A stretch of DNA of 64,000 nt from positions 310,001 to 374,000 of the forward strand of contig CALSTS010000001.1 of assembly GCA_943789335.1 (NCBI GenBank), read 5' to 3'. The position numbers and the translations under genes were made by a program. Below the pieces are notes generated by a model. That model had not been told where the DNA came from. It made no database searches and saw nothing but the letters and a program-made list of their open reading frames with translations. Of this stretch, positions 1-64,000 are shown one piece after another; the stretch's first letter is position 1, and the number at the start of each line of letters is the position of its first letter. This DNA comes from an uncultured Pseudomonadales bacterium. Its GTDB lineage: Bacteria > Pseudomonadota > Gammaproteobacteria > Pseudomonadales > Pseudohongiellaceae.

Positions 1-230
1 TTATGATCCAGGTCTTGCAATCGTGAATCTGACTTTAACCAGTTAAGCACTGAATCAACGCCTGCCCGACTGCCGGCAATGGTGCCATTAATCCCTTCAC
101 TGGCCAGCAGTAAAGTTCCTTTGACATGATTTTCCAGCATTATATCCAGCAGAGGTTGCTGAAGGTCTTGATAGTCATCTAGTCTGACAAAATGATATAG
201 CGCACAGACGACAATGTTTGGATTAGTCAT
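1..230 (-). CDS. trhO: tRNA uridine(34) hydroxylase TrhO (YceA-type rhodanese protein), 5' part only
   Basis: The reverse strand reads from an ATG at 230 into the window edge, giving about 76 residues that begin [15 protein letters not shown] and contain [15 protein letters not shown]. This is the N-terminal domain of the TrhO/YceA family, which hydroxylates uridine 34 of some tRNAs; the rhodanese domain with the catalytic cysteine lies outside the window. It is too short to check the active site. It is transcribed the same way as the bio genes but lies 165 bp downstream of bioD, so it may be a separate unit. Family assignment rests on the well-conserved EGINGT segment. Confidence 0.85.
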
Positions 231-395
231 ATTTTGTTTCCCTTGCGAACCGGAACGTAAATCCGGAGCAAAAAATATCGGGTAAGATTATAGCAAAATT
301 GCTAAACCTGGAAAGACTTCTGCATCAAGCAGCTTATTAATAATATGATCAAGTCGTAATTTGTTTGTTGGAAGCGAGCTGCATACACAGACTAA

Positions 396-1068
396 TTAAA
401 ACATGCCCTTAATTATTAAATCTGAAATCTCACTGTCATAAGACCAAGGAATGATAGTAAGCAAGGGAGCTGCAATCTTTGACTGTAAGGTTTTTATATT
501 TTCCTCAAAAACAGGCATTTCTGGATCCAATTGATTGGCTATCCAGCCATGTAAATTTATGCCCTCTTCCTTTAAGGCATTAACTGTTAGCAAGGCGTGA
601 TTTAGGCAGCCTAATTTCATACCAACAACTAAAATCACAGGAATATTTAACACTTTAACAATATCGCCAATATATTCTTGTTGATTAAGTGGCACCATCC
701 AACCACCAGCACCTTCGATCAGCGTTAAATCCGCTTTTTTGTTTATTACCTTTTTACAATGCTCAGCCAGCTCACTTGCATTAATTTCGACTTGCTCTTG
801 TGCTGCTGCGATGTGAGGAGCAATCGCTTGCTGCAGGCAAATGGGATTAATCTCTTCATATTCTAATTGCAAAGCTACACAGTTTTTGCAACTGTAAAGC
901 ATCTTCATTTTTAAAACCTTTATTTGTAAGGATCCCCCCAGCTGCAATAGGTTTTACAGCTGCAGTTGCAAGTCCCTGCTTTTTTGCTGCTTGTAATAAA
1001 CAGCACATTGCGAAGGTTTTGCCAGCATCGGTATCCGTGCCTGTGATAAAAAAGGTCTTTGGATTCAT
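396..1068 (-). CDS. bioD: Dethiobiotin synthetase BioD, interrupted by one extra base
   Basis: BioD closes the ureido ring of dethiobiotin from 7,8-diaminopelargonate, CO2 and ATP in the cytoplasm. The start at 1068 gives MNPKTFFITGTDTDAGKT, the family P-loop. The frame breaks near 871-873, where TTT appears to carry one extra T: the first frame runs on only to a near stop, while the next continues with LQLEYEEINP and later EGAGGWMVPL, as in intact BioD. Removing one base gives about 223 residues, a normal length. It is the last gene of the bioBFCD string, about 20 bp after bioC. Either a base error or a fresh mutation; nothing else in it looks decayed. Confidence 0.85.
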
Positions 1069-1087
1069 TGTTTTTGATTATTCACAG

Positions 1088-1892
1088 TCAAGCCTGAGCC
1101 TGTAAATAGTACACCTGGTATGTTACTGGAATACCAAGCTTCTTATCGAAATTTTGTTCAAAAGCTTGTTTCAACCTCAACAATTTTCTTCGCCCATTCA
1201 AACCATGCCCCTGTCCCGCATTCATATTACGCGCACCTATTGATTTTAATTCGCGGGCAAGCTTTTCAAAACTTTGGTAATAAGTAAGCATTGGTTCAAT
1301 TTCTATCTGAACTTCAGAAAAGGCGTTATTGTTTATTTCATTAACCAAAAATGCATCTGTGTTGAAGTGGTTAACATGAACAAACGAATCAACTTTTTGC
1401 CAGGCTTGAGTAACTTCTTGCAAAGTCTCTGGCCCAAAAGTTGAAATATGAAATTTACCTTGGGGTTTGAGGACGCGTTTGAGTTCAGAAAATAATACAG
1501 AATAATTTTGACACCACTGTATCGATAGACTGGAAAAAATAATATCAAAAGTATTTCCAATAAATGGAAGTGCTTCAGCGTCAGCGCAAATTGATTTTTC
1601 TTTAAAGCTTTTGCTTTTATGCCGATTTGATGCGAACACCAACATCGCTTCAGCAATATCCAGATTAACAATCTCTGCATTAGGATATAAGTCGTGCAAT
1701 TCATTTGTGCAATACCCAGTTCCGCTACCTAAATCCAGAACTCTATGGACACTGGCATCCTGCTTAAGCTGCCTAAGAAGCCTATCAGCAACGTTTCTTT
1801 GTAAAGAAGCATGTGAATCATAGCTGCTGGCCGCTTGAGAGAAAGAACGCGCAATACGTTTTTTTTCGATTTTAAATTCAGCCTGCAAGCAT
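1088..1892 (-). CDS. bioC: Malonyl-ACP O-methyltransferase BioC
   Basis: BioC methylates malonyl-ACP (or -CoA) so that the fatty acid cycle can build the pimelate moiety of biotin. The protein shows the class I SAM motif VLDLGSGTGYCTNEL, the acidic LDIAEAML after it, and a long BioC-like C-terminus. It is read without a stop from the end of bioF, as if fused. If one T near 1887-1888 is extra, a start ATG at 1890-1892 opens the frame and the bioF stop falls just inside it, a normal overlap. With the sequence as given, a TTG at 1888 could start the gene. The remaining frame is intact to 1088. Confidence 0.85.
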
Positions 1893-3095
1893 TTGTTTCT
1901 TCCTGACTGATAAGTGGCTGAATTTTTTCCAGTGCTAGTCAACAATAAAGCCAATTGCTCTTCAGAATGACTAGCGCTGAAAGTAATTCGAAGTCTCGCC
2001 GTACCTTTTGGGACTGTGGGTGGTCGAATGGCTGTAACATATATGCCTTCGTTTTCAAGCAAAAGACTTGCTCGCGAACTTTTCTCAGCATCCCCTAAAA
2101 TTAGCCCTTGGATTGGCGTCATTGAGTTTGTCAGTGAAAATCCCAAGTCCTCACAACGAGATCTGAATGCTTTTATTAAGACCTGTAATTTTTCACGTCG
2201 CCAATTTTCAGTACTGTATAAGCCTTAAACTGGTTCGGGTAGCCTCTGCCAGTGCCGGTGCTAAAGCAGTCGTGTAAATATAAGGCCTGCAATATTGAAT
2301 CAGCGTTTCTATCAAGGATTCACTGCCCGCAACAAAGGCTCCTTGTGTGCCAAAAGCTTTACCTAAAGTGCCAATAACTATTGGTAAATTTTCTTCATTA
2401 ATGTAGTGACCACATCCTTGATAATACTCGATGAGCCCTCCACCAGTTCTTCCTAAAACGCCAAAACCATGTGCATCATCTATAACAAGTTGCGCTTGTT
2501 TATTTTTGGCTACATCTATTAATCTAGGCAATTCAGCACAATCACCATCCATGCTGAAGACACCATCGGAAATAATAAAAGCATTACCGGATTTAGGTTT
2601 TTTGCTTACCAATTCAGAGAGCTTAGCGATATCCAGATGCGGGTAGCGTTTGAATTTTGCACCTGAAAATATGCCGCCATCTAACAAAGACGCATGGTTT
2701 AATTTATCTTCAAATATGCAGTCTGTTTTATTAACCAGTGCTGTCAGCGTGCCGACGTTGGCCATATAGCCCGAAGAAAACAATAGCGCCCTGCTACGAC
2801 CGGTAAAATCGGCTAATTCTTCTTCAAGAGCATGGTGAGCATGACTATGACCAACAACCAAGTGTGAAGCGCCGCTACCAACACCATAACGATCAATGCC
2901 TTTTTTACAGGCTGTGATCACCTCAGGATGATTTGCTAGGCCTAGATAGTCATTACTACAGAAATTTATCAGCAACTTACCATTAACTTCAACTTCAGTA
3001 TTTTGCGGTGAAGTTATGGTTTTTCTTTGTCGATATAAACCTTGTGACTGCCTATCTGCCAGGCTTTCTTGTAATTGTTGTGAAAAGCTTTTCAC
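1878..3095 (-). CDS. bioF: 8-amino-7-oxononanoate synthase BioF, frameshifted
   Basis: BioF is the PLP enzyme that condenses pimeloyl-ACP with L-alanine. It starts with GTG at 3095, overlapping the bioB stop by four bases. The N-terminal part is clear ([25 protein letters not shown], and the PLP-lysine segment [13 protein letters not shown]). The frame closes at 2208, but dropping one T near 2213 continues with [15 protein letters not shown] and [11 protein letters not shown], the usual BioF C-terminus. A second extra base near 1939 and a third near 1887 restore a stop at 1878-1880 and a length of about 404 residues. The boundary is therefore reconstructed, not read directly. Confidence 0.8.
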
Positions 3096-4112
3096 TGATT
3101 CGTAGCGTCATAATAAACGTGGGCCTGTTCAAATAAATTTTCTCTTTGGGCATGCTCAAACGACCTTTCTTCAGGTCGAATTCCTAATTTATTAAACAAA
3201 GCCAGGTCTTCATTTTCGAGCGGATTAGAAGTAGTTAAAAGTTTTTCGCCATAAAATATGGAATTAGCACCTGCAAAAAAACACAAAGCCTGCATCTGCT
3301 CATTCATGGCTTCTCGACCAGCGGATAAACGTACATGAGAGTAAGGCATTAATATTCTGGCAACCGCAACCATGCGAATAAAATCAAAAGGCTCAATATC
3401 ATCTGCATTTTCAAGTGGCGTACCTTTTATTTTCACCAAGTTATTGATAGGTACTGAATCAGGGTGCTCGGGGAGGTTCGCCAATTCTCGCAAAAAGGCA
3501 ATACGGTCTTCTGCTTGTTCACCCATACCAACAATACCACCACTACAAACCTTAATGCCGGCATCTCTAACATGACTAAGTGTATCCAGGCGATCATCAA
3601 AACTGCGCGTGCTGATAATTTTTTTGTAATATTCACGTGAGGTATCAATATTGTGATTGTAATAATCCAAGACCTGCTTCTGCTAAAGCCTGTGTTTGTT
3701 CTTCATTTAAAGCACCCAAGGTCATACAGGTTTCTAATCCAAGTTCCCTGACACCCTTAACCATTGCTAACACATGAGGAAAATCCTTGGCGGAGGGATG
3801 TTTCCATGCTGCTCCCATGCAAAACCGTGAAGCCCCATTTTGTTTTGCTTGTTGCGCTTCATGGAGAACTTTTTCCACCTCCATGAGCTTTTCTTTTTCT
3901 AGGTCAGTGTTGTAGTGACCACTTTGAGAACAATACTGGCAATCTTCCGGACAGGCTCCGGTCTTGATAGAAAGCAGAGTGCTGACTTGCACTTCATTTG
4001 GATCAAAATGTTGACGATGAATCGACTGCGCCCTGAATAAAAGCTCATTAAAGGGTAATTCAAATAATGCCTGGACTTCTTCAGTACTCCAATCATGACG
4101 GATTCTGCTCAT
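3092..4112 (-). CDS. bioB: Biotin synthase BioB, interrupted by one extra base
   Basis: BioB is the radical SAM enzyme that inserts sulfur into dethiobiotin. The first frame carries CPEDCQYC, the CxxxCxxC motif for the 4Fe-4S cluster, and [18 protein letters not shown] around it. At 3667-3668 a GG replaces what should be a single G: the in-frame reading [10 protein letters not shown] loses the invariant DYYNHN stretch, which appears one frame over, followed by the [14 protein letters not shown] segment. Corrected length is about 339 residues, normal for the family. First gene of the minus-strand bio operon, divergent from comF. Confidence 0.9.
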
Positions 4113-4229
4113 AAATTTACCTATAGATTACACAATTACGCACGCAACTAATTACAAGGCCAATTACACGCCCAAGAAATGGAAAACATTTGTTTTTCGT
4201 ACTAAACTAAAACTATCAAAGGATTTTAC

Positions 4230-4979
4230 ATGTCAACCAAGCTTATTTCAAAAGTTAACTTCTGGTTAAAAACTGTTCAGTATCGTTTATTGCCTGGAAC
4301 CTGTATCAATTGTAATAAAATAAGCGGTCGAGACTACGACCTTTGCACAAGTTGTGAGCGCCTGCTGCCAAGAATTGAAGACCCTTGTGAATCTTGTGGC
4401 TTGCCTTTGCCAGCCAATAACTATGATGGCTACCTTTGCGGCAGCTGCATTATTAGACCTCCGCCTTATAAACGCATTGTTTCGGCATTTAATTATGCCA
4501 AACCCATTGATCAACTAATTAGGGTATTTAAATATCAAGGTAAGCTTGCCTATGGCAAAGTCCTCTCACATCAGCTTTTGCTGCTTGTGTCATCAATATA
4601 TGAAAAAACAGCCCTTCCAGAATTACTTATCCCCATGCCATTGCATACTTCACGTCTGCAACAACGTGGATTTAACCAATCTTTGGAAATCAGCCGGTAT
4701 TTAAGCGGCCATCTCAATATTCCGCAAAACTTTAATCTCTGTTATCGCAACCGCAATACACCACAACAGGAAGGATTAAATGCAAGAGCCCGCAAAAAAA
4801 ATCTTCGTGGGGCATTCGCCTTTAAACAAAACCTTAAGAGAATGCCTAAGTCTATTGCCATAATCGATGATGTTGTCACCACCACGGCTAGCTCACGAGA
4901 ACTTGCCCTTTTGTTCTTAGATCATGGTGTTAAAGAAATTCACATATGGTCTTTAGCCCGAGCATGCAGAAAGCTCTAG
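4230..4979 (+). CDS. comF: ComF-family phosphoribosyltransferase-like protein
   Basis: A 249-residue ComFC/GntX-type protein. The N-terminus has Cys pairs CINC, CTSC, CESC and CGSC that form a zinc-ribbon-like region, and the C-terminal part has the PRTase signature IAIIDDVVTTTAS and the RGFNQS motif. Members act in DNA uptake in competent bacteria, but in many gammaproteobacteria the role is not settled. It diverges from bioB across 117 bp, a common arrangement. Complete and intact. The symbol follows the family name; a specific substrate cannot be read from sequence. Confidence 0.85.
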   Translation: MSTKLISKVNFWLKTVQYRLLPGTCINCNKISGRDYDLCTSCERLLPRIEDPCESCGLPLPANNYDGYLCGSCIIRPPPYKRIVSAFNYAKPIDQLIRVFKYQGKLAYGKVLSHQLLLLVSSIYEKTALPELLIPMPLHTSRLQQRGFNQSLEISRYLSGHLNIPQNFNLCYRNRNTPQQEGLNARARKKNLRGAFAFKQNLKRMPKSIAIIDDVVTTTASSRELALLFLDHGVKEIHIWSLARACRKL

Positions 4980-4984
4980 AGGCT

Positions 4985-5026
4985 TTGATTTTTATCAATG
5001 CTAATAAGCGCCAAGCTGATTACTAT
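4985..5026 (+). promoter_or_regulatory. FNR/Anr box and -10 element of the cco operon
   Basis: Positions 4985-4998 read TTGATTTTTATCAA, a perfect match to the FNR/Anr consensus TTGAT-N4-ATCAA. A TACTAT at 5021-5026 sits where the -10 hexamer of a class II FNR promoter belongs: a start site near 5033 puts the box centre at about -41.5. The next gene starts at 5076 and leads into ccoNOQP, an oxygen-limited respiration operon classically under this control. Motif and spacing are seen; regulation is inferred. Confidence 0.8.
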
Positions 5027-5075
5027 GACCAGACTTCAATTGTATGTCTTTAATTGGAATATCTCGGAATAATCA

Positions 5076-5678
5076 ATGACTCAACTCACTCTGATCATTG
5101 CCTTGTTGAAGCCTAACCTTGCGTTTCAAGCAATTGCACAAGAAAATTCAAGAGCTGCCGATATTTTGCAGAAAATTGTTCCACTAATTCTGCTCGCGCC
5201 ACCTATATTTATTTGGCTCGGATCTGGTTTATTCGGATGGCGTATGGGCGCAGATGAAGCACTATTTTTAGATAACACCTCAAGAGTGATTATCAGTTTT
5301 AGTTATTTTTTCGTCCTCAGCATGGGTTTTTTTAGTACAGTTTTTCTAGCTCACTGGATGGGAGTGACATATGGTGCCGATAAACCTTTAAGAGTTTATT
5401 TTGCCTTAATTACCGTTGTCTATTTCCCGTTTTTAATTGCCAGTATTGCGCATTTGTATCCAAACGCATTCATTAATTTATTGGTACTCCTGCCCACGTT
5501 AATCTGGTGCATAACCCTTCTGTATAAAGGGCTACCTATTGCTCTGGAAATTCCACCTGAGCGCGGTATGTTGATGTCGTCTTCATTAGTAGGCTGGTTA
5601 CTGGTAGGCGTAGTAAGCATACTCGGCATCTCGGTTGGACTATGGACCATAGGTATAGGGCCAGCAATCGCTGTTTAA
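5076..5678 (+). CDS. Yip1-domain inner-membrane protein
   Basis: A 200-residue protein with about five hydrophobic spans. The N-terminal NLAFQAIAQENSRAADIL resembles the leader of bacterial Yip1-domain proteins (usually W..I..ep.p), and the loop after helix 2 has the polar GVTYGADKP. It lies between the FNR box and ccoN, 24 bp before ccoN, so it is probably co-transcribed with the oxidase. Bacterial Yip1 proteins have no settled function; a role in oxidase assembly or membrane organisation is conjecture from position only. Confidence 0.65.
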   Translation: MTQLTLIIALLKPNLAFQAIAQENSRAADILQKIVPLILLAPPIFIWLGSGLFGWRMGADEALFLDNTSRVIISFSYFFVLSMGFFSTVFLAHWMGVTYGADKPLRVYFALITVVYFPFLIASIAHLYPNAFINLLVLLPTLIWCITLLYKGLPIALEIPPERGMLMSSSLVGWLLVGVVSILGISVGLWTIGIGPAIAV

Positions 5679-5702
5679 TTAAAAGAGACAAGAGATAAGT
5701 TA

Positions 5703-7187
5703 ATGAGTCAAAACGGACAAGAGATATACCATGACCGTGTAGTCACACGATTAATACAGTTTTCACTGGTTTGGGTAGTGGTTGCAATGGCAGTCGGTGT
5801 GTTCTTAGCTGCCGAGTTTATCTGGCCAGGTCTGGATTTTGGTCAGTTCTGGTTATCCTTTGGCCGCATCCGTCCCTTACACACAAACGGTATTATTTTC
5901 GGTTTTGGTGTGAGTGCTTTAATGGCAACCGGCTTTTACAGTGTCCAACGCACCTCACATATACCTCTATTTATGCCAAAACTTGCATGGTTTTGCTGTT
6001 ATGCCTGGCAACTTGTGGTGCTGCTAGGCGGCCTATCTTTACTAGCCGGCTGGACTTCCAGTAAAGAATATGCAGAGTTTGAATGGCCCTTCGACATCGC
6101 GATTGCCATTATCTGGGTTTGTTTTGGCATTGTATTTTTTGGCACCATCGCTAATCGTCGAATCCGTCCCATTTATGTTTCCAACTGGTTTTATGGCGGC
6201 CTAATTATAGTTATAGCCATGTTGCATATTGTTAATAATCTGGCCATTCCGGTCACCATAGGAAAATCATACTCTTTATATGCTGGCGCGCAGGATGCAG
6301 TAGTGCAATGGTGGTATGGGCACAATGCTGTCGGTTTTCTTCTTACTGGCGGCTTTCTGGGGATGATGTATTACTTTCTGCCTAAACAATCTGGACAGCC
6401 CATTTGGAGTTATCGCTTATCAGTGGTTTCTTTTTGGGCTTTTACATACAGCTATATCTGGGCGGGACCACATCATCTGCACTACAACTCTATTCCAGAA
6501 TGGGTGCAATCACTAGCCATGGTCATGAGTTTAATATTACTAGCCCCTTCATGGGCATCAATGATTAACGGCATAATGACTGTCAGTAAGGCCTGGGAAA
6601 AATTACGTACTGACCCTGCCCTTAAATTTATTGTCATGTCCTTGGCATTTTATGGGCTTGCTACCTTCGAAGGACCAATGATGGCAATTCGTAGTGTAAA
6701 TGTAGTGAGTCATTTTACAGACTGGACCATCGGCCATGTCCATTCTGGTGCTTTGGGTTGGAACGCTATGATTACCTACGGTACATTTTATTACCTGGTC
6801 CCCAAACTAGTTGGATGTGAGCTTTACAGTAAAAAAATGGCCAATATGCATTTCTGGCTGGCATTGGCAGGTACCATGTTATACATACTTTCCATGTGGG
6901 CTGCTGGTGTTTCTCAAGGTTTATTGTGGTTGAGCGTGGATGAATTTGGACAACTCAGTTTTAGCTTTCGGGAAATTATGGCTGCAATGTCCTCATATTA
7001 TGGCTTGCGTCTAATTGCGGGTTTAATCTTTTTTGTCGGGACCCTCTTAATGGGCTGGAACCTTTTCATGACCATGCGTGGTCAAAAAACTATCGAGGTT
7101 ATCCCCGGCCCGGTTGCTGAAAAATATCGCATTAATTCTAAGCCAGAATCTGCTGATGATCATATCGGCACTGGGGTGCCAGCATGA
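5703..7187 (+). CDS. ccoN: cbb3-type cytochrome c oxidase subunit I (CcoN)
   Basis: The 494-residue catalytic subunit of the high-affinity cbb3 oxidase, which reduces O2 at a haem b3-CuB centre in the inner membrane. Twelve or more hydrophobic helices are evident. Conserved histidines include those in RPLHTNG near residue 60, WWYGHNAVGF near 205, GPHHLHYNSIPEW near 255 and GHVHSGALGWN near 345, matching the haem and CuB ligands of this family. It overlaps ccoO by four bases and leads the ccoNOQP set. Confidence 0.97.
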   Translation: MSQNGQEIYHDRVVTRLIQFSLVWVVVAMAVGVFLAAEFIWPGLDFGQFWLSFGRIRPLHTNGIIFGFGVSALMATGFYSVQRTSHIPLFMPKLAWFCCYAWQLVVLLGGLSLLAGWTSSKEYAEFEWPFDIAIAIIWVCFGIVFFGTIANRRIRPIYVSNWFYGGLIIVIAMLHIVNNLAIPVTIGKSYSLYAGAQDAVVQWWYGHNAVGFLLTGGFLGMMYYFLPKQSGQPIWSYRLSVVSFWAFTYSYIWAGPHHLHYNSIPEWVQSLAMVMSLILLAPSWASMINGIMTVSKAWEKLRTDPALKFIVMSLAFYGLATFEGPMMAIRSVNVVSHFTDWTIGHVHSGALGWNAMITYGTFYYLVPKLVGCELYSKKMANMHFWLALAGTMLYILSMWAAGVSQGLLWLSVDEFGQLSFSFREIMAAMSSYYGLRLIAGLIFFVGTLLMGWNLFMTMRGQKTIEVIPGPVAEKYRINSKPESADDHIGTGVPA

Positions 7188-7831
7188 ATGGTCTTAATTT
7201 ACATAAAAAGCTAGAAGAAAATACTGGTCTTTTAATTTTCGGCATTTTATTTGTGTCTGCCATTGGCGGATTGGTCCAGATAATTCCAAGCCTTAATGAT
7301 GAAAGCTTAAGCACGCCGACAGTCAATACTCGGGTATATGACGCAGTAGAACTAACTGGGCGAGATATTTATATTCGTGAAGGTTGTCATGTTTGTCATT
7401 CCCAACAAATTCGACCCTTGGTAGCTGAAGTTGAACGCTACGGGCCTTATTCACGTGCTGGAGAATTTGCTTATGACAGACCTTTTCTCTGGGGTTCTAA
7501 ACGCACCGGCCCAGACTTACATAGAGTTGGTGGCAAATATACTGACATCTGGCATGAAGTGCATTTATTAAATCCACGCTCTGTTGTGCCAGAATCTATC
7601 ATGCCGGCTTACCCCTGGCTTTTTGAAAGAACCGCTTCGCAAGCGGGCAATATTGAGAAAAAGATGAAAGCCTTAAAAACTCTCGGTCATCCATATACAG
7701 CAGAAGAAATTGCTAATGCCTCATTAGCCCTTGAGGGGCTTCGTGAAATTGATGCCTTAGTGCGTTATTTACAAATGTTAGGTAGTAGTTATGACGAAAA
7801 CATGGATGAAATAGAAATGGAGGGTATGTGA
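7184..7831 (+). CDS. ccoO: cbb3-type cytochrome c oxidase subunit II (CcoO)
   Basis: A membrane-anchored mono-haem cytochrome c of 215 residues. One N-terminal transmembrane helix (LLIFGILFVSAIGGLVQIIP) is followed by the haem site CHVCH in YIREGCHVCHSQQIRPL, and by the characteristic RYGPYSRAGEF and GSKRTGPDLHRVGG. It passes electrons from CcoP to CcoN. Its stop overlaps the ccoQ start by one base (TGATG). Confidence 0.97.
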   Translation: MNGLNLHKKLEENTGLLIFGILFVSAIGGLVQIIPSLNDESLSTPTVNTRVYDAVELTGRDIYIREGCHVCHSQQIRPLVAEVERYGPYSRAGEFAYDRPFLWGSKRTGPDLHRVGGKYTDIWHEVHLLNPRSVVPESIMPAYPWLFERTASQAGNIEKKMKALKTLGHPYTAEEIANASLALEGLREIDALVRYLQMLGSSYDENMDEIEMEGM

Positions 7832-7962
7832 TGACAGTATTTATTTTTGCGGGTGATATGTTGGTGATGCTCTTTATGATTGGCTTGGTCATGTGGGTTA
7901 CCACCAAAGATGGCAAAGAAGTTGGCCAGGACAATGCCCGTATCCCTTTGGAGGATGATTAA
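7831..7962 (+). CDS. ccoQ: cbb3 oxidase small subunit CcoQ/FixQ
   Basis: A 43-residue open frame exactly filling the space between ccoO and ccoP. It has one hydrophobic helix (MLVMLFMIGLVMWVTT) followed by a charged tail (DGKEVGQDNARIPLEDD), the plan of CcoQ, which helps to stabilise the oxidase. The start overlaps the ccoO stop and the stop lies two bases before ccoP. Position, size and topology make the call firm even though such short proteins diverge fast. Confidence 0.88.
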   Translation: MTVFIFAGDMLVMLFMIGLVMWVTTKDGKEVGQDNARIPLEDD

Positions 7963-7964
7963 TC

Positions 7965-8846
7965 ATGGCCGTAATGCCAAGTGATTTTTGGAGCGGCTGG
8001 ATTATCTTGCTGACGGTCATTAGTTTCATCGGATTAGGCTGGCTAGTATTAAGTGTTTATTTCTTACCATCTAGCCAAAACCATGATGGCGAAGAACCTG
8101 TTTGGGATAATAATTTAACTGAAGGCACTAGTTCTCCTCCTTTTTGGTGGTTCTGGTTAATTCTTTTCATGATGGTTTTTACTGTTGTTTATTTGATGCT
8201 CTATCCAGGCCTTGGCTCGTTTGAAGGTGCTTTTCGTTGGTCACAAGGTGGGCAACTGTCAGAACACACTGCAGAATTCGAAAGAGAATATGCAGATATT
8301 GAAGCAGATATTTTAGCTACACCTTATATTGAACTTACTGCCAACAATGAAGCAATGAATTCAGCAGCCTCAATATTTTCCGAGCATTGCTCTGCTTGTC
8401 ATGGCGCCGAGGCTATGGGGCAGGCCAATCTGTTTCCCAATTTAATAGACGACGATTGGCAATGGGGAGGAACAGCCGAACAAATTGAACAAACATTACG
8501 CAATGGTCGGCTTGCTGTGATGATCAGCTGGCAGGCTTTGTTAAATGACGAAGGCGTTGATAATGTGTCTGCTTATGTAATGAGTTTATCAGGCAGCCCT
8601 GACGCTGATCACCCTGGCAAAGCTCAAAACGATATGTTTTGTATCGCTTGCCATGGACCCACTGGAGATGGCAACCCCTTATTAGGAGCGCCCAGACTAA
8701 ATGATGACCTTTGGCTATATGCCGGCGACTTAGACTCGATCAAAGCTTCTATCGCAAACGGCAGGAGTGGTCAGATGCCAGCTTTCGGCGATCTTCTTGA
8801 CGATGTTCAAATCAGGCTACTGACTGCTATGCTACTAAACAATTGA
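7965..8846 (+). CDS. ccoP: cbb3-type cytochrome c oxidase subunit III (CcoP)
   Basis: A di-haem cytochrome c of 293 residues. Two N-terminal membrane helices (residues about 10-32 and 57-80, the two-helix type) flank a short loop with EEPVWDNNLTEG. The periplasmic part has two CxxCH haem sites, CSACH near residue 143 and CIACH near 226, each in its own c-type domain with a later Met ligand (MISW, MPAF). It accepts electrons from soluble cytochromes or bc1. The usual downstream ccoGHIS assembly genes are not in the window. Confidence 0.97.
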   Translation: MAVMPSDFWSGWIILLTVISFIGLGWLVLSVYFLPSSQNHDGEEPVWDNNLTEGTSSPPFWWFWLILFMMVFTVVYLMLYPGLGSFEGAFRWSQGGQLSEHTAEFEREYADIEADILATPYIELTANNEAMNSAASIFSEHCSACHGAEAMGQANLFPNLIDDDWQWGGTAEQIEQTLRNGRLAVMISWQALLNDEGVDNVSAYVMSLSGSPDADHPGKAQNDMFCIACHGPTGDGNPLLGAPRLNDDLWLYAGDLDSIKASIANGRSGQMPAFGDLLDDVQIRLLTAMLLNN

Positions 8847-8881
8847 TAACAAGAGGTAATTCCGCTACAAAAAACAACAAT

Positions 8882-9277
8882 TTAATTCCAGCGGCTTTCC
8901 GGCATAAAGCTAAGTTTTCCAGGGCCAAGTAGGAAAATAACTACAGCTGTCATTAAGTAAAAGGCCTGTAGTTCAATAGCCCAACCGCCTGTTCCTGAAA
9001 GTGCAAAAATATCATCCACATGCACCAGTAATACAGCTATTACCATGTTCCCCGCAATCAGGACTGCTGCAACTCGAGTATAAGCACCTGCGATCAGAAA
9101 TAAAGGCGCTAGGATCTCGCCCACGAATACTAAATAAGCAAGAAACCCTGGAAAACCAGAATTTTGGAACAAGCCTGCGATACCATCGACTCCACCAATA
9201 ATTTTATCCCAGCCGTGAAATAACATCATCAAGCCTAAGGTTAAGCGTAAAACCAGCTTTCCTGCATCCGTCGACAT
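8882..9277 (-). CDS. DoxX-family membrane protein
   Basis: A 131-residue protein with four hydrophobic helices and the DoxX pattern LRLTLGLMMLFHGWDKIIGG at the N-terminus, then FVGEILAPLFLIAGAYTRVAA. DoxX-family proteins are small quinone-linked or redox-associated membrane proteins of mostly unknown role. It converges on ccoP with 35 bp between the stops, and is transcribed away from the next gene. Intact. Confidence 0.85.
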   Translation of the reverse strand: MSTDAGKLVLRLTLGLMMLFHGWDKIIGGVDGIAGLFQNSGFPGFLAYLVFVGEILAPLFLIAGAYTRVAAVLIAGNMVIAVLLVHVDDIFALSGTGGWAIELQAFYLMTAVVIFLLGPGKLSFMPESRWN

Positions 9278-9403
9278 ATCTTTCCCCTCTTCCCATTGCT
9301 TGTTTAATAGATATTTATTTTTCTTTGTATAAGGCCTGCCTGTTGTAGACTATATCTGATTGCTGGTCAAAATTTTTCGATAACTCACGAACATATAATA
9401 AGC

Positions 9404-9898
9404 ATGCACAAAAAAATACTCATCATTGGTAATTCAGGCTCAGGTAAATCTAGTTTAGCCAAGCTAATTAGTCAATCTGAGAATATTGTTTCTCTAGATT
9501 TAGATACTTACGCATGGACAAAGTCCTCGCCTCCGCAGAGAGTGCCAGCAAAAGAAGCCATCAAAAAAATTCAAAACATTATCATGGAAATTGAATCCTG
9601 GGTCATTGAAGGCTGCTACACAGACCTACTTGATTTACTTAGTCCTCAAGCAAATGAATTAATCTATTTAAATTTACCAATAGAACTTTGTATTGAAAAT
9701 GCAAAAAAACGCCCTTGGGAGCCGCACAAATTTGACTCCAAAAATGCCCAAGACAAAAAATTAAAGATGCTGAAAGATTGGATATCACAATACGAAACGC
9801 GAGATGATGTATTTTCACAAAAAACACATTTAAAATTTTATGATAGTTTCACAAATAAAAAACAAATGTATACAAAGAATATTGAGCTAGAAATCTAG
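9404..9898 (+). CDS. P-loop nucleoside/adenylate kinase-like protein
   Basis: A 164-residue protein with Walker A GNSGSGKSS at residues 9-17 and a DLDTYAW stretch in the position of the substrate lid or acceptor site. The middle ESWVIEGCY and later RPWEPHKF resemble the FlaR/topology-modulation group of small P-loop kinases. The substrate is unknown. The C-terminal third is Lys-rich and A+T-rich in codon choice, more so than the neighbours. Stand-alone transcription or a loose unit with the VanZ gene 40 bp downstream is possible. Confidence 0.65.
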   Translation: MHKKILIIGNSGSGKSSLAKLISQSENIVSLDLDTYAWTKSSPPQRVPAKEAIKKIQNIIMEIESWVIEGCYTDLLDLLSPQANELIYLNLPIELCIENAKKRPWEPHKFDSKNAQDKKLKMLKDWISQYETRDDVFSQKTHLKFYDSFTNKKQMYTKNIELEI

Positions 9899-9938
9899 TT
9901 TTATACAACTAACTAATATAAATAATAAAGAAAGACTT

Positions 9939-10316
9939 ATGCGTAATTTAATACACTTTATTAGTACTAATTGGCTGGTTATTACCGCAGTCATTATAAG
10001 CAGCATTACTGTGTTATCACTAACTCCATTAGATGAATTACCAGCTGCGCCCGGAAGTGACAAGTTACATCATTTAATTGCTTATGCTGCACTGGTTACT
10101 CCTCTTGCACTAAGAAAACCTAAATATTGGTGGTTTATTGTAATTTTTTTCTTGGCATACAGCGGCCTTGTAGAGCTCATCCAGCCTTATGTGAATCGAT
10201 ACGGTGAATGGCTAGATATGGCGGCTAATAGCCTTGGCTTATTCTGTGGTTTATTAATCGCAGAGTTGTTATCTTTTATTTTTCCCGCTAGATTAAGCCG
10301 CTCAGATCAACAATAA
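9939..10316 (+). CDS. VanZ-family membrane protein
   Basis: A 125-residue protein with about four helices. The segment DKLHHLIAYAALVTPLAL and the later SGLVELIQPYVNRYGEWLDMAANSLG match the VanZ-like family, whose conserved D-K-H-F/H and E-x-x-Q motifs are visible. VanZ proteins are linked to envelope resistance in Gram-positives, but the role in Gram-negatives is unclear. It lies 12 bp before the M3 peptidase gene, so the two may share a transcript. Confidence 0.75.
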   Translation: MRNLIHFISTNWLVITAVIISSITVLSLTPLDELPAAPGSDKLHHLIAYAALVTPLALRKPKYWWFIVIFFLAYSGLVELIQPYVNRYGEWLDMAANSLGLFCGLLIAELLSFIFPARLSRSDQQ

Positions 10317-10327
10317 GATTACTTATC

Positions 10328-12502
10328 ATGATTTATAAAAATACTGTTTTAATCGCGCTAACGATCAGTTTACTGATGGCCTGCTCTAACGATAATACTA
10401 GCACCCAAAATACTGCTGAAAACACCTCAGTTGAGACAGAAGCTACTATGAGCAACCTACCAACAGAAAATCCTTTTTTAAGCCCTAGCCCTTTAGTTTT
10501 TCAATTTCCACAATTTGATTTAATTACTCCAGAACATTACTTGCCAGCTTTTGAGCAGGGTATGGCAGAGCAATTAGCAGAAATTGAGGCTATTACCAGT
10601 CAACCTGAAGCCCCCACTTTTTCTGACACTATAATACCTCTTGAGTTATCCGGGCGTTTACTTAATAAAGTAGCCACCGTTTTTTATTCAATGAGCTCTG
10701 CTCATACTAATGAAGAGCTCAATGCTATAGAAGTTGAAATTGCACCGCTGTTATCAAGTCATAATGATCAAATCAATTTAAATGAGCTTTTATTTAATCG
10801 CATTAATATGCTTTATCAAGATCGTGCTTCATTAGGCCTGAATGCAGAATCATTACGCTTATTAGAAGAAACCCACAAAGCTTTCATTAGATCTGGCGCC
10901 GAACTCAATACAGCAGATAAAGAAAGATTACGATCCATCAATACCGAACTAGCAGAACTATCTACCAGCTTTAGTCAAAATGTTTTGAGTGAAGTTAATT
11001 CAGTTGCAATGGTAATTGATGAAAGGGCTGAATTAGCAGGCTTAAGTGAAACTGAAATACAGACTGCGGCGGATGAAGCAACTGCCAGAGATTTGACAGG
11101 AAAATATGTCATCCCTTTGCTCAACACCAGCGGTCAGCCCTCGCTCACAAATCTTGAAAACAGAGAATTACGACAGAGAATTTACGAGACATCCTTATCG
11201 CGTGGAAATCGTGGCGGAGAATTTGATAACCGTGCAATTCTGAGTAGGACAGTTAGTCTGCGCGCTGAAAGAGCTCAGTTGCTAGGGTTTGCCACACACG
11301 CAGATTACATTTTACAAAATCAAACCGCTCAAACAGTCGATGCAGTTAATCAGAGCCTGGCTGAGTTGATTCCACCAGCTGTAGCAAATGCTCATAGAGA
11401 AGCGGCTGATTTACAAGCGATGATTGATACTGAAGGAGGCGATTTTGAACTAGCGGCTTGGGATTGGGCCTACTATGCTGAAAAGGTCAGGCAGGAACGC
11501 TATCAGTTTGATGAAAACCAATTACGACCTTATTTCGAAGTTAACAATGTTATGCAAAATGGTCTGTTCTATGCCGCTGAGCAAATTTACGGTCTCAACT
11601 TTCAGGAGCGTTTTGATCTACCGGTGTATCAAGAAGATGTTCGTGTTTTTGAGGTATTCGAAGAAGACGGCACTACTCTGGCTTTCTTCATCATGGATTT
11701 ATATGCTCGCTCTAGTAAAAGAGGAGGCGCCTGGATGAATGCCTATGTCAGCCAATCGAGCTTATTAGAGCAGCAACCTATAGTCGCTAACCACTTAAAT
11801 ATTCCTGAGCCCCCTGCAGGCGAACCAACACTAATGACTTTTGATGAAGTAACCACCATGTTTCATGAATTCGGGCACGCTCTACATGGTATGTTTTCAA
11901 ATGTCACCTACCCTTCATTTTCGGGCACTAGCGTTCCAAGAGATTTTGTGGAATTTCCTTCCCAAGTTAATGAAATGTGGGCTAGTTGGCCTGAAGTCCT
12001 GGCAAACTATGCCATACACTTCGAAACAGGAGAACCTTTACCTACTGAATTACTAGAGCGAGTAATGGATTCACAGCTTTTTAATCAAGGTTTTGCTACT
12101 ACGGAATATCTTGCCTCTTCATTCACTGATTTAGCCTTACACCAGCTGCCTGCTGATGAAATACCCACTGCAGATGAAATCATGCAATTCGAAGCTGATG
12201 CCTTGATTAACGCAGGGTTTGATTTAGCTGCTGTACCGCCTAGATATCGTCTGAGTTACTTCTCTCACATTATGGGAGGATATTCAGCAGGGTATTACTC
12301 ATATATCTGGAGTGAAGTGTTAGATGCAGACACTGTAGAATGGTTTAAAGAAAATGGAGGAATGCGTAGAGAAAATGGGCAGCACTTTCGTGACAGCTTA
12401 CTTTCTCAAGGTGGCAGTACTGAAGCAATGGAATTGTTTAGAAATTTTCGAGGCCGGGAGCCTAATGTTGAATCCTTGTTAATTAGGCGAGGTTTGAACT
12501 AG
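10328..12502 (+). CDS. M3-family zinc peptidase, lipoprotein (peptidyl-dipeptidase Dcp-like)
   Basis: A 724-residue thimet-type metallopeptidase. The N-terminus is a lipoprotein signal with a LLMAC lipobox at residues 15-19, followed by a Ser/Asn/Thr-rich linker, so the enzyme should be tethered to the outer membrane or periplasmic face. The catalytic HEFGH is near residues 511-515 with the usual TMFHEFGHALHGMF context, and the C-terminal FSHIMGGYSAGYYSYIWSEVLDAD is typical of Dcp/OpdA. It probably trims oligopeptides. Classical E. coli Dcp and OpdA lack a lipobox, so this is the exported branch. A strong terminator follows. Confidence 0.92.
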   Translation: MIYKNTVLIALTISLLMACSNDNTSTQNTAENTSVETEATMSNLPTENPFLSPSPLVFQFPQFDLITPEHYLPAFEQGMAEQLAEIEAITSQPEAPTFSDTIIPLELSGRLLNKVATVFYSMSSAHTNEELNAIEVEIAPLLSSHNDQINLNELLFNRINMLYQDRASLGLNAESLRLLEETHKAFIRSGAELNTADKERLRSINTELAELSTSFSQNVLSEVNSVAMVIDERAELAGLSETEIQTAADEATARDLTGKYVIPLLNTSGQPSLTNLENRELRQRIYETSLSRGNRGGEFDNRAILSRTVSLRAERAQLLGFATHADYILQNQTAQTVDAVNQSLAELIPPAVANAHREAADLQAMIDTEGGDFELAAWDWAYYAEKVRQERYQFDENQLRPYFEVNNVMQNGLFYAAEQIYGLNFQERFDLPVYQEDVRVFEVFEEDGTTLAFFIMDLYARSSKRGGAWMNAYVSQSSLLEQQPIVANHLNIPEPPAGEPTLMTFDEVTTMFHEFGHALHGMFSNVTYPSFSGTSVPRDFVEFPSQVNEMWASWPEVLANYAIHFETGEPLPTELLERVMDSQLFNQGFATTEYLASSFTDLALHQLPADEIPTADEIMQFEADALINAGFDLAAVPPRYRLSYFSHIMGGYSAGYYSYIWSEVLDADTVEWFKENGGMRRENGQHFRDSLLSQGGSTEAMELFRNFRGREPNVESLLIRRGLN

Positions 12503-12518
12503 CTAAATTAAGAATTAC

Positions 12519-12545
12519 AAAAAAGGGCTCTAAGAGCCCTTTTTT
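12519..12545 (+). terminator. Rho-independent terminator after the M3 peptidase gene
   Basis: AAAAAGGGCTC, a three-base loop and GAGCCCTTTTTT form an 11-bp stem ending in a T run. The A run on the other side makes it usable on the minus strand too, for the small secreted-protein gene that ends at 12569. Confidence 0.9.
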
Positions 12546-12568
12546 AATCGAATTACAAATTTACAAAA

Positions 12569-12940
12569 TTAATCGCTACTTGCTCGGTAAATTTGAACTT
12601 GCTCATTAAACGCGGCACCAATAGATTCCTGAGCATCAACGTTAGCATTAATTAAATCTGTCCATGCATTAATGTTTGATGCCCCTGCAGAATCTGCTCT
12701 TCTTTCTATAATTGTATTAACACAATCAATGAATGTATTTGAATCAGCCATATAAGCTTGAACCGCATCTTGAGCGTCTAAAAGCGCATCAAGATCTTGA
12801 CCTGCATCACTAGGGATAATTGGTACAGCTGGATTAGTACAATTAGCCCCCCCAATTGGACGATCCTGTGCTAGACCTATTGAAGAAGTTATAGCGAACA
12901 GCGCTAATCCTAGGCTAAATTTTTTGATAATTGGACTCAT
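12569..12940 (-). CDS. Small secreted hypothetical protein
   Basis: A 123-residue protein I do not recognise. Residues 1-24 form a signal peptide (KKFSLGLALFAITSSIGLA, cleavage after LAQ or LA). The mature part is about 100 residues, acidic, with two cysteines (near 34 and 73) that could pair, and helix-forming stretches such as DLDALLDAQDAVQAYM. It stands alone between the terminator and bioA, which is divergent. Codon use and the clear signal peptide support a real gene; function unknown. Confidence 0.7.
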   Translation of the reverse strand: MSPIIKKFSLGLALFAITSSIGLAQDRPIGGANCTNPAVPIIPSDAGQDLDALLDAQDAVQAYMADSNTFIDCVNTIIERRADSAGASNINAWTDLINANVDAQESIGAAFNEQVQIYRASSD

Positions 12941-13093
12941 TATCCCCTCCGGTAAGTGGATATTTTTATTTGTGGTGGCAAGGCTACCTAATCTTTAGCC
13001 ATTAGTCCAAACATCAACACTATTTTTTATACAAAATTTCAAACTCAAATCCTCTAGGGCTTTCTTATTGTGATTAGATTAAAATCATTGACC

Positions 13094-14365
13094 ATGATTG
13101 ATACTAATTTTGATAAAAACCACATCTGGCATCCATATACTTCCATGCAAAACCCCTTGCCGGTTTATCCCGTGGCTAAGGCTGATGGTATTTATATAGA
13201 ACTTGAAGATGGCCGGCGCCTAATTGATGGGATGGCTTCATGGTGGTGCATGATACATGGTTACAACCGACCAGAACTGAATCAAGCCCTTTCTACACAG
13301 TTAGGCAAGATGGCTCATGTGATGTTTGGTGGGCTTACCCATGAGCCAGCTATCGAATTAGCGAAACTGCTAGTACAAATCACACCGCCCTCTTTACAGA
13401 AGGTATTTATTTCTGATTCAGGCTCTGTAGCTGTCGAAGTCGCTATTAAGATGGCTAAGCAATACTGGATAAATCAGGGGCAGCAAACAAGAAACAAAAT
13501 ATTAAGTCTACGTGGTGCCTATCATGGAGATACATTTGCAGCCATGTCTGTTTGTGATCCTGTCACTGGTATGCATCAGCTATTCGAAGGCAGTATGCCT
13601 CTTAACTATTTCGCAGAAAGGCCGGTTTGCCGATTTGGCGAGCCTTGTCGTGAAGAAGATCTTTCCAATATCAGATCCTTATTAAAAACGCACAAACATG
13701 AAATTGCTGCTCTTATTCTAGAGCCTATTGTTCAGGGTGCTGGTGGTATGTGGTTTTACTCTGCAGAGTATTTAATAAAAGTCAGAGCTTTATGTGATGA
13801 ATATGACATCTTGTTAATTGCCGACGAAATTGCTACCGGCTTCGGTAGAACAGGGCTTATGTTTGCCTGTGAACATGCGAATATTGCAGCAGACATCCTT
13901 TGTCTTGGTAAAGCCTTAACTGGTGGCTATATGAGCTTGGCTGCAACACTTTGTAATGAGAAAGTCAGTGATGGAATATCGAAAGATTCTGGTGTATTTA
14001 TGCATGGTCCGACTTTCATGGGGAATCCTCTAGCTTGCGCTACTGCTATAGCCAGTATTAATCTGCTATTAAATTCACCATGGCAAGATAGAGTGGCAAA
14101 TATTGAACAGCAATTATCTAAAGAGCTAAAAGCCTGCATAGAAAGTAAAGCCGTTAACGAAGTTAGAACACTTGGAGCCATTGGTGTAGTTGAAATGAAA
14201 GAAGCGATTGATTTAAAACTTGCCCAAGAATTTTTTGTTAGCAAAGGTATATGGATCCGTCCTTTCGGCAAACTGCTCTATACTATGCCTCCTTACATTA
14301 TTAACAAGAAAGAGCTCAATCAGCTTACCCAGGCAATCGTAGAGTTCACAAAACTAGAAGCCTGA
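13094..14365 (+). CDS. bioA: Adenosylmethionine-8-amino-7-oxononanoate aminotransferase BioA
   Basis: BioA transfers the amino group of SAM to KAPA to give 7,8-diaminopelargonate. The protein has the N-terminal HIWHPYTSMQ and GMASWWCMIHGYN, the substrate segment GAYHGDT, IADEIATGFGRTG, and the PLP lysine in LCLGKALTGGYM near residue 273. The ATG at 13094 matches family starts; an upstream GTG at 13070 would add eight residues. It is intact and lies 9 kb from bioBFCD, as is common. Its integrity suggests that biotin synthesis is still under selection. Confidence 0.95.
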   Translation: MIDTNFDKNHIWHPYTSMQNPLPVYPVAKADGIYIELEDGRRLIDGMASWWCMIHGYNRPELNQALSTQLGKMAHVMFGGLTHEPAIELAKLLVQITPPSLQKVFISDSGSVAVEVAIKMAKQYWINQGQQTRNKILSLRGAYHGDTFAAMSVCDPVTGMHQLFEGSMPLNYFAERPVCRFGEPCREEDLSNIRSLLKTHKHEIAALILEPIVQGAGGMWFYSAEYLIKVRALCDEYDILLIADEIATGFGRTGLMFACEHANIAADILCLGKALTGGYMSLAATLCNEKVSDGISKDSGVFMHGPTFMGNPLACATAIASINLLLNSPWQDRVANIEQQLSKELKACIESKAVNEVRTLGAIGVVEMKEAIDLKLAQEFFVSKGIWIRPFGKLLYTMPPYIINKKELNQLTQAIVEFTKLEA

Positions 14366-14560
14366 TACGAGCACCTTACTTAAATTTTTGTGAACCAGCT
14401 CCCAGTTTATTTTAAAAACCTATCTAAAATTAATACCTAGTAGTCATGGCCTCCCCTCCATGTGCTTTTTAGGAAATATTTGTAGTAGGTATTGTTAGTA
14501 AAATTTAAGTTATTTTTAGTAGCAGTAAAGACGCGGAGCACTTAAAATCCGCTTTTCTTA

Positions 14561-14588
14561 ACTCCGTCTTTTTGGCGGAGTTTTTTTA
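14561..14588 (+). terminator. Rho-independent terminator between bioA and folK
   Basis: ACTCCG, a loop of about nine bases and CGGAGT are followed by TTTTTTT, oriented for the plus strand about 200 bp after bioA. A second possible hairpin (GCGGA near 14534, TCCGC near 14547) lies just upstream. The space 14366-14560 holds no open frame that I can support. Confidence 0.75.
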
Positions 14589-15068
14589 TAAATTTTTTAT
14601 AAAAGTAATTAAACTTTTATAAGCATCCTCACCTAAAAGTTCTTGCAAAGGTAGCTGTACAAAATCCCTATTGAGTATTCCTGGATGTGGTAACTTTAAC
14701 TCTTCACTTTGAAGACTTTCTTCTTTAAATATAAGCAAATCTAAATCAATTATCCTTGCTTCATTTTTTAAGCCACTACGGGTCCTACCCAAACTATTTT
14801 CAATATTCTGCAACTCATGCAGAAGGCTCAGTGACGTTTCATTTTGTCTTGGAAGGAAAGCAGCCACTGCGTTAATAAAATCAGGGGAGCCAGGCGGACA
14901 ATCTAAAGGCTTGCTTTCAAGTAAAGATGAAAACAGAATTGCTTCATCACTTAACTTCTTTATACGCTCTATCGCTCCCAACACATTGTCTTTTGGCGAA
15001 CTAAAAGACCCACTTAGATTAGAACCTAATCCAACAAAAGCATAATTTTTAAAATTTTTTATTGTCAT
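14586..15068 (-). CDS. folK: 2-amino-4-hydroxy-6-hydroxymethyldihydropteridine pyrophosphokinase FolK
   Basis: FolK pyrophosphorylates hydroxymethyl-dihydropterin in folate synthesis. The 160-residue protein shows the FVGLGSNLSGS opening, the ARIIDLDLLIFKEE signature with catalytic Asp residues, and the closing LPHPGILNRDFVQLPLQEL. It is monofunctional and sits apart from other folate genes, 77 bp after the hemE stop on the same strand. The end of the gene touches the terminator serving the opposite strand. Confidence 0.9.
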   Translation of the reverse strand: MTIKNFKNYAFVGLGSNLSGSFSSPKDNVLGAIERIKKLSDEAILFSSLLESKPLDCPPGSPDFINAVAAFLPRQNETSLSLLHELQNIENSLGRTRSGLKNEARIIDLDLLIFKEESLQSEELKLPHPGILNRDFVQLPLQELLGEDAYKSLITFIKNL

Positions 15069-15145
15069 TTTGGCGATAATTTAAAGAGCGTCGTGAGCGA
15101 AGCTAATTCTTTTAACGAAGTAGTGACGAGCCTAATAGCTCTAGT

Positions 15146-16209
15146 TTAGTGATACTTTGAGGAAAGTTCGTGAACAGCGTCTATAAACACTTTCGCATGC
15201 TCAGGATCAACATGCTGATGTATCCCATGCCCAAGATTAAAAACATGACCCGCACCTGGGCCAAATTGCTCCAGAATCATGGCAACTTCAGCACGAATTT
15301 TTTCTGGGCTGGCATATAATACTGAAGGGTCCATATTGCCCTGCAAAGCAACTTTATCGCCGATTCTTGCTCTGGCATCTGCAATATTTATTGTCCAATC
15401 TAAACCGACACAATCAGCCCCACAAGCAGCTATCGTCTCTAGCCAAAGGCCACCATTTTTAGTAAAAACAATAACTGGTACTTGACGACCTTCATTTTCA
15501 CGAATTAAGCCAGTGATTATTTTCTCCATATACGCTAGAGAAAATTCCTTATAACAATGTGGACTTAAAGAGCCTCCCCAGGTATCAAAAATTTGCACTG
15601 CCTGAGCACCTGCACGAATCTGGGAATTAAGGTAATCAATAACGGATAGAGAAACTTTTTCAAGCAGTTGATGCATCAATTCAGGCGAATTCATCATTAG
15701 GCTTTTTATTGTCGAAAAATCTTTGCTACTGCCGCCTTCAACCATATATGTAGCAACTGTCCAGGGACTTCCTGAAAATCCAATTAAGGGAACTTCACCG
15801 TTCAACTCTTTTCGAATCAGTTTGACTGCATCTAGCACATAGGGTAAATCTTGTTCTGCATTAGTCACAGGTAAAGCCTCTATATCGGCTTCAGTTCTAA
15901 CTGGCTTGTGAAATTTTGGGCCTTCTCCAGTCTCAAAATACAAACCCAAGCCCATAGCATCAGGAATAGTTAAAATATCCGAAAAAAGAATTGCTGCATC
16001 AAGATCATAACGACGCAAGGGTTGTAATGTCACTTCACAAGCTAGTTCTGGATTTTGGCAGAGGTTCATAAAATTACCAGCTTTAGACCGAATAGCTCTA
16101 TATTCTGGTAGGTATCGTCCTGCCTGACGCATCATCCAAACTGGCGTAACATCAACATTCTGACGCAATAAAGCCTTTAGAAAACGATCATTTTTAAGTA
16201 TAGATGTCA

Positions 16210-16210
<1 letters not shown>
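15146..16210 (-). CDS. hemE: Uroporphyrinogen decarboxylase HemE
   Basis: HemE decarboxylates the four acetate chains of uroporphyrinogen III to give coproporphyrinogen III. The 354-residue protein has both family signatures, [16 protein letters not shown] near the N-terminus and [16 protein letters not shown], plus IFDTWGG and [14 protein letters not shown]. Its ATG overlaps the gltD stop (TAATG), so translation is probably coupled to gltBD. Confidence 0.97.
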
Positions 16211-17658
<1,448 letters not shown>

Positions 17659-20600
17659 CTACTGTGAAGTCACATCAATATTGTCTAGTAGACTTTTCAT
17701 ATTGGCTTCTTTTGGAATAACTAACCAAAATTTACGCAAATAATCGACATAGTTATCGAGTAAAGTTTGTCCCCAGACACTGTTTGTTTCAGCAACATAT
17801 TCTTCAATGACTCCACGTAAGTGGTTTCGATATTCTTCCATTCCTTCCTGGCGTATTCTATGGACTTCGACCAATTCGTGGTTATATTTATCAACAAAGT
17901 TTTTTTCTAGATCCAGTACATATGCGAATCCTCCAGTCATACCAGCACCGAAATTATGTCCAGTACTACCTAAGACCGTCACCATCCCGCCTGTCATATA
18001 CTCACAACAGTGATCGCCTGCACCTTCCAGAACCGCATGTACACCAGAGTTTCTAACTGCAAACCTTTCTCCGGCTCTACCAGAAACAAATATTTTTCCA
18101 CCAGTGGCGCCATACAAGCAGGTGTTACCAATTATTGAAGTATCTTGTGTCTTAAAATTTGAGCCGGCCGGGGGCACGATTACGATCTTGCCGCCAGCCA
18201 TGCCTTTACCAACATAGTCATTGGCGTCACCAACTAAAGTCATGTTTAAACCAGCAGCATTCCAGACACCAAAACTTTGTCCTACACAACCGGTTAACCT
18301 AATATTTAAAGGAGTATCTGCCATGCCATTATTGCCATGACGTCTAGCAATTTCACCAGACAAACGCGCCCCTATAGAACGATTAAAATTCTGCACTTCA
18401 TAGTTAAAAATACCACCGCTTTTATTTTCAATTGCTGGCAGCATATCTTTAACCATCTGTTCAGCAAGCAAACCTTTATCCAGAGGGTCATTGCTTTCAG
18501 TATTGCAATATTGATCTTTATCTTCCGGAATATGATCATTGTGTAACAATCTTGATAAATCGATATTTGCTTGCTTCTCAGTTTGAGGTTCCAACATTTC
18601 AAATAAATCTGTACGCCCAATAAGATCAACCAAATTGCTGACACCAAGACGCGCCATCCACTGCCGAGTATCTTGTGCAACAAATTTAAAATAATTCATT
18701 ACCATTTCCACTTCGCCGATAAAATGCTTATCTCGCAATTTTTCATCTTGTGTAGCGACACCCGTTGCACAATTATTTAAATGACAGATGCGTAAATATT
18801 TACAGCCTAATGCGACCATTGGAATAGTGCCAAAACCAAAACTTTCTGCACCTAAAATTGCAGCTTTCACAACATCCAGACCCGTTTTCAATCCACCATC
18901 TGCTTGTAAGCGAATACGCCCACGCAAGTCATTAGCTCGCAAAGCTTGCTGCACTTCACTTAAGCCTAACTCCCAAGGATTCCCAGCATAACGAATGGAC
19001 GTTAATGGGCTAGCTCCCGTGCCCCCATCATGACCAGAGATAGTTATAAAGTCGGCATAGGCTTTAGCTACTCCAGCAGCGATAGTGCCAACACCTGGTC
19101 CGGCAACTAGTTTTACCGACACCATGGCTTCAGGATTTACTTGTTTCAAATCGAAAATTAACTGGGCTAAATCTTCAATAGAATATATGTCGTGATGCGG
19201 CGGTGGAGAAATTAGTGTTACACCTGGCACAGAATAACGCAGCCTGGCTATTAACTCATTCACCTTTCGGCCTGGCAATTGCCCACCCTCTCCAGGTTTT
19301 GCACCCTGAGCAATTTTTATCTGCAACACTTCTGCATTAACCAAATAATGCGGAGTCACTCCAAAACGTCCAGAAGCGATTTGTTTAATTTTCGATACTT
19401 TATCAGTGTTGAAGCGAGCGGGGTCTTCACCGCCTTCTCCAGAGTTAGAACGACCACCAAGACGGTTCATGGCTTGCGCCAATGATTCGTGAGCTTCTGG
19501 AGAAAGAGCGCCTAGTGACATCCCGGCTGAGTCAAATCTTTTTAAGATATTTTCTAGCGGCTCAACATCATCTATATCTATTGAATCTACATCCTCACGC
19601 AAGGCCAACATATCGCGCAAAGTCGATAAAGGACGATTATCCACCAGTTGCGCAAATGCTCGATATTTTTCAAAATCGCCACTTTTGACGGCTTCCTGAA
19701 TAGCCCTAACAACATCAGGGTTTATCATGTGGTACTCGCCGCCATGAATATATTTAAGCAACCCACCGGGTTGTAAACCTTTGCGCGCTAACCAGGCTTC
19801 TTTAGCGAGAATTTGTTGGTCTTTTTGAAGATGTTCAAATGTGGCCCCTTGGATACGGTTTAAACTATCAGGGAAACACAGCTCGGTTATTTCATCAGCT
19901 AAGCCGACGATTTCAAATAACTCAGCACCACGATAAGAACTAATCGTGCTAATGCCCATTTTTGAAAGAATTTTAAGCAAGCCTTTATTTATACCTTTTC
20001 GATAGTTTTTATGCGCCTTCAAAGGCGATATATTAAGAAGATTATGAGCGACCATATGCTCAATAGTGTCATAACTCATGTAGGGATAAACCGCCGTTGC
20101 GCCAAATCCAATCAGACAGGCAATTTGATGAGAATCACGTGCGCTTGCAGTTTCTACTATTAAGTTGCTATCACAACGCAACCCCTTTTCATTTAGGTTC
20201 TGATGTATAGCGGCTGTTGCTAATAAGGCATTAATAACCAGCTGCCCTTTTTGTGGCATTCGTTCTGAAATAAACAATAAAACCTTACCTTCACGTACAG
20301 CTTTTTCTGATTCTTCAACAACTTCTTTTATTGCTTGTTTTAGACCAAGCTCTGGATCATAGGTCAAACTAATATGTGAAGATTCATAATCCGGTCTTTC
20401 CAAATGTAAAAGATTGTAATATTTGGCAGGTGATAACAATGGAGACGTTAGAATAACTCGGTTAGCATGTTCTGGGGTTTCTTCAAAAAGATTTAACTCT
20501 CGACCCATTCGAGTTTCCAAAGACATTACAATAGTTTCGCGTAAGGAATCGATTGGCGGGTTAGTCACCTGAGCAAATTGTTGTCTGAAGTAATCGTAAA

Positions 20601-22107
20601 GTGGGCGAACTTGCCTAGATAAAACGGCAATTGGAGTATCATCACCCATAGATCCTGTGCCCTCAGATGCACTTTCTGCCAGTGGGCGCATAACCTGGTC
20701 CATTTCTTCAAAAGTTACCTGGAACATTTTCATATGTTGCCCACGCTCTTCTTCAGACAATGGCTCCAATTCAGGGACGTTCTCTCCCAAAGTAGACTCA
20801 ACATAGAAAGATTTTTCTTTAATCCACTTTGCGTAGGGCTGTTTAACTTTTAAGTAATTACCGACATCATCTGTGTGCAGAATATTGCCTTCTTGCGTGT
20901 CGACAACCAAAATTTGGCCTGGCCCAACTCGACCTTTGGCAATGACATCTTCAGGCTTGTAATCATTAACGCCAATTTCAGAAGCAGCAGTTATATAGCC
21001 ATTTTTAGTCATTACCCATCTAGAAGGGCGTAATCCATTACTATCAAGCACACATGCTGCAAAGCGACCATCAGTGAGAACTACTCCAGCTGGACCATCC
21101 CAAGGCTCCATATGAAAAGAGTTAAAGGTATAAAAACCACGTAACGCTTCATCCAGGTCTTCCATGTTTTGCCAACTTGGTGGAATGATTAAACGAATAG
21201 CCTGATATAGGTCCATTCCACTGGTCACGAGTAACTCCAGCATATTATCCATTGAAGACGAATCTGAACCGCTAGAATTAACTAGAGGTGCAATTTTCTC
21301 GATATTTGGAATTGCCGCAGATTTGAATTTCGAAATTCTTGCTTTAGCCCAGTTACGATTCCCGCGTATGGTATTTATCTCTCCATTATGAGCTAACATT
21401 CTAAAAGGTTGTGCTAAGGGCCATTTAGGCAAAGTATTAGTAGAAAAACGTTGATGATAGGTACACATGGCAACTTCCAGACGAGGATCTTGTAGATCCA
21501 AATAAAAGTTTGGAAGATCCACTGGCATCATCAGACCTTTGTATGAAAGCACGCTCGCCGATAAAGAACAGACATAAAAATCCTCATCTTCAAGCAATTG
21601 ATTTTCGGCTAGGCGCCTTGCCATAAATAATTTTACCGCTAGTTGCTCTTTATTCAGACCTTCAGCATTAACAAAAACTTGTTCAATATCTGGCATACAA
21701 TCAAGGGCCATGCTGCCGCAGACAGAAGAATCATAAGGGACATTGCGCCAGCCAATAACATCGAGCCCCTGGGCAATTATTTCTTTATTCAGGATATTGC
21801 GTGCAAAGTTTGCTTTAGTTTCTTGCTGGCTGAAGAACACCATGCCAATACCATAGTGCTCAGATAATTCGATGCCGAATTGTTCTTGCGCTATTGCACG
21901 CAAAAAAGCATCAGGCTTTTGCATTAAAAGACCGCAACCGTCACCAGTAACACCATCCGCAGCAATGCCTCCGCGGTGCGTCATGCACGTCAGTGATTTT
22001 ATGGCAGTTTGCAAAAGATCGTGGCTAGCTTCCCCTGCAATATGGGCAACTAGGCCGAAGCCACAATTATCTCTGAACTCACTGGGATTATATAACCCGG
22101 GTCTCAT
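17659..22107 (-). CDS. gltB: Glutamate synthase (NADPH) large subunit GltB
   Basis: GltB moves the amide nitrogen of glutamine to 2-oxoglutarate. The ATG at 22107 gives [20 protein letters not shown], in which Cys15 is the expected N-terminal nucleophile of the glutaminase domain after propeptide removal; a TTG six codons upstream is an alternative start. The FMN/synthase domain has [10 protein letters not shown] and [14 protein letters not shown], the 3Fe-4S cluster cysteines lie in [16 protein letters not shown], and the C-terminal beta-helix has the repeated GxxxG pattern. About 1,482 residues, full length and intact. Confidence 0.96.
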
Positions 22108-22300
22108 AACCAAATTCTCAACCAATTATTAACTAAGGTTTACTTCTTAGGGCAGTTCAGGCCCGTTTACTCTGGAGGGAAAACAGCATCTTTTGTTAAC
22201 GCCAAAGAGCCGACCATTTTACACAAACCGCAGGTTTTCAGCAATCTTGATAGCTTGATATGGAAAGATTAAAGAGCTTAAAGGAAGGTGATCTCTAAGA

Positions 22301-23404
22301 TTAAGAGGCTTCGCCCATCATATTGCCAGACTTAAGAGTCATTTCCAGAATTTCAGGGGCTATATCTGCTGTAATCAATGCTTTACCAATGTTTTCCAAC
22401 AATACAAAACGTATAGAACCCTGTATATTTTTTTTGTCCCTACCCATCAGTGATAGATATTCAGAATTCGTTATCGATTCTGGCGGAACAACGGGTAATC
22501 CGGCAGACTTCAGGAGCTTTTTAATCCTAGCTACATCCTCAATGGTTAATTTCCCTATACGCCATGACAAATCTGCAGCCATAAGCATACCTGTTGCAAC
22601 AGCCTCACCATGCAACCAATTACCGTAACCCATGGCCGTCTCGATAGCATGACCAAAAGTATGACCCAGATTAAGGATTGCCCTTATTCCCGATTCTTTT
22701 TCATCTGAAGCCACAATTGCAGCTTTTTCTTCACAACTGGTTTTAATTGCCTGTATTAAGCTATCCACATCACGGTTTTTCAGATTTTCAATATTGCTCT
22801 CCAGCCAATTAAAAAAATCTAGATTATTAATCAAACCATACTTAATAACTTCAGCAAGACCCGCAAATAATTCTTTATCTGGAAGAGTATTCAATGTGTC
22901 TGTGTCGGCAATCACGCATTGCGGTTGATAAAAAGCTCCCACCATATTTTTACCTAGTGGTCGGTTAACCCCAGTTTTCCCTCCAACAGATGAATCTACT
23001 TGGGCCAGCAAGGTTGTGGGCACTTGAATAAAATTCACCCCGCGCAAATAAGTAGCAGCAGCAAAACCTGCCATATCTCCGACCACGCCGCCCCCAAGCG
23101 CAATTAGCGTTACATTCCGGTCAAGTCGACTCGACAATAAGGCATCATAGATTTGAGCAATATTATCGAGTGTCTTTTCTGCCTCACCATCTGGCAAAAT
23201 GATTTCACTCAATTCATAACCCGAAAGAAGCGCTTTTAGTTTCCCAAGATACAATGGAGCCACAACATCATTACTGATGATGCAAACTTGTTTTCCATTA
23301 ATGTGAGACGTAAGTATTTGGCGGTCAGCTAACAGTCCCGAACCTATATAGATAGGGTAAGATCGATCGCCCAAATCAACAGTAAGGTTTATCGGATTAG
23401 GCAT
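22301..23404 (-). CDS. aroB: 3-dehydroquinate synthase AroB
   Basis: AroB cyclises DAHP to 3-dehydroquinate in the shikimate pathway. The 367 residues carry [10 protein letters not shown], the NAD-binding [15 protein letters not shown], the metal site region [24 protein letters not shown] (split here for brevity) and the HTFGHAIE histidines. It overlaps aroK by eight bases, the usual aroKB pair. Confidence 0.96.
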
Positions 23405-23948
23405 ATTGGTCAGAATTACTATTAGAACTGCCCAAAATATATTGGGTTAATTCAGTGCAAACAGCCTTAGCACTTCTGCGGCTTGTCATTACCATGTGAT
23501 CAGCAATTTCCCGGTATAATGGCTCGCGTTGCTCCATTAAATCCCGCAATTTCGTTTCAGGATCATCAACATTTTGCAATAAAGGACGTTTTTGATCTTT
23601 GCGGGTTCGTTCTAATTGCTGATTGATTGTCGTCATTAAATAAATGACTGTGCCTCGACTATGTAAGAACCGGCGATTTTGCTCAGAGAGAACTACACCA
23701 CCTCCGGTAGCAAGGACAATTTTACTTTTAGCACTAAGCTCTTCAATAACTTTTTCTTCTCGCTTGCGGAAGCCTTCCTCACCTTCCATATCAAAGATCC
23801 AGGCAATATCAGCTCCCGTACGACTTTCAATTTCATGATCCGAATCGTAAAAATCGAGTTTTAATTCTTGCGCGAGCAACTTACCAATGGTCGTTTTGCC
23901 CGCGCCCATAGGTCCAATTAAAAAAATATTATATACAGAGTTTTTCAT
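23397..23948 (-). CDS. aroK: Shikimate kinase AroK
   Basis: AroK phosphorylates shikimate. It shows Walker [13 protein letters not shown] at residues 12-23, the shikimate-binding FYDSDHEIE, the ATGGGVVL loop, and the lid segment [11 protein letters not shown]. At 183 residues it is a normal length. In related genomes it directly follows pilQ; here it follows a short pilM'-'pilQ remnant by 41 bp. Confidence 0.96.
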
Positions 23949-23989
23949 TAAGCGATACGCTTAAGTTGGAAGCACAATATTTTCAAAAC

Positions 23990-24262
23990 CTAAATTTCGC
24001 TGATAATAGAAGGTGTGATAAAAATCAGCAATTCAGTTTTAGTTTTTGTTTTCATTAAAGATGCCATCTTTATTACAACATCACCCACAGCTTCCAATTC
24101 ATTTATATTCTTTTCCACTACGACATTTTCAGGAAGTGGCTGGGTTACATAATTCTCTACTTTATATTTATTGCCTGACTTGCTCAATTCAATAAGTTTG
24201 ATGGAACTGGAACTAATATCCACCCCATGCAGAGCTGTATTTTTTTTACTAAAAATACTCAC
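23990..24262 (-). pseudogene. pilM'-'pilQ fusion remnant (deletion scar of the pilMNOPQ locus)
   Basis: A 90-residue open frame. Residues 1 to about 72 match the start of PilM, the cytoplasmic ATPase-like type IV pilus protein (GVDISSSSIKLIELSKSG, YKVENYVTQPLP, VVVEKNINELEAVGD). The last 15 to 17 residues, TELLIFITPSIISEI, match the very end of the secretin PilQ. In many gammaproteobacteria pilMNOPQ lies between ponA (divergent) and aroKB, the neighbours here. The simplest reading is one deletion from inside pilM to near the end of pilQ, joined in frame near 24033-24050, where AAAACT is repeated. It cannot work as PilM or PilQ. Confidence 0.85.
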
Positions 24263-24441
24263 AAACTCACTCTCCCTAAACCTATTTCAGCCCACTTAAA
24301 ATGAGCACTGATCTGTCAATTAACCTTGTAATCAATCCAAAATTCTATCGTATGTACTCTTACAATGAGAGAATATAGACCCTCACAAACCAGCACGTTA
24401 CTTAATTTAAGTATGAATTTCAACTAATTAAGTCTTTTTTC

Positions 24442-24462
24442 AACAAATTACTTTAATTTGTT
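24442..24462. repeat. Perfect 9-bp inverted repeat, possible operator
   Basis: AACAAATTA, three bases and TAATTTGTT form an exact palindrome with a CTT centre. There is no adjacent T run, so it is not a terminator. It is about 180 bp before the pilM remnant start and 290 bp before ponA. A regulator-binding site is possible, but its regulator is unknown. Confidence 0.55.
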
Positions 24463-24704
24463 AGGTGCATCACATTCTCTCTAATTATGAGCAAATTCTT
24501 TTGAGTTACCATAAAATCATCATATTTCTATATTGTTTTGATAAAGTATGCTTAAAGAATCACACTTGTTAGTAAAAAACGTTTAAAATCATGGTTTTCA
24601 GCTTGAAGTAATAAATTATAGCTATATAAAAGCTTTCTCTTTTCATCTTGCTGCAATTATCGACATTGACTCCTTTACAGGTATCATGAAAGAACTACAC
24701 AAAG

Positions 24705-24749
24705 AACTATAAGTAAAGGAACTATAAGTAAAGAAACTATAAGTAAAGG
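24705..24749 (+). repeat. Three tandem 15-bp repeats before the ponA start
   Basis: The unit AACTATAAGTAAAGG occurs three times head to tail (24705-24719, 24720-24734 with final A, 24735-24749), ending three bases before the ATG at 24753. Each unit ends in the purine-rich TAAAGGA-type sequence that can pair with 16S rRNA, so the ribosome site has in effect been triplicated. Looser copies lie just upstream. Confidence 0.9.
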
Positions 24750-24752
24750 ACT

Positions 24753-27131
24753 ATGAGTTTAGTACGAAAAGCCATAAATCTACTTCTTTGGTGCTGTCTT
24801 TTTGGCGGCCTGGGAGTAGTAATGATCACTGCTAGCGCCTATTTATATCTATCTCCCAAATTACCTCCAGCGGAAGATTACCGTAATGTTAGATTGGTCA
24901 ACCCCTTACGTATTTACACTGCAGATAACAAACTAATTGCTGAATTTGGCGAAGTTCGTCGTGACCCTATTAAATATAGCGAAATACCTCCTCTTCTCGT
25001 TAATGCCTTAATAGCCAGCGAAGACACACGTTTTTACCAACATAACGGTGTCGATTTAAAGGCACTGGCTCGTTCAGTATTAGGCATATTAAGCGGCAAC
25101 CCTAGCGGTGGTGGGAGTACTCTTACCATGCAGCTGGCAAAGAATATTTCGTTTGAGGGTGAAAGCCCATATTCCAGAAAATTCAAGGAAATATTGCTGG
25201 CTCTAAAGATCGAGAGAGAACTCAATAAAGAAGAAATACTGGAGCTTTATCTTAATCGTATCTTCTTTGGAATTTCTGCCTATGGCGTGTCTGCAGCTTC
25301 CAGTCAATTTTATAACAAAGCCCCTAGCGAATTGAGCTTATCTGAAATGGCTATGTTAGTCGCTCTTTTACCCGCCCCAAATACTATAAACCCACTGCGT
25401 TCAGAACAACGAGCTTTAACGTATCGTAATCGGGTTTTACGCAGGATGTTTGAACTTAGCATGATTTCTCAAAATCAATTTAACGAAGCAAATGATGCCC
25501 CTTTAACGGCACAACGATTCGGAGTAGAAATTGAGCTAGAGGCTCCTTATATAGCTGAGATGGTTCGACTAGATATGGAAACCCGCTATGGGGATCTAGC
25601 AATAACAGACGGTTTCGAAGTTTATACAACAATAAACAGTGAAACCCAGGCCTTGGCTAATCAGGCCTTAACCAATGGTTTAGAGAATTATGACAGGAGC
25701 CATGGCTATCGTGGACCTGAAAATAAGATGAGGCCCACCAATAGTGATGGTGATGTTGCTATGTGGTTATCTATTCTAGCCAGGACAGCAACATTAGCTG
25801 ATCAGCAACCCGCTTTCGTTCAGCAAATTAGTGAAAGATCAATCCTTGCTCTTCTTAAATCCGGTGAAAGTATCACCATCGAGTGGGATGGAATTCGTTG
25901 GGCTAAAAGGTTTATTAATAATAGTAGCTGGACTTCCAGCCCCAGGACTGCCAGTGAAGTCGTGGAAGTAGGTGACTTAATCAGAGTCAGCCAAAATGAC
26001 GAAGAACGCTGGATACTTAGCCAAATTCCTAGCGTCAATGGCGCGCTGGTATCTATCAACCCCAATAATGGTGCAATCATGGCGCTCACCGGCGGTTACG
26101 ATTTTTATCAAAGCAATTTTAATCGTGTGACTCAAGCTAGACGCCAACCTGGATCCAACTTTAAACCTTTCTTATATGCTGCGGCCCTTGAGAATGGTTA
26201 TACAGCAGCCAGTCTAATTAATGATGCCCCCTTAGATCGAAGCGACTATAGGCCAGAAAATTTTAATGGAGACTTTCTTGGGCCTATTTCATTGAAGTAT
26301 GCACTTACTAACTCTAAAAACCTTGTTTCTCTTAGACTTTATGATGCGCTTGGCGACAATGTGGTAATGCCCTATATCACTCGATTTGGCTTTAATGAAA
26401 GCGAATTCCCGCGTAACGACCTAACTGTAGCAATCGGCTCTCACGCAGTCACTCCGATTGAAGTAGCAACTGGATATGCAGTATTTGCTAACGGAGGCTA
26501 TCAAGTTCAACCCTATCTGATACAGCGAATTGATAACTTTAATGATGGAACTGTTTATCAAGCTGATGCTGTAAATATTTGTCCAGCATGTGAAGAAAAT
26601 TTTGATCCAGAAAATCCGCAGCTAAGCTCTGCTTACCCGGCTCCAAGAGTAATCGATGAAGATGTTGCGTACATTATGAATACAATGCTGCGCTCTGTAG
26701 TAACCAATGGCAGTGGTCGACGCATTAACCGTGAAATCGGTCGCCCTGATCTTGCCGGGAAAACAGGTACTACTAACGACAATTTTGACCTTTGGTTTTC
26801 TGGCTTTAATGCGGACATGGTCACCACTGTTTTTGTCGGCTTTGATAACCCCCAAACATTAGGGCGAGATGAACAGGCTGCCACAGTTGCAGTACCTATT
26901 TGGATTGATTTTATGGAAGATGCACTTGCTGACATGCCAATAAATTCAATGGCTCAACCAGATGGGATTGTTACCGTTAGAATCAATCCTGAAACAGGAT
27001 TCAGGGCGCAACCAAATGAAGAAGGCGCTGTATTTGAAGTATTTAGGGAAGAATACCAACCTCTCGAGGCCAATGATGCTAACGCAATAAATGACCTCGA
27101 TGGCTTAGATGATCCAGACGAATTATTTTAA
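24753..27131 (+). CDS. mrcA: Penicillin-binding protein 1A (class A, bifunctional)
   Basis: A 792-residue inner-membrane peptidoglycan synthase with one N-terminal helix. The glycosyltransferase domain has ALIASEDTRFYQHNGVD near residue 89 and GGSTLTMQLAKN. The transpeptidase domain has the SxxK motif in RQPGSNFKPF near residue 466, SKN in ALTNSKNLVS, and KTGT near 669. A middle OB-like insert separates them. Located divergently from the former pilM locus, as in related genomes. Confidence 0.95.
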   Translation: MSLVRKAINLLLWCCLFGGLGVVMITASAYLYLSPKLPPAEDYRNVRLVNPLRIYTADNKLIAEFGEVRRDPIKYSEIPPLLVNALIASEDTRFYQHNGVDLKALARSVLGILSGNPSGGGSTLTMQLAKNISFEGESPYSRKFKEILLALKIERELNKEEILELYLNRIFFGISAYGVSAASSQFYNKAPSELSLSEMAMLVALLPAPNTINPLRSEQRALTYRNRVLRRMFELSMISQNQFNEANDAPLTAQRFGVEIELEAPYIAEMVRLDMETRYGDLAITDGFEVYTTINSETQALANQALTNGLENYDRSHGYRGPENKMRPTNSDGDVAMWLSILARTATLADQQPAFVQQISERSILALLKSGESITIEWDGIRWAKRFINNSSWTSSPRTASEVVEVGDLIRVSQNDEERWILSQIPSVNGALVSINPNNGAIMALTGGYDFYQSNFNRVTQARRQPGSNFKPFLYAAALENGYTAASLINDAPLDRSDYRPENFNGDFLGPISLKYALTNSKNLVSLRLYDALGDNVVMPYITRFGFNESEFPRNDLTVAIGSHAVTPIEVATGYAVFANGGYQVQPYLIQRIDNFNDGTVYQADAVNICPACEENFDPENPQLSSAYPAPRVIDEDVAYIMNTMLRSVVTNGSGRRINREIGRPDLAGKTGTTNDNFDLWFSGFNADMVTTVFVGFDNPQTLGRDEQAATVAVPIWIDFMEDALADMPINSMAQPDGIVTVRINPETGFRAQPNEEGAVFEVFREEYQPLEANDANAINDLDGLDDPDELF

Positions 27132-27213
27132 GTGCTTGCTCTAGTTATATAAACTTGCTGATGTTTTATATAAGGAGGTAGCTAGCACTGAACTTAGAAA
27201 CCAGCTAAAAAGC

Positions 27214-27423
27214 TTATAGCTTTCGATTGCTAAAACGTTTCTTATAACGATCAACTCGACCGCCAGTATCAACGATTTTCTGTTTCCCTGTGTAAAAAGG
27301 ATGACATTGGGAACACACATCAATACGTAACTCGCCACCTAAAGTAGAACGCGTGTTGATGACATTGCCGCAACCACAGGTAACTGCTATATCTTCATAC
27401 TTAGGATGAATTTCTGCTTTCAT
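27214..27423 (-). CDS. rpmE: 50S ribosomal protein L31 (zinc-binding form)
   Basis: A 69-residue protein starting [20 protein letters not shown]. The cysteines CGCG and [12 protein letters not shown] make it the zinc-ribbon (C+) form. An upstream in-frame start would add nine residues not found in the family. It converges on ponA with an 82-bp gap. Confidence 0.95.
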
Positions 27424-27553
27424 GAAAGGCCTCAAACTGAATATCGCCACCTGATGTTCTTATCGGGCACCATATTCTTCAATTAAAAAAGAGCGCGAAT
27501 TCTAGCAGAGTCGCACTATTTAGCAAGAGCTGGTTTACAACTGACCAAAATTA

Positions 27554-27841
27554 CTAGAGATATGCTCGATGATTTTCCACAACCTCTGCAAATATCATCT
27601 TAAAAAGACTTAATACAAACTCTGGGTTAAGAGCTTTTTCTTCAGCACGCGCTCTAAGATCAATCAGTTTTTGTTTTTCTCGTGTTTCGTCAACAGAATC
27701 CAGGTCTTTTTCCGCTTTCAGCTTGCCGACTCTAGCGGTTACTTCAAACCTCTTCGCCAAAATTAATATAAGTTCATCATCCAGCGTATCTATTTGATTA
27801 CGTAGGCTTAATAATTCATCAGGCAGAGAGTTCGTTTGCAT
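27554..27841 (-). CDS. Monofunctional chorismate mutase (AroQ class)
   Basis: A 95-residue all-helical protein. LLSLRNQIDTLDDELILILAKRFEVTARVGKLKAEK carries the Arg, Asp and Lys pattern of AroQ chorismate mutases (described over two motifs: LRNQIDTLD and AKRFEVTARVGKLK). It has no prephenate dehydratase or dehydrogenase domain and no signal peptide, so it should act in the cytoplasm on chorismate for Phe/Tyr synthesis. It diverges from priA over 42 bp. Confidence 0.85.
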   Translation of the reverse strand: MQTNSLPDELLSLRNQIDTLDDELILILAKRFEVTARVGKLKAEKDLDSVDETREKQKLIDLRARAEEKALNPEFVLSLFKMIFAEVVENHRAYL

Positions 27842-27883
27842 GGTAATCTTCCAACTGTTTAATAGCTTAAAGTTTTAATTCCA

Positions 27884-29935
27884 GTGAGTATAAACCAAGG
27901 CAGTAACACGCTCCATTCCTCTAAGGCAAATTCCGTTGTAAAGGTTGTTGTTAATACACCTTTAAGGCGAAGCTTTGACTATTTGCCGCCAGAAAATCCA
28001 CCTTCACAACTATTAACGGGCTTAAGAGTAAGAGTTCCTTTTGGCAAGCGAGAGCTTATTGGTCTGATTATCGATACTTCCGTGGAAAGTGATTTCGACT
28101 TTAATGAGTTAAAAAGAATAATTGAAGTAATAGACCAAGAACCTGTATTCAATGCTTCGATGATGAAACTTTTTAAATGGGCGGCATCTTATTATCACTA
28201 CCCACTAGGCCAAGTCATTCACAATGCAATGCCAGCTCATGTTCGACAAGGAAAAGCACTGACCGCATCAAACAACAACACGGTAAAACATGAAGAAATC
28301 ATAAAAGATTTGACTAAAGAGCTAGTCTTAAACAAGCAACAAGAACAGGTCAAAGCTTCCATTTTGAAGCAGTCCAATAATTTTCATTGTTTTTTATTAG
28401 AAGGCATCACCGGCAGCGGCAAAACCGAAGTTTATATGCAACTCATTGCAGAAAAAATACGCTTAGGCCTGCAAGTAATTATGCTAGTCCCGGAAATTAG
28501 CCTGACACCCCAAACCATTCAGCATTTCCAGGGCCGTTTTGCTGACAATATTGTTGCCATTCACTCAGGATTAACTGACAAACAACGCTTTAATGCTTGG
28601 TCCGATGCTCGCCTTGGCGATGCAGATATTGTTATTGGAACCCGCTCTGCAATTTTCACCCCACTACTGCGTCCTGGCTTAATTATTATTGATGAAGAGC
28701 ATGATGCATCATATAAGCAACATGAGGGCTTTCGATACTCGGCTCGCGACCTTGCAATTTATCGAGCACAATTATTTGATATCCCAATCATTTTAGGTTC
28801 AGCCACCCCAAGTCTGGAAAGTCTTCATAATGCTCTAAGCAAGCGGTATTCACTTTTGTCACTTGAACTACGCGCGGCAGAAGCCAGCAATCCAACTTTC
28901 AACTGCATCGACTTGAATGGCAAGACACTGAGTGAAGGGTTTTCAGAGCAGCTACTTGACGCCATAAAAGAGCATTTACATCAGAATAAGCAAGTTCTAA
29001 TCTTTTTGAACCGCAGAGGCTATGCCCCACTGCTGCAGTGCCATGATTGCGGTTGGACAGCTAGCTGCCCTCGATGTGACACGAGTTATACCTTACATAG
29101 ACATAGTCCAGAATTAAGATGCCATCGTTGTGAATCCCAGCGGAAAATTATCCATGCTTGCCCTTCTTGCCAAAGTAACACCTTATTACCAATTGGTTTA
29201 GGAACTGAACGCACAGAAAAAAAACTGGAAGAATCTTTCCCAAATGTGCCAGTTTTCCGAATTGACCGTGATACCACTCGTAATCGTAGCAAATTAGAAA
29301 ACACCATTTCTGAGATTAATAAAGGTCAAGCTGCTATTTTGGTTGGTACGCAAATGCTTGCCAAAGGACATCATTTTCCTGAAGTCACTTTAGTTGCTGT
29401 GATGGACGCTGATGCAGGTTTATTCAGCTCTGATTTCCGTGGTCAAGAATTTATGGGGCAGTTATTAATTCAGGTTGCAGGTCGTTCTGGGCGCGGCAAA
29501 AACGCCGGGGAAGTTCTTATTCAAACACATAACAGTACGCACCCTACGCTAAATACACTAATAATTGATGGCTATAAACAATTTTCAAGAACGCAACTGG
29601 AGCAAAGAGAGATGGCTAACTTACCGCCTTTTTCTTATCAAGCACTGATTCGTGCTGAAGCCAGTAAAGTATCTCTTCCTATGGATTTTCTGCAGGAGGT
29701 GCAAAATATAACTAAACACAAACTATCTAGCTCTAGCTCTACATTTACTCTTGGCCCTTTACCCGCCCCTATGGAAAAAAGAGCAGGACGTTTTCGTTTT
29801 CAGTTATTACTGCAATCTTCAAGCAGAGCAGAATTACATACACTTTTAAATCATTTAGTCCCCGTCTATGAAGCCTTGCCGCTAAGTCGTAAGGTGCGCT
29901 GGTCAATAGATATTGACCCACTCGATTTCAGTTAA
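27884..29935 (+). CDS. priA: Primosomal replication restart helicase PriA
   Basis: PriA recognises stalled forks and reloads the replisome. The 683-residue reading starts with GTG; the N-terminal VVVNTPLRRSFDYLPPE is the 3'-DNA-binding domain. Walker A GITGSGKTE is near residue 175, DEEH near 269, and the paired zinc sites run CHDCGWTASCPRC then CHRC and CPSC at about residues 386-430. Helicase motif VGTQMLAKGHHFP and QVAGRSGRG follow. Slightly short because the exact start is uncertain. Confidence 0.94.
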   Translation: MSINQGSNTLHSSKANSVVKVVVNTPLRRSFDYLPPENPPSQLLTGLRVRVPFGKRELIGLIIDTSVESDFDFNELKRIIEVIDQEPVFNASMMKLFKWAASYYHYPLGQVIHNAMPAHVRQGKALTASNNNTVKHEEIIKDLTKELVLNKQQEQVKASILKQSNNFHCFLLEGITGSGKTEVYMQLIAEKIRLGLQVIMLVPEISLTPQTIQHFQGRFADNIVAIHSGLTDKQRFNAWSDARLGDADIVIGTRSAIFTPLLRPGLIIIDEEHDASYKQHEGFRYSARDLAIYRAQLFDIPIILGSATPSLESLHNALSKRYSLLSLELRAAEASNPTFNCIDLNGKTLSEGFSEQLLDAIKEHLHQNKQVLIFLNRRGYAPLLQCHDCGWTASCPRCDTSYTLHRHSPELRCHRCESQRKIIHACPSCQSNTLLPIGLGTERTEKKLEESFPNVPVFRIDRDTTRNRSKLENTISEINKGQAAILVGTQMLAKGHHFPEVTLVAVMDADAGLFSSDFRGQEFMGQLLIQVAGRSGRGKNAGEVLIQTHNSTHPTLNTLIIDGYKQFSRTQLEQREMANLPPFSYQALIRAEASKVSLPMDFLQEVQNITKHKLSSSSSTFTLGPLPAPMEKRAGRFRFQLLLQSSSRAELHTLLNHLVPVYEALPLSRKVRWSIDIDPLDFS

Positions 29936-30021
29936 GCTACATTAAGCATTGCGTCTAGCTACCATTACTGAAGTAATTTCGGGATAATGCAGCTCTGACC
30001 AGCTTGAGATACTGATACCCA

Positions 30022-30594
30022 ATGGCTCATGATTTTGCTAAACAACGTTCTTCGAGCAACAGTAGCAAGAAGAAACGCACAAGCACAAAATCTGCAACAA
30101 AGACCTCTCCTGCAAAAAGCCATTGGCCTTGGTTTTTTTCTGGCCTTCTTTCAGGTTTATTTGTTGCTTTAATTGGATTTCTAGGGGTCTTTGGGGCTGA
30201 TTCCTTACAAAACATTAACAGCACTATTTCGTCTCAGGATGCTATCTCAGGGGATCCGAATGAAAGCACTGACTTTGGGTTTTATACTCGACTCAGTGAA
30301 GCAGAAGTTGTGGTAGACGTGGTTAATGTAGAACTTGAACCTGAAATTGAAGAAAACCCGAATATTTATAGAGTGCAAGCAGGGTCCTTTAATGTAATAG
30401 AAGATGCTGAAAAACTCAGAGCAGAAATTATACTCATCGGTTTAGACGCATCAATTTCTCAAGCAGAGGTGCTAGGTCAGACTATGTATAGGGTTCAGGC
30501 AGGTCCATTTGTAGGAAATGCCAGTGCAGACGATGCTGTTGACCTGCTGGCACGCAACAACTTACCTGACACAATAAAAATAGTCGTTCGTTGA
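30022..30594 (+). CDS. SPOR-domain membrane protein, FtsN-like
   Basis: A 190-residue bitopic protein: a basic Ser/Lys-rich cytoplasmic tail (KQRSSSNSSKKKRTSTKS), one helix (WFFSGLLSGLFVALIGFLGV) near residues 37-60, a periplasmic linker, and a C-terminal SPOR domain with two repeats starting YRVQAGSF and YRVQAGPF. SPOR domains bind denuded septal glycan. The priA-ftsN-hslVU order matches gammaproteobacterial ftsN, but the protein is short for FtsN, so the symbol is withheld. Confidence 0.8.
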   Translation: MAHDFAKQRSSSNSSKKKRTSTKSATKTSPAKSHWPWFFSGLLSGLFVALIGFLGVFGADSLQNINSTISSQDAISGDPNESTDFGFYTRLSEAEVVVDVVNVELEPEIEENPNIYRVQAGSFNVIEDAEKLRAEIILIGLDASISQAEVLGQTMYRVQAGPFVGNASADDAVDLLARNNLPDTIKIVVR

Positions 30595-30616
30595 GCGCCA
30601 GTTTCCCTGTTAAAGC

Positions 30617-30644
30617 CTTGAAATACTGATAGGCAGCACCACAT
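30617..30644 (+). promoter_or_regulatory. Sigma-32-like heat-shock promoter before hslV
   Basis: CTTGAAA at 30617-30623 and CCACAT at 30639-30644 are 15 bp apart, close to the sigma-32 consensus CTTGAAA-N13-17-CCCCAT with one mismatch. The hslV ATG is 36 bp further on. hslVU is a classic heat-shock operon, which supports the call; transcription is not shown. Confidence 0.7.
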
Positions 30645-30679
30645 AGTAAAGTTCTAAATCCCAGTAAAGCGAGATAATC

Positions 30680-31219
30680 ATGGAGCAGTATCACGGCACG
30701 ACCATCGTTTCAGTACGCCGAGGCAATAAAGTCGTTATTGGCGGTGATGGCCAGGTAAGTCAGGGCAATACCGTCATGAAGGGCAATGCTCGCAAAGTTC
30801 GCCGCTTATATAATGACCAAGTCATTGCTGGCTTTGCAGGCGGAACTGCAGATGCTTTTACCTTATTTGAACGCTTCGAGGAGCAACTAGAAAAACATTC
30901 AGGTAAGCTCACCCGTGCAGCAGTTGAACTTGCCAAACTTTGGCGCACAGAGCGCGCATTGCGTCGTCTTGAAGCGCTACTCGTTGTTGCTGATAAAGAA
31001 GCCTCTCTAATTATTACCGGCAATGGTGATGTCATTGAGCCTGAAAACTCATTAATGGCAATTGGCTCTGGTGGCCCTTATGCTCAAGCCGCGGCCATCG
31101 CTCTCTTAGAAAATACTGAACTTGACGCTCGCACAATAGTTAAAAATAGCCTCAACATCGCCGCTAATATCTGTGTTTATACGAACCAAAATCTTACAAT
31201 CGAAGAACTCGATTGCTAA
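30680..31219 (+). CDS. hslV: ATP-dependent protease subunit HslV
   Basis: The proteasome-like peptidase of the HslUV complex, 179 residues. After a short propeptide MEQYHG comes the catalytic Thr in [38 protein letters not shown] and [11 protein letters not shown] follow. It forms a dodecamer capped by HslU, whose gene starts 29 bp downstream. Confidence 0.97.
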
Positions 31220-31248
31220 TTTAAAAATTTCAGTTATAGGAAATATGC

Positions 31249-32595
31249 ATGGCAGATTTAAGCCCTAAGCAAATTGCAGTTGAACTTGATAAACATATTG
31301 TTGGTCAGGATGCCGCTAAAAGAGCCGTAGCAATCGCATTGCGTAATCGATGGCGCAGAATGAAATTGCCTGAAGCGTTACGCAATGAAGTCACTCCAAA
31401 AAATATTTTAATGATTGGCCCTACTGGCGTTGGTAAAACTGAAATAGCACGCAGATTAGCAAGGCTTGCAGGGTCTCCATTTATTAAAGTTGAAGCGACA
31501 AAGTTTACTGAAGTCGGCTATGTTGGTAGAGATGTTGAATCGATCATTCGTGATCTTGTAGATGTCGCTTATAAAATGCTGCGCGAACAACAAATTGATA
31601 ACCTCGGCACACAAGCAGCTGATGCTGCAGAAGATAAAGTCCTCGATATACTGCTGCCGGGTCCGTCTTCTCAAGAAAAAGTCGAACCATTAAGTGTTAC
31701 TGAAGCCGACACCAGCACCAGACAAATTTTCCGAAAAAAATTACGTGAAGGCGACTTAGACGATAAAGAAATTGAAATAAAAGTCAGTGACATGCACGCT
31801 AGCGTAGAAATTATGGCACCCCCGGGCATGGAAGATATGACTAATCAACTTAGCTCCATGTTTTCCAATCTCGGTAGCCAAAGAAAAAAAACTCGACGCG
31901 TCACAGTAAAATCTGCTCTTAAATTACTTCAAGATGAAGAAGCTGCGAAGCTTATTAACGAAGAAGATTTAAAATCTCAGGCTGTCACCAGCACAGAGCA
32001 AACCGCAATTGTCTTTATTGATGAGATAGACAAAGTAGCCACAAAAAATGAGACAACAACTGGCGGGGTTTCCAGAGAAGGTGTACAGCGAGACCTGTTA
32101 CCTTTAATTGAAGGCTCTACAGTCACTACTAAATATGGCCCAATTAAAACCGATCATATTCTCTTTATTGCTTCTGGAGCATTCCACCTTTCTAAACCTT
32201 CAGACTTAATTCCCGAGTTACAGGGGCGGCTGCCGATTCGAGTTGAGTTGGATGCACTTTCAGTCGATGACTTTAATCGCATATTAACCGAACCAGATGC
32301 ATCCTTGAGCAAGCAATACCAAGCATTACTTGCAACAGAAAATTTGTCACTTGAGTTTACTGAGGATGGCATACAAAAAATTTCTGAAATTGCTTGGGAC
32401 GTTAATGAACGAACTGAAAATATTGGCGCGAGACGCTTACATACTGTATTGGAAAAATTACTGGAAGATATATCTTTTCGTGCCGATGAGTTAGTTGCAA
32501 GTGGAAAGGATACATTTATTGTTGATGCTGCCTTTGTTGAATTTACCTTAAGTGAACTATCCCAAAATGAAGATCTCAGCCGCTTTATTCTTTAG
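31249..32595 (+). CDS. hslU: ATP-dependent protease ATPase subunit HslU
   Basis: The AAA+ unfoldase partner of HslV, 448 residues. Walker [10 protein letters not shown] is near residue 60, the pore loop segment [14 protein letters not shown] follows, the intermediate domain covers about 110-240, Walker B reads IVFIDEIDK, and the C-terminus ends LSRFIL, the tail that docks into HslV. Intact. Confidence 0.97.
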
Positions 32596-32606
32596 TTAAA
32601 ATTTAT

Positions 32607-32999
32607 ATGTTACCTACGGATATCAAACTTCATCTCAAATCTGGCATATTGGAACTTCAATATACTGATGCCTTTTTTAAATTAGGCGCAGAGTTTCTTA
32701 GAGTGCATTCTCCTTCAGCTGAAGTCAGGGGTCATGGCCCCGGTCAAGAAGTGCTTCAAGTCGCGAAAAAAAATGTGATGATTACTAAAATTGATCAAGT
32801 AGGCAACTATGCACTTCGCCTACACTTCGATGATGACCACAATACAGGAATATATACTTGGGAGTATTTACGCGAACTTGGCATAAATCAGGCTTCAATG
32901 TGGGAGCAATATCTTCAAAAATTAAAAACCGCAGGTCAAAGCAGGCAACCACTAGAAAAAGACATTCAAGTTGTTACTATCACGCCCTTAAAGAGCTAA
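32607..32999 (+). CDS. DUF971 (gamma-butyrobetaine hydroxylase-like N-terminal) protein
   Basis: A 130-residue protein that is mostly one DUF971 domain, with HLKSGILELQYTD near the start, FLRVHSPSAEVRGHG and RLHFDDDHNTGIYTWEYLREL. This domain occurs alone in many gammaproteobacteria right after hslU and before ubiE, as here. It has been linked to iron-sulfur handling in some proteins, but no function is settled. Spacing of 11 bp to hslU suggests co-transcription. Confidence 0.85.
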   Translation: MLPTDIKLHLKSGILELQYTDAFFKLGAEFLRVHSPSAEVRGHGPGQEVLQVAKKNVMITKIDQVGNYALRLHFDDDHNTGIYTWEYLRELGINQASMWEQYLQKLKTAGQSRQPLEKDIQVVTITPLKS

Positions 33000-33037
33000 A
33001 TAAGCCCTCCTTATCCTGATGAGTTACAATACAAGTC

Positions 33038-33799
33038 ATGAAGCAAAACACTAAAAAAGCGACCACAGATTTTGGCTATAAAGAAGTGCCGGTAGAAGAA
33101 AAGGCTGAGCATGTCGCCAATGTTTTCCATTCAGTAGCGCGAAATTACGACATTATGAATGACATAATGTCTCTAGGCTCTCATCGTTTTATTAAAAAAT
33201 TTACTGTGCAATTAACGGCTCTTCGCCCGGGGCAAGTTGTACTTGATCTTGCCGGCGGAACGGGTGATTTCTCTTTACAATTTTCTCCTATTGTAGGAAG
33301 CAAAGGTCAAGTTGTATTAGCTGACATAAATGAATCAATGCTACGGGTTGGCCGTGACAGAATTATTGATAAAGGTAATTTATCTAATATTTCCTACAGC
33401 CTAGTTAATGCAGAAAAACTGCCCTTTGCTGAGAATAGTTTCGATTGCGTCTGTATTGCCTACGGGCTTAGGAATGTCACCGACAAAAATGCAGCTTTAC
33501 GTTCTATGTATGAAGTAGCTAAGCCCGGGGGCAGAGTTGTAGTGCTGGAGTTTTCTAAGCCACGCAAACAGCTAGTCAGCAAAGCGTATGATTTGTATTC
33601 AAAATTATGGCCAGTTGCTGGGAAAATTATCAGTGGAGATAGTGAAAGTTACCAATATTTGGTGGAATCTATTCGCATGCACCCTGATCAAGAAACCTTA
33701 AAGGCAATGTTCTTAGATGCTGGTTTTCAAAGATGTGAGTATCACAATGTGATGGATGGTATTTGTGCCATCCATATAGGTTATAAAGATGCCACTTAA
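33038..33799 (+). CDS. ubiE: Ubiquinone/menaquinone C-methyltransferase UbiE
   Basis: UbiE methylates the benzoquinol ring in ubiquinone synthesis. The 253 residues carry [21 protein letters not shown], the SAM motif [29 protein letters not shown] and the YGLRNVTD segment. It overlaps ubiJ by 11 bases. Confidence 0.97.
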
Positions 33800-34421
33800 T
33801 TTACTTTTAAGTACTGCATTATCTAGTGCTGAGCTTATATTAAATAAAGCGCTTACACTTGACCCTTCAAGTAAAAATAAATTGAGAAAGCTACAAGGAA
33901 ATATTTTCGCAATTAACTGCGTTAATTCTGGCCGCTCCATTCTTGACTACTCAATTTTTATAACAGTTCTTGATGAAGGAATTTTACTGTCACCGGTTAT
34001 TACTGACGAAGCTAATGCGGAAATTTCTGCTTCTGCGAATGTGCTATTAAAATTACTTTTAGCTAAAGATAAAAGCAATATCATTAGAAATGAAAATATT
34101 CAATTAAAAGGAGATGCCTCTAGCATTCAAGACTTACAAGCGATTCTACTTGAGCTTGATATCGACTGGGAATATCAATTAAGTAAAGGCATAGGAGACA
34201 TACCAACCCAAACACTTAGCGACGGCCTAGACATATTAAAAAACTTTATTTCTAACAGTGCGGCAAGTCTTACAACAGACATCGATGAATATGTCCATGA
34301 AGAAAAAAATATCGTACCCACAGCTGCTGAATTAGAAAATTTTTTTCAGCGCATTGATCAATTAAGATTAAATATTGATCGCACCGAATCACGTATCGAC
34401 AATCTCAAAAGAAATTATTAA
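33789..34421 (+). CDS. ubiJ: Ubiquinone biosynthesis accessory factor UbiJ (SCP2-like)
   Basis: A 210-residue protein at the exact ubiE-ubiJ-ubiB position. The N-terminal half is an SCP2-type lipid-binding fold ([20 protein letters not shown] and later [21 protein letters not shown]), and the C-terminal part is a coiled coil ending [23 protein letters not shown]. UbiJ with UbiK organises the Ubi complex for lipid substrates. Sequence is divergent as usual for UbiJ, so position counts. Confidence 0.85.
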
Positions 34422-34433
34422 TAGGATTTAACT

Positions 34434-34910
34434 ATGGGTTTTGCCCTCTCCAATATTCAACTAAAAAGTTCAGCTTTTGAAAATTACAGCCTTTTACCTA
34501 GCAAGTATTCAAATGAGGCTGAAGACCTTTCTCCTGCTTTAAGCTGGGAGAACCCGCCGGCAGACACCAAAGGCTATGCTATTATTTGCTATGACCCTGA
34601 TGCACCTATAGTAACGCCAAATGGCACCTACGGTTTTGTTCATTGGGTGTTGTACAACATTCCTGCAGATGTAACCGAATTAACAGAAGCAACTGATAAG
34701 TTTACTCAAGGAACCAACAATTATGGCAACACAGGTTATAATGGCCCATTGCCTCCTGAGGGTCATGGTTTGCATCACTATTATTTTTGGGTTTTAGCTT
34801 TAGATAACGAAACAGATTTAAAACCAGGCTTAACTCTTTGGGAACTGCTAAAAATCATCGAGCCTAATCTCCTTGGAATGAATCGTCTTATTGGAACCTA
34901 CCAGCGTTAA
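34434..34910 (+). CDS. PEBP/YbhB-family protein inserted between ubiJ and ubiB
   Basis: A 158-residue phosphatidylethanolamine-binding-like protein. It has the family's ligand-site blocks DPDAPIVTPNGTYGFVHWVLYNIP (shown here as DPDAP and HWVLYNIP) and YNGPLPPEGHGLHHYYFWVLAL. No signal peptide, so cytoplasmic like YbhB. The usual neighbour of ubiJ is ubiB; here this gene sits between, 12 bp from ubiJ. It may simply ride in the operon or may handle a lipid intermediate. Confidence 0.88.
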   Translation: MGFALSNIQLKSSAFENYSLLPSKYSNEAEDLSPALSWENPPADTKGYAIICYDPDAPIVTPNGTYGFVHWVLYNIPADVTELTEATDKFTQGTNNYGNTGYNGPLPPEGHGLHHYYFWVLALDNETDLKPGLTLWELLKIIEPNLLGMNRLIGTYQR

Positions 34911-35005
34911 CCCCTTTGCTGATTGAAAGGGTCGCCTATAACCTACTGAAATCAGCGTAGAGTATATGTTATCGTTGCCGTCCTGAACTTCGTAAGAGAT
35001 AAAAT

Positions 35006-36643
35006 GTGAAGAAGTACCTCCGCTTATTACAAATACTTAAGATTGCTGCCAAGTACCGCCTGCAGGAATTACTTGAAGATTTTAATTTAGGCACTCCGGT
35101 TTCTTTGCTATTTAAACTTCCATTTAGTTCTGATAAAAAATTAGCAAAATTAACTAGAGGCATGCGTTTACGTCTAGCTTTGGAAGAGCTTGGCCCAATT
35201 TTTATAAAGTTTGGCCAACTTCTTTCTACACGTCGTGATATGTTGCCATTAGACATTGCTGATGAATTAGCCAAACTTCAAGACCAGGTTGCACCTTTCA
35301 ATGGAGTTGAAGCACAAAAAATTATTGAGCAGGCACTTGGGGATAAAGTAACCCACATCTTTAAAGATTTTTCTAGCGCTCCTCTTGCTTCTGCATCAAT
35401 AGCTCAAGTGCATACTGCAAAATTACTTAGCGGTGAAGAAGTTGTCATCAAAGTCGTACGTCCTGGTATTGAAAATATCATTGCCCAAGACTTAGCATTA
35501 TTGAAATTAATTGCATCATTCATCGAAAAATATACAAAAGATGGCAAACGCCTTCGGGCTAAAGAAATCATCAAAGATTATGACTTTGTCATTCATGATG
35601 AACTCAATCTTCAGGCAGAAGGCGCAAACGGAACTCAATTAAGAAAAAATTTCGAAAACAATAACATCCTTTATGTGCCGAAAATATACTGGGACTACAC
35701 TCGCAACAATATTCTGGTCATGGAAAGAATTCATGGCATACCTATAAGTCACATCGATGAACTTAAAAAAGCCAATATAGATTTAAAAAAATTGGCTGAA
35801 ACTGGCGTCGAAATATTTTTCACTCAAGTTTTTGATCACAGTTTTTTTCATGCTGACATGCACCCAGGCAACATTTTTGTTTCTCGTGAGCATACAGATA
35901 AGCCCCAGTATATTGCACTAGACTGTGCCATCTTTGGCAGCCTGAGTGAAGATGACCAGCAATACCTGGCCAAAAATTTACTGGCTATCTTTAAGCGTGA
36001 TTACCGTAAAGTTGCTGAACTGCATGTAGAGTGCGGCTGGGTTCCTCCCGACACTCCTGTTCATGCTTTTGAAGCAACTATGCGAAGCGTCTGTGAACCA
36101 ATATTTGAAAAGCCCCTAAGTGACATTTCGTTTGGAGCCCTCTTACTAGAATTATTCCGAACTGCCGGTCGTTTTAATATGGAGCTTCAGCCATCGCTGG
36201 TTTTATTGCAAAAAACCTTATTAAACGTTGAAGGTCTCGGGAAAGAGCTCTATCCAGATCTGGACCTTTGGCAAACGGCTTTACCATTCTTGGAAAATTG
36301 GCAGAAGAAACGCATGTCTCCATGGGAAAATCTAAAAAAATTAAAAGGGAAAGTTCCTGATTTACTAGAGCAGTTACCTGAGTTACCAGAACTGGTTTAC
36401 GACTTTTTATCCGAAACTCGCACATCCAGACGCCAAACCCAACGCTTGTTAAAAGAACAAGCTAAAGCACACTTGCAGGCCCAACAGAAGCAATCTGAAA
36501 AACGCTTCCACTTTGGACTTGCTGCATTATTGTTAGCAAGTCTTATGATATTCACTGATTTGGGCCAATTTATGGATTCCATGCCTTTAGAATTATGGCT
36601 GTTAGGCTTTACCGGCATAGGATTACTGTATTTTCGTCGCTAG
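35006..36643 (+). CDS. ubiB: Ubiquinone biosynthesis atypical kinase/ATPase UbiB
   Basis: A 545-residue ABC1/COQ8 family protein. The KxGQ motif region reads IFIKFGQLLSTRRDMLP, the Ala-rich loop is SAPLASASIAQVH, and the catalytic stretch DHSFFHADMHPGNIF and the following ALDCAIFG take the place of the HxD and DFG motifs (the last Asp is kept in ALDCA). The C-terminus has two membrane helices, about residues 505-545. It is needed for early ubiquinone steps. Confidence 0.96.
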   Translation: MKKYLRLLQILKIAAKYRLQELLEDFNLGTPVSLLFKLPFSSDKKLAKLTRGMRLRLALEELGPIFIKFGQLLSTRRDMLPLDIADELAKLQDQVAPFNGVEAQKIIEQALGDKVTHIFKDFSSAPLASASIAQVHTAKLLSGEEVVIKVVRPGIENIIAQDLALLKLIASFIEKYTKDGKRLRAKEIIKDYDFVIHDELNLQAEGANGTQLRKNFENNNILYVPKIYWDYTRNNILVMERIHGIPISHIDELKKANIDLKKLAETGVEIFFTQVFDHSFFHADMHPGNIFVSREHTDKPQYIALDCAIFGSLSEDDQQYLAKNLLAIFKRDYRKVAELHVECGWVPPDTPVHAFEATMRSVCEPIFEKPLSDISFGALLLELFRTAGRFNMELQPSLVLLQKTLLNVEGLGKELYPDLDLWQTALPFLENWQKKRMSPWENLKKLKGKVPDLLEQLPELPELVYDFLSETRTSRRQTQRLLKEQAKAHLQAQQKQSEKRFHFGLAALLLASLMIFTDLGQFMDSMPLELWLLGFTGIGLLYFRR

Positions 36644-36736
36644 TTCCTTGAATATCGCACTAATAACCCCAAATAGAGTATTCTAGGCGCTTTTAAAAGA
36701 CGCTATATACTTAGCCCACAAACATTGGAGCTGAAC

Positions 36737-37126
36737 ATGGCACAGAGCTGGCTCGATGAGCTAAAGTGGAACGCAGAAGGATTACTGCCTGTGGTTGCTC
36801 AGGATGCCAGTTCAGGTCGGATACTGATGCAAGCATGGGCTAATCGTGAAGCTCTGGCTACAACGCAGAAAGAAGGCCGGGCGGTATATTGGTCTCGATC
36901 TAGACACAAACTCTGGCGTAAAGGTGAAGAATCCGGACATATACAAAAGCTTAATGCTATTTATCTGGATTGTGATGCTGACAGTCTAGTTTATAAAATA
37001 GAACAAATCGGTGGTATAGCCTGCCATACTGGCCGTCAATCATGCTTTTATCGCAAACTAGTCGATAATGCATGGCAAGAAATAGAACCGGTTTTAAAAG
37101 AACCTAATGACATATATAAGAAATAG
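36737..37126 (+). CDS. hisI: Phosphoribosyl-AMP cyclohydrolase HisI
   Basis: HisI opens the adenine ring of PR-AMP in histidine synthesis. The start ATG at 36737 has GGAG six bases upstream; a TTG further up is in frame but lies inside that ribosome site. The protein, about 129 residues, has [37 protein letters not shown] and the metal-binding DCDADSLVY and [11 protein letters not shown]. It is separate from hisE, as in pseudomonads. Confidence 0.96.
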
Positions 37127-37141
37127 ATTCAGGCTCAAAGT

Positions 37142-37474
37142 ATGGCAAATACACTAGAAAAACTTGCCCAGATTATTGAAGAACGAAAAGGCTCAGACCC
37201 TTCGACTTCTTATGTTGCGCTGTTACAAAGTAAAGGGCTGAATAAGATACTCGAGAAAGTTGGTGAGGAGGCTGTGGAAACGATACTTGCAGCCAGAGAT
37301 GTTGAGAAAGCTGAAGATAAATCCACGTTGATTTATGAAACCGCAGATCTTTGGTTCCATACACTAGTAATGCTTTCAGAACTGGATCTTAAGCCCCAAG
37401 ACGTTCTTAACGAACTGGAAAGACGCTTTGGCACATCAGGATTAGAAGAAAAAGCATCGCGTGAGACTAGCTAG
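37142..37474 (+). CDS. hisE: Phosphoribosyl-ATP pyrophosphatase HisE
   Basis: A 110-residue all-alpha pyrophosphohydrolase of the MazG-like fold. [15 protein letters not shown] and the later [10 protein letters not shown] carry the acidic metal ligands. It removes pyrophosphate from PR-ATP. It lies 15 bp after hisI and just before tatABC, a common gammaproteobacterial order. Confidence 0.96.
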
Positions 37475-37527
37475 AACGCTACAATGCGTGAATATAAAGA
37501 TTAATCTAAACTAAGCAGGAGAACATT

Positions 37528-37773
37528 ATGGGATTCGGTGGAATTGGAATTTGGCAACTGGTCATTATTCTGGTCATTATCCTTCTCGTATTCGGAACCA
37601 AGAAGCTAAAAAATCTTGGCTCTGATTTAGGTGGTGCTATTAAAGGATTCAAAAGTGCTATGGATGAAGGTGACAAAGGTGAAGACTCTACGCAAGCCAA
37701 AATCAGTGACGAAGATGAAGGCGATACTTTTGATGTGAAAGCTGAAAAAGTTGAAGAGGAAAGTAAGTCCTAA
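37528..37773 (+). CDS. tatA: Twin-arginine translocase subunit TatA
   Basis: An 81-residue single-pass protein. The N-terminal helix [19 protein letters not shown] ends in the FGTKKL hinge and is followed by an amphipathic helix ([15 protein letters not shown]) and a charged tail. TatA polymerises to let folded proteins cross the inner membrane. Confidence 0.95.
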
Positions 37774-37794
37774 TCTCATTAAAAAGGCTTTCCT

Positions 37795-38247
37795 ATGACT
37801 GGCGTCGGCTTCTTTGAAATCTTACTAATTGGTGTAGTTGGCTTATTAATTCTTGGGCCAGACAAGCTGCCTGGTGCTTTACGCACTATGGCTTTATGGA
37901 TTGGTCGGTTCAGGCGCAGCTTTGATGACATCAAACGAGATATAGAAAAAGAAATAGGTGCTGACGATATTCGCCGTCAGCTTCGAAATGAAGCCATTAT
38001 GGATAAATTCCAGGACGGCAAGAAACAAATTACTGATACTGTAAATTCTGCAAAAAAACAGACAGATAGCCTAAAACAAAACTTAGATCTCAAACAGCAA
38101 ATTCTTAGTAGCGGAAAACCTGAAGCTGACAAGACTTCTTCTGACAAGACTAATCTTAATGAACCTGCAGTAGACGCCAACACTACTGAAAATCTGGCAC
38201 AAGCGAAAGCTACAGAATTGCCTGAACCTAAAGAACCTAAAGCATAA
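37795..38247 (+). CDS. tatB: Twin-arginine translocase subunit TatB
   Basis: A 150-residue protein with helix [22 protein letters not shown], including the Glu in the membrane segment and the GPDKLP hinge that distinguish TatB from TatA, then the long amphipathic helix [17 protein letters not shown]. With TatC it binds twin-arginine signals. It ends two bases before tatC. Confidence 0.95.
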
Positions 38248-38248
38248 T

Positions 38249-39022
38249 ATGGCGCTTGAAAACGACCCCAAAGAACAACCGCTGATTTCTCATTTAATTG
38301 AATTACGTGATCGCATTCTGCGTTGCCTGCTTGTTGTATTAGTTGTTTTTCTTTGTCTATTTCCATTCGCTAATGAAATATATACCTTCGTCGCTTCACC
38401 TTTACTTGATGTACTGCCTGAAGGTGCAGAGATGATAGCAACACAAGTAACTTCTCCATTTTTTGCGCCATTCAAGCTGTCTTTTTTTGCAGCCGTTTTC
38501 CTTTCCGTACCATTTCTTTTGCATCAGATTTGGGCTTTTATTGCGCCTGGACTTTACAAAAATGAAATCAAAACTGCTTTTCCTATTCTAGTTTCAAGCA
38601 TAATACTTTTCTATTTAGGCGTCGCCTTTTCTTATTTTATAGTATTAGGATTTATCTTCGGTTTCTTTACTTCTGTTGCTCCCGATGGAGTAGTCATCAT
38701 GACCGATATTACAGAATATCTAAATTTTGTTTTGCTTATGTTTTTTGCTTTCGGTTTAACATTTGAAATACCTATCGCAACAGTTTTACTAATTATTTCA
38801 GGCGCTACAACACCTGAAAAATTAACTCAAAAAAGACCTTATGTAGTAATCGGCTGTTTTGTCGCAGGCATGTTGTTGACTCCAGCAGACCCCTTTTCAC
38901 AGTCTATGCTGGCGATCCCGATGTGGATGTTATTTGAGGCTGGAGTAATTGCTGGGAAAATTATCTACAAGAAAAAAGAAGACGATGACGAAGATGAAGA
39001 AAAAGCAGAAGAGGAATCCTAA
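38249..39022 (+). CDS. tatC: Twin-arginine translocase subunit TatC
   Basis: A 257-residue protein with six helices. It opens with [18 protein letters not shown], has [29 protein letters not shown] (two family motifs) and [10 protein letters not shown] late. The C-terminal tail is very acidic ([17 protein letters not shown]). Its stop overlaps the stop of the convergent dtd by three bases. Confidence 0.96.
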
Positions 39023-39456
39023 CTGTTTAACAAAAATGTTACTGGCCCATCATTTACTAAACTAACCTGCATATCTGCGCCGAACTTTCCACAAGCAATT
39101 TGCCCATACTGACTTTGCGCCTGATTTAAAAAATATTGATATAAAGCTTCTGCTTCTTGAGGAGGTAAAGCTGAAGAAAAGCTTGGGCGCAACCCTCGAT
39201 TAGTATCAGCTGCCAGAGTGAATTGAGAAACAATTAACAAGCCGCCTTCAATATCTTTGACGCTCAGATTCATTTTATCTTCTTTGTCAGAGAAAACTCG
39301 GTAAGACATGATTTTATTTAATAATTTATCTGCTTCATTTTCCCCGTCACCTTTTTCCATACCTATAAAAACCAAAAGGCCCTTCCCTATTTGGCCAACT
39401 GTTTCTGTATTAATTTGCACTGAGGCTGAGGAAACTCTCTGAATAAGCGCTAACAT
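39019..39456 (-). CDS. dtd: D-aminoacyl-tRNA deacylase Dtd
   Basis: Dtd hydrolyses D-amino acids from tRNA. The 145-residue protein has the two active-site signatures [17 protein letters not shown] and the C-terminal NDGPVTFLL. It lies 73 bp downstream of typA on the same strand, a frequent pairing, and converges on tatC. Confidence 0.95.
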
Positions 39457-39529
39457 AAGCTACACTCTTATCGACTCTTTTAGTGATTCTTTTTTGTGTT
39501 TGCTAAGAGGTTCTTATGACTTAAGAGGC

Positions 39530-41360
39530 TTATTGTCCCCTCAGTTCTGAACCTCTAGACATTCGCTTACGTTCATTTTCCGTTAGATACATTTTACGTA
39601 TACGAATTGATTGCGGTGTGATTTCAACAAGCTCATCGGCTTCAATAAACTCCATTGCCTGCTCTAAACTATGGCGAATTGGAGATGATAAAATCAAATT
39701 CTCATCAGTTCCTGCTGCTCGAATATTAGTTAGCTGTTTTGCTTTTGTTGGATTAACGGCCAAATCATTTTCCCTACTATGTAAACCTACAATCATACCT
39801 TCATAAACATCTACTGCTGGCTCGACAAAAAGTCGACCTCTATCCTGTAGAGTAAATAATGCAAAAGACAATGTTTTCCCTTTGACCATGGACACAAGCA
39901 CACCGCGATTTCGTTTGGCAATTTCACCATCTTTCACAGGCCCGTAATGGTCAAAAAATATGCGTCATAATGCCTGTTCCAGATGTCATACCAAGGAACA
40001 TGGTTCTGAAACCAATCAGACCACGTGTTGGAATAATAAAACTTATACGCATGCGTCCTTTGTTATCGGATACCATGTCTTGCATTTCAGCTTTACGCTT
40101 ACCAAGCTCTTCAATAACACCACCCTGATGCTCTTCATCGACATCGAGTACCAACATTTCAAAAGGTTCATTTTTGACACCATCAATTTCTTTGATAACC
40201 ACTTGTGGTCTTGAGACGGCAAGCTCAAAACCCTCTCTGCGCATGCTTTCTATAAGCACGGAAAGGTGTAACTCGCCGCGTCCTGAAACAATAAATTTAT
40301 CTGCTGTGCTACCTTGCTCCACTTGAAGAGCAACATTGTGAATTAATTCCTGATCTAACCTTTCTCTAATATTACGACTAGTGACATATTTACCCTCCAA
40401 ACCAGCAAAGGGTGAATCATTCACCTGGAAAGTCATTGTGACGGTTGGCTCGTCAACAGAAAGAGCAGGTAGTGCTTCTATATTTTCAGGGTCACAAAGA
40501 GTGTCTGAAATATTCAGTTTTTCGATACCGGTGATACAAATAATGTCGCCGGCTTGTGCAGTATCAGCATCAATACGCTCCAGACCCAAATACGTCTTAA
40601 CCTGCCCCACTTTAGCTTTTCTGGTATTACCTTCCATATCAATTAGCACTACTGGCATGTTAGTTTTCACAGTGCCACGACTAATCCTACCAACACCTAT
40701 AACGCCTACATAAGATGAATAATCCAGCGCAGAAATTTGCATTTGAAAAGGGCCATCCTGATCAACATTTGGGGGTGGCACTTTATCAACTATTAATTTA
40801 AATAATGGCGTCATGTCATCAGCTAGTTGATCAGCTTCATCTCCTGCAACACCATTTACAGCAGACGCATAAATCACAGGGAAATCTAGCTGTTCATCAG
40901 TTGCACCTAAGCGATCAAATAAGTCAAAAACTTCATTTAATACCCAGTCAGAACGCGCCCCCTCTCGATCAACTTTATTGATTACTACGATAGGCTTTAA
41001 GCCCCTCGCAAAAGCCTTTTGTGTGACAAAACGAGTTTGCGGCATGGGCCCATCAACGGCATCGACTAATAAAAGCACACAATCAACCATGGATAGTACA
41101 CGCTCTACTTCGCCACCAAAGTCGGCATGTCCAGGGGTATCTACAATATTGATTCGATAATCCTGCCAATTCACTGCTGTATTTTTAGCAAGTATTGTAA
41201 TGCCTCGCTCTTTCTCCTGATCACTCGAGTCCATTACTCGCTCTATATCTTTACCTCTGGTTTCCAGAGTTCCAGACTGTGAGAGTAATTTATCTACAAG
41301 GGTGGTTTTACCATGGTCGACATGAGCAATAATGGCTATGTTTCGAATCTTCTCAATCAC
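39530..41360 (-). CDS. typA: Ribosome-associated GTPase TypA/BipA, one extra base
   Basis: TypA is an elongation-factor-like GTPase that helps ribosome assembly and stress responses. P-loop AHVDHGKTT, switch [13 protein letters not shown] and [15 protein letters not shown] are all present. The first frame ends at 39951 in THIF followed by TGA, where a run of six T (39953-39958) has one more than needed; one frame over the protein continues with [21 protein letters not shown] to 39530. Corrected length is 609 residues, the family norm. The local TTT-TGA-C resembles the RF2 shift site, but family members need no shift. Confidence 0.92.
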
Positions 41361-41476
41361 TTTGATTTCCTGTCGGGAGGAGCTGCAAAAAGTGGCGCAT
41401 TATAGCGGATTGCCGAGTTTAAAACAGAAAAACCCGCAACTATCGCCAGTTACCGTCTAAACAAGCAATATATTCA

Positions 41477-42940
41477 TTAGCTGGGGCGATACACCCCTAC
41501 CATAGGGAAGCCTTTCTCTACTAGGTAAGAGGCATGTAATCTACTCATCATACCTTTATCACAATAGAGTAAATATTGAGTCTTTTTATCAATAGAATTA
41601 AGTTCAAACATTGTATTTAATTTAAAAAATGGAATTTTTTGAATTTCACAGCCCGGAATTGTTAATGGGTAACGTTCTTCTTCAGTGGGATGACGAATAT
41701 CAATCACAATTGCTTGTTGAGGAACAGCTTCTAACTCAAGTATTTCAGTAAGTGATTTTTTTCCACTTTCCAGCAGCTTATCGATCGTTAAACTTTTAGA
41801 TTCCGCGATTGCAGTTTCTAGTATCGAAAAATCAAAACGTTCTTCTTCACTCTCGATACGATGCAAACGTGCTTTAGTAGTTGGCTTTACTGAAATAACA
41901 CCGCAATATTCCGGAATTACTGCTGAGAACTCTTCTGTACCAATCTTTCTCGCAAGATCGATAATATCCTGCTTCTCACTCATAATTAGTGGACGCAAAA
42001 CCAGTTTTTCACTAACACCATCGATGACTGCAAGATTTGTCAAGGTCTGACTAGAAACTTGTGCAACAGCCTCACCAGTTACCAAGGCGTCCAAATGAAG
42101 ATCTGAAGCTAGTTTACCGGCTGCTCTCAGCATCATTCGCTTAAGCACAACCCCCATTTGTGAATTATCTACTTTACTAATTATTTCACCTACGACAGCT
42201 TCAAAAGGAACTGAAATAAATTTAACCCGATGTGAAGACCCGTAACGCATCCACAAATATAGAGCAACTTCCTGCACCGCTATCTCATGTTCATGACCGC
42301 CCAAGTTAAAAAAGCAATAATTGGTTAAGAGGCCTCGTCTTATTGACAAATAACTGGAAACTGCAGAATCAAATCCACCAGAAATCAATGACAAAACACC
42401 GTCCTGAGTACCTAGAGGAAAACCTCCCAAGCCTTCTTTTAATTCATCCACGATGAATACATCTTGCTCACGAATTTCCAGTCTGACAGTGATATCTGGC
42501 TTACTAAGATTCACGCCCAAAGACTCTGTATTTTGAACTAAACCTTGTCCAATATATCTCTCAACATCGACAGAAGTAAAAGAATGCTTGCCAGCCCGCT
42601 TACAACGAACAGCAAAGGTTTTGCCACGTAAACGCTCCGTAAACAAAGCCAAAGCATGAGTCAGTATGCTCTCCAAACTACCCAGCGGAACATGAAGTGT
42701 AGATGCTATGGATGCGACACCAGGAGTGCTCATTAAAACCTCTTCTATTAAGGGGCTAATTTCGCCGGCTTCATCGGAAGAGTTTACTTCAAGATAGTCT
42801 CGCTTCGAGGTAACGCTAACGTGCTCATCAATTTTTTTTAGTAAATTCTTCAGGTTTTTACTGAGCTGCTTAACGAAGCGGACTCGCACAGGCCGGCTTT
42901 TGATTGTAATCTCAGGAGAGTATTTCAGTAGATATTTCAT
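41477..42940 (-). CDS. thiI: tRNA 4-thiouridine synthase ThiI with rhodanese domain
   Basis: ThiI adenylates and thiolates uridine 8 of tRNA and supplies sulfur for thiamine. The start at 42940 gives MKYLLKYSPEITIKS as in the family; a longer frame upstream adds 16 unlikely residues. The THUMP domain covers about 60-170, the PP-loop SGGFDSAVSS is near 183, and the rhodanese domain ends with the persulfide Cys in YCDKGMMSRLHASYL. About 487 residues. Confidence 0.95.
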   Translation of the reverse strand: MKYLLKYSPEITIKSRPVRVRFVKQLSKNLKNLLKKIDEHVSVTSKRDYLEVNSSDEAGEISPLIEEVLMSTPGVASIASTLHVPLGSLESILTHALALFTERLRGKTFAVRCKRAGKHSFTSVDVERYIGQGLVQNTESLGVNLSKPDITVRLEIREQDVFIVDELKEGLGGFPLGTQDGVLSLISGGFDSAVSSYLSIRRGLLTNYCFFNLGGHEHEIAVQEVALYLWMRYGSSHRVKFISVPFEAVVGEIISKVDNSQMGVVLKRMMLRAAGKLASDLHLDALVTGEAVAQVSSQTLTNLAVIDGVSEKLVLRPLIMSEKQDIIDLARKIGTEEFSAVIPEYCGVISVKPTTKARLHRIESEEERFDFSILETAIAESKSLTIDKLLESGKKSLTEILELEAVPQQAIVIDIRHPTEEERYPLTIPGCEIQKIPFFKLNTMFELNSIDKKTQYLLYCDKGMMSRLHASYLVEKGFPMVGVYRPS

Positions 42941-43057
42941 CCTTACAAAGTTATCACGAGGTAATTTGCCTACTACATTAAAGATCATGCCATGATACCA
43001 ACGGCCGACTCGAATGGCACTTTTAGGGTCATACCGAAAGCCTAAGCTTCATATTAT

Positions 43058-43074
43058 TGCACTACTATGGTGCA
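43058..43074 (+). promoter_or_regulatory. NtrC (NRI) binding site upstream of ntrBC
   Basis: TGCACTACTATGGTGCA matches the enterobacterial NtrC consensus TGCACCA-N3-TGGTGCA at 13 of 14 fixed positions. It is about 120 bp before the start site implied by the sigma-54-like element, a usual enhancer distance. Control of ntrBC by NtrC itself is inferred. Confidence 0.75.
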
Positions 43075-43159
43075 TATTTAGCATAATTCAATTATAATCT
43101 ACGCTTTTGCTATCTCGACAATGCAAGTAATAGCTCCAAAGGCTCAATTTGCCCCAGGT

Positions 43160-43175
43160 TGGTTCAATTTTTGCA
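43160..43175 (+). promoter_or_regulatory. Sigma-54-like -24/-12 promoter of ntrBC
   Basis: TGGTTCAATTTTTGCA has GG and GC exactly ten bases apart and a perfect TTGCA -12 block; the -24 block TGGTTC differs from TGGCAC at two places. Start site expected near 43186, about 90 bp before ntrB. The upstream NtrC site raises the odds that it is real. Confidence 0.6.
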
Positions 43176-43180
43176 GGGTT

Positions 43181-43208
43181 ATTATGTCCAACTAATTATG
43201 TCCAACTA
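43181..43208. repeat. 14-bp tandem duplication upstream of ntrB
   Basis: ATTATGTCCAACTA occurs twice head to tail, exact. It overlaps the predicted sigma-54 start region. Confidence 0.9.
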
Positions 43209-43243
43209 TCTGAATAAATACTTCAGCTATAAGATTTATCCAT

Positions 43244-43267
43244 AAAGAACCTTAAAAAGAACCTTAA
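43244..43267. repeat. 12-bp tandem duplication next to the ntrB start
   Basis: AAAGAACCTTAA occurs twice, followed by a partial third copy, ending eight bases before the ATG at 43275. The purine-rich unit may double a weak ribosome site. Confidence 0.85.
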
Positions 43268-43274
43268 AAAGCAC

Positions 43275-44366
43275 ATGCACACTGAAAGATTCAATACTAG
43301 TTTACTTGACCATTTAACATCGGCAGTCGTTGTGCTGGATAGCAGCTTTTGCTTATTTCACCTAAATCCTGCTGCAGAAGCACTCTTTAAAACAAGTGAA
43401 CGAAGATCTCGTAATTCGTATATCGGAGATTTGCTCTATGAGCCAGAAGTAACACTGAAAGCTTTGCGTAAGGTGCAAAAAAATAAAAATACTTTTATTG
43501 CTCGAAAAGTACAGCTGGCACTTGCCAACGGCACCAAACTCTTAGCAGATTACTCAATCTCTCCTATCAATGATCAAGAGCAAGATTTTCTCTTAGTTGA
43601 AATACAAGAGCTTGATCGCTCATATCATATAAGTCGAGGAGAGACTCTCATTTCCAACCATGAGACTACTCTAGAACTGGTAAGAAATCTTGGCCATGAA
43701 ATAAAAAACCCTTTAGGAGGCATAATAGGCGCTGCTCAACTTTTAGCTTTGGAGCTTCCCAACAAAGAATTAGAAGAATATACCAATGTCATTATTAATG
43801 AGGCCAACCGCCTTGTTAATCTGGTTGATCGTTTAACTGGCTCCTATAAAAAACCAGAATTGAAGAAGCACAACATTCATGAAGTTCTTGAAAGAGTGAG
43901 GTCGCTACTTGAAGCAGAGTCTAAAGGCAACATCCTGTTCATACGTGATTATGATCCTAGTATTCCAGAATTTATGGGAGATGTGGAACAGCTAATTCAG
44001 GCTGTACTTAATATTGTAAGAAATGCCATGCAGGCTTTATATGAGTCTGAGCAAGAATCGCCACAAATAATTTTAAAAACTCGCGCTATTAGTCATGCAA
44101 CTATTGGCCCAGTCATGCACAAGCTAATCGCCAGAATTGAAATAATTGATAATGGGCCTGGTATTTCTAATGACATTATAGAAAATATTTTTTACCCATT
44201 AGTAAGCGGCAGATCTGATGGAACGGGTTTAGGCTTATCAATAGCACAGACAATTCTAAAACAACATAATGGCTTAATAGAATGTGAAAGTCAGAAAGGA
44301 CAAACTAAATTTATTTTGTCCATTCCCTTATCGAATGAAAATGAAGTTAACGAAATTGAAGGTTAA
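43275..44366 (+). CDS. glnL: Nitrogen regulation sensor kinase NtrB (GlnL)
   Basis: A 363-residue soluble histidine kinase. A PAS domain fills the N-terminal 110 residues (LDHLTSAVVVLDSSFCLFHLNPAAEALF), the phosphorylated His is in GHEIKNPLGGI near residue 139, and the ATPase domain has NIVRNAMQAL, IDNGPGIS and GTGLGLSIAQ. NtrB reads PII state and sets NtrC phosphorylation. It is five bases before ntrC; glnA is not next to it. Confidence 0.95.
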   Translation: MHTERFNTSLLDHLTSAVVVLDSSFCLFHLNPAAEALFKTSERRSRNSYIGDLLYEPEVTLKALRKVQKNKNTFIARKVQLALANGTKLLADYSISPINDQEQDFLLVEIQELDRSYHISRGETLISNHETTLELVRNLGHEIKNPLGGIIGAAQLLALELPNKELEEYTNVIINEANRLVNLVDRLTGSYKKPELKKHNIHEVLERVRSLLEAESKGNILFIRDYDPSIPEFMGDVEQLIQAVLNIVRNAMQALYESEQESPQIILKTRAISHATIGPVMHKLIARIEIIDNGPGISNDIIENIFYPLVSGRSDGTGLGLSIAQTILKQHNGLIECESQKGQTKFILSIPLSNENEVNEIEG

Positions 44367-44371
44367 TAAAC

Positions 44372-45793
44372 ATGAGTGATAAAAATTTAATTTGGATAGT
44401 TGACGATGATAAATCCATTCGCTGGGTATTAGAAAAATCACTTGAAAAAGCCGGTTTTGATATCGAAAGTTTTGATAATGGTGAAAGCATGCTTGAAAAA
44501 CTAAGCTCTTCTCAACCAGATGCAATTATTAGTGACATTCGGATGCCCGGTAAAGATGGCCTTGAAGTGTTAAATCTTGTTAGTGAAAGCTATCCTCAAG
44601 TTCCAGTTATAATCATGACTGCCCATTCTGATTTGAGCAGTGCTGTGAAGTCATATGAGCACGGAGCATTTGAATATTTACCAAAACCTTTTGATGTAAA
44701 TGATGCTATAGATGTAGCTGAACGCGCCGTTAAACACGCAAAGGAAAACAAGGGAAACAGCATAGTAGTCCCTGAAGTTGGCGCCAAAGAAATCATTGGT
44801 GAAGCCCCTGCAATGCAAGAAGTTTTTCGGTCCATTGGTCGACTTGCGCATTCAAATATAACCGTATTAATTAAAGGTGAATCTGGAACTGGTAAAGAAT
44901 TAGTTGCCCAGGCTCTTCATAGACATAGTCCAAGATCGAACAAGCCTTATATTCCTTTAAATGTCGCCGCAATTCCAAAAGATTTAATTGAGTCTGAATT
45001 GTTTGGTCATGAAAAAGGAGCTTTTACTGGCGCTACCCAACAAAGAGTCGGGCGCTTTGAACAGGCTGACGGAGGAACTCTGTTTCTCGATGAAATTGGC
45101 GATATGCCTATGCAAGCGCAAACTCGCTTACTAAGAGTACTTTCCGATGGTGAGTTTTTTAGAATTGGAGGTATGAGCCCAATTAAAGCTGATGTGCGAA
45201 TCATTGCAGCTACTCATCAAAATTTACAAAGTCGAGTACGTGAGCATTTATTTCGTGAAGACCTTTATCACCGACTCAATGTTATCCCTATACATTTACC
45301 AAAATTATCCGAAAGACGTGAAGATATTCCATCTTTAATGCAGCATTTCTTACAAAAAGCTGCTCAGCAAATGGGGGTTGATGTTAAGGTCATAAGACCT
45401 GATACAACTAAGTATTTAACCGGCTTAAGTTGGCCAGGCAATGTGAGACAGTTAGAAAACTTTTGCAGTTGGATAACTGTAATGGCTCCAGGACGTGAAG
45501 TGTTTATAAATGATTTGCCTGAAGAATTTCTTAAACCTGAAAACCAAAATGGCATCTCAGGTGACTGGGCGCAAACTTTAAAAAACTGGGCAGACCAAGA
45601 ACTTAGCTTAGGTCATACTGGCATTTTGCAACAAGCCACCCCTATTTTTGAAAAATGCATGATAGAAGCTGCGCTTAAACATAGCGGCGGCAGGAAAAGA
45701 GATGCCTCTGAATTACTCGGCTGGGGAAGAAATACTCTAACTCGTAAAATCAAAGAGCTTGGTTTGCATTCAAATGATCAGGATGATGATTAA
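44372..45793 (+). CDS. glnG: Nitrogen regulation response regulator NtrC (GlnG)
   Basis: A 473-residue sigma-54 activator. Receiver domain with Asp54 in IISDIRMPG and the switch Lys in YLPKPFD; AAA+ domain with Walker A GESGTGKE near 170, the sigma-54 contact loop GAFTGA near 216 and LFLDEIGDMP; C-terminal Fis-like helix-turn-helix in GRKRDASELLGWGRNTLTRKIKELGL (last 30 residues). It activates nitrogen-limitation genes and probably its own operon. Confidence 0.96.
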   Translation: MSDKNLIWIVDDDKSIRWVLEKSLEKAGFDIESFDNGESMLEKLSSSQPDAIISDIRMPGKDGLEVLNLVSESYPQVPVIIMTAHSDLSSAVKSYEHGAFEYLPKPFDVNDAIDVAERAVKHAKENKGNSIVVPEVGAKEIIGEAPAMQEVFRSIGRLAHSNITVLIKGESGTGKELVAQALHRHSPRSNKPYIPLNVAAIPKDLIESELFGHEKGAFTGATQQRVGRFEQADGGTLFLDEIGDMPMQAQTRLLRVLSDGEFFRIGGMSPIKADVRIIAATHQNLQSRVREHLFREDLYHRLNVIPIHLPKLSERREDIPSLMQHFLQKAAQQMGVDVKVIRPDTTKYLTGLSWPGNVRQLENFCSWITVMAPGREVFINDLPEEFLKPENQNGISGDWAQTLKNWADQELSLGHTGILQQATPIFEKCMIEAALKHSGGRKRDASELLGWGRNTLTRKIKELGLHSNDQDDD

Positions 45794-45809
45794 TGAGATA
45801 TAAAACCTT

Positions 45810-46271
45810 ATGTTTAACATAGTGCTCTTTGAACCAGAAATACCTCCTAATACCGGCAATATAATTAGACTCGCCAGTAATTCAGGCTGCCAGCTGCATT
45901 TAATTGAGCCTCTTGGTTTTGATTTAGATGAAAAAAGTTTGCGCCGGGCTGGCCTTGATTATCATCAATACAGTTCCTTACAGACTTATAAGAGTTGGCC
46001 TGAATTTTTATCAAAAAGAGAAGGCGGAAAAATTTATGCTTTCAGCACTAAAGGTAAAAAATCATATACAGATATTAATTATGGCGAAGGAGATTATTTA
46101 TTATTTGGCCCAGAAACTAGAGGGCTGCCCGAGTCAGTTAGAATAAGTCAGGATGTTGATGAGGTCTTAACAATACCTATGCAAAGTAGCAGCAGAAGTT
46201 TAAATTTATCAAACTCTGCTGCGATTGCTGTTTATGAGGCATGGAGGCAGTTAAATTTTCAGAAAAGCTAG
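45810..46271 (+). CDS. trmL: tRNA (cytidine/uridine-34-2'-O)-methyltransferase TrmL
   Basis: A 153-residue SPOUT methyltransferase. It opens FNIVLFEPEIPPNTGNIIRLA and has YLLFGPETRGLP and the C-terminal knot motif IPMQSSSRSLNLSNSAAIAVYE. It modifies the wobble base of certain tRNA-Leu. It follows ntrC by 16 bp and converges on secB. Confidence 0.95.
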   Translation: MFNIVLFEPEIPPNTGNIIRLASNSGCQLHLIEPLGFDLDEKSLRRAGLDYHQYSSLQTYKSWPEFLSKREGGKIYAFSTKGKKSYTDINYGEGDYLLFGPETRGLPESVRISQDVDEVLTIPMQSSSRSLNLSNSAAIAVYEAWRQLNFQKS

Positions 46272-46283
46272 GTAGTTTTGTAA

Positions 46284-46802
46284 TTAACTTGCTGTTTCGT
46301 CAATTTGTTTAGCTTGCTGATCACGAGCTTGCAGGAATGCTGACTCAAAATTAACAGGCGCTAGCATCAAAGGAGGAAAGCTTCCCTTAATAGCCAAGTT
46401 ATCAACAGCTTCACGAGCATATGGGTACAAGACATTAGGGCATGTTATATGTAACACCTCGGTAAGCCGATCACCTTCAAACCCTTCGATATTAAAAATA
46501 CCCGCTTGTTGAACTTCAGCAATAAAAAACACTTTATCATCACTGGTTTTGACTTCTGCGGTCAACGTTAAAATAACTTCGTGGAAATCATCTTGGAAGT
46601 TATTCGTTTTAGTATTCATATTGAACTGAATATTCGGTTTATATTCTGTTTTAAAAATATCTGGCGTATTAGGCGTCTCAAATGAAGAATCCTTAATATA
46701 AATCCTTTGTATTATAAATTTCATTGCCGGCTCATTTGTTCCGCCAGTAGCCTGTTCACTTGCTTGATCTTTATTATCTTTATTATCTGCATTATCTGCC
46801 AT
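46284..46802 (-). CDS. secB: Protein-export chaperone SecB
   Basis: SecB holds preproteins unfolded for SecA. The 172-residue protein has FIIQRIYIKDSSFETPNTP, FFIAEVQQAGIFNI and CPNVLYPYAREAVDNLAIKGSFPPLMLAPVNF (key parts quoted: YPYARE and FPPLMLAPVNF). An Asp/Asn/Lys-rich N-terminal extension of about 25 residues precedes the domain. It follows the rhodanese gene on the same strand. Confidence 0.95.
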   Translation of the reverse strand: MADNADNKDNKDQASEQATGGTNEPAMKFIIQRIYIKDSSFETPNTPDIFKTEYKPNIQFNMNTKTNNFQDDFHEVILTLTAEVKTSDDKVFFIAEVQQAGIFNIEGFEGDRLTEVLHITCPNVLYPYAREAVDNLAIKGSFPPLMLAPVNFESAFLQARDQQAKQIDETAS

Positions 46803-46884
46803 TTGTAAATTCTTCCTATATTGAGAATGTTTTATTATAAAATATTTTATTTACTAATTCGTCTAAAATAATAAACACTTAGCT

Positions 46885-47298
46885 TTATAATACTAATGGT
46901 AAGCCTTGTGTTTGCCACTCTGCCATACCGCCTGTCATTCTTGAGACTTGCGAATACCCTTTTACCTCTAATTTCTTAACTGCGTCACCAGATTGATGAC
47001 CCATCTGGCAGACCACTATAAGAGGATTATTTTTATTTTTTTCCAGTTCTGTGATTCGCTCATCTAGTTTAGCCAAAGGAATATTGATTGCATTAACAAT
47101 ATGCCCCTTATCAAACACTTTCTTATCTCGAATATCTAGAATAACACCGTCATCCTGGTTAATTAACCGAGTTGCTTCATGTATACCAACAGTCTTGCCC
47201 GCTTTCTTTTGCAAATAAGCAATTAACGCTATAAAAATAACTATCCATAGACTTGCAAGAATCCAATGGTTGATAATAAATTCTAAAAAACGCTGCAT
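46885..47298 (-). CDS. Membrane-anchored rhodanese-like protein (YibN-type)
   Basis: A 137-residue protein with one N-terminal helix (ILASLWIVIFIALIAYL) and a single rhodanese domain. The loop VVCQMGHQSGDAV holds the likely catalytic Cys, and DIRDKKVFDKGHIVNAINIP is the substrate-side motif. Position before secB and divergent from gpmI matches YibN. Sulfur or phage-shock roles are reported for relatives; none is provable here. Confidence 0.88.
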   Translation of the reverse strand: MQRFLEFIINHWILASLWIVIFIALIAYLQKKAGKTVGIHEATRLINQDDGVILDIRDKKVFDKGHIVNAINIPLAKLDERITELEKNKNNPLIVVCQMGHQSGDAVKKLEVKGYSQVSRMTGGMAEWQTQGLPLVL

Positions 47299-47457
47299 AA
47301 CTTACTCAAAAACTGCTCTTTCGAAGTGGCACGCAGTATAAAGAACTAAGCTCTCAGAGTAAAACCGCTTAAATCTGTTTTTAAACGCAACTAAGTTTCA
47401 CTAATGTCCTAGAGAGCCTATAATTCGTATTCCTTTATCAGTCTGTTTTTTATTCCT

Positions 47458-49005
47458 ATGAATCAACCTATATCACCTCGCCTATTATTAATTCTTGACG
47501 GTTGGGGGCATCGAGATGAAGCTGATGCAAATGCTATCCGTCTGGCTAACACCCCCGTCTGGGATAAGTTGCTGGCAGACTATCCACATACTCTAATTCA
47601 CACATCCGGATTAAAGGTCGGCTTACCAGAAGGCCAAATGGGCAATTCTGAAGTAGGCCACATGAATTTAGGTGCTGGCCGTGTGGTTTATCAAAACCTG
47701 ACTCGTATAAATAAAGCCATCAGTGATGGCGACTTTTTCAACAATCCAGGCTTTGTAAAGACCTGCCAAAGTGTTAATGCTGCCAAAGGTGCATTACATA
47801 TTATCGGCCTCTTATCACCAGGAGGAATTCATAGCCATGAAGATCAAATAGAAGCGATGATCGATATGGCAATACAGCAAGGTTGTGAAAAGATCTATTT
47901 GCATGCATTACTTGATGGGAGAGACACTCCGCCAAGAAGTGCCGAATCTTCCCTAGCAAAATTTTCAGACAAGCTTGAAACTTCTGCTAAAGGTCAAATA
48001 GCCAGTGTCTCTGGTCGTTTTTACGCAATGGATAGGGACAATCGCTGGGATAGAGTGGAACAAGCTTATAAAAGTATTGCCCTGGGTGAATCTGATTTTC
48101 ACTTTGAGAATGCACTAGATGCCTTGCAAAGCGCCTATGCTAGAAATGAAGATGATGAATTTGTTCAACCCAGCTGTATTCATTCGGCCAATAGCAAAGC
48201 AATTAGGCTTAATGATGGTGATGCCTTAATCTTTATGAATTTTCGAGCAGATCGAGCACGTGAACTCACCCGAGCATTATTTGATGTTGATTTTTCCGAA
48301 TTTGTATCTCATAAGAAAGTTAACTACAGCGCCTTCCTTACACTTACTCAATATTCTGAAGATATCAAAGCACCTTGTGCTTACCCCCCGATGACATTAA
48401 CTAATAGCTTGGGAGAATTCCTATCTCTGCATGACTTAACACAGTTAAGAATTGCTGAAACTGAAAAATATGCCCACGTGACCTTTTTCTTTAGCGGCGG
48501 TCGAGAAAAAGAGTTCACAGGTGAAACGCGCATTCTTGTCCCTTCTCCTCAAGTAAAGACATACGATTTAAAACCGGAGATGAGTGCTTACGAAGTATGT
48601 GAAAAATTAGTATCGGCGATTAAAAATCGGGAATATGCCGCCATCATCTGTAATTTTGCTAATGGTGATATGGTTGGTCATACAGGTGATTTGTCTGCTT
48701 CAATTAAGGCAGTAGAAGTTCTTGATGAATGTATGGGCATGATTACCGAGGCCATTCTAGAGGTTGATGGCGATTGCCTGATTACTGCTGACCATGGAAA
48801 TGTCGAGAAAATGCGAGATGAGCAGAGCGGACAAAGCCTGACTTCACACACTGACGGCCCCGTTCCTCTGGTTTATGTTGGTAAACAAAATCTTAAGTTG
48901 AAAGCCGATGGCGCTTTGTCAGATATTGCTCCAAGCCTACTAAAACTCATGCACCTAGACCCTCCTATTGAAATGAGTGGACATTCATTAATCGAATTCA
49001 TATGA
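47458..49005 (+). CDS. gpmI: 2,3-bisphosphoglycerate-independent phosphoglycerate mutase GpmI
   Basis: GpmI interconverts 3- and 2-phosphoglycerate with two Mn ions. The 515-residue protein has LILDGWGHRDE, the catalytic Ser in MGNSEVGHMNLGAGR near residue 63, HALLDGRDTPPRS and the late TADHGNVEKM. It overlaps envC by four bases (ATGA). Confidence 0.97.
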   Translation: MNQPISPRLLLILDGWGHRDEADANAIRLANTPVWDKLLADYPHTLIHTSGLKVGLPEGQMGNSEVGHMNLGAGRVVYQNLTRINKAISDGDFFNNPGFVKTCQSVNAAKGALHIIGLLSPGGIHSHEDQIEAMIDMAIQQGCEKIYLHALLDGRDTPPRSAESSLAKFSDKLETSAKGQIASVSGRFYAMDRDNRWDRVEQAYKSIALGESDFHFENALDALQSAYARNEDDEFVQPSCIHSANSKAIRLNDGDALIFMNFRADRARELTRALFDVDFSEFVSHKKVNYSAFLTLTQYSEDIKAPCAYPPMTLTNSLGEFLSLHDLTQLRIAETEKYAHVTFFFSGGREKEFTGETRILVPSPQVKTYDLKPEMSAYEVCEKLVSAIKNREYAAIICNFANGDMVGHTGDLSASIKAVEVLDECMGMITEAILEVDGDCLITADHGNVEKMRDEQSGQSLTSHTDGPVPLVYVGKQNLKLKADGALSDIAPSLLKLMHLDPPIEMSGHSLIEFI

Positions 49006-50156
49006 CAAAGCAGCTGCTTAGATATTGCCCAATTTTATATGTGAGCGCTTACTTACTTTTTATACCTCTGTCTAAAGGACAGGGCAATCCTTCCCAAGCA
49101 GATCTAGATACTTTAGCTCTGACAATTACTAAGGTCCAATCACAAATAGAAAATACCCGTCAACAACGCGGCTCGGTAGAAATTGAACTTGAAGTAAATG
49201 AAAAAGCAATTAATGACATCAACCAGGGCATTGCCAGCATAGAAGCTCGCATCAACAATGAGCAAATAAGGCTTACTGAACTAGAGCGACAAAGTACAGA
49301 ACTAGAAATCGATAGAAGCGCTCAAGAGACACTTATCAGTCAATATATCCTTGCTGCCTATAAGAATGGCAGAGAAGAATACTTGAAGTTAATTTTGAAT
49401 CAGCAAAATGTTAGTAGTAGCTCACGAGCTCTGCGATATTACCAATATTTCAATGATGCTAGAGCTACAAAAATCATCGAATTTCAGGAAAATATTAACG
49501 ATATAGCGTCTATAAGCATCGATATTCAAGAAAGTAGCAGAAATCTGTCAGATCAACGTGACGCTCTTCTTATTCAACAAAACAACCTTGATCAAAGGCA
49601 AAATCAACGCTTAGCACTACTTTCAGAGCTCGATGAGGCACTCGCAAACAGAGGTAATGAATTATCTCGGCTTGAGGTGCAATATGAAGAAATGGCCTTA
49701 CTCATTGAAGAATTATCTCTTGCCATTTTAGACATCTCTTTTGGCACACAAGGTGAAGATTTCCCGAGTCTTAGAGGATCTCTACCCTGGCCAGTGAATG
49801 GCCCTTTGCTTAATGCTTATGGGGCAAACTATGAACTAGGGGATCTTAATTGGGAAGGGGTTACAATCGCCGGCTCTTCTGGTGCAGAAGTAAGAGCCAT
49901 TCACCATGGTCGAGTTATTTATTCCGATTGGTTTGCTAGCTCGGGGCTGCTATTGATATTAGATCACGGCGATGGTTATATGAGTCTATATGCCCACAAT
50001 CAGTCCCTTTATAAAGAAGTCGGTGAATGGGTTACTTCTGGTGAAGCAATAGCAGCGGTTGGCAATACAGGAGGCCGCAATGAGAATGGGGTATATTTTG
50101 AAATCCGCTATAATGGAGAATCACAAGACCCAATAAATTGGCTAGTTAGGCGTTAA
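49002..50156 (+). CDS. envC: Murein hydrolase activator EnvC (degenerate M23 domain)
   Basis: A 384-residue periplasmic protein with an N-terminal signal (LYVSAYLLFIPLSKG), a long coiled coil from about 30 to 250 rich in Gln and Glu, and a C-terminal LytM domain from about 270. The Zn-ligand pattern is degraded: GVTIAGSSGAEV lacks the His/Asp pair and YFEIR replaces the HxH, while LYAHNQSLY is kept. That is the EnvC type, which activates amidases at the septum instead of cutting murein itself. Confidence 0.9.
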   Translation: MTKQLLRYCPILYVSAYLLFIPLSKGQGNPSQADLDTLALTITKVQSQIENTRQQRGSVEIELEVNEKAINDINQGIASIEARINNEQIRLTELERQSTELEIDRSAQETLISQYILAAYKNGREEYLKLILNQQNVSSSSRALRYYQYFNDARATKIIEFQENINDIASISIDIQESSRNLSDQRDALLIQQNNLDQRQNQRLALLSELDEALANRGNELSRLEVQYEEMALLIEELSLAILDISFGTQGEDFPSLRGSLPWPVNGPLLNAYGANYELGDLNWEGVTIAGSSGAEVRAIHHGRVIYSDWFASSGLLLILDHGDGYMSLYAHNQSLYKEVGEWVTSGEAIAAVGNTGGRNENGVYFEIRYNGESQDPINWLVRR

Positions 50157-50173
50157 ACCGCAGGTTATCTTCT

Positions 50174-51496
50174 ATGAAAATATTACAAATACTTAAAGTC
50201 TCAGCTCTTGTTTATTTAAGCTGTTTATTAGTTTTGCCTGCGCAAGCCCAACCAGAGTCTGAGCAAACTCAAAATAATGTCGATACTACTGATGCTTTGC
50301 CTTTACCCTTGGACGAAGTTCGCATTTTTACTGAAGTGCTTAACCGTATTCGTAATGCCTATGTCGAACCTATTGATGACAAAACATTATTAGAAAATGC
50401 CATCAGAGGAATGCTTGCTGGCATCGACCCCCACTCCAGCTACTTGGTTGATGAGGAATTCGATAATCTGCAAGAGATGACGACCGGTGAATTTGGCGGC
50501 TTGGGCGTACAAGTGGGCGTTAGCGATGGATTCATAACTATCATCAGTCCTGTTGATGGTTCGCCAGCGGATATTGCCGGCGTTAAAGCTGGGGACATCG
50601 TCATTAAGATAGATGACACCCCTGCGTCAGACATCACCATCGACGAAACCACCGATTTAATGCGTGGCGCTCCTGGAACAGATATCGTCCTGACAATTCT
50701 ACGCGAAGGTGTCGATGAAGCCCTTGAGATTACAGTCACTCGTGGCATTATTACTTCCAGCAGTGTGCGGTCCCGTTTTTTAGAGCCTGGTTTTGGTTAT
50801 ATTCGAATTTCACAATTTGTCACCGGAACAGGTAGTGAAATTAATACTGCATTAGAAAATTTTCATCTTAGTGACACCGAACTAAAAGGCATTATTTTAG
50901 ATTTACGCAATAACCCTGGTGGCGTTTTACAGGCTGCCGTAGATGTTGTAGATGCTTTTATCCCTGAAGGCCTTATCGTCTACACAGAAGGCCGTGAAAC
51001 AAATTCATACACCCGTTTTGATGCCACCCCTACTGACCCTAGTCGAGGCGTGCCTTTAATTGTTTTAATTAACCAAGGTTCTGCCTCTGCTTCAGAAGTA
51101 GTTGCTGGCGCTCTACAGGACCACAACCGAGCAGTAGTTATGGGTACCCAGAGTTTCGGCAAAGGTTCAGTACAAACCGTTTCACCATTAACCAATGGTC
51201 GCGCAATAAAATTAACCACTGCCCTATATTACACGCCAAACGGACGCTCCATTCAGGCACTCGGTATATTGCCTAATATCATTGTCAGACAAGGAAGACT
51301 AACAAGTCTGCCCGATAACCCCGCGAGCTATCGCGAAGAAGATCTTGAAGGTCATCTTGAAAATGAAGCTTTAATTGGATCAATCCCCGAAGTACTTGAC
51401 CTGACTGGAGAACAAGTCCTTATTGGAGATTATCAACTTAATGAAGCTTTTAATATTTTGAAGGGCTTGTCACTCCTTCGAGCTCAACCTTACTAG
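50174..51496 (+). CDS. ctpA: C-terminal processing peptidase, S41 family (CtpA)
   Basis: A 440-residue periplasmic serine protease. A signal peptide ends near AQAQ (residue 29), a PDZ domain runs about 105-190 (EFGGLGVQVGVSDGFITI), and the peptidase core has LDLRNNPGGVL, the catalytic Ser in NQGSASASEVVAGAL near 308 and the Lys in GTQSFGKGSVQ. The gpmI-envC-ctpA string is a standard cell-envelope unit. Usually a divergent polysaccharide deacetylase follows; here hisF follows on the other strand. Confidence 0.94.
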   Translation: MKILQILKVSALVYLSCLLVLPAQAQPESEQTQNNVDTTDALPLPLDEVRIFTEVLNRIRNAYVEPIDDKTLLENAIRGMLAGIDPHSSYLVDEEFDNLQEMTTGEFGGLGVQVGVSDGFITIISPVDGSPADIAGVKAGDIVIKIDDTPASDITIDETTDLMRGAPGTDIVLTILREGVDEALEITVTRGIITSSSVRSRFLEPGFGYIRISQFVTGTGSEINTALENFHLSDTELKGIILDLRNNPGGVLQAAVDVVDAFIPEGLIVYTEGRETNSYTRFDATPTDPSRGVPLIVLINQGSASASEVVAGALQDHNRAVVMGTQSFGKGSVQTVSPLTNGRAIKLTTALYYTPNGRSIQALGILPNIIVRQGRLTSLPDNPASYREEDLEGHLENEALIGSIPEVLDLTGEQVLIGDYQLNEAFNILKGLSLLRAQPY

Positions 51497-51820
51497 TAAA
51501 AAAGTACAGTGCTCGAATCGGTATAGCTTGATTGAAAAATAAATTTCATCCAGTTACTTGCTTGAGCATGTATGTCCCTTTAAAGGTTTTTCTTTCTTTG
51601 CCCTAGCTTAGTTGGTATCTAGATTTCTAATCCTTTTTTTTGTATATGGGCCCTCAACGTTTTAAATTTTTTGAGGCATAGTAACCATTACATCTATACA
51701 TTAATACGTCACGAGCGAAGGCCAGGCGCGGCGAAAGGTTTATTTTATGAAGGAGCTTACAACCGGTAAGTGACTGAGTGGAATAAAACTTTCAACAAAG
51801 CTTTGCCGAGCGTAGTAGTT
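51497..51820. other. 324-bp convergent spacer between ctpA and hisF with a structured repeat
   Basis: No supported gene. From 51733 an imperfect inverted repeat (GAAAGGTTTATT at 51733-51744; AATAAAACTTTC at 51782-51793, 11 of 12 pairing) encloses a small hairpin CTTAC-AACCG-GTAAG at 51756-51770. A palindrome CAAAGCTTTG lies at 51796-51805. GTCACGAGCGAAG at 51708-51720 is close to GTCGTGAGCGAAG at 15090-15102 in another intergenic space. A CCTCAA/TTGAGG hairpin at 51652-51676 has no T tail. It may be a dispersed repeat or an RNA 3' end. Confidence 0.5.
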
Positions 51821-52591
51821 TTAACGGACGACGATGCCTTTTGATGCCATATACTCTTTAGCTTCAGGAATACTAAACTCACCAAAATGAAAAATACTCG
51901 CTGCTAGTACAGCATCCACTTTCCCTTCAGTAATTCCATCAACCAGATCTTGTAAATTGCCAACTCCACCAGAGGCAATAACCGGCACACTAACCGCTTC
52001 ACTGATCGCCCGGTTTAAAGCCAGATCAAAACCATTTTTAGTGCCATCTCTATCCATACTGGTGAGTAAAATTTCGCCAGCGCCATAGGCAACCATACGT
52101 TTAGCCCACTCAATTGCATCGATCCCTGTGGCCTTTCGTCCTCCATGAGTAAATATCTCCCAACGCAATGGCTCACCTGCTAGAGAAACCTGTTTGGCAT
52201 CAATGGCAACGACAATACATTGAGAGCCGAATTTTTCGGCTGCCTCTTTAACAAACTCTGGGGTTAGGACAGCGCTAGTATTAATAGCAACTTTATCAGC
52301 GCCGGCACGTAGCATTATTCGAATATCATCTAAGCTGCGAATTCCACCACCGACGGTTAAAGGGATAAACACCTGACTCGCTATGGCTTCAACGGTATGT
52401 ATGGTTGTGTCTCGATTATCGCTACTGGCGGTGATATCCAGAAAAGTAATCTCATCTGCCCCCTGGTCACAATAGCGTTTTGAAACTTCAACTGGATCGC
52501 CTGCATCTCGAATATCCAAAAACTTTACGCCTTTAACAACACGGCCATTTTCGCAATCAAGACAAGGGATGATTCGTTTTGCCAAACTCAT
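51821..52591 (-). CDS. hisF: Imidazole glycerol phosphate synthase cyclase subunit HisF
   Basis: HisF is the TIM-barrel partner of HisH that makes IGP and AICAR. The start at 52591 ([22 protein letters not shown]) fits the family; an upstream frame adds five codons. Catalytic Asp residues lie in CLDCENG and [10 protein letters not shown], and phosphate loops in GGGIRS and ASGGVGN. Its ATG overlaps the hisH stop by four bases. HisA, normally between them, is absent. Confidence 0.96.
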
Positions 52592-53244
52592 AGCTGACCA
52601 TTCCAACTTAAAAAGTTTTTAAGCAATTGCAGCCCTACATTCTGACTTTTTTCTGGGTGAAACTGTACTGCAAAAATATTTTCAGCAGAAATTGCTGAGC
52701 TAAAAGTTAAGGGGTATGAGCTTTCCCCAACTATGTTTGCACTATCCTGTTTGTCAGTATCAGGATCCACAAAAAAGCTGTGCACAAAATAAAAGCGGCT
52801 ATTGTTCTCAATGCCCTGCCACATCGGATGAGCCGAAGTCTGCTTGACTTCATTCCAGCCCATATGGGGAACTTTCAATATTTCGCCGCTTTCATCTACC
52901 TGATTTTCCTTAAATCGTTTAACCATGCCGGGAAAAAGCCCAATACAATCAACCCCGTTATTTTCTTCGGAATAACTCAACATGGCCTGCATGCCGACAC
53001 AAATGCCTAGTATTGGTTTTTCCAGCCTGGCTTGTTTCAGAAGCTCATCAATTTTTAATCGCTTAATCTCCGCCATGCAATCTCGCATAGCACCAACGCC
53101 CGGAAAAATTAGTCGGTCTGCATCTCGAATTTGTTGAGCATCCGCCGTGATTGTAAGAGAAATATTTTCATCAACATGTTCTAGGGCCTTCCCCACAGAA
53201 TGGAGATTTCCCATACCATAATCAATGACAACAACTCGATTCAT
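52588..53244 (-). CDS. hisH: Imidazole glycerol phosphate synthase glutaminase subunit HisH
   Basis: The class I glutaminase half of IGP synthase. Start at 53244 gives [21 protein letters not shown]. The nucleophile Cys is in [11 protein letters not shown], and the His/Glu pair in [13 protein letters not shown]. About 218 residues; a 16-codon upstream extension is not family-like. It is 125 bp after hisB and runs straight into hisF. Confidence 0.95.
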
Positions 53245-53369
53245 TATCTCGTGAAATTCCTGGAAGCCTTTAGCAAAATCAAGACTGGGCAAAAACAGAC
53301 TAAAAAGCGAAATTTATATGTCCAATAAATGAGCATTTTGAACCTGTTTTTAAGGAAGTATTGGAAAAT

Positions 53370-53963
53370 CTAGAGGCTTCCCTTCGTTGAAGGGATGGTG
53401 CCTTGCATACGCGGATCAGCTTCCATAGCCATGCGGACTGCACGACCAAATGCTTTAAACACCGTTTCAATTTGATGATGAGCATTATTGCCTTTGAGAT
53501 TATCAATGTGCAAGGTCACTTTGGCATGATTAACAAAACCCTGAAAAAACTCATAAAATAAATCAACATCAAAACCTCCCACCGATCCACGAGCAAAAGG
53601 AATTGCATACTCAAGACCTGGTCGGCCAGAAAAATCGATTACCACTCTAGATAATGCTTCATCTAGTGGCACATAAGCGTGACCATAACGACGGATACCG
53701 GTTTTATCCAGAGCCTTATCAAAAGCTTGGCCGAGTGTGATGCCCAAGTCTTCTACAGTGTGGTGATCATCAATTTCAAGATCACCCTTAGCGACAATGT
53801 CTATATCAACCAAACCATGTCGAGAAACCTGCTCAAGCATATGTTCAAGAAAAGGCAAACCAGACTCAATTTTAAATATACCAGTGCCGTCCAAATTCAC
53901 ACTAACCTTGATTTGGGTTTCATTAGTATTTCTTTCAACGCTAGCCGTTCTTGGCTCAGACAT
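53370..53963 (-). CDS. hisB: Imidazoleglycerol-phosphate dehydratase HisB (monofunctional)
   Basis: A 197-residue dehydratase without the phosphatase domain of enteric HisB. Metal-binding His/Glu clusters are in [24 protein letters not shown] and [17 protein letters not shown]. The start at 53963 ([16 protein letters not shown]) is preferred over one five codons upstream. First gene of the hisB-H-F unit, divergent from mutY. Confidence 0.95.
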
Positions 53964-54085
53964 AGTTGCCTCTATCACTTCTGCACTATTGTTTTTAAAT
54001 AATGCAGCATTGAGAAAAATGTAATTATACTGCCATTATGCTTTTAATGTGAAAAAAAGGCTGACAATCATTACACTTAGTCACC

Positions 54086-55162
54086 ATGCCAATTACTGAC
54101 AACTCAAAACACGTCGATTTCAGTCAAGCAGTTTTAAACTGGTTTGAGACTCATGGCCGTAAGAATTTACCCTGGCAGCTTAAGCCGAATCCTTATCGTG
54201 TTTGGATCTCCGAAATCATGCTTCAACAGACTCAGGTAACCACGGTAATACCTTATTACGAAAACTTTATGCAAAATTTTCCCGACATCAAGCAATTAGC
54301 TTTAGCAGATGAGGATAAAGTATTACACCACTGGACTGGTTTAGGTTATTACGCACGAGCAAGAAATTTACATAAGACCGCAAAAATCATTTATCACGAA
54401 CACCATGGTGTTTTGCCAAGTACACTTGATGAATTAGTCGAACTACCCGGTATAGGAAAATCCACAGCCGGTGCAATTATGGCCTTAGCTGATGATAAAT
54501 ATGCAGTTATTCTCGATGGTAATGTCAAAAGAGTTTTATGTCGCTACCACTGTGTAAAAGGCTGGCCTGGACAAAGCGACACACAAAAACAACTCTGGCA
54601 GTTAGCAGAAAGGCATACACCAAGCAGCAATTGTCGATCATATACCCAGGCTATGATGGATCTTGGTGCAACGCTTTGCACGCGCACAAAGCCATCATGC
54701 TCTGTTTGCCCTTTACAACAAGGCTGTGAGGCTTATTTAACTCAAAAAACTACTGAGTTTCCGTATAAAAAAATCAAAAAGAAACTACCGGTAAAAACGA
54801 CACAAATGTTAATTCTGCATGACAAAAGTGGTGAGAAAGTATTACTGGAGAAAAGGCCTCCCAGTGGAATTTGGGGTGGCTTATGGAGCTTTCCTGAAAT
54901 TCAAGTGAATGACAGTATATCCGGCTATCTACAAAAATACGGCTTCGTCATTAACGCTCAGACTATGCCATGGAATGATATTCACCATACTTTTAGTCAT
55001 TATCATCTTAATATAAAACCGCAAATTCTATGGTTGGCTAAAGAGCCTATATTGATCATGGAGAAGCCCGACTGGCACTGGTATGATCTAAATTCGCCTA
55101 CTGAATTAGGACTGGCGGCCCCGGTAAAAACATTATTAAAACAGCTGGTGAATCAATCATGA
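54086..55162 (+). CDS. mutY: Adenine DNA glycosylase MutY
   Basis: MutY removes A mispaired with 8-oxoG. The 358 residues have [21 protein letters not shown] with the catalytic Glu, the Hh[15 protein letters not shown] near 120, the catalytic Asp in ILDGNVKRV, the 4Fe-4S cysteines C-x6-C-x2-C-x5-C near 198-214, and a C-terminal NUDIX-like domain. It overlaps yggX by four bases. Confidence 0.96.
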
Positions 55163-55428
55163 GTAGAATCGTACTTTGTAAAAAATATAATAAAGAGATG
55201 GAAGGCTTAGTAACTCCTCCCTATCCAGGAGCGAAAGGTCAGGATATTTTCGACAATATCTCTAAACAAGCTTGGCAAGAATGGCAGCAGCTGCAAACCC
55301 GATTAATCAATGAAAAAGCTCTCAGCATGATTAATCCCGAAGACCGCAAATATCTTACCGAAGAAATGGATAAGTTCTTTGCCAATCAAGATCATGATGA
55401 GGCCGATGGCTATGTGCCAGAAAACTAA
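55159..55428 (+). CDS. yggX: Fe(2+)-trafficking/oxidative damage protein YggX
   Basis: An 89-residue protein with the family opening [33 protein letters not shown] (conserved Cys in VLCKKY) and [15 protein letters not shown]. It protects Fe-S proteins and follows mutY as in most gammaproteobacteria. Intact. Confidence 0.96.
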
Positions 55429-55537
55429 CGCTTTCTCGTAATACAATCTTGACTAGAACAACACCAACAGGTTTAATACGCGGCTTGTTCGATACAGTGT
55501 AGAGCCTTGTAAATTACTAAGGTAATAGATCAAAAAT

Positions 55538-55613
55538 GCCCAGATAGCTCAGTCGGTAGAGCAGAGGATTGAAAATCCTCGTGTCGGTGGTTCGATTCCG
55601 CCTCTGGGCACCA
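55538..55613 (+). tRNA. tRNA-Phe (GAA)
   Basis: A complete 76-base cloverleaf. Acceptor arms GCCCAGA and TCTGGGC pair over seven bases; the D arm reads GCTCAGTCGGTAGAGC; the anticodon arm GAGGATTGAAAATCCTC presents GAA; the T arm is GGTGGTTCGATTCCGCC; discriminator A and an encoded CCA close it. It lies 109 bp after yggX and marks the border to the accessory region. Confidence 0.97.
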
Positions 55614-55668
55614 TTTCTTTTTACTTAGCTCAAGTTAGACTGCTCAATGGGCAGCGCTGAGCGCCACC

Positions 55669-55781
55669 AAAATCCTCGTGTTATTCCGCAACAACCTTCA
55701 AGTCTCGTAAGACTCAAGTAGAACAGTCACATCTGCTTCGCGCACCAGGATAAACGGTTCGATTCCGCCTCTGGGCACCAT
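55669..55781 (+). repeat. Displaced copy of the tRNA-Phe 3' half (att-like scar)
   Basis: GGTTCGATTCCGCCTCTGGG and on to CCAT at 55756-55781 repeats tRNA bases 55589-55614 exactly (26 bp: T arm, acceptor strand, CCA). AAAATCCTCGTGT at 55669-55681 repeats 55572-55584 (13 bp). The two pieces are about 70 bp further apart than in the tRNA. The 5' half is absent, so no second tRNA is made. A direct repeat of a tRNA 3' end is what integrases leave at att sites. The rest of 55614-55899 has no supported gene. Confidence 0.85.
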
Positions 55782-55899
55782 CTGTTTATATTCCAGTGCG
55801 ACCCCTGACGCCATTCGAAAATCTTTTCACAAAAACTTTCGTTCAACTAGATATAGTGTTTCGAGTTTATTTAAAGCTTCGAAATGGTATTCGAACGCC

Positions 55900-56454
55900 C
55901 TAAAATATTAAATTATTAGGGGTCAAGGTGAGCATAGGGTATTCAGGGTGAATTAAAAAACGCAATAAGGTTATCGAACCGGCTGCATTCACCCTAATCT
56001 CATTACTATAAGGGCCTTCAGCACTATCGCAGTTTTGCAACCAGACTGTTGTTTGGCCTTGGAGCGTTGACGCAAATTCTTCACAGGCATGGGTCGCGAA
56101 AACTTCATCTTCGCTTGAATACTCCAAGCCAGTATCGGTTTTTTCAATGGCTACGTTTAGTTCAGAAGGTAATACGCCATCGGCTCTTACGACCTGCCAA
56201 CCATCAAACGACACAATGACGCTACCTTCTGTATTCATGAAATTAGTGACGCTCATATCGGTTGGAAAAATTGGCATTAAACGATAGTCATTGCCAGACC
56301 AAAGCATGGTCCAAGCTAACTCCTCATAAGGCACAGTATCATCTGGTCCATTGAAAGCAGACATAAGCAAGTCGAGTTGAGTCGAGCGAAAACTACATGC
56401 TTGTATACCAGCTAACACTATGACCCATAGTAATAGAAGCTTAACTATTTTCAT
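55900..56454 (-). CDS. YjbF/GfcB-family outer-membrane lipoprotein
   Basis: A 184-residue lipoprotein with signal LLLLWVIVLAGIQAC and lipobox IQAC. The body (LDLLMSAFNGPDDTVPYEELAWTML) resembles YjbF/GfcB, part of the group 4 capsule/Yjb exopolysaccharide secretion set. It overlaps the end of the yjbH-like gene by four bases, so it is the last gene of that operon. Family call rests on the combination of lipobox, size and neighbour. Confidence 0.75.
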   Translation of the reverse strand: MKIVKLLLLWVIVLAGIQACSFRSTQLDLLMSAFNGPDDTVPYEELAWTMLWSGNDYRLMPIFPTDMSVTNFMNTEGSVIVSFDGWQVVRADGVLPSELNVAIEKTDTGLEYSSEDEVFATHACEEFASTLQGQTTVWLQNCDSAEGPYSNEIRVNAAGSITLLRFLIHPEYPMLTLTPNNLIF

Positions 56455-58529
56455 GCCCCAGGCACCATTCTTAATTTATAGTTATTCAAAGCGTCATAAC
56501 GCGTTGGGCGTAAATCGTACCATAAGCTTGTGCCAAAGCCATTAAGGGCTTGTCCACCATCACGTTGAATTGAGCGAATAGTATTCGTATAAGTGGCACG
56601 AGTATTCCCCGGTAAAATTTGATCCAGCGGTACTCTAAAAAAGATGCCCTTATCAAAACTGCCTTCTCCAAAATCTTCAGCCGATACATCTGTAAATGTC
56701 GCAAATGCGCCTATCATCCAACCATTATCAAAGGTCCTGCGCACCTCAATAGTCGCGCCGACGTCTTTTGCTAAATATTGGCCAGCATGCACAGCCACAT
56801 CATAGTTATACCAGGGCGTTGCCCAATAGGCGCTGACGTGGCCGGTGACAACAGAATAGTCCAGCAAATCAAAATCTTTATCATAATCACGCTGCTTCAC
56901 CCAGTTAAGGTTAAGGCCAAATGCCAAGCGGGAGCTAAAGGGGCTGTATAAAAATTCACCACCAAGACCTGCATACATTTCTTCCAGATAACCACTGTAA
57001 GCCCGGTAATAAAGGTCTCTGCCCAGGTTGCCTTTTTTCTGTATGTACAAACTGTCCAGACCGGTATCACCTTGCTTTAGGTACTTTGCTATATCTGATC
57101 GCACATGAGGCAATACGGAGTTAGCACCACGAGAGATCGCGTCAAAATCATTATCGATGTCCCAGTTATAGCTAGCAAAAAGCGAAAAATAGTTTCCTAG
57201 ATCCATCGCCGCTGTGGTTTTAAGCATGACCTGATAACGCGCCGGATTATCAGGATCAAACAAAGACAAACGGGTCGATAAATCTGCACCAAAAGCGACA
57301 TTAGGGATACGGTAGCGGGTTACTGATGAGGGGTTGACTAAAGGAGAACCTGGAGTAATAGTAATTAAATCTTCAGCATCAAGCCATGTCCTTGGCCTAT
57401 CGCCAAATTGGCGCTGATAAACTATCGCATTACTGCGTATGCCGCCTTCATTTAAAATTATTTCTATGCTTTCTATTTGGGGAGGAAGGTGAATTTCAGC
57501 CAAGAGCAAGAAACGATTGATGCCATCTGCCATTAAATTGTACTGCTGGTTAGACAGCTCAAAACTCACCGATTTTTGGTCAGAAGAGATAGATGCTGCT
57601 CTAAGCAGCATGCCAGCACCTTCAACATCAAGCAGTAAATTTCTGTACCAGTTATTAAGCTCGGCACCCACTACTTCTTGAGCAAGATTGGAACTGACTG
57701 GTACCACAAGATTTTGTGAGAGCCGTGGTGCTTCATTTTTGGTATTGAGCGAAGCAGAAATATAAAACCCGGTTTGATTGCCTTGCTGTCTATTTATGCC
57801 CAAAGCAAAACCAGGTGTCGGTTCCCACTCGACGCCATAGCTAACAGGTGACGCATCAGGAATAGTGCCCAATCGACGCTCTCTTTGAAAAGAATCCGAG
57901 TTATATTCGACTAAGAGCTTGGTGTTCCAGTTTTCCAGCTCATAGCTCAATCCACCAAAAACACCTACCTCTGGACCACTGAAGAAATTTCCAAATGAAA
58001 CTTTCCCTCCTCTTCCAGTTTCTGCGCTTCGTGTTTCAAAGCTATTCGCAATAGACGTTAAGGGGTTGCTAAAAGTATCGCGCTCAGCCAACCTTCCCCA
58101 ACCAGTACCCAAAGTAAGGTCAAAAGCGCCAATAGATTTAGTGGCCACCAGGTATTCACTTCCCCAAGCTCCGGTACCGAGAACATCTCTAATGCCGATA
58201 GCTACTTGCGGAAATATTCTTCTTTCACGAATTAAGCGCAGTTTGACCTCATAGCTTCTATCGAAAAGGCCATCACCAGAGCCAGCAACTTTATCTGGAT
58301 TGAATATGGTGTAACGGAAAGTCGATTCAAGCCAGGGGGTGACTTGATAATTCAAAGAATAAATATCGGCCACAGTTTGCCGGCTCATGGCAATCTTGAA
58401 CTCACCATCGTCCATCATTCTGGCACTGGGAATATCAATTAGACCTGTTGTGCCAAAATCTGCTGCTGGTGCAACAGAGGCCACAGATAAACAAGCAAAC
58501 ACTGTAAAGAATTTTAAGACCTGATTCAT
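56451..58529 (-). CDS. YjbH-family outer-membrane exopolysaccharide protein
   Basis: A 692-residue protein with a signal peptide ending near PAAD (residue 24). It opens with FGTTGLIDIPSARMMDDGEF, the YjbH signature, followed by beta-barrel-like alternation (QVTPWLESTFRYTIFNP; YSPFSSRLAFGLNLNWVKQRDY) to the end, fitting an outer-membrane porin-like domain. YjbH/GfcD proteins serve extracellular polysaccharide export or assembly. No yjbG/gfcC gene is present between it and the lipoprotein gene. Confidence 0.85.
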   Translation of the reverse strand: MNQVLKFFTVFACLSVASVAPAADFGTTGLIDIPSARMMDDGEFKIAMSRQTVADIYSLNYQVTPWLESTFRYTIFNPDKVAGSGDGLFDRSYEVKLRLIRERRIFPQVAIGIRDVLGTGAWGSEYLVATKSIGAFDLTLGTGWGRLAERDTFSNPLTSIANSFETRSAETGRGGKVSFGNFFSGPEVGVFGGLSYELENWNTKLLVEYNSDSFQRERRLGTIPDASPVSYGVEWEPTPGFALGINRQQGNQTGFYISASLNTKNEAPRLSQNLVVPVSSNLAQEVVGAELNNWYRNLLLDVEGAGMLLRAASISSDQKSVSFELSNQQYNLMADGINRFLLLAEIHLPPQIESIEIILNEGGIRSNAIVYQRQFGDRPRTWLDAEDLITITPGSPLVNPSSVTRYRIPNVAFGADLSTRLSLFDPDNPARYQVMLKTTAAMDLGNYFSLFASYNWDIDNDFDAISRGANSVLPHVRSDIAKYLKQGDTGLDSLYIQKKGNLGRDLYYRAYSGYLEEMYAGLGGEFLYSPFSSRLAFGLNLNWVKQRDYDKDFDLLDYSVVTGHVSAYWATPWYNYDVAVHAGQYLAKDVGATIEVRRTFDNGWMIGAFATFTDVSAEDFGEGSFDKGIFFRVPLDQILPGNTRATYTNTIRSIQRDGGQALNGFGTSLWYDLRPTRYDALNNYKLRMVPGA

Positions 58530-58596
58530 TTTTAGTTTTCTAATAAAACCTAACTATTGAGATAAAAGCCTATGCTTAAACTTATGCTGCAGACAA

Positions 58597-58623
58597 AAAA
58601 AAGGCGGCAAAGCCGCCTTTTTG
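58597..58623 (-). terminator. Hairpin terminator between the yjbE-like and yjbH-like genes
   Basis: GGCGGC, a three-base loop and GCCGCC flanked by A and T runs form an 11-bp stem. On the minus strand a long T tail follows, so it can end or attenuate transcription after the small yjbE-like gene, before yjbH 68 bp downstream. Confidence 0.85.
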
Positions 58624-58646
58624 ATACTTGTAATACTAAACTATTC

Positions 58647-58935
58647 TTAGTTTGTAGTAGTAGTAGTAGTAGAACCGCCGCCACTGCCATTAGCTGTAGT
58701 AGTGGTAGCTGGAGTTTCTGGCGCTTCAGGAATAGGCGCGAACACAGTAGGACGACCACTATCGTTATTACCAGCAGCAACTGCACCAACAACAACAACA
58801 CCTACGATTACAGCCGTAGTTGCACTCACACCCGCAATCCGCCCGACCAGCTTGAGCGTTAGCATTTAAAGCTGGAAATGTAGCCATTGAAATGGCCATT
58901 AAAGCAATGATTAATTTTTTACTTAGAATTCTCAT
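58647..58935 (-). CDS. Small secreted YjbE-like Gly/Thr-rich protein, one extra base
   Basis: Start at 58935 behind AAGGAG gives MRILSKKLIIALMAISMATF and a signal cleaved near NANAQ. The first frame then turns into an unlikely Cys-rich tail, while one frame over a YjbE-type body continues: GRIAGVSATTAVIVGVVVVGAV, a Pro/Thr stretch and a Thr run at the end. One extra base near 58840-58848 explains this; corrected length about 95 residues. The Thr run comes from a GTA/ACT microsatellite at 58654-58672. First gene of the yjb-like operon. Confidence 0.7.
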
Positions 58936-59056
58936 TATTTTCTCCTTAACTATCAACTAAGATTACACTTTCCGTAAAAAAACTTTGCAAAGTCTCTCTT
59001 GAAAAGGGATGTTGACAAGATTTCATTTAAAAGTCTAGTTAATAAATAAAAAAAAG

Positions 59057-59094
59057 AAGCTTTTTAATGATTTACTTCAAAAAAAAGCTTTTTT
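59057..59094. other. A+T-rich hairpin in the yjbE-CDP-alcohol transferase spacer
   Basis: AAGCTTTTT at 59057-59065 and AAAAAGCTT at 59082-59090 pair over nine bases and are followed by TTTT. It looks like a weak terminator but has only one G-C step. The rest of 58936-59223 holds the yjbE-like promoter region and the leader of the next gene, with nothing else I can support. Confidence 0.35.
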
Positions 59095-59223
59095 ACACCC
59101 AAAATGCTGAAAAGCAGAACGCAATGCCTTATTTTACAGGCTTGTATCTTCTAATTGAAGCCCTAATAAAACGCGAATTAACGTGCTAATTGCAATAAAA
59201 ACAGGGTCTAGTATGTTTACCTA

Positions 59224-60393
59224 ATGATTAATGTTGAAAATTCTTCAGAAACCCTCCTAGCCCTAGTCTCTGAGACCAATTTTATCCGCAATCTAGGGTT
59301 TAGCTTACTAATTATTTTTACCGTGCTTTTTTCTTTGATATGGCCGAAGTGGCAGGCCTTGCAGTGGCTCATTCAAGCAGGATTATTGTGGCTCTTGGTG
59401 ATAAAGGTAATAAGTCAACAACTTGAGCTAAACCGCCCTTCACAAAAACAGCCTATCTATGAAAATTTAGGCTGGGCAAATCGCCTCACTATACTTAGGG
59501 GCTTTTTAATTGCATTTACTGGAGGCTTTATTCTTCAACTCGATATAAGTGATAAAGCCCTTTTAATTCCAGCATTTAGCTACTTAATAGCCGCTATAAT
59601 AGATCGTCTTGATGGTTATTTAGCGCGCATTACCAAACATGAGAGCCTATTGGGCATCCAGCTTGATACTGAATTCGATGCGCTTGGATTACTGATAGCC
59701 CCCTTGCTAGCAGTTTGGATTGGCCAGATTCATTGGTCTTATTTGTTAGTAAGTGCGGCCTATTACTTATTTCAAAGTGGGCTTTATTGGAGAAACAGGC
59801 AACAAAAGCCCGTTTATCAGCTGCCGCTTAACATGTCACGCAGGGCCGTCGCAGGATTTCAGATGGGTTTCTTGGCCGTAGTGCTATGGCCAATTCTTGC
59901 GCCACCAGCGACTACCATTGCAGGATTTGCTTTCATGCTGCCTTTACTGGGAGGCTTTGTTATTGATTGGCTGATCGTCAGCGGACGCATAAATTTGGAA
60001 AAACCAGCAATCAGCAACTTTTTTAAACTTGCTGATAAAGTCACTCTTCAAATCTTGTTACCTATTTTCAGAGTAATAATCTTATGTTTAGTATGCTTGC
60101 TTATTATTAAAACTAACCCTCTTGGTTCAGTATTCAATGACATAACTTTTTCGAAGGCCATCTTGTTACTAAGCTTGCTGCTTTCTTCGTTAATGATATT
60201 GCTTGGTGTTCTTGGTCGCTTCTTCGCTATTATTCTTTCATGTCTACTGTGCTGGTTTTTCCTTTCATATGAGATGCACTATTTAGAGATTATTTTACTC
60301 GTCCTGGTTATTTGGGTTATGCAATTTGGCACAGGAAAATTCAGCCTTTGGCTGTGGGATGACCGTTGGGTACACCGATACGATGGTAGCTGA
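59224..60393 (+). CDS. CDP-alcohol phosphatidyltransferase-family membrane enzyme
   Basis: A 389-residue membrane protein. Residues about 126-149 carry the full family motif D-x2-DG-x2-AR-x8-G-x3-D-x3-D (read as DRLDGYLAR then GIQLDTEFD), so the active site is intact. Two helices precede the domain and three or four follow, longer than PgsA or PssA (about 180-250 residues). Such enzymes move a phosphatidyl or phospho-alcohol group from a CDP-lipid. The alcohol substrate is unknown. It lies 24 bp before the flippase-like gene. Confidence 0.85.
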   Translation: MINVENSSETLLALVSETNFIRNLGFSLLIIFTVLFSLIWPKWQALQWLIQAGLLWLLVIKVISQQLELNRPSQKQPIYENLGWANRLTILRGFLIAFTGGFILQLDISDKALLIPAFSYLIAAIIDRLDGYLARITKHESLLGIQLDTEFDALGLLIAPLLAVWIGQIHWSYLLVSAAYYLFQSGLYWRNRQQKPVYQLPLNMSRRAVAGFQMGFLAVVLWPILAPPATTIAGFAFMLPLLGGFVIDWLIVSGRINLEKPAISNFFKLADKVTLQILLPIFRVIILCLVCLLIIKTNPLGSVFNDITFSKAILLLSLLLSSLMILLGVLGRFFAIILSCLLCWFFLSYEMHYLEIILLVLVIWVMQFGTGKFSLWLWDDRWVHRYDGS

Positions 60394-60416
60394 AATATTG
60401 GCTGAGACAGTAACTG

Positions 60417-61404
60417 ATGAGCAGTTATAAAATTATCAGGTTAGCGGCTTGGATAAGCGCCTTAGCTTTAGCCGGCTGGCTTATTCGTGATTTGCCATTT
60501 AACGACATATTAGATTCTGTCAAAAGCTTATCAATGCGACAGTGGTTTTACTGGTCAATTTTAAATTTATTTATCATATTTATTTTTGTTTGGCGCTGGA
60601 TGGCGCTGACTAAAGGGCTGGATCTAAATCTAAATTTTCTTAACTTATTATTTTTGCGTCAAGCTGGCCAGAGCGTTAGTTTTATAACGCCTGGCCCTCA
60701 GTTTGGTGGAGAACCACTACAGATTTTTTTGCTATATAAAAGGTTTAATATTTCTCCCGGGGACTCTTTTTTAGCCCTTGCTGTTGATAGATTCTTCGAA
60801 CTTTGGGTAAATTTTGCAGTGCTTTTACTAGGCATACTTTACTTAGCATTTTCTGGTTCCGGTCTGGAAAACTGGATTTCCGTAGCACTTATTATTGCTT
60901 TAGCAATATTGCTGTTATGTTTTTTGGCCTGGGGGGTCATACAACGTCATACGCTGCAATTGCGAAAATAGTAAATAATATTGGTCTGAGATGGTTAGGC
61001 AGCAAACGCTTAGCTAGTATGAACTTTCACTGGAATCAAATCACCGAGCTCTCTGCAACACTTATTGAAAAATAAACTCGCACTATTGCTGCTGCTTTAC
61101 TACTGTCTATAAGCGGCTGGCTGCTAACCTTTTTTGAACTCTATCTGGTATTAAGCTTTTTCAACATTTATTTGAGCACAGACTGATTTCATATTATTAC
61201 TTGTGGCAATGCGCTTGGCATTTTTATTACCCTTGCCTGGAGGCATTGGCACATTAGAAGCGGCGGTGCTTTGGGTGTTCAGCGCAATAGTGCTGACCTG
61301 AAGCCGCCGCCGCAGCAGTACTAGCCCTGATCCGATTTCGCGATGTCATAGTGCTCGGCCTAGGCTTTATGTGTTTACGCCTACTTCAAGCCAAAACAGT
61401 CTGA
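60417..61404 (+). pseudogene. Lysylphosphatidylglycerol synthase TM/UPF0104 flippase-like protein, several frameshifts
   Basis: The first 184 residues are an intact part of a polytopic UPF0104 protein (RQAGQSVSFITPGPQFGGEP, then LALAVDRFFELW). Near 60967 a base seems missing in an A run; IVNNIGLRWLGSKRLA continues in the next frame to a TAA at 61073. Further pieces SGWLLTFFELYLVLSFF, LAFLLPLPGGIGTLEAA and AVLALIRFRDVIVLGLGFM follow in shifting frames up to 61404. The combined length, about 328 residues, fits the family. Called broken as sequenced; base errors are likely. Confidence 0.75.
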
Positions 61405-61405
61405 A

Positions 61406-62290
61406 TTAGATATTGTTATCTCGAGTTCTTGCTGCTGCTAGCTGCTCATAGCGTTTATTGAGCCAGTCTTCCAGGCCTGGCATGCCTGCTAAGGCTTTTT
61501 TAATCGTGTCCAAAATATTCTTAATGAATAGACCATCACCTGCAGGTTGGTTTTTATCGCTAAGATTCCAATCCGACTCTCCGGCAATGACTTTTTGACA
61601 GCCGTAGTCTTGTCCAACCATTGTGGGAAGAGCAGTCTGCCGGTAAGGCTTGGTTGCCAAGCCAGTTCTGGGAAACGAGCATCCATGTCTTTGTGATAGT
61701 TTTTGGCAATCGCCTGCATCGCTTGAGTGATCTACTGGGCAAAAAGCTTGTCTCGCCTGAAAAATTCAGACTGAAATAAAAGCCACCAGCTTGTTTAAGT
61801 TTGCTCAATAGCACGGGCATTACAGTTGGCACTGGGAGCAAATCTATTACTGCGTGACTCAACAACAAATCGAAACTTTCCTTAGCAAAGAGTTGATCAA
61901 TTTGATCGGCGTCTGCTGCCAGCCATTCAATTGTTAAATCCAGATCCTTACCGCTAAGCGACCATATGCCTTCAGTGCATGTATTTCAAAGATCAACCCC
62001 ATGATGCATTTGCCCATGCACTTAATCGATCTCTGCGCCGCTTCTCTGAATGATGACTCAGGTTCAAGCGCAATATAATGGCATTGTCTTAATAAGGACA
62101 GGCTTCTAGCAGCCTTTCTATCATAGTGCCTATGCCGGCTCCAATTTCGAGAACACCTCAGCTCGGCTCCAAGTTCATTTCTAGCCCTTAGCCAATTGCG
62201 CAAAATCATTCCAAACAAGCTTTATTCAGGCTTCTATCATCAATATTCTTTTTTAACATCCAAGGTATTTCACATAATCGAAGGTTTCAT
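61406..62290 (-). pseudogene. Class I SAM-dependent methyltransferase, multiple frameshifts
   Basis: Pieces in all three frames line up as one gene: a start ATG at 62290 overlapping the glycosyltransferase stop, motif I VLEIGAGIGTMIERL near 62150, LSHAVIDLLPVPTVMPVLLSKLKQAGGFYFSLNF, ARFPELAWQPSLTG, then KVIAGESDWNLSDKNQPAGDG to the stop at 61406. The total of about 294 residues suits a small-molecule or lipid methyltransferase. At least four indels or stops break it, so no product is read as given. Substrate unknown. Confidence 0.7.
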
Positions 62291-63403
62291 TAACCAAAAG
62301 CGGCTAAATCCTCTTGTTCTTTGCTTAGCTCTTGCAAGAATGTTCGTACCTTGGACATGCTTTCATCCCATCTCGGGTGCTGTAAGTATTTCTCTCTGAG
62401 CGGATTCCGAAAGTTGCGCTCAACAGCTGCCGGTCATCGTTCTCAAGTCCATATAATTAGTTCAGCTAAGGTATCACTATCCTCTGGGTCGATTAAGTAG
62501 CCATTCTCGCCTTCATTAATAATTTCTTTTGCTCCTCCTAATTTGCAGCCAATTACTGGCATACAAAACTGCATCGCTTCTAGAAAAACAATACCATAGG
62601 CTTCATTCACAGACGGCAAAACAAAGACATCATGCTCAAGATATTTTTGTTGAAGATTCTCATCTGTTAACGAGCCGTAAAATACTATCTGATTGCCTAG
62701 CTCATTAATTTTAATATATGTTTTTATATTTTTTATATAGTTGAGATCTAAATCCTCGCGGCCTACTACTGACAAGGAAATATTCATATTTTTCAGTTTA
62801 TACATCGCCTTAATAAGAACATGCAGCCCTTTTTGTTGTGTGATATTTCCGACAAAAAGTATTTTTAACTGTTTTTTTAAATAATCTTTACTTGCCGTTT
62901 CAGTTTTCTTGAAATTATTTCCACACGGTACTGCAATAAGATTTGGAGGTAATTTATTGCTCAATAGCTTATTGGCTTGCTTTAGAGTCTCTTCACTATT
63001 TAGAATTAACCCATCAATAGATTTGAGGGTAACGTTTTTCAACAACCTGGCACATTATTTTTTTACAGTAGTTATTAGGTATAGCGCTACTTAACAAGTG
63101 CACAAGAGAAACTATTGGGCACTTTAGTAATTGTTTTAATTACGATTAATTTTCCAAAATGACGGATAAACTAATTCATCCTGAATAAGAATATCTAAAT
63201 TTTTGACCTGCATAAGCTCCAAACTTTTCAAGTTCTCGAGGAATTGAATTTGAGCATAACGCTTTAATATATGAAGTTTTTTTTAGACTAATAATGCTAA
63301 CTTCATCGCCTTGCTGCCGGAATATTTCAACTAGTTTTCGATCATAGAGATAACCACCACTGATAGTGTTGATATCACCATAAACTACCAAACCTATTCG
63401 CAT
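62290..63403 (-). pseudogene. GT4-family glycosyltransferase, several frameshifts
   Basis: Start at 63403 gives MRIGLVVYGDINTISGGYLYDR, a GT4 N-terminus. Five single-base indels (near 63219, 63130, 63045, 62444 and 62410) separate LIQDELVYPSFWKINR, LLKCPIVSLVHLL, and the C-terminal domain with ILFVGNITQQKGLHVLIKA, FVLPSVNEAYGIVFLEAM and LGGAKEI. The last part HPRWDESMSKVRTFLQEL ends at a TAA overlapping the next ATG. Net length corrects to about 370 residues. The E-x7-E donor site (EAYGIVFLE) is intact. Confidence 0.75.
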
Positions 63404-63413
63404 TATAAAATTC

Positions 63414-63800
63414 TTAATTACTTAGGTATTCTTTTTTATAGGCGGCCCAGCAACTTTCATTTTCCCATAATTTTATTTCAAGTTTTCCACTGCCTGGAGG
63501 ACTAATTTGACGAATTATATGCTGCCAAATGATGCGGCTAAAATGTTCTAAACTTGGATTTATATCTTTAAATTCAGGTAAATCATTTAACATATTATCT
63601 TTAAAGTAAGTGACGGTTTGCTCCAGACCTGCTTCTATATCAACAATATCAACCAAATAGCCATGTTGATCCAATTCATTATGCTCAATGATAAGCTCAA
63701 TAACATAGTGATGGGAGTGAGGGTCATTTTCTTCACCCCAATCACCACCAATTAAATAGTGTTGCGCAATAAAATCTTTTTGTACGGCTATGCTGTACAT
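63414..63800 (-). CDS. 6-pyruvoyl-tetrahydropterin synthase/QueD-like protein lacking the usual Cys
   Basis: A 128-residue T-fold protein. DFIAQHYLIGGDWGEENDPHSHHYVIEL gives the zinc histidines (H in FIAQH, and H-x-H in HSHHY; motif spans residues 9-35), and the C-terminal KLEIKLWENESCWAAY has the substrate-binding Glu. The position before HSHHY where QueD and PTPS keep the catalytic Cys is Glu/Asn/Asp here. It lies between a dehydrogenase and a glycosyltransferase, not with queC/queE, so a queuosine role is doubtful. Confidence 0.85.
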   Translation of the reverse strand: MYSIAVQKDFIAQHYLIGGDWGEENDPHSHHYVIELIIEHNELDQHGYLVDIVDIEAGLEQTVTYFKDNMLNDLPEFKDINPSLEHFSRIIWQHIIRQISPPGSGKLEIKLWENESCWAAYKKEYLSN

Positions 63801-63803
63801 ATT

Positions 63804-64000
63804 TCAATCCTCATAAGTAAAAATTACTTGCAATGCTTTGTCTGCCTCTTCATCGAGCAAGGTATAGGCTTTATCTGCTTGAGAAAAAGGGAATCGGTGA
63901 CTGATATATTTTTCTACATTTAGTTCAAGAATTAAATCCATGGCTTTTTTCAAGCGTTTTTCTTTTGTCCATTCTAAAACGTGTTCTGGACTAATGGTAC
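63804..64000 (-). CDS. Zinc-type alcohol dehydrogenase, C-terminal end only
   Basis: About 65 residues to a TGA at 63804, entering from the window edge. The reading EHVLEWTKEKRLKKAMDLI, YISHRFPFSQADKAYTLLDE and ALQVIFTYED matches the C-terminus of MDR (zinc-binding) dehydrogenases, where RFPF-x-A-x-x-AY is typical. Cofactor and metal sites are outside. Its stop is three bases before the pterin-synthase-like start, so the two are almost surely one transcript. Confidence 0.75.
   Translation of the reverse strand, partial: TISPEHVLEWTKEKRLKKAMDLILELNVEKYISHRFPFSQADKAYTLLDEEADKALQVIFTYED

Follow-up and report, generated by a model that had tools for sequence, protein, structure and literature searches.

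A conserved gene cluster that looks like a pathway from GTP to a sugar-bearing, methylated ring compound, possibly attached to a membrane lipid

The end of the window, as we call the whole 64,000-nucleotide stretch of DNA analyzed here, carries a cluster of about eight neighboring genes that extends past the window edge. On the plus strand, a CDP-alcohol phosphatidyltransferase (389 aa; 59224..60393), in which extra membrane helices flank the catalytic domain on both sides, is followed by an LPG_synthase_TM/UPF0104 flippase-like gene (60417..61404) that is frame-broken as read and open to 60971. The minus strand has a SAM-dependent methyltransferase gene (61381..62298; frame-broken as read), a GT4 glycosyltransferase gene (62288..63403; 62443-63045 open and the rest frame-broken as read, with the left end, 62288, estimated from the overlap in the relative G003), a PTPS/QueD-like T-fold protein of 128 aa (63414..63800), and part of a zinc-less, BchC-like MDR dehydrogenase (63804..64000) whose other end is the equivalent of 64808. 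The same unit continues outside the window with a RibD_C reductase (equivalent of 64805-65527) and a GTP cyclohydrolase II, RibA (equivalent of 65505-66170); an inositol-monophosphatase-family gene comes next. The gene set is conserved across genomes, which excludes a cluster formed by chance. The original prediction had described a plus-strand pair facing a minus-strand unit, and this convergent layout is confirmed in the window. The overlaps of a few bases that it also described hold for some junctions only: in G003, adjacent cluster genes overlap by 4-24 bases or are spaced by 3-14 bases.

What is the state of the three frame-broken genes? Each had been assigned to the correct family, and none is open as read. 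The flippase-like protein matches the PF03706-type LPG_synthase_TM family (54.3 bits) over its first 184 aa, where the frame ends, and the family search finds ten stops inside the gene. Four fragments of the methyltransferase match the family model; translated as a single frame with X for each stop, the region has no Pfam match. The GT4 domain is recognizable in 62446-63045, and the first half of that gene is not open. In G003, all three genes are open, at 326 aa (flippase), 297 aa (methyltransferase, matched by Pfam methyltransferase models) and 378 aa (GT4). The breaks are probably insertion errors of the assembly. The alternative, that the three are true pseudogenes in a cluster that is decaying here, would be compatible with any function elsewhere and is unlikely. 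It draws on the ten flippase stops, on a genome completeness of 91.4% here versus 97% in four relatives from the genus, and on the frameshifting indels relative to G003 (6 in the flippase, 17 in the methyltransferase and 8 in GT4), a count that is no proof by itself because genes open in both genomes also score in the same alignment (SuhB-like 7, YjbH 5, RibA 3 and lpd 2). However, the damage is limited to ~2.4 kb between open genes, and all 18 methyltransferase indels are insertions, 17 of them of one or two bases. Mismatches also follow the codons, with 59, 41 and 149 at positions 1, 2 and 3 of the methyltransferase, 57, 30 and 146 in the flippase, and 77, 57 and 160 in GT4; the counts in the intact CDP-alcohol transferase are 79, 34 and 163. 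These features fit insertion errors where coverage was poor.

The expectation that these families co-occur in other genomes is strongly borne out. Across 398 Pseudomonadota genomes, the same 27 have strong homologues of both core genes, the dehydrogenase and the PTPS-like protein, 7-128 bp apart on one strand. Within the family, 24 of 36 genomes carry the dehydrogenase (G010, G011, G015 and G030 carry it and lie outside the 20 neighborhoods read). All 20 neighborhoods have the PTPS, GT4, methyltransferase and RibD_C genes (the window's genome through fragments), 19 have the CDP-alcohol transferase, and RibA and the flippase are each present in 18. In G002, no flippase was found within the cluster, and a flippase gene is present elsewhere in the genome. 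Relatives are also found, among the listed matches, in Chloroflexota, Desulfobacterota and haloarchaea. From the genome collection, the loci used are the best 80 of 592 confirmed ones and should not be taken as a census of cassette content; 55 Enterobacter plasmid matches lie outside the loci read. A quick, midpoint-rooted tree has two well-separated groups and is not read as showing which way any transfer went. Some bin names are doubtful: L064, L080 and L105 are titled Klebsiella pneumoniae. The content of the cassette also varies. For example, a Streptomyces plasmid (L138) has a PTPS homologue without the rest of the cassette, L140 has GCH III and the dehydrogenase with no PTPS found, L143 is without RibA, GT4 and the CDP-alcohol transferase, and L057 and L053 are each without RibA and the CDP-alcohol transferase. 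PTPS was not found in L087, L112 or L128 within the stretch read. In Methylomonas sp. LW13 (L065), a single stretch carries RibA, RibD_C, the dehydrogenase, PTPS, GT4, the flippase, the CDP-alcohol transferase and sulfatase-fold genes, with no methyltransferase recognized. A scan of viral contigs for the dehydrogenase yielded 3 pattern matches, none of them confirmed as a relative.

The two core proteins each depart from their best-known relatives. The PTPS-like protein was correctly recognized (PF01242, 87.5 bits), and it scores below the QueD equivalog cut-off (43.4 bits versus 89.25). In T-fold proteins that bind pterins or pyrimidines, a conserved Glu anchors the ring. This Glu is kept in all 108 full-length PTPS rows, a count that, like the 119 dehydrogenase rows below, keeps repeated records (e.g., L142/L134, L157/L052, G006/L058 and G029/L061) and so is not a count of species. 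The cassette proteins share with QueD (PTPS-I, 6-carboxytetrahydropterin synthase) the fold family, the first His and the ring-anchoring Glu. Unlike QueD, they have no adjoining que genes, and the catalytic Cys of its CxxxHGH motif is found in 0 of the 108 rows; the position is Glu in 93 and Ala in 15. The window protein carries GGDWGEENDPHSHHY, which is of the ExxxHxH type. A second cassette subtype, with the same dehydrogenase, GT4 and methyltransferase neighbors, is of the FGPAQ type (15 of the 108 rows, one of which reads FGSAQ). The nearest solved structure belongs to the SCO6650-type proteins of Streptomyces (PDB 3d7j), which are of the FGPAQ type and uncharacterized. The neighbor of SCO6650, SCO6655, is presumably an unusual GTP cyclohydrolase II.

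The original prediction called the dehydrogenase a Zn-type enzyme. It is indeed of the MDR type, and the zinc ligands of its family are absent: the catalytic-zinc Cys and His positions are Ser and Tyr, respectively, each in 118 of 119 aligned rows. BchC (bacteriochlorophyllide dehydrogenase) is the best NCBIfam match, and the structure model resembles threonine, butanediol and polyol dehydrogenases. In contrast to BchC, the cassette enzyme has no zinc ligands or adjoining chlorophyll genes, and it falls below the model's cut-off (87.7 bits versus 291.25). Three of 27 dehydrogenase matches (G068, G350 and G394) have one internal TGA each.

Part of this neighborhood is already published. In 2017, PMC5445326 described a PTPS-IV neighborhood (AGeNNT cluster-node 62) with a GTP cyclohydrolase (PF00925) and RibD_C (PF01872), and its FGPAQ signature corresponds to the second cassette subtype. 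In the window cluster, RibA and RibD_C share the operon of the PTPS-like protein, which therefore works in a PTPS-IV-like setting, although it has ExxxHxH rather than FGPAQ and is not a member by motif. The PTPS-IV section of that paper is silent on the dehydrogenase, GT4, methyltransferase, CDP-alcohol transferase and flippase, and it gives no product. A role for PTPS-IV in F420 or deazaflavin synthesis has been suggested from unpublished work, according to PMC5041015. For the present cassette this is highly improbable. F420 precursors do come from the same riboflavin branch, and 5 of the 36 cassette genomes, including G000 and G001, have CofD-family matches (the window's own genome is one of the five). 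However, the other 31 have no CofD match, the CofD family is not specific to F420 (controls from E. coli, C. glutamicum and L. lactis match too), and the genes next to the cassette include no FO synthase.

The entry enzymes point to GTP. The cluster RibA of the window's genome passes TIGR00505 (258.5 bits versus 205.85) and has the zinc Cys cluster and YxRQEGRGIGL of a GTP cyclohydrolase II; in alpha-type cassettes (L139, L141 and L152-L155), D or A replaces the R of RQEGR. The RibD_C protein (240 aa) matches the C-terminal domain model of TIGR00227 (158.4 bits versus 150.15), and the deaminase domain of bifunctional RibD was not found in it. RibA and RibD_C form a single open frame in nine loci, and the two fusions checked with Pfam have no deaminase. 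An archaeal diamino-substrate reductase model outscores bacterial RibD both for the cluster protein (123.5 versus 111.2) and for a fusion (150.3 versus 102), with all of these scores below cut-off. The first steps of archaeal-type riboflavin synthesis use GCH III, ArfB and a diamino-substrate reductase, as described in PMC9478397. As in that scheme, the cassette would open GTP and then reduce the product without prior deamination. Unlike that scheme, the cassette stretches have no deaminase, lumazine synthase or riboflavin synthase, and they add GT4, a methyltransferase and often lipid genes. Of 12 haloarchaeal loci, 4 have GCH III, without RibA in any of them, and RibD_C is in 0 of the 12. 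Creatininase genes in L055 (Haloarcula marismortui), L153 and L156, which do not reach the cut-off of any functional model shown, are a possible link to formylpyrimidine hydrolase. Among the 45 long loci (group counts of this kind omit L142, the same record as L134; L157, the same place as L052; and L138), 19 have neither RibA nor GCH III and 15 have no RibD_C, meaning that in many cases the entry genes lie at another site or are dispensable.

Could the cluster simply serve ordinary synthesis of riboflavin, folate or queuosine? This is very unlikely. In its favor, both RibA and RibD_C are enzymes of the riboflavin type, the usual annotation of a PTPS homologue is QueD, and no PF00925 match in G000-G004 is strong except the cluster RibA. 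The RibBA proteins of G000 and G003 are without the zinc Cys cluster and the RQEGR motif. In the window's genus, no other recognizably intact GTP cyclohydrolase II was found, so the cluster RibA probably feeds riboflavin too. On the other hand, the genomes searched encode a complete RibD and a RibBA-type protein at other sites, all 10 cassette genomes searched have a QueD-type gene of their own apart from the cassette (in G000, on contig C3), and these pathways have no need for the dehydrogenase, GT4, CDP-alcohol transferase or flippase. Together with the low QueD score and the missing Cys, this disfavors a supply role. The original prediction had also allowed for a queuosine or folate operon upstream; the upstream genes are those for RibD_C and GTP cyclohydrolase II.

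What might the cassette make? It looks like a route from GTP to a sugar-bearing, methylated ring compound, possibly attached to a membrane lipid. First, GTP cyclohydrolase II (GCH III in some haloarchaea) would open GTP to the diaminopyrimidine ribosyl phosphate of the riboflavin branch, which is the best-supported step and is well supported by sequence. Second, in a step that is also supported, the RibD_C reductase, having no deaminase, would convert the ribosyl to a ribityl chain and retain the guanine-like 2-amino group. The middle steps are read from family and motif. Third, the zinc-less dehydrogenase may oxidize the ribityl chain, and the PTPS-like protein, with its ring-anchoring Glu, may cyclize or trim it. 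Fourth and fifth, family and gene order suggest that GT4 glycosylates and the methyltransferase methylates. Given the riboflavin-type entry, the cassette may build on a ribityl-aminopyrimidine, or on a pterin formed from that, rather than on one made from dihydroneopterin triphosphate. Sixth, in lineages like this one, the CDP-alcohol transferase would join the product with CDP-diacylglycerol, perhaps by way of a polyol phosphate, as PgsA does; the UPF0104-type protein would then move the lipid across the membrane. We give about an even chance to a conserved biosynthetic cassette for a GTP-derived compound with all of these steps, from GTP opening through lipid coupling.

The lipid step depends on the plus-strand pair. 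As predicted, the CDP-alcohol transferase has an intact motif (D-x2-D-G-x2-A-R ... G-x3-D-x3-D; PF01066, 52.1 bits, cut-off 22), and its AlphaFold model has a mean pLDDT of 89.6. PgsA (phosphatidylglycerolphosphate synthase), which shares the catalytic motif, is the nearest solved relative both by sequence (E 5e-9) and, although only as a weak match, by fold (best E 5.9e-3). Unlike PgsA, the cluster protein has 389 aa with extra helices and scores 23.5 bits against a TIGR00560 cut-off of 109.1. The flippase-like protein of G003, unlike the lysylphosphatidylglycerol synthase MprF, matches PF03706 alone, without the C-terminal aminoacyl-transfer domain. Because both genes are present, it is reasonable to infer a glycosylated, methylated, lipid-linked product. 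Alternatively, the product may be a soluble glycosylated, methylated pterin or pyrimidine (a cofactor, light screen or signal), with the lipid genes a separate adjoining module. There is evidence on both sides. Neither lipid gene is present in 18 of the 45 long loci and only one in 8, and, in the window's genus, the pair and the core unit are on opposite strands. Moreover, the cyanobacterial pterin glycosides reviewed in PMC13259868 are soluble precedents with a sugar on a pterin, such as a GT4 beside a PTPS homologue could make. The description of them in that review includes neither lipid genes nor a RibA/RibD_C entry. Against a soluble product, the core has both lipid genes beside it in 19 of the 45 long loci and in the majority of the 20 family loci (19 and 18, respectively, for the transferase and the flippase), and L139 and L141, distant cassettes of the rhizobial type, are accompanied by this pair as well. 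We regard a soluble product as somewhat doubtful.

A more specific and rather improbable version of the lipid-linked product would be a membrane lipid of a new class, its head group a redox-active pterin synthesized without GTP cyclohydrolase I. Here, after the RibA and RibD_C steps, the zinc-less dehydrogenase would oxidize the 2'-hydroxyl, and the ketone would close on the 5-amino group to give dihydroneopterin phosphate. The T-fold protein, GT4 and the methyltransferase would then tailor this compound before its attachment to a phospholipid and flipping. Cytochrome b561, found near 10 of 120 cassette-side loci, and YceI, near 14 of 120 (a few places are counted twice), could be electron partners. 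Two observations stand against this proposal: 35 of the 36 cassette genomes encode GTP cyclohydrolase I as well, which also counts against the broader six-step reading, and most loci are without these redox genes nearby.

In the open-licence literature searched, we found no published product for the cluster and recognized no description of the full gene set. Annotated records name the enzymes after queuosine, riboflavin and alcohol metabolism, making the pathway easy to overlook. The core is kept together in Gammaproteobacteria, Alphaproteobacteria, Chloroflexota, Desulfobacterota and haloarchaea, and a cassette conserved in this way very likely makes something useful. If a lipid-linked product is correct, it would represent a lipid class in which ring chemistry derived from a purine is linked to the membrane. 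It would also bear on how pterins cross membranes, which the 2026 review PMC13259868 calls unknown, stating that no pterin efflux system is known.

Two convergent units occupy the right-hand end of the window (positions 310001-374000 of contig C1 in its genome, G000), in the layout given by the original prediction, and three of their genes are not fully open as read. On the plus strand, an open CDP-alcohol phosphatidyltransferase gene (59224-60393) is followed by a gene for a UPF0104/LPG_synthase_TM flippase-like protein (from 60417) that is frame-broken as read. On the minus strand, the PTPS-like gene (63414-63800) and the dehydrogenase gene (from 63804, running past the window end) are open, and between the flippase and PTPS-like genes lie the methyltransferase gene, which is not open, and the GT4 gene, the first half of which is not open. 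Beyond the window end are the remainder of the dehydrogenase gene and the open genes for a 240-aa RibD_C reductase, which has no deaminase domain, and GTP cyclohydrolase II (RibA). In G003, a genus relative with intact cluster genes, RibA, RibD_C, dehydrogenase, PTPS, GT4 and methyltransferase follow each other on a single strand, with flippase and CDP-alcohol transferase convergent. Upstream of the cassette, at 55900-58529, an exopolysaccharide gene of the YjbH family shares 4 bases with a gene encoding 184 aa, and both are kept beside the cassette in four genus relatives (G001-G004).

Are the broken genes decaying? Alignment with G003 places frameshifting indels in the flippase (6, with ten internal stops), the methyltransferase (17) and GT4 (8). 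The indel count alone is no proof, because genes open in both genomes show such indels in the same alignment: SuhB-like 7, YjbH 5, RibA 3 and lpd 2. Every one of the 18 indels in the methyltransferase is an insertion, and 17 add just one or two bases. Third codon positions hold most mismatches in all three broken genes, a pattern shared with the intact CDP-alcohol transferase. A 2.4 kb run at 60.9-63.4 kb is dense in one-base insertions relative to G003 and retains this codon-position bias. The alignment favors insertion errors, probably a local assembly error, over gene decay in this stretch.

The cassette is conserved within the family. The dehydrogenase was searched for in 57 genomes, 36 of them from the window's family, and scored at least 273 bits in 24 of the 36. 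Neighborhoods were examined for 20 of these 24, the window's own genome being counted via fragments. PTPS, GT4, methyltransferase and RibD_C were each found in 20/20, CDP-alcohol transferase in 19, RibA and flippase in 18 each, and a sulfatase-fold protein in 11. Across 398 Pseudomonadota genomes, the dehydrogenase (at least 235 bits) and the PTPS homologue (at least 120 bits) occur in an identical set of 27, the window's own genome among them, with a gap of 7-128 bp on a common strand in every case. The next-lower dehydrogenase-like scores are 207 bits, for a second copy in one of the 27 (G318), and then 116; the next-lower PTPS score is 86.

A scan of named genomes by dehydrogenase alone confirmed 592 loci. 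The best 80, many of them on short contigs, include gammaproteobacteria (Pseudohongiella and OM182 relatives, Methylococcaceae, Saccharospirillum), many Chloroflexota, Desulfobacterota, a Neomarinimicrobiota bin, Cohnella, haloarchaea and methanogen-related archaea. These 80 carry PTPS in 77, GT4 in 68, RibD_C in 56, methyltransferase in 51, RibA in 42, flippase in 37 and CDP-alcohol transferase in 34; for the 45 that span at least 18 kb, the counts are 45, 44, 30, 35, 25, 25 and 21, respectively, and neither RibA nor the archaeal-type alternative GCH III was found within 19 of the 45. Among annotated plasmids, haloarchaeal megaplasmids carry the core, with partner genes that vary by locus, and a Rhizobium plasmid and pAt of Agrobacterium have the most complete gene complement (sulfatase, flippase, CDP-alcohol transferase, RibA, dehydrogenase, PTPS, GT4, methyltransferase, RibD and cytochrome b). 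Several other genes neighbor the cassette. A small protein of ~118 aa lies beside it in 17 of 106 loci (L077, L082, L084, L088, L091, L092, L095, L099, L103, L108, L111, L114, L118, L126, L135, and also the haloarchaeal L054 and L055), and the one tried (L103) had no Pfam match. At L057:6067-7869 and in Neorhizobium CP030830.1, the dehydrogenase has an MdoH-type glucosyltransferase gene as its neighbor. Some cassettes have genes for cytochrome b561 (L042, L046, L056, L068, L073, L139, L141, L150, L154, L155) or YceI (14 loci, L052 and L157 being one place) close by, which hints at redox use; in L139 and L141, cytochrome b comes after RibD on a shared strand.

What chemistry might the cassette encode? 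First, at the entry to the pathway, the cluster RibA scores above the GCH II cut-off and contains YxRQEGRGIGL as well as the zinc-binding group of Cys residues. PF00925 has no other strong match in G000 (the window's genome) and G001-G004; its second match there is RibBA. The RibA half of RibBA (G000:C1:287205-287681, outside the window, and G003:C29:126310-126786; L144, L145) lacks both the zinc Cys cluster and the RQEGR motif in these two genomes, so the genus seems to have no intact GTP cyclohydrolase II other than the cassette RibA. Four cassette-free relatives have a standalone RibA that is strong by score, with motifs checked in G005 and G007. RibA and RibD_C share one open frame in nine Chloroflexota loci (the RibD_C match is weaker in one), and a Pfam search of two of these fusions found no deaminase domain. 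The archaeal diamino-substrate reductase model outscores the bacterial RibD model for the reductase here (123.5 versus 111.2 bits) and for a fusion (150.3 versus 102), all below cut-off. Neither RibA nor RibD_C was found near the cassette in any of 12 haloarchaeal loci, and GCH III is in 4 of them. Creatininase-family genes, a family to which formylpyrimidine hydrolases belong according to passages of PMC9478397, are in three loci, with scores under functional cut-offs. GTP cyclohydrolase I is present in 35/36 cassette genomes, which would make any further route to the common pterins redundant. The window's genome has a second GTP cyclohydrolase I match (G000:C1:36108-36641, 204.6 bits) with one in-frame TAG, and the intact copy is on contig C10.

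Second, the ribityl chain would be oxidized, presumably by the dehydrogenase, and the T-fold PTPS homologue may then cyclize or trim. In 118 of 119 aligned dehydrogenase rows, Ser stands where the zinc Cys would be and Tyr replaces the His of the GHE motif. The structures closest to the AlphaFold model of the dehydrogenase (mean pLDDT 87.2) are threonine, butanediol and polyol dehydrogenases; quinone reductases rank lower. All 108 full-length PTPS rows keep the ring-anchoring Glu; none has the QueD-position Cys, which is Glu in 93 and Ala in 15. The full zinc His triad is kept by 79 rows; 13 (Chloroflexota) carry Asn at the second His, 15 (FGPAQ type) carry Ala at the third, and one row is odd. 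A PF04029 phosphatase-family gene, Pfam-checked in one case, lies between dehydrogenase and PTPS in six Chloroflexota loci. The proposed reactions follow the gene order of G003.

A quick, midpoint-rooted dehydrogenase tree of 118 rows splits 13 from 105 with full support. The 13 pair with FGPAQ-type PTPS proteins and the 105, window included, with the ExxxHxH type; 13 haloarchaeal rows form one well-supported group within the 105, with two methanogen-related rows apart. G006 and LSUCC0112 have identical dehydrogenases, and the nearby named rows are Pseudohongiella and OM182, which makes this gammaproteobacterial group the most likely source of the window. In FGPAQ-type cassettes L139, L141 and L152-L155, RibA is longer and an R of RQEGR is replaced by D or A, suggesting that its chemistry may be altered. 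FGPAQ is the published PTPS-IV signature, and PMC5445326 reports PF00925 and PF01872 in the neighborhood of PTPS-IV genes of this type. PTPS-IV is also said, on unpublished work, to take part in F420 (PMC5041015). CofD-family matches occur in 5 of the 36 cassette genomes, one of them the window's, and E. coli is matched too; an F420 role is therefore unlikely.

Third, the products may end in a lipid. The CDP-alcohol transferase motif is complete, and the nearest solved relative by sequence is phosphatidylglycerolphosphate synthase (E 5e-9). By fold that enzyme is again the nearest, though weakly: the best E is 5.9e-3, and nothing reached E 0.001. Given this nearest relative, a phosphorylated polyol is at most a plausible acceptor. 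Compared with the MprF family, the flippase corresponds to the membrane domain alone. Among the 45 loci of at least 18 kb (from the best 80 of 592), neither lipid gene was found in 18 and one alone in 8; the lipid step may therefore be dispensable, be encoded at another site, or belong to a separate module, and here lies the chief doubt.

What the original prediction observed holds in part, and its interpretation has partial support: the cluster encodes a conserved, uncharacterized pathway with a lipid end that we infer. No description of the full gene set was recognized in the open-license literature, which was the scope of the search. No pathway known to us combines these steps, while part of the neighborhood has already been reported.
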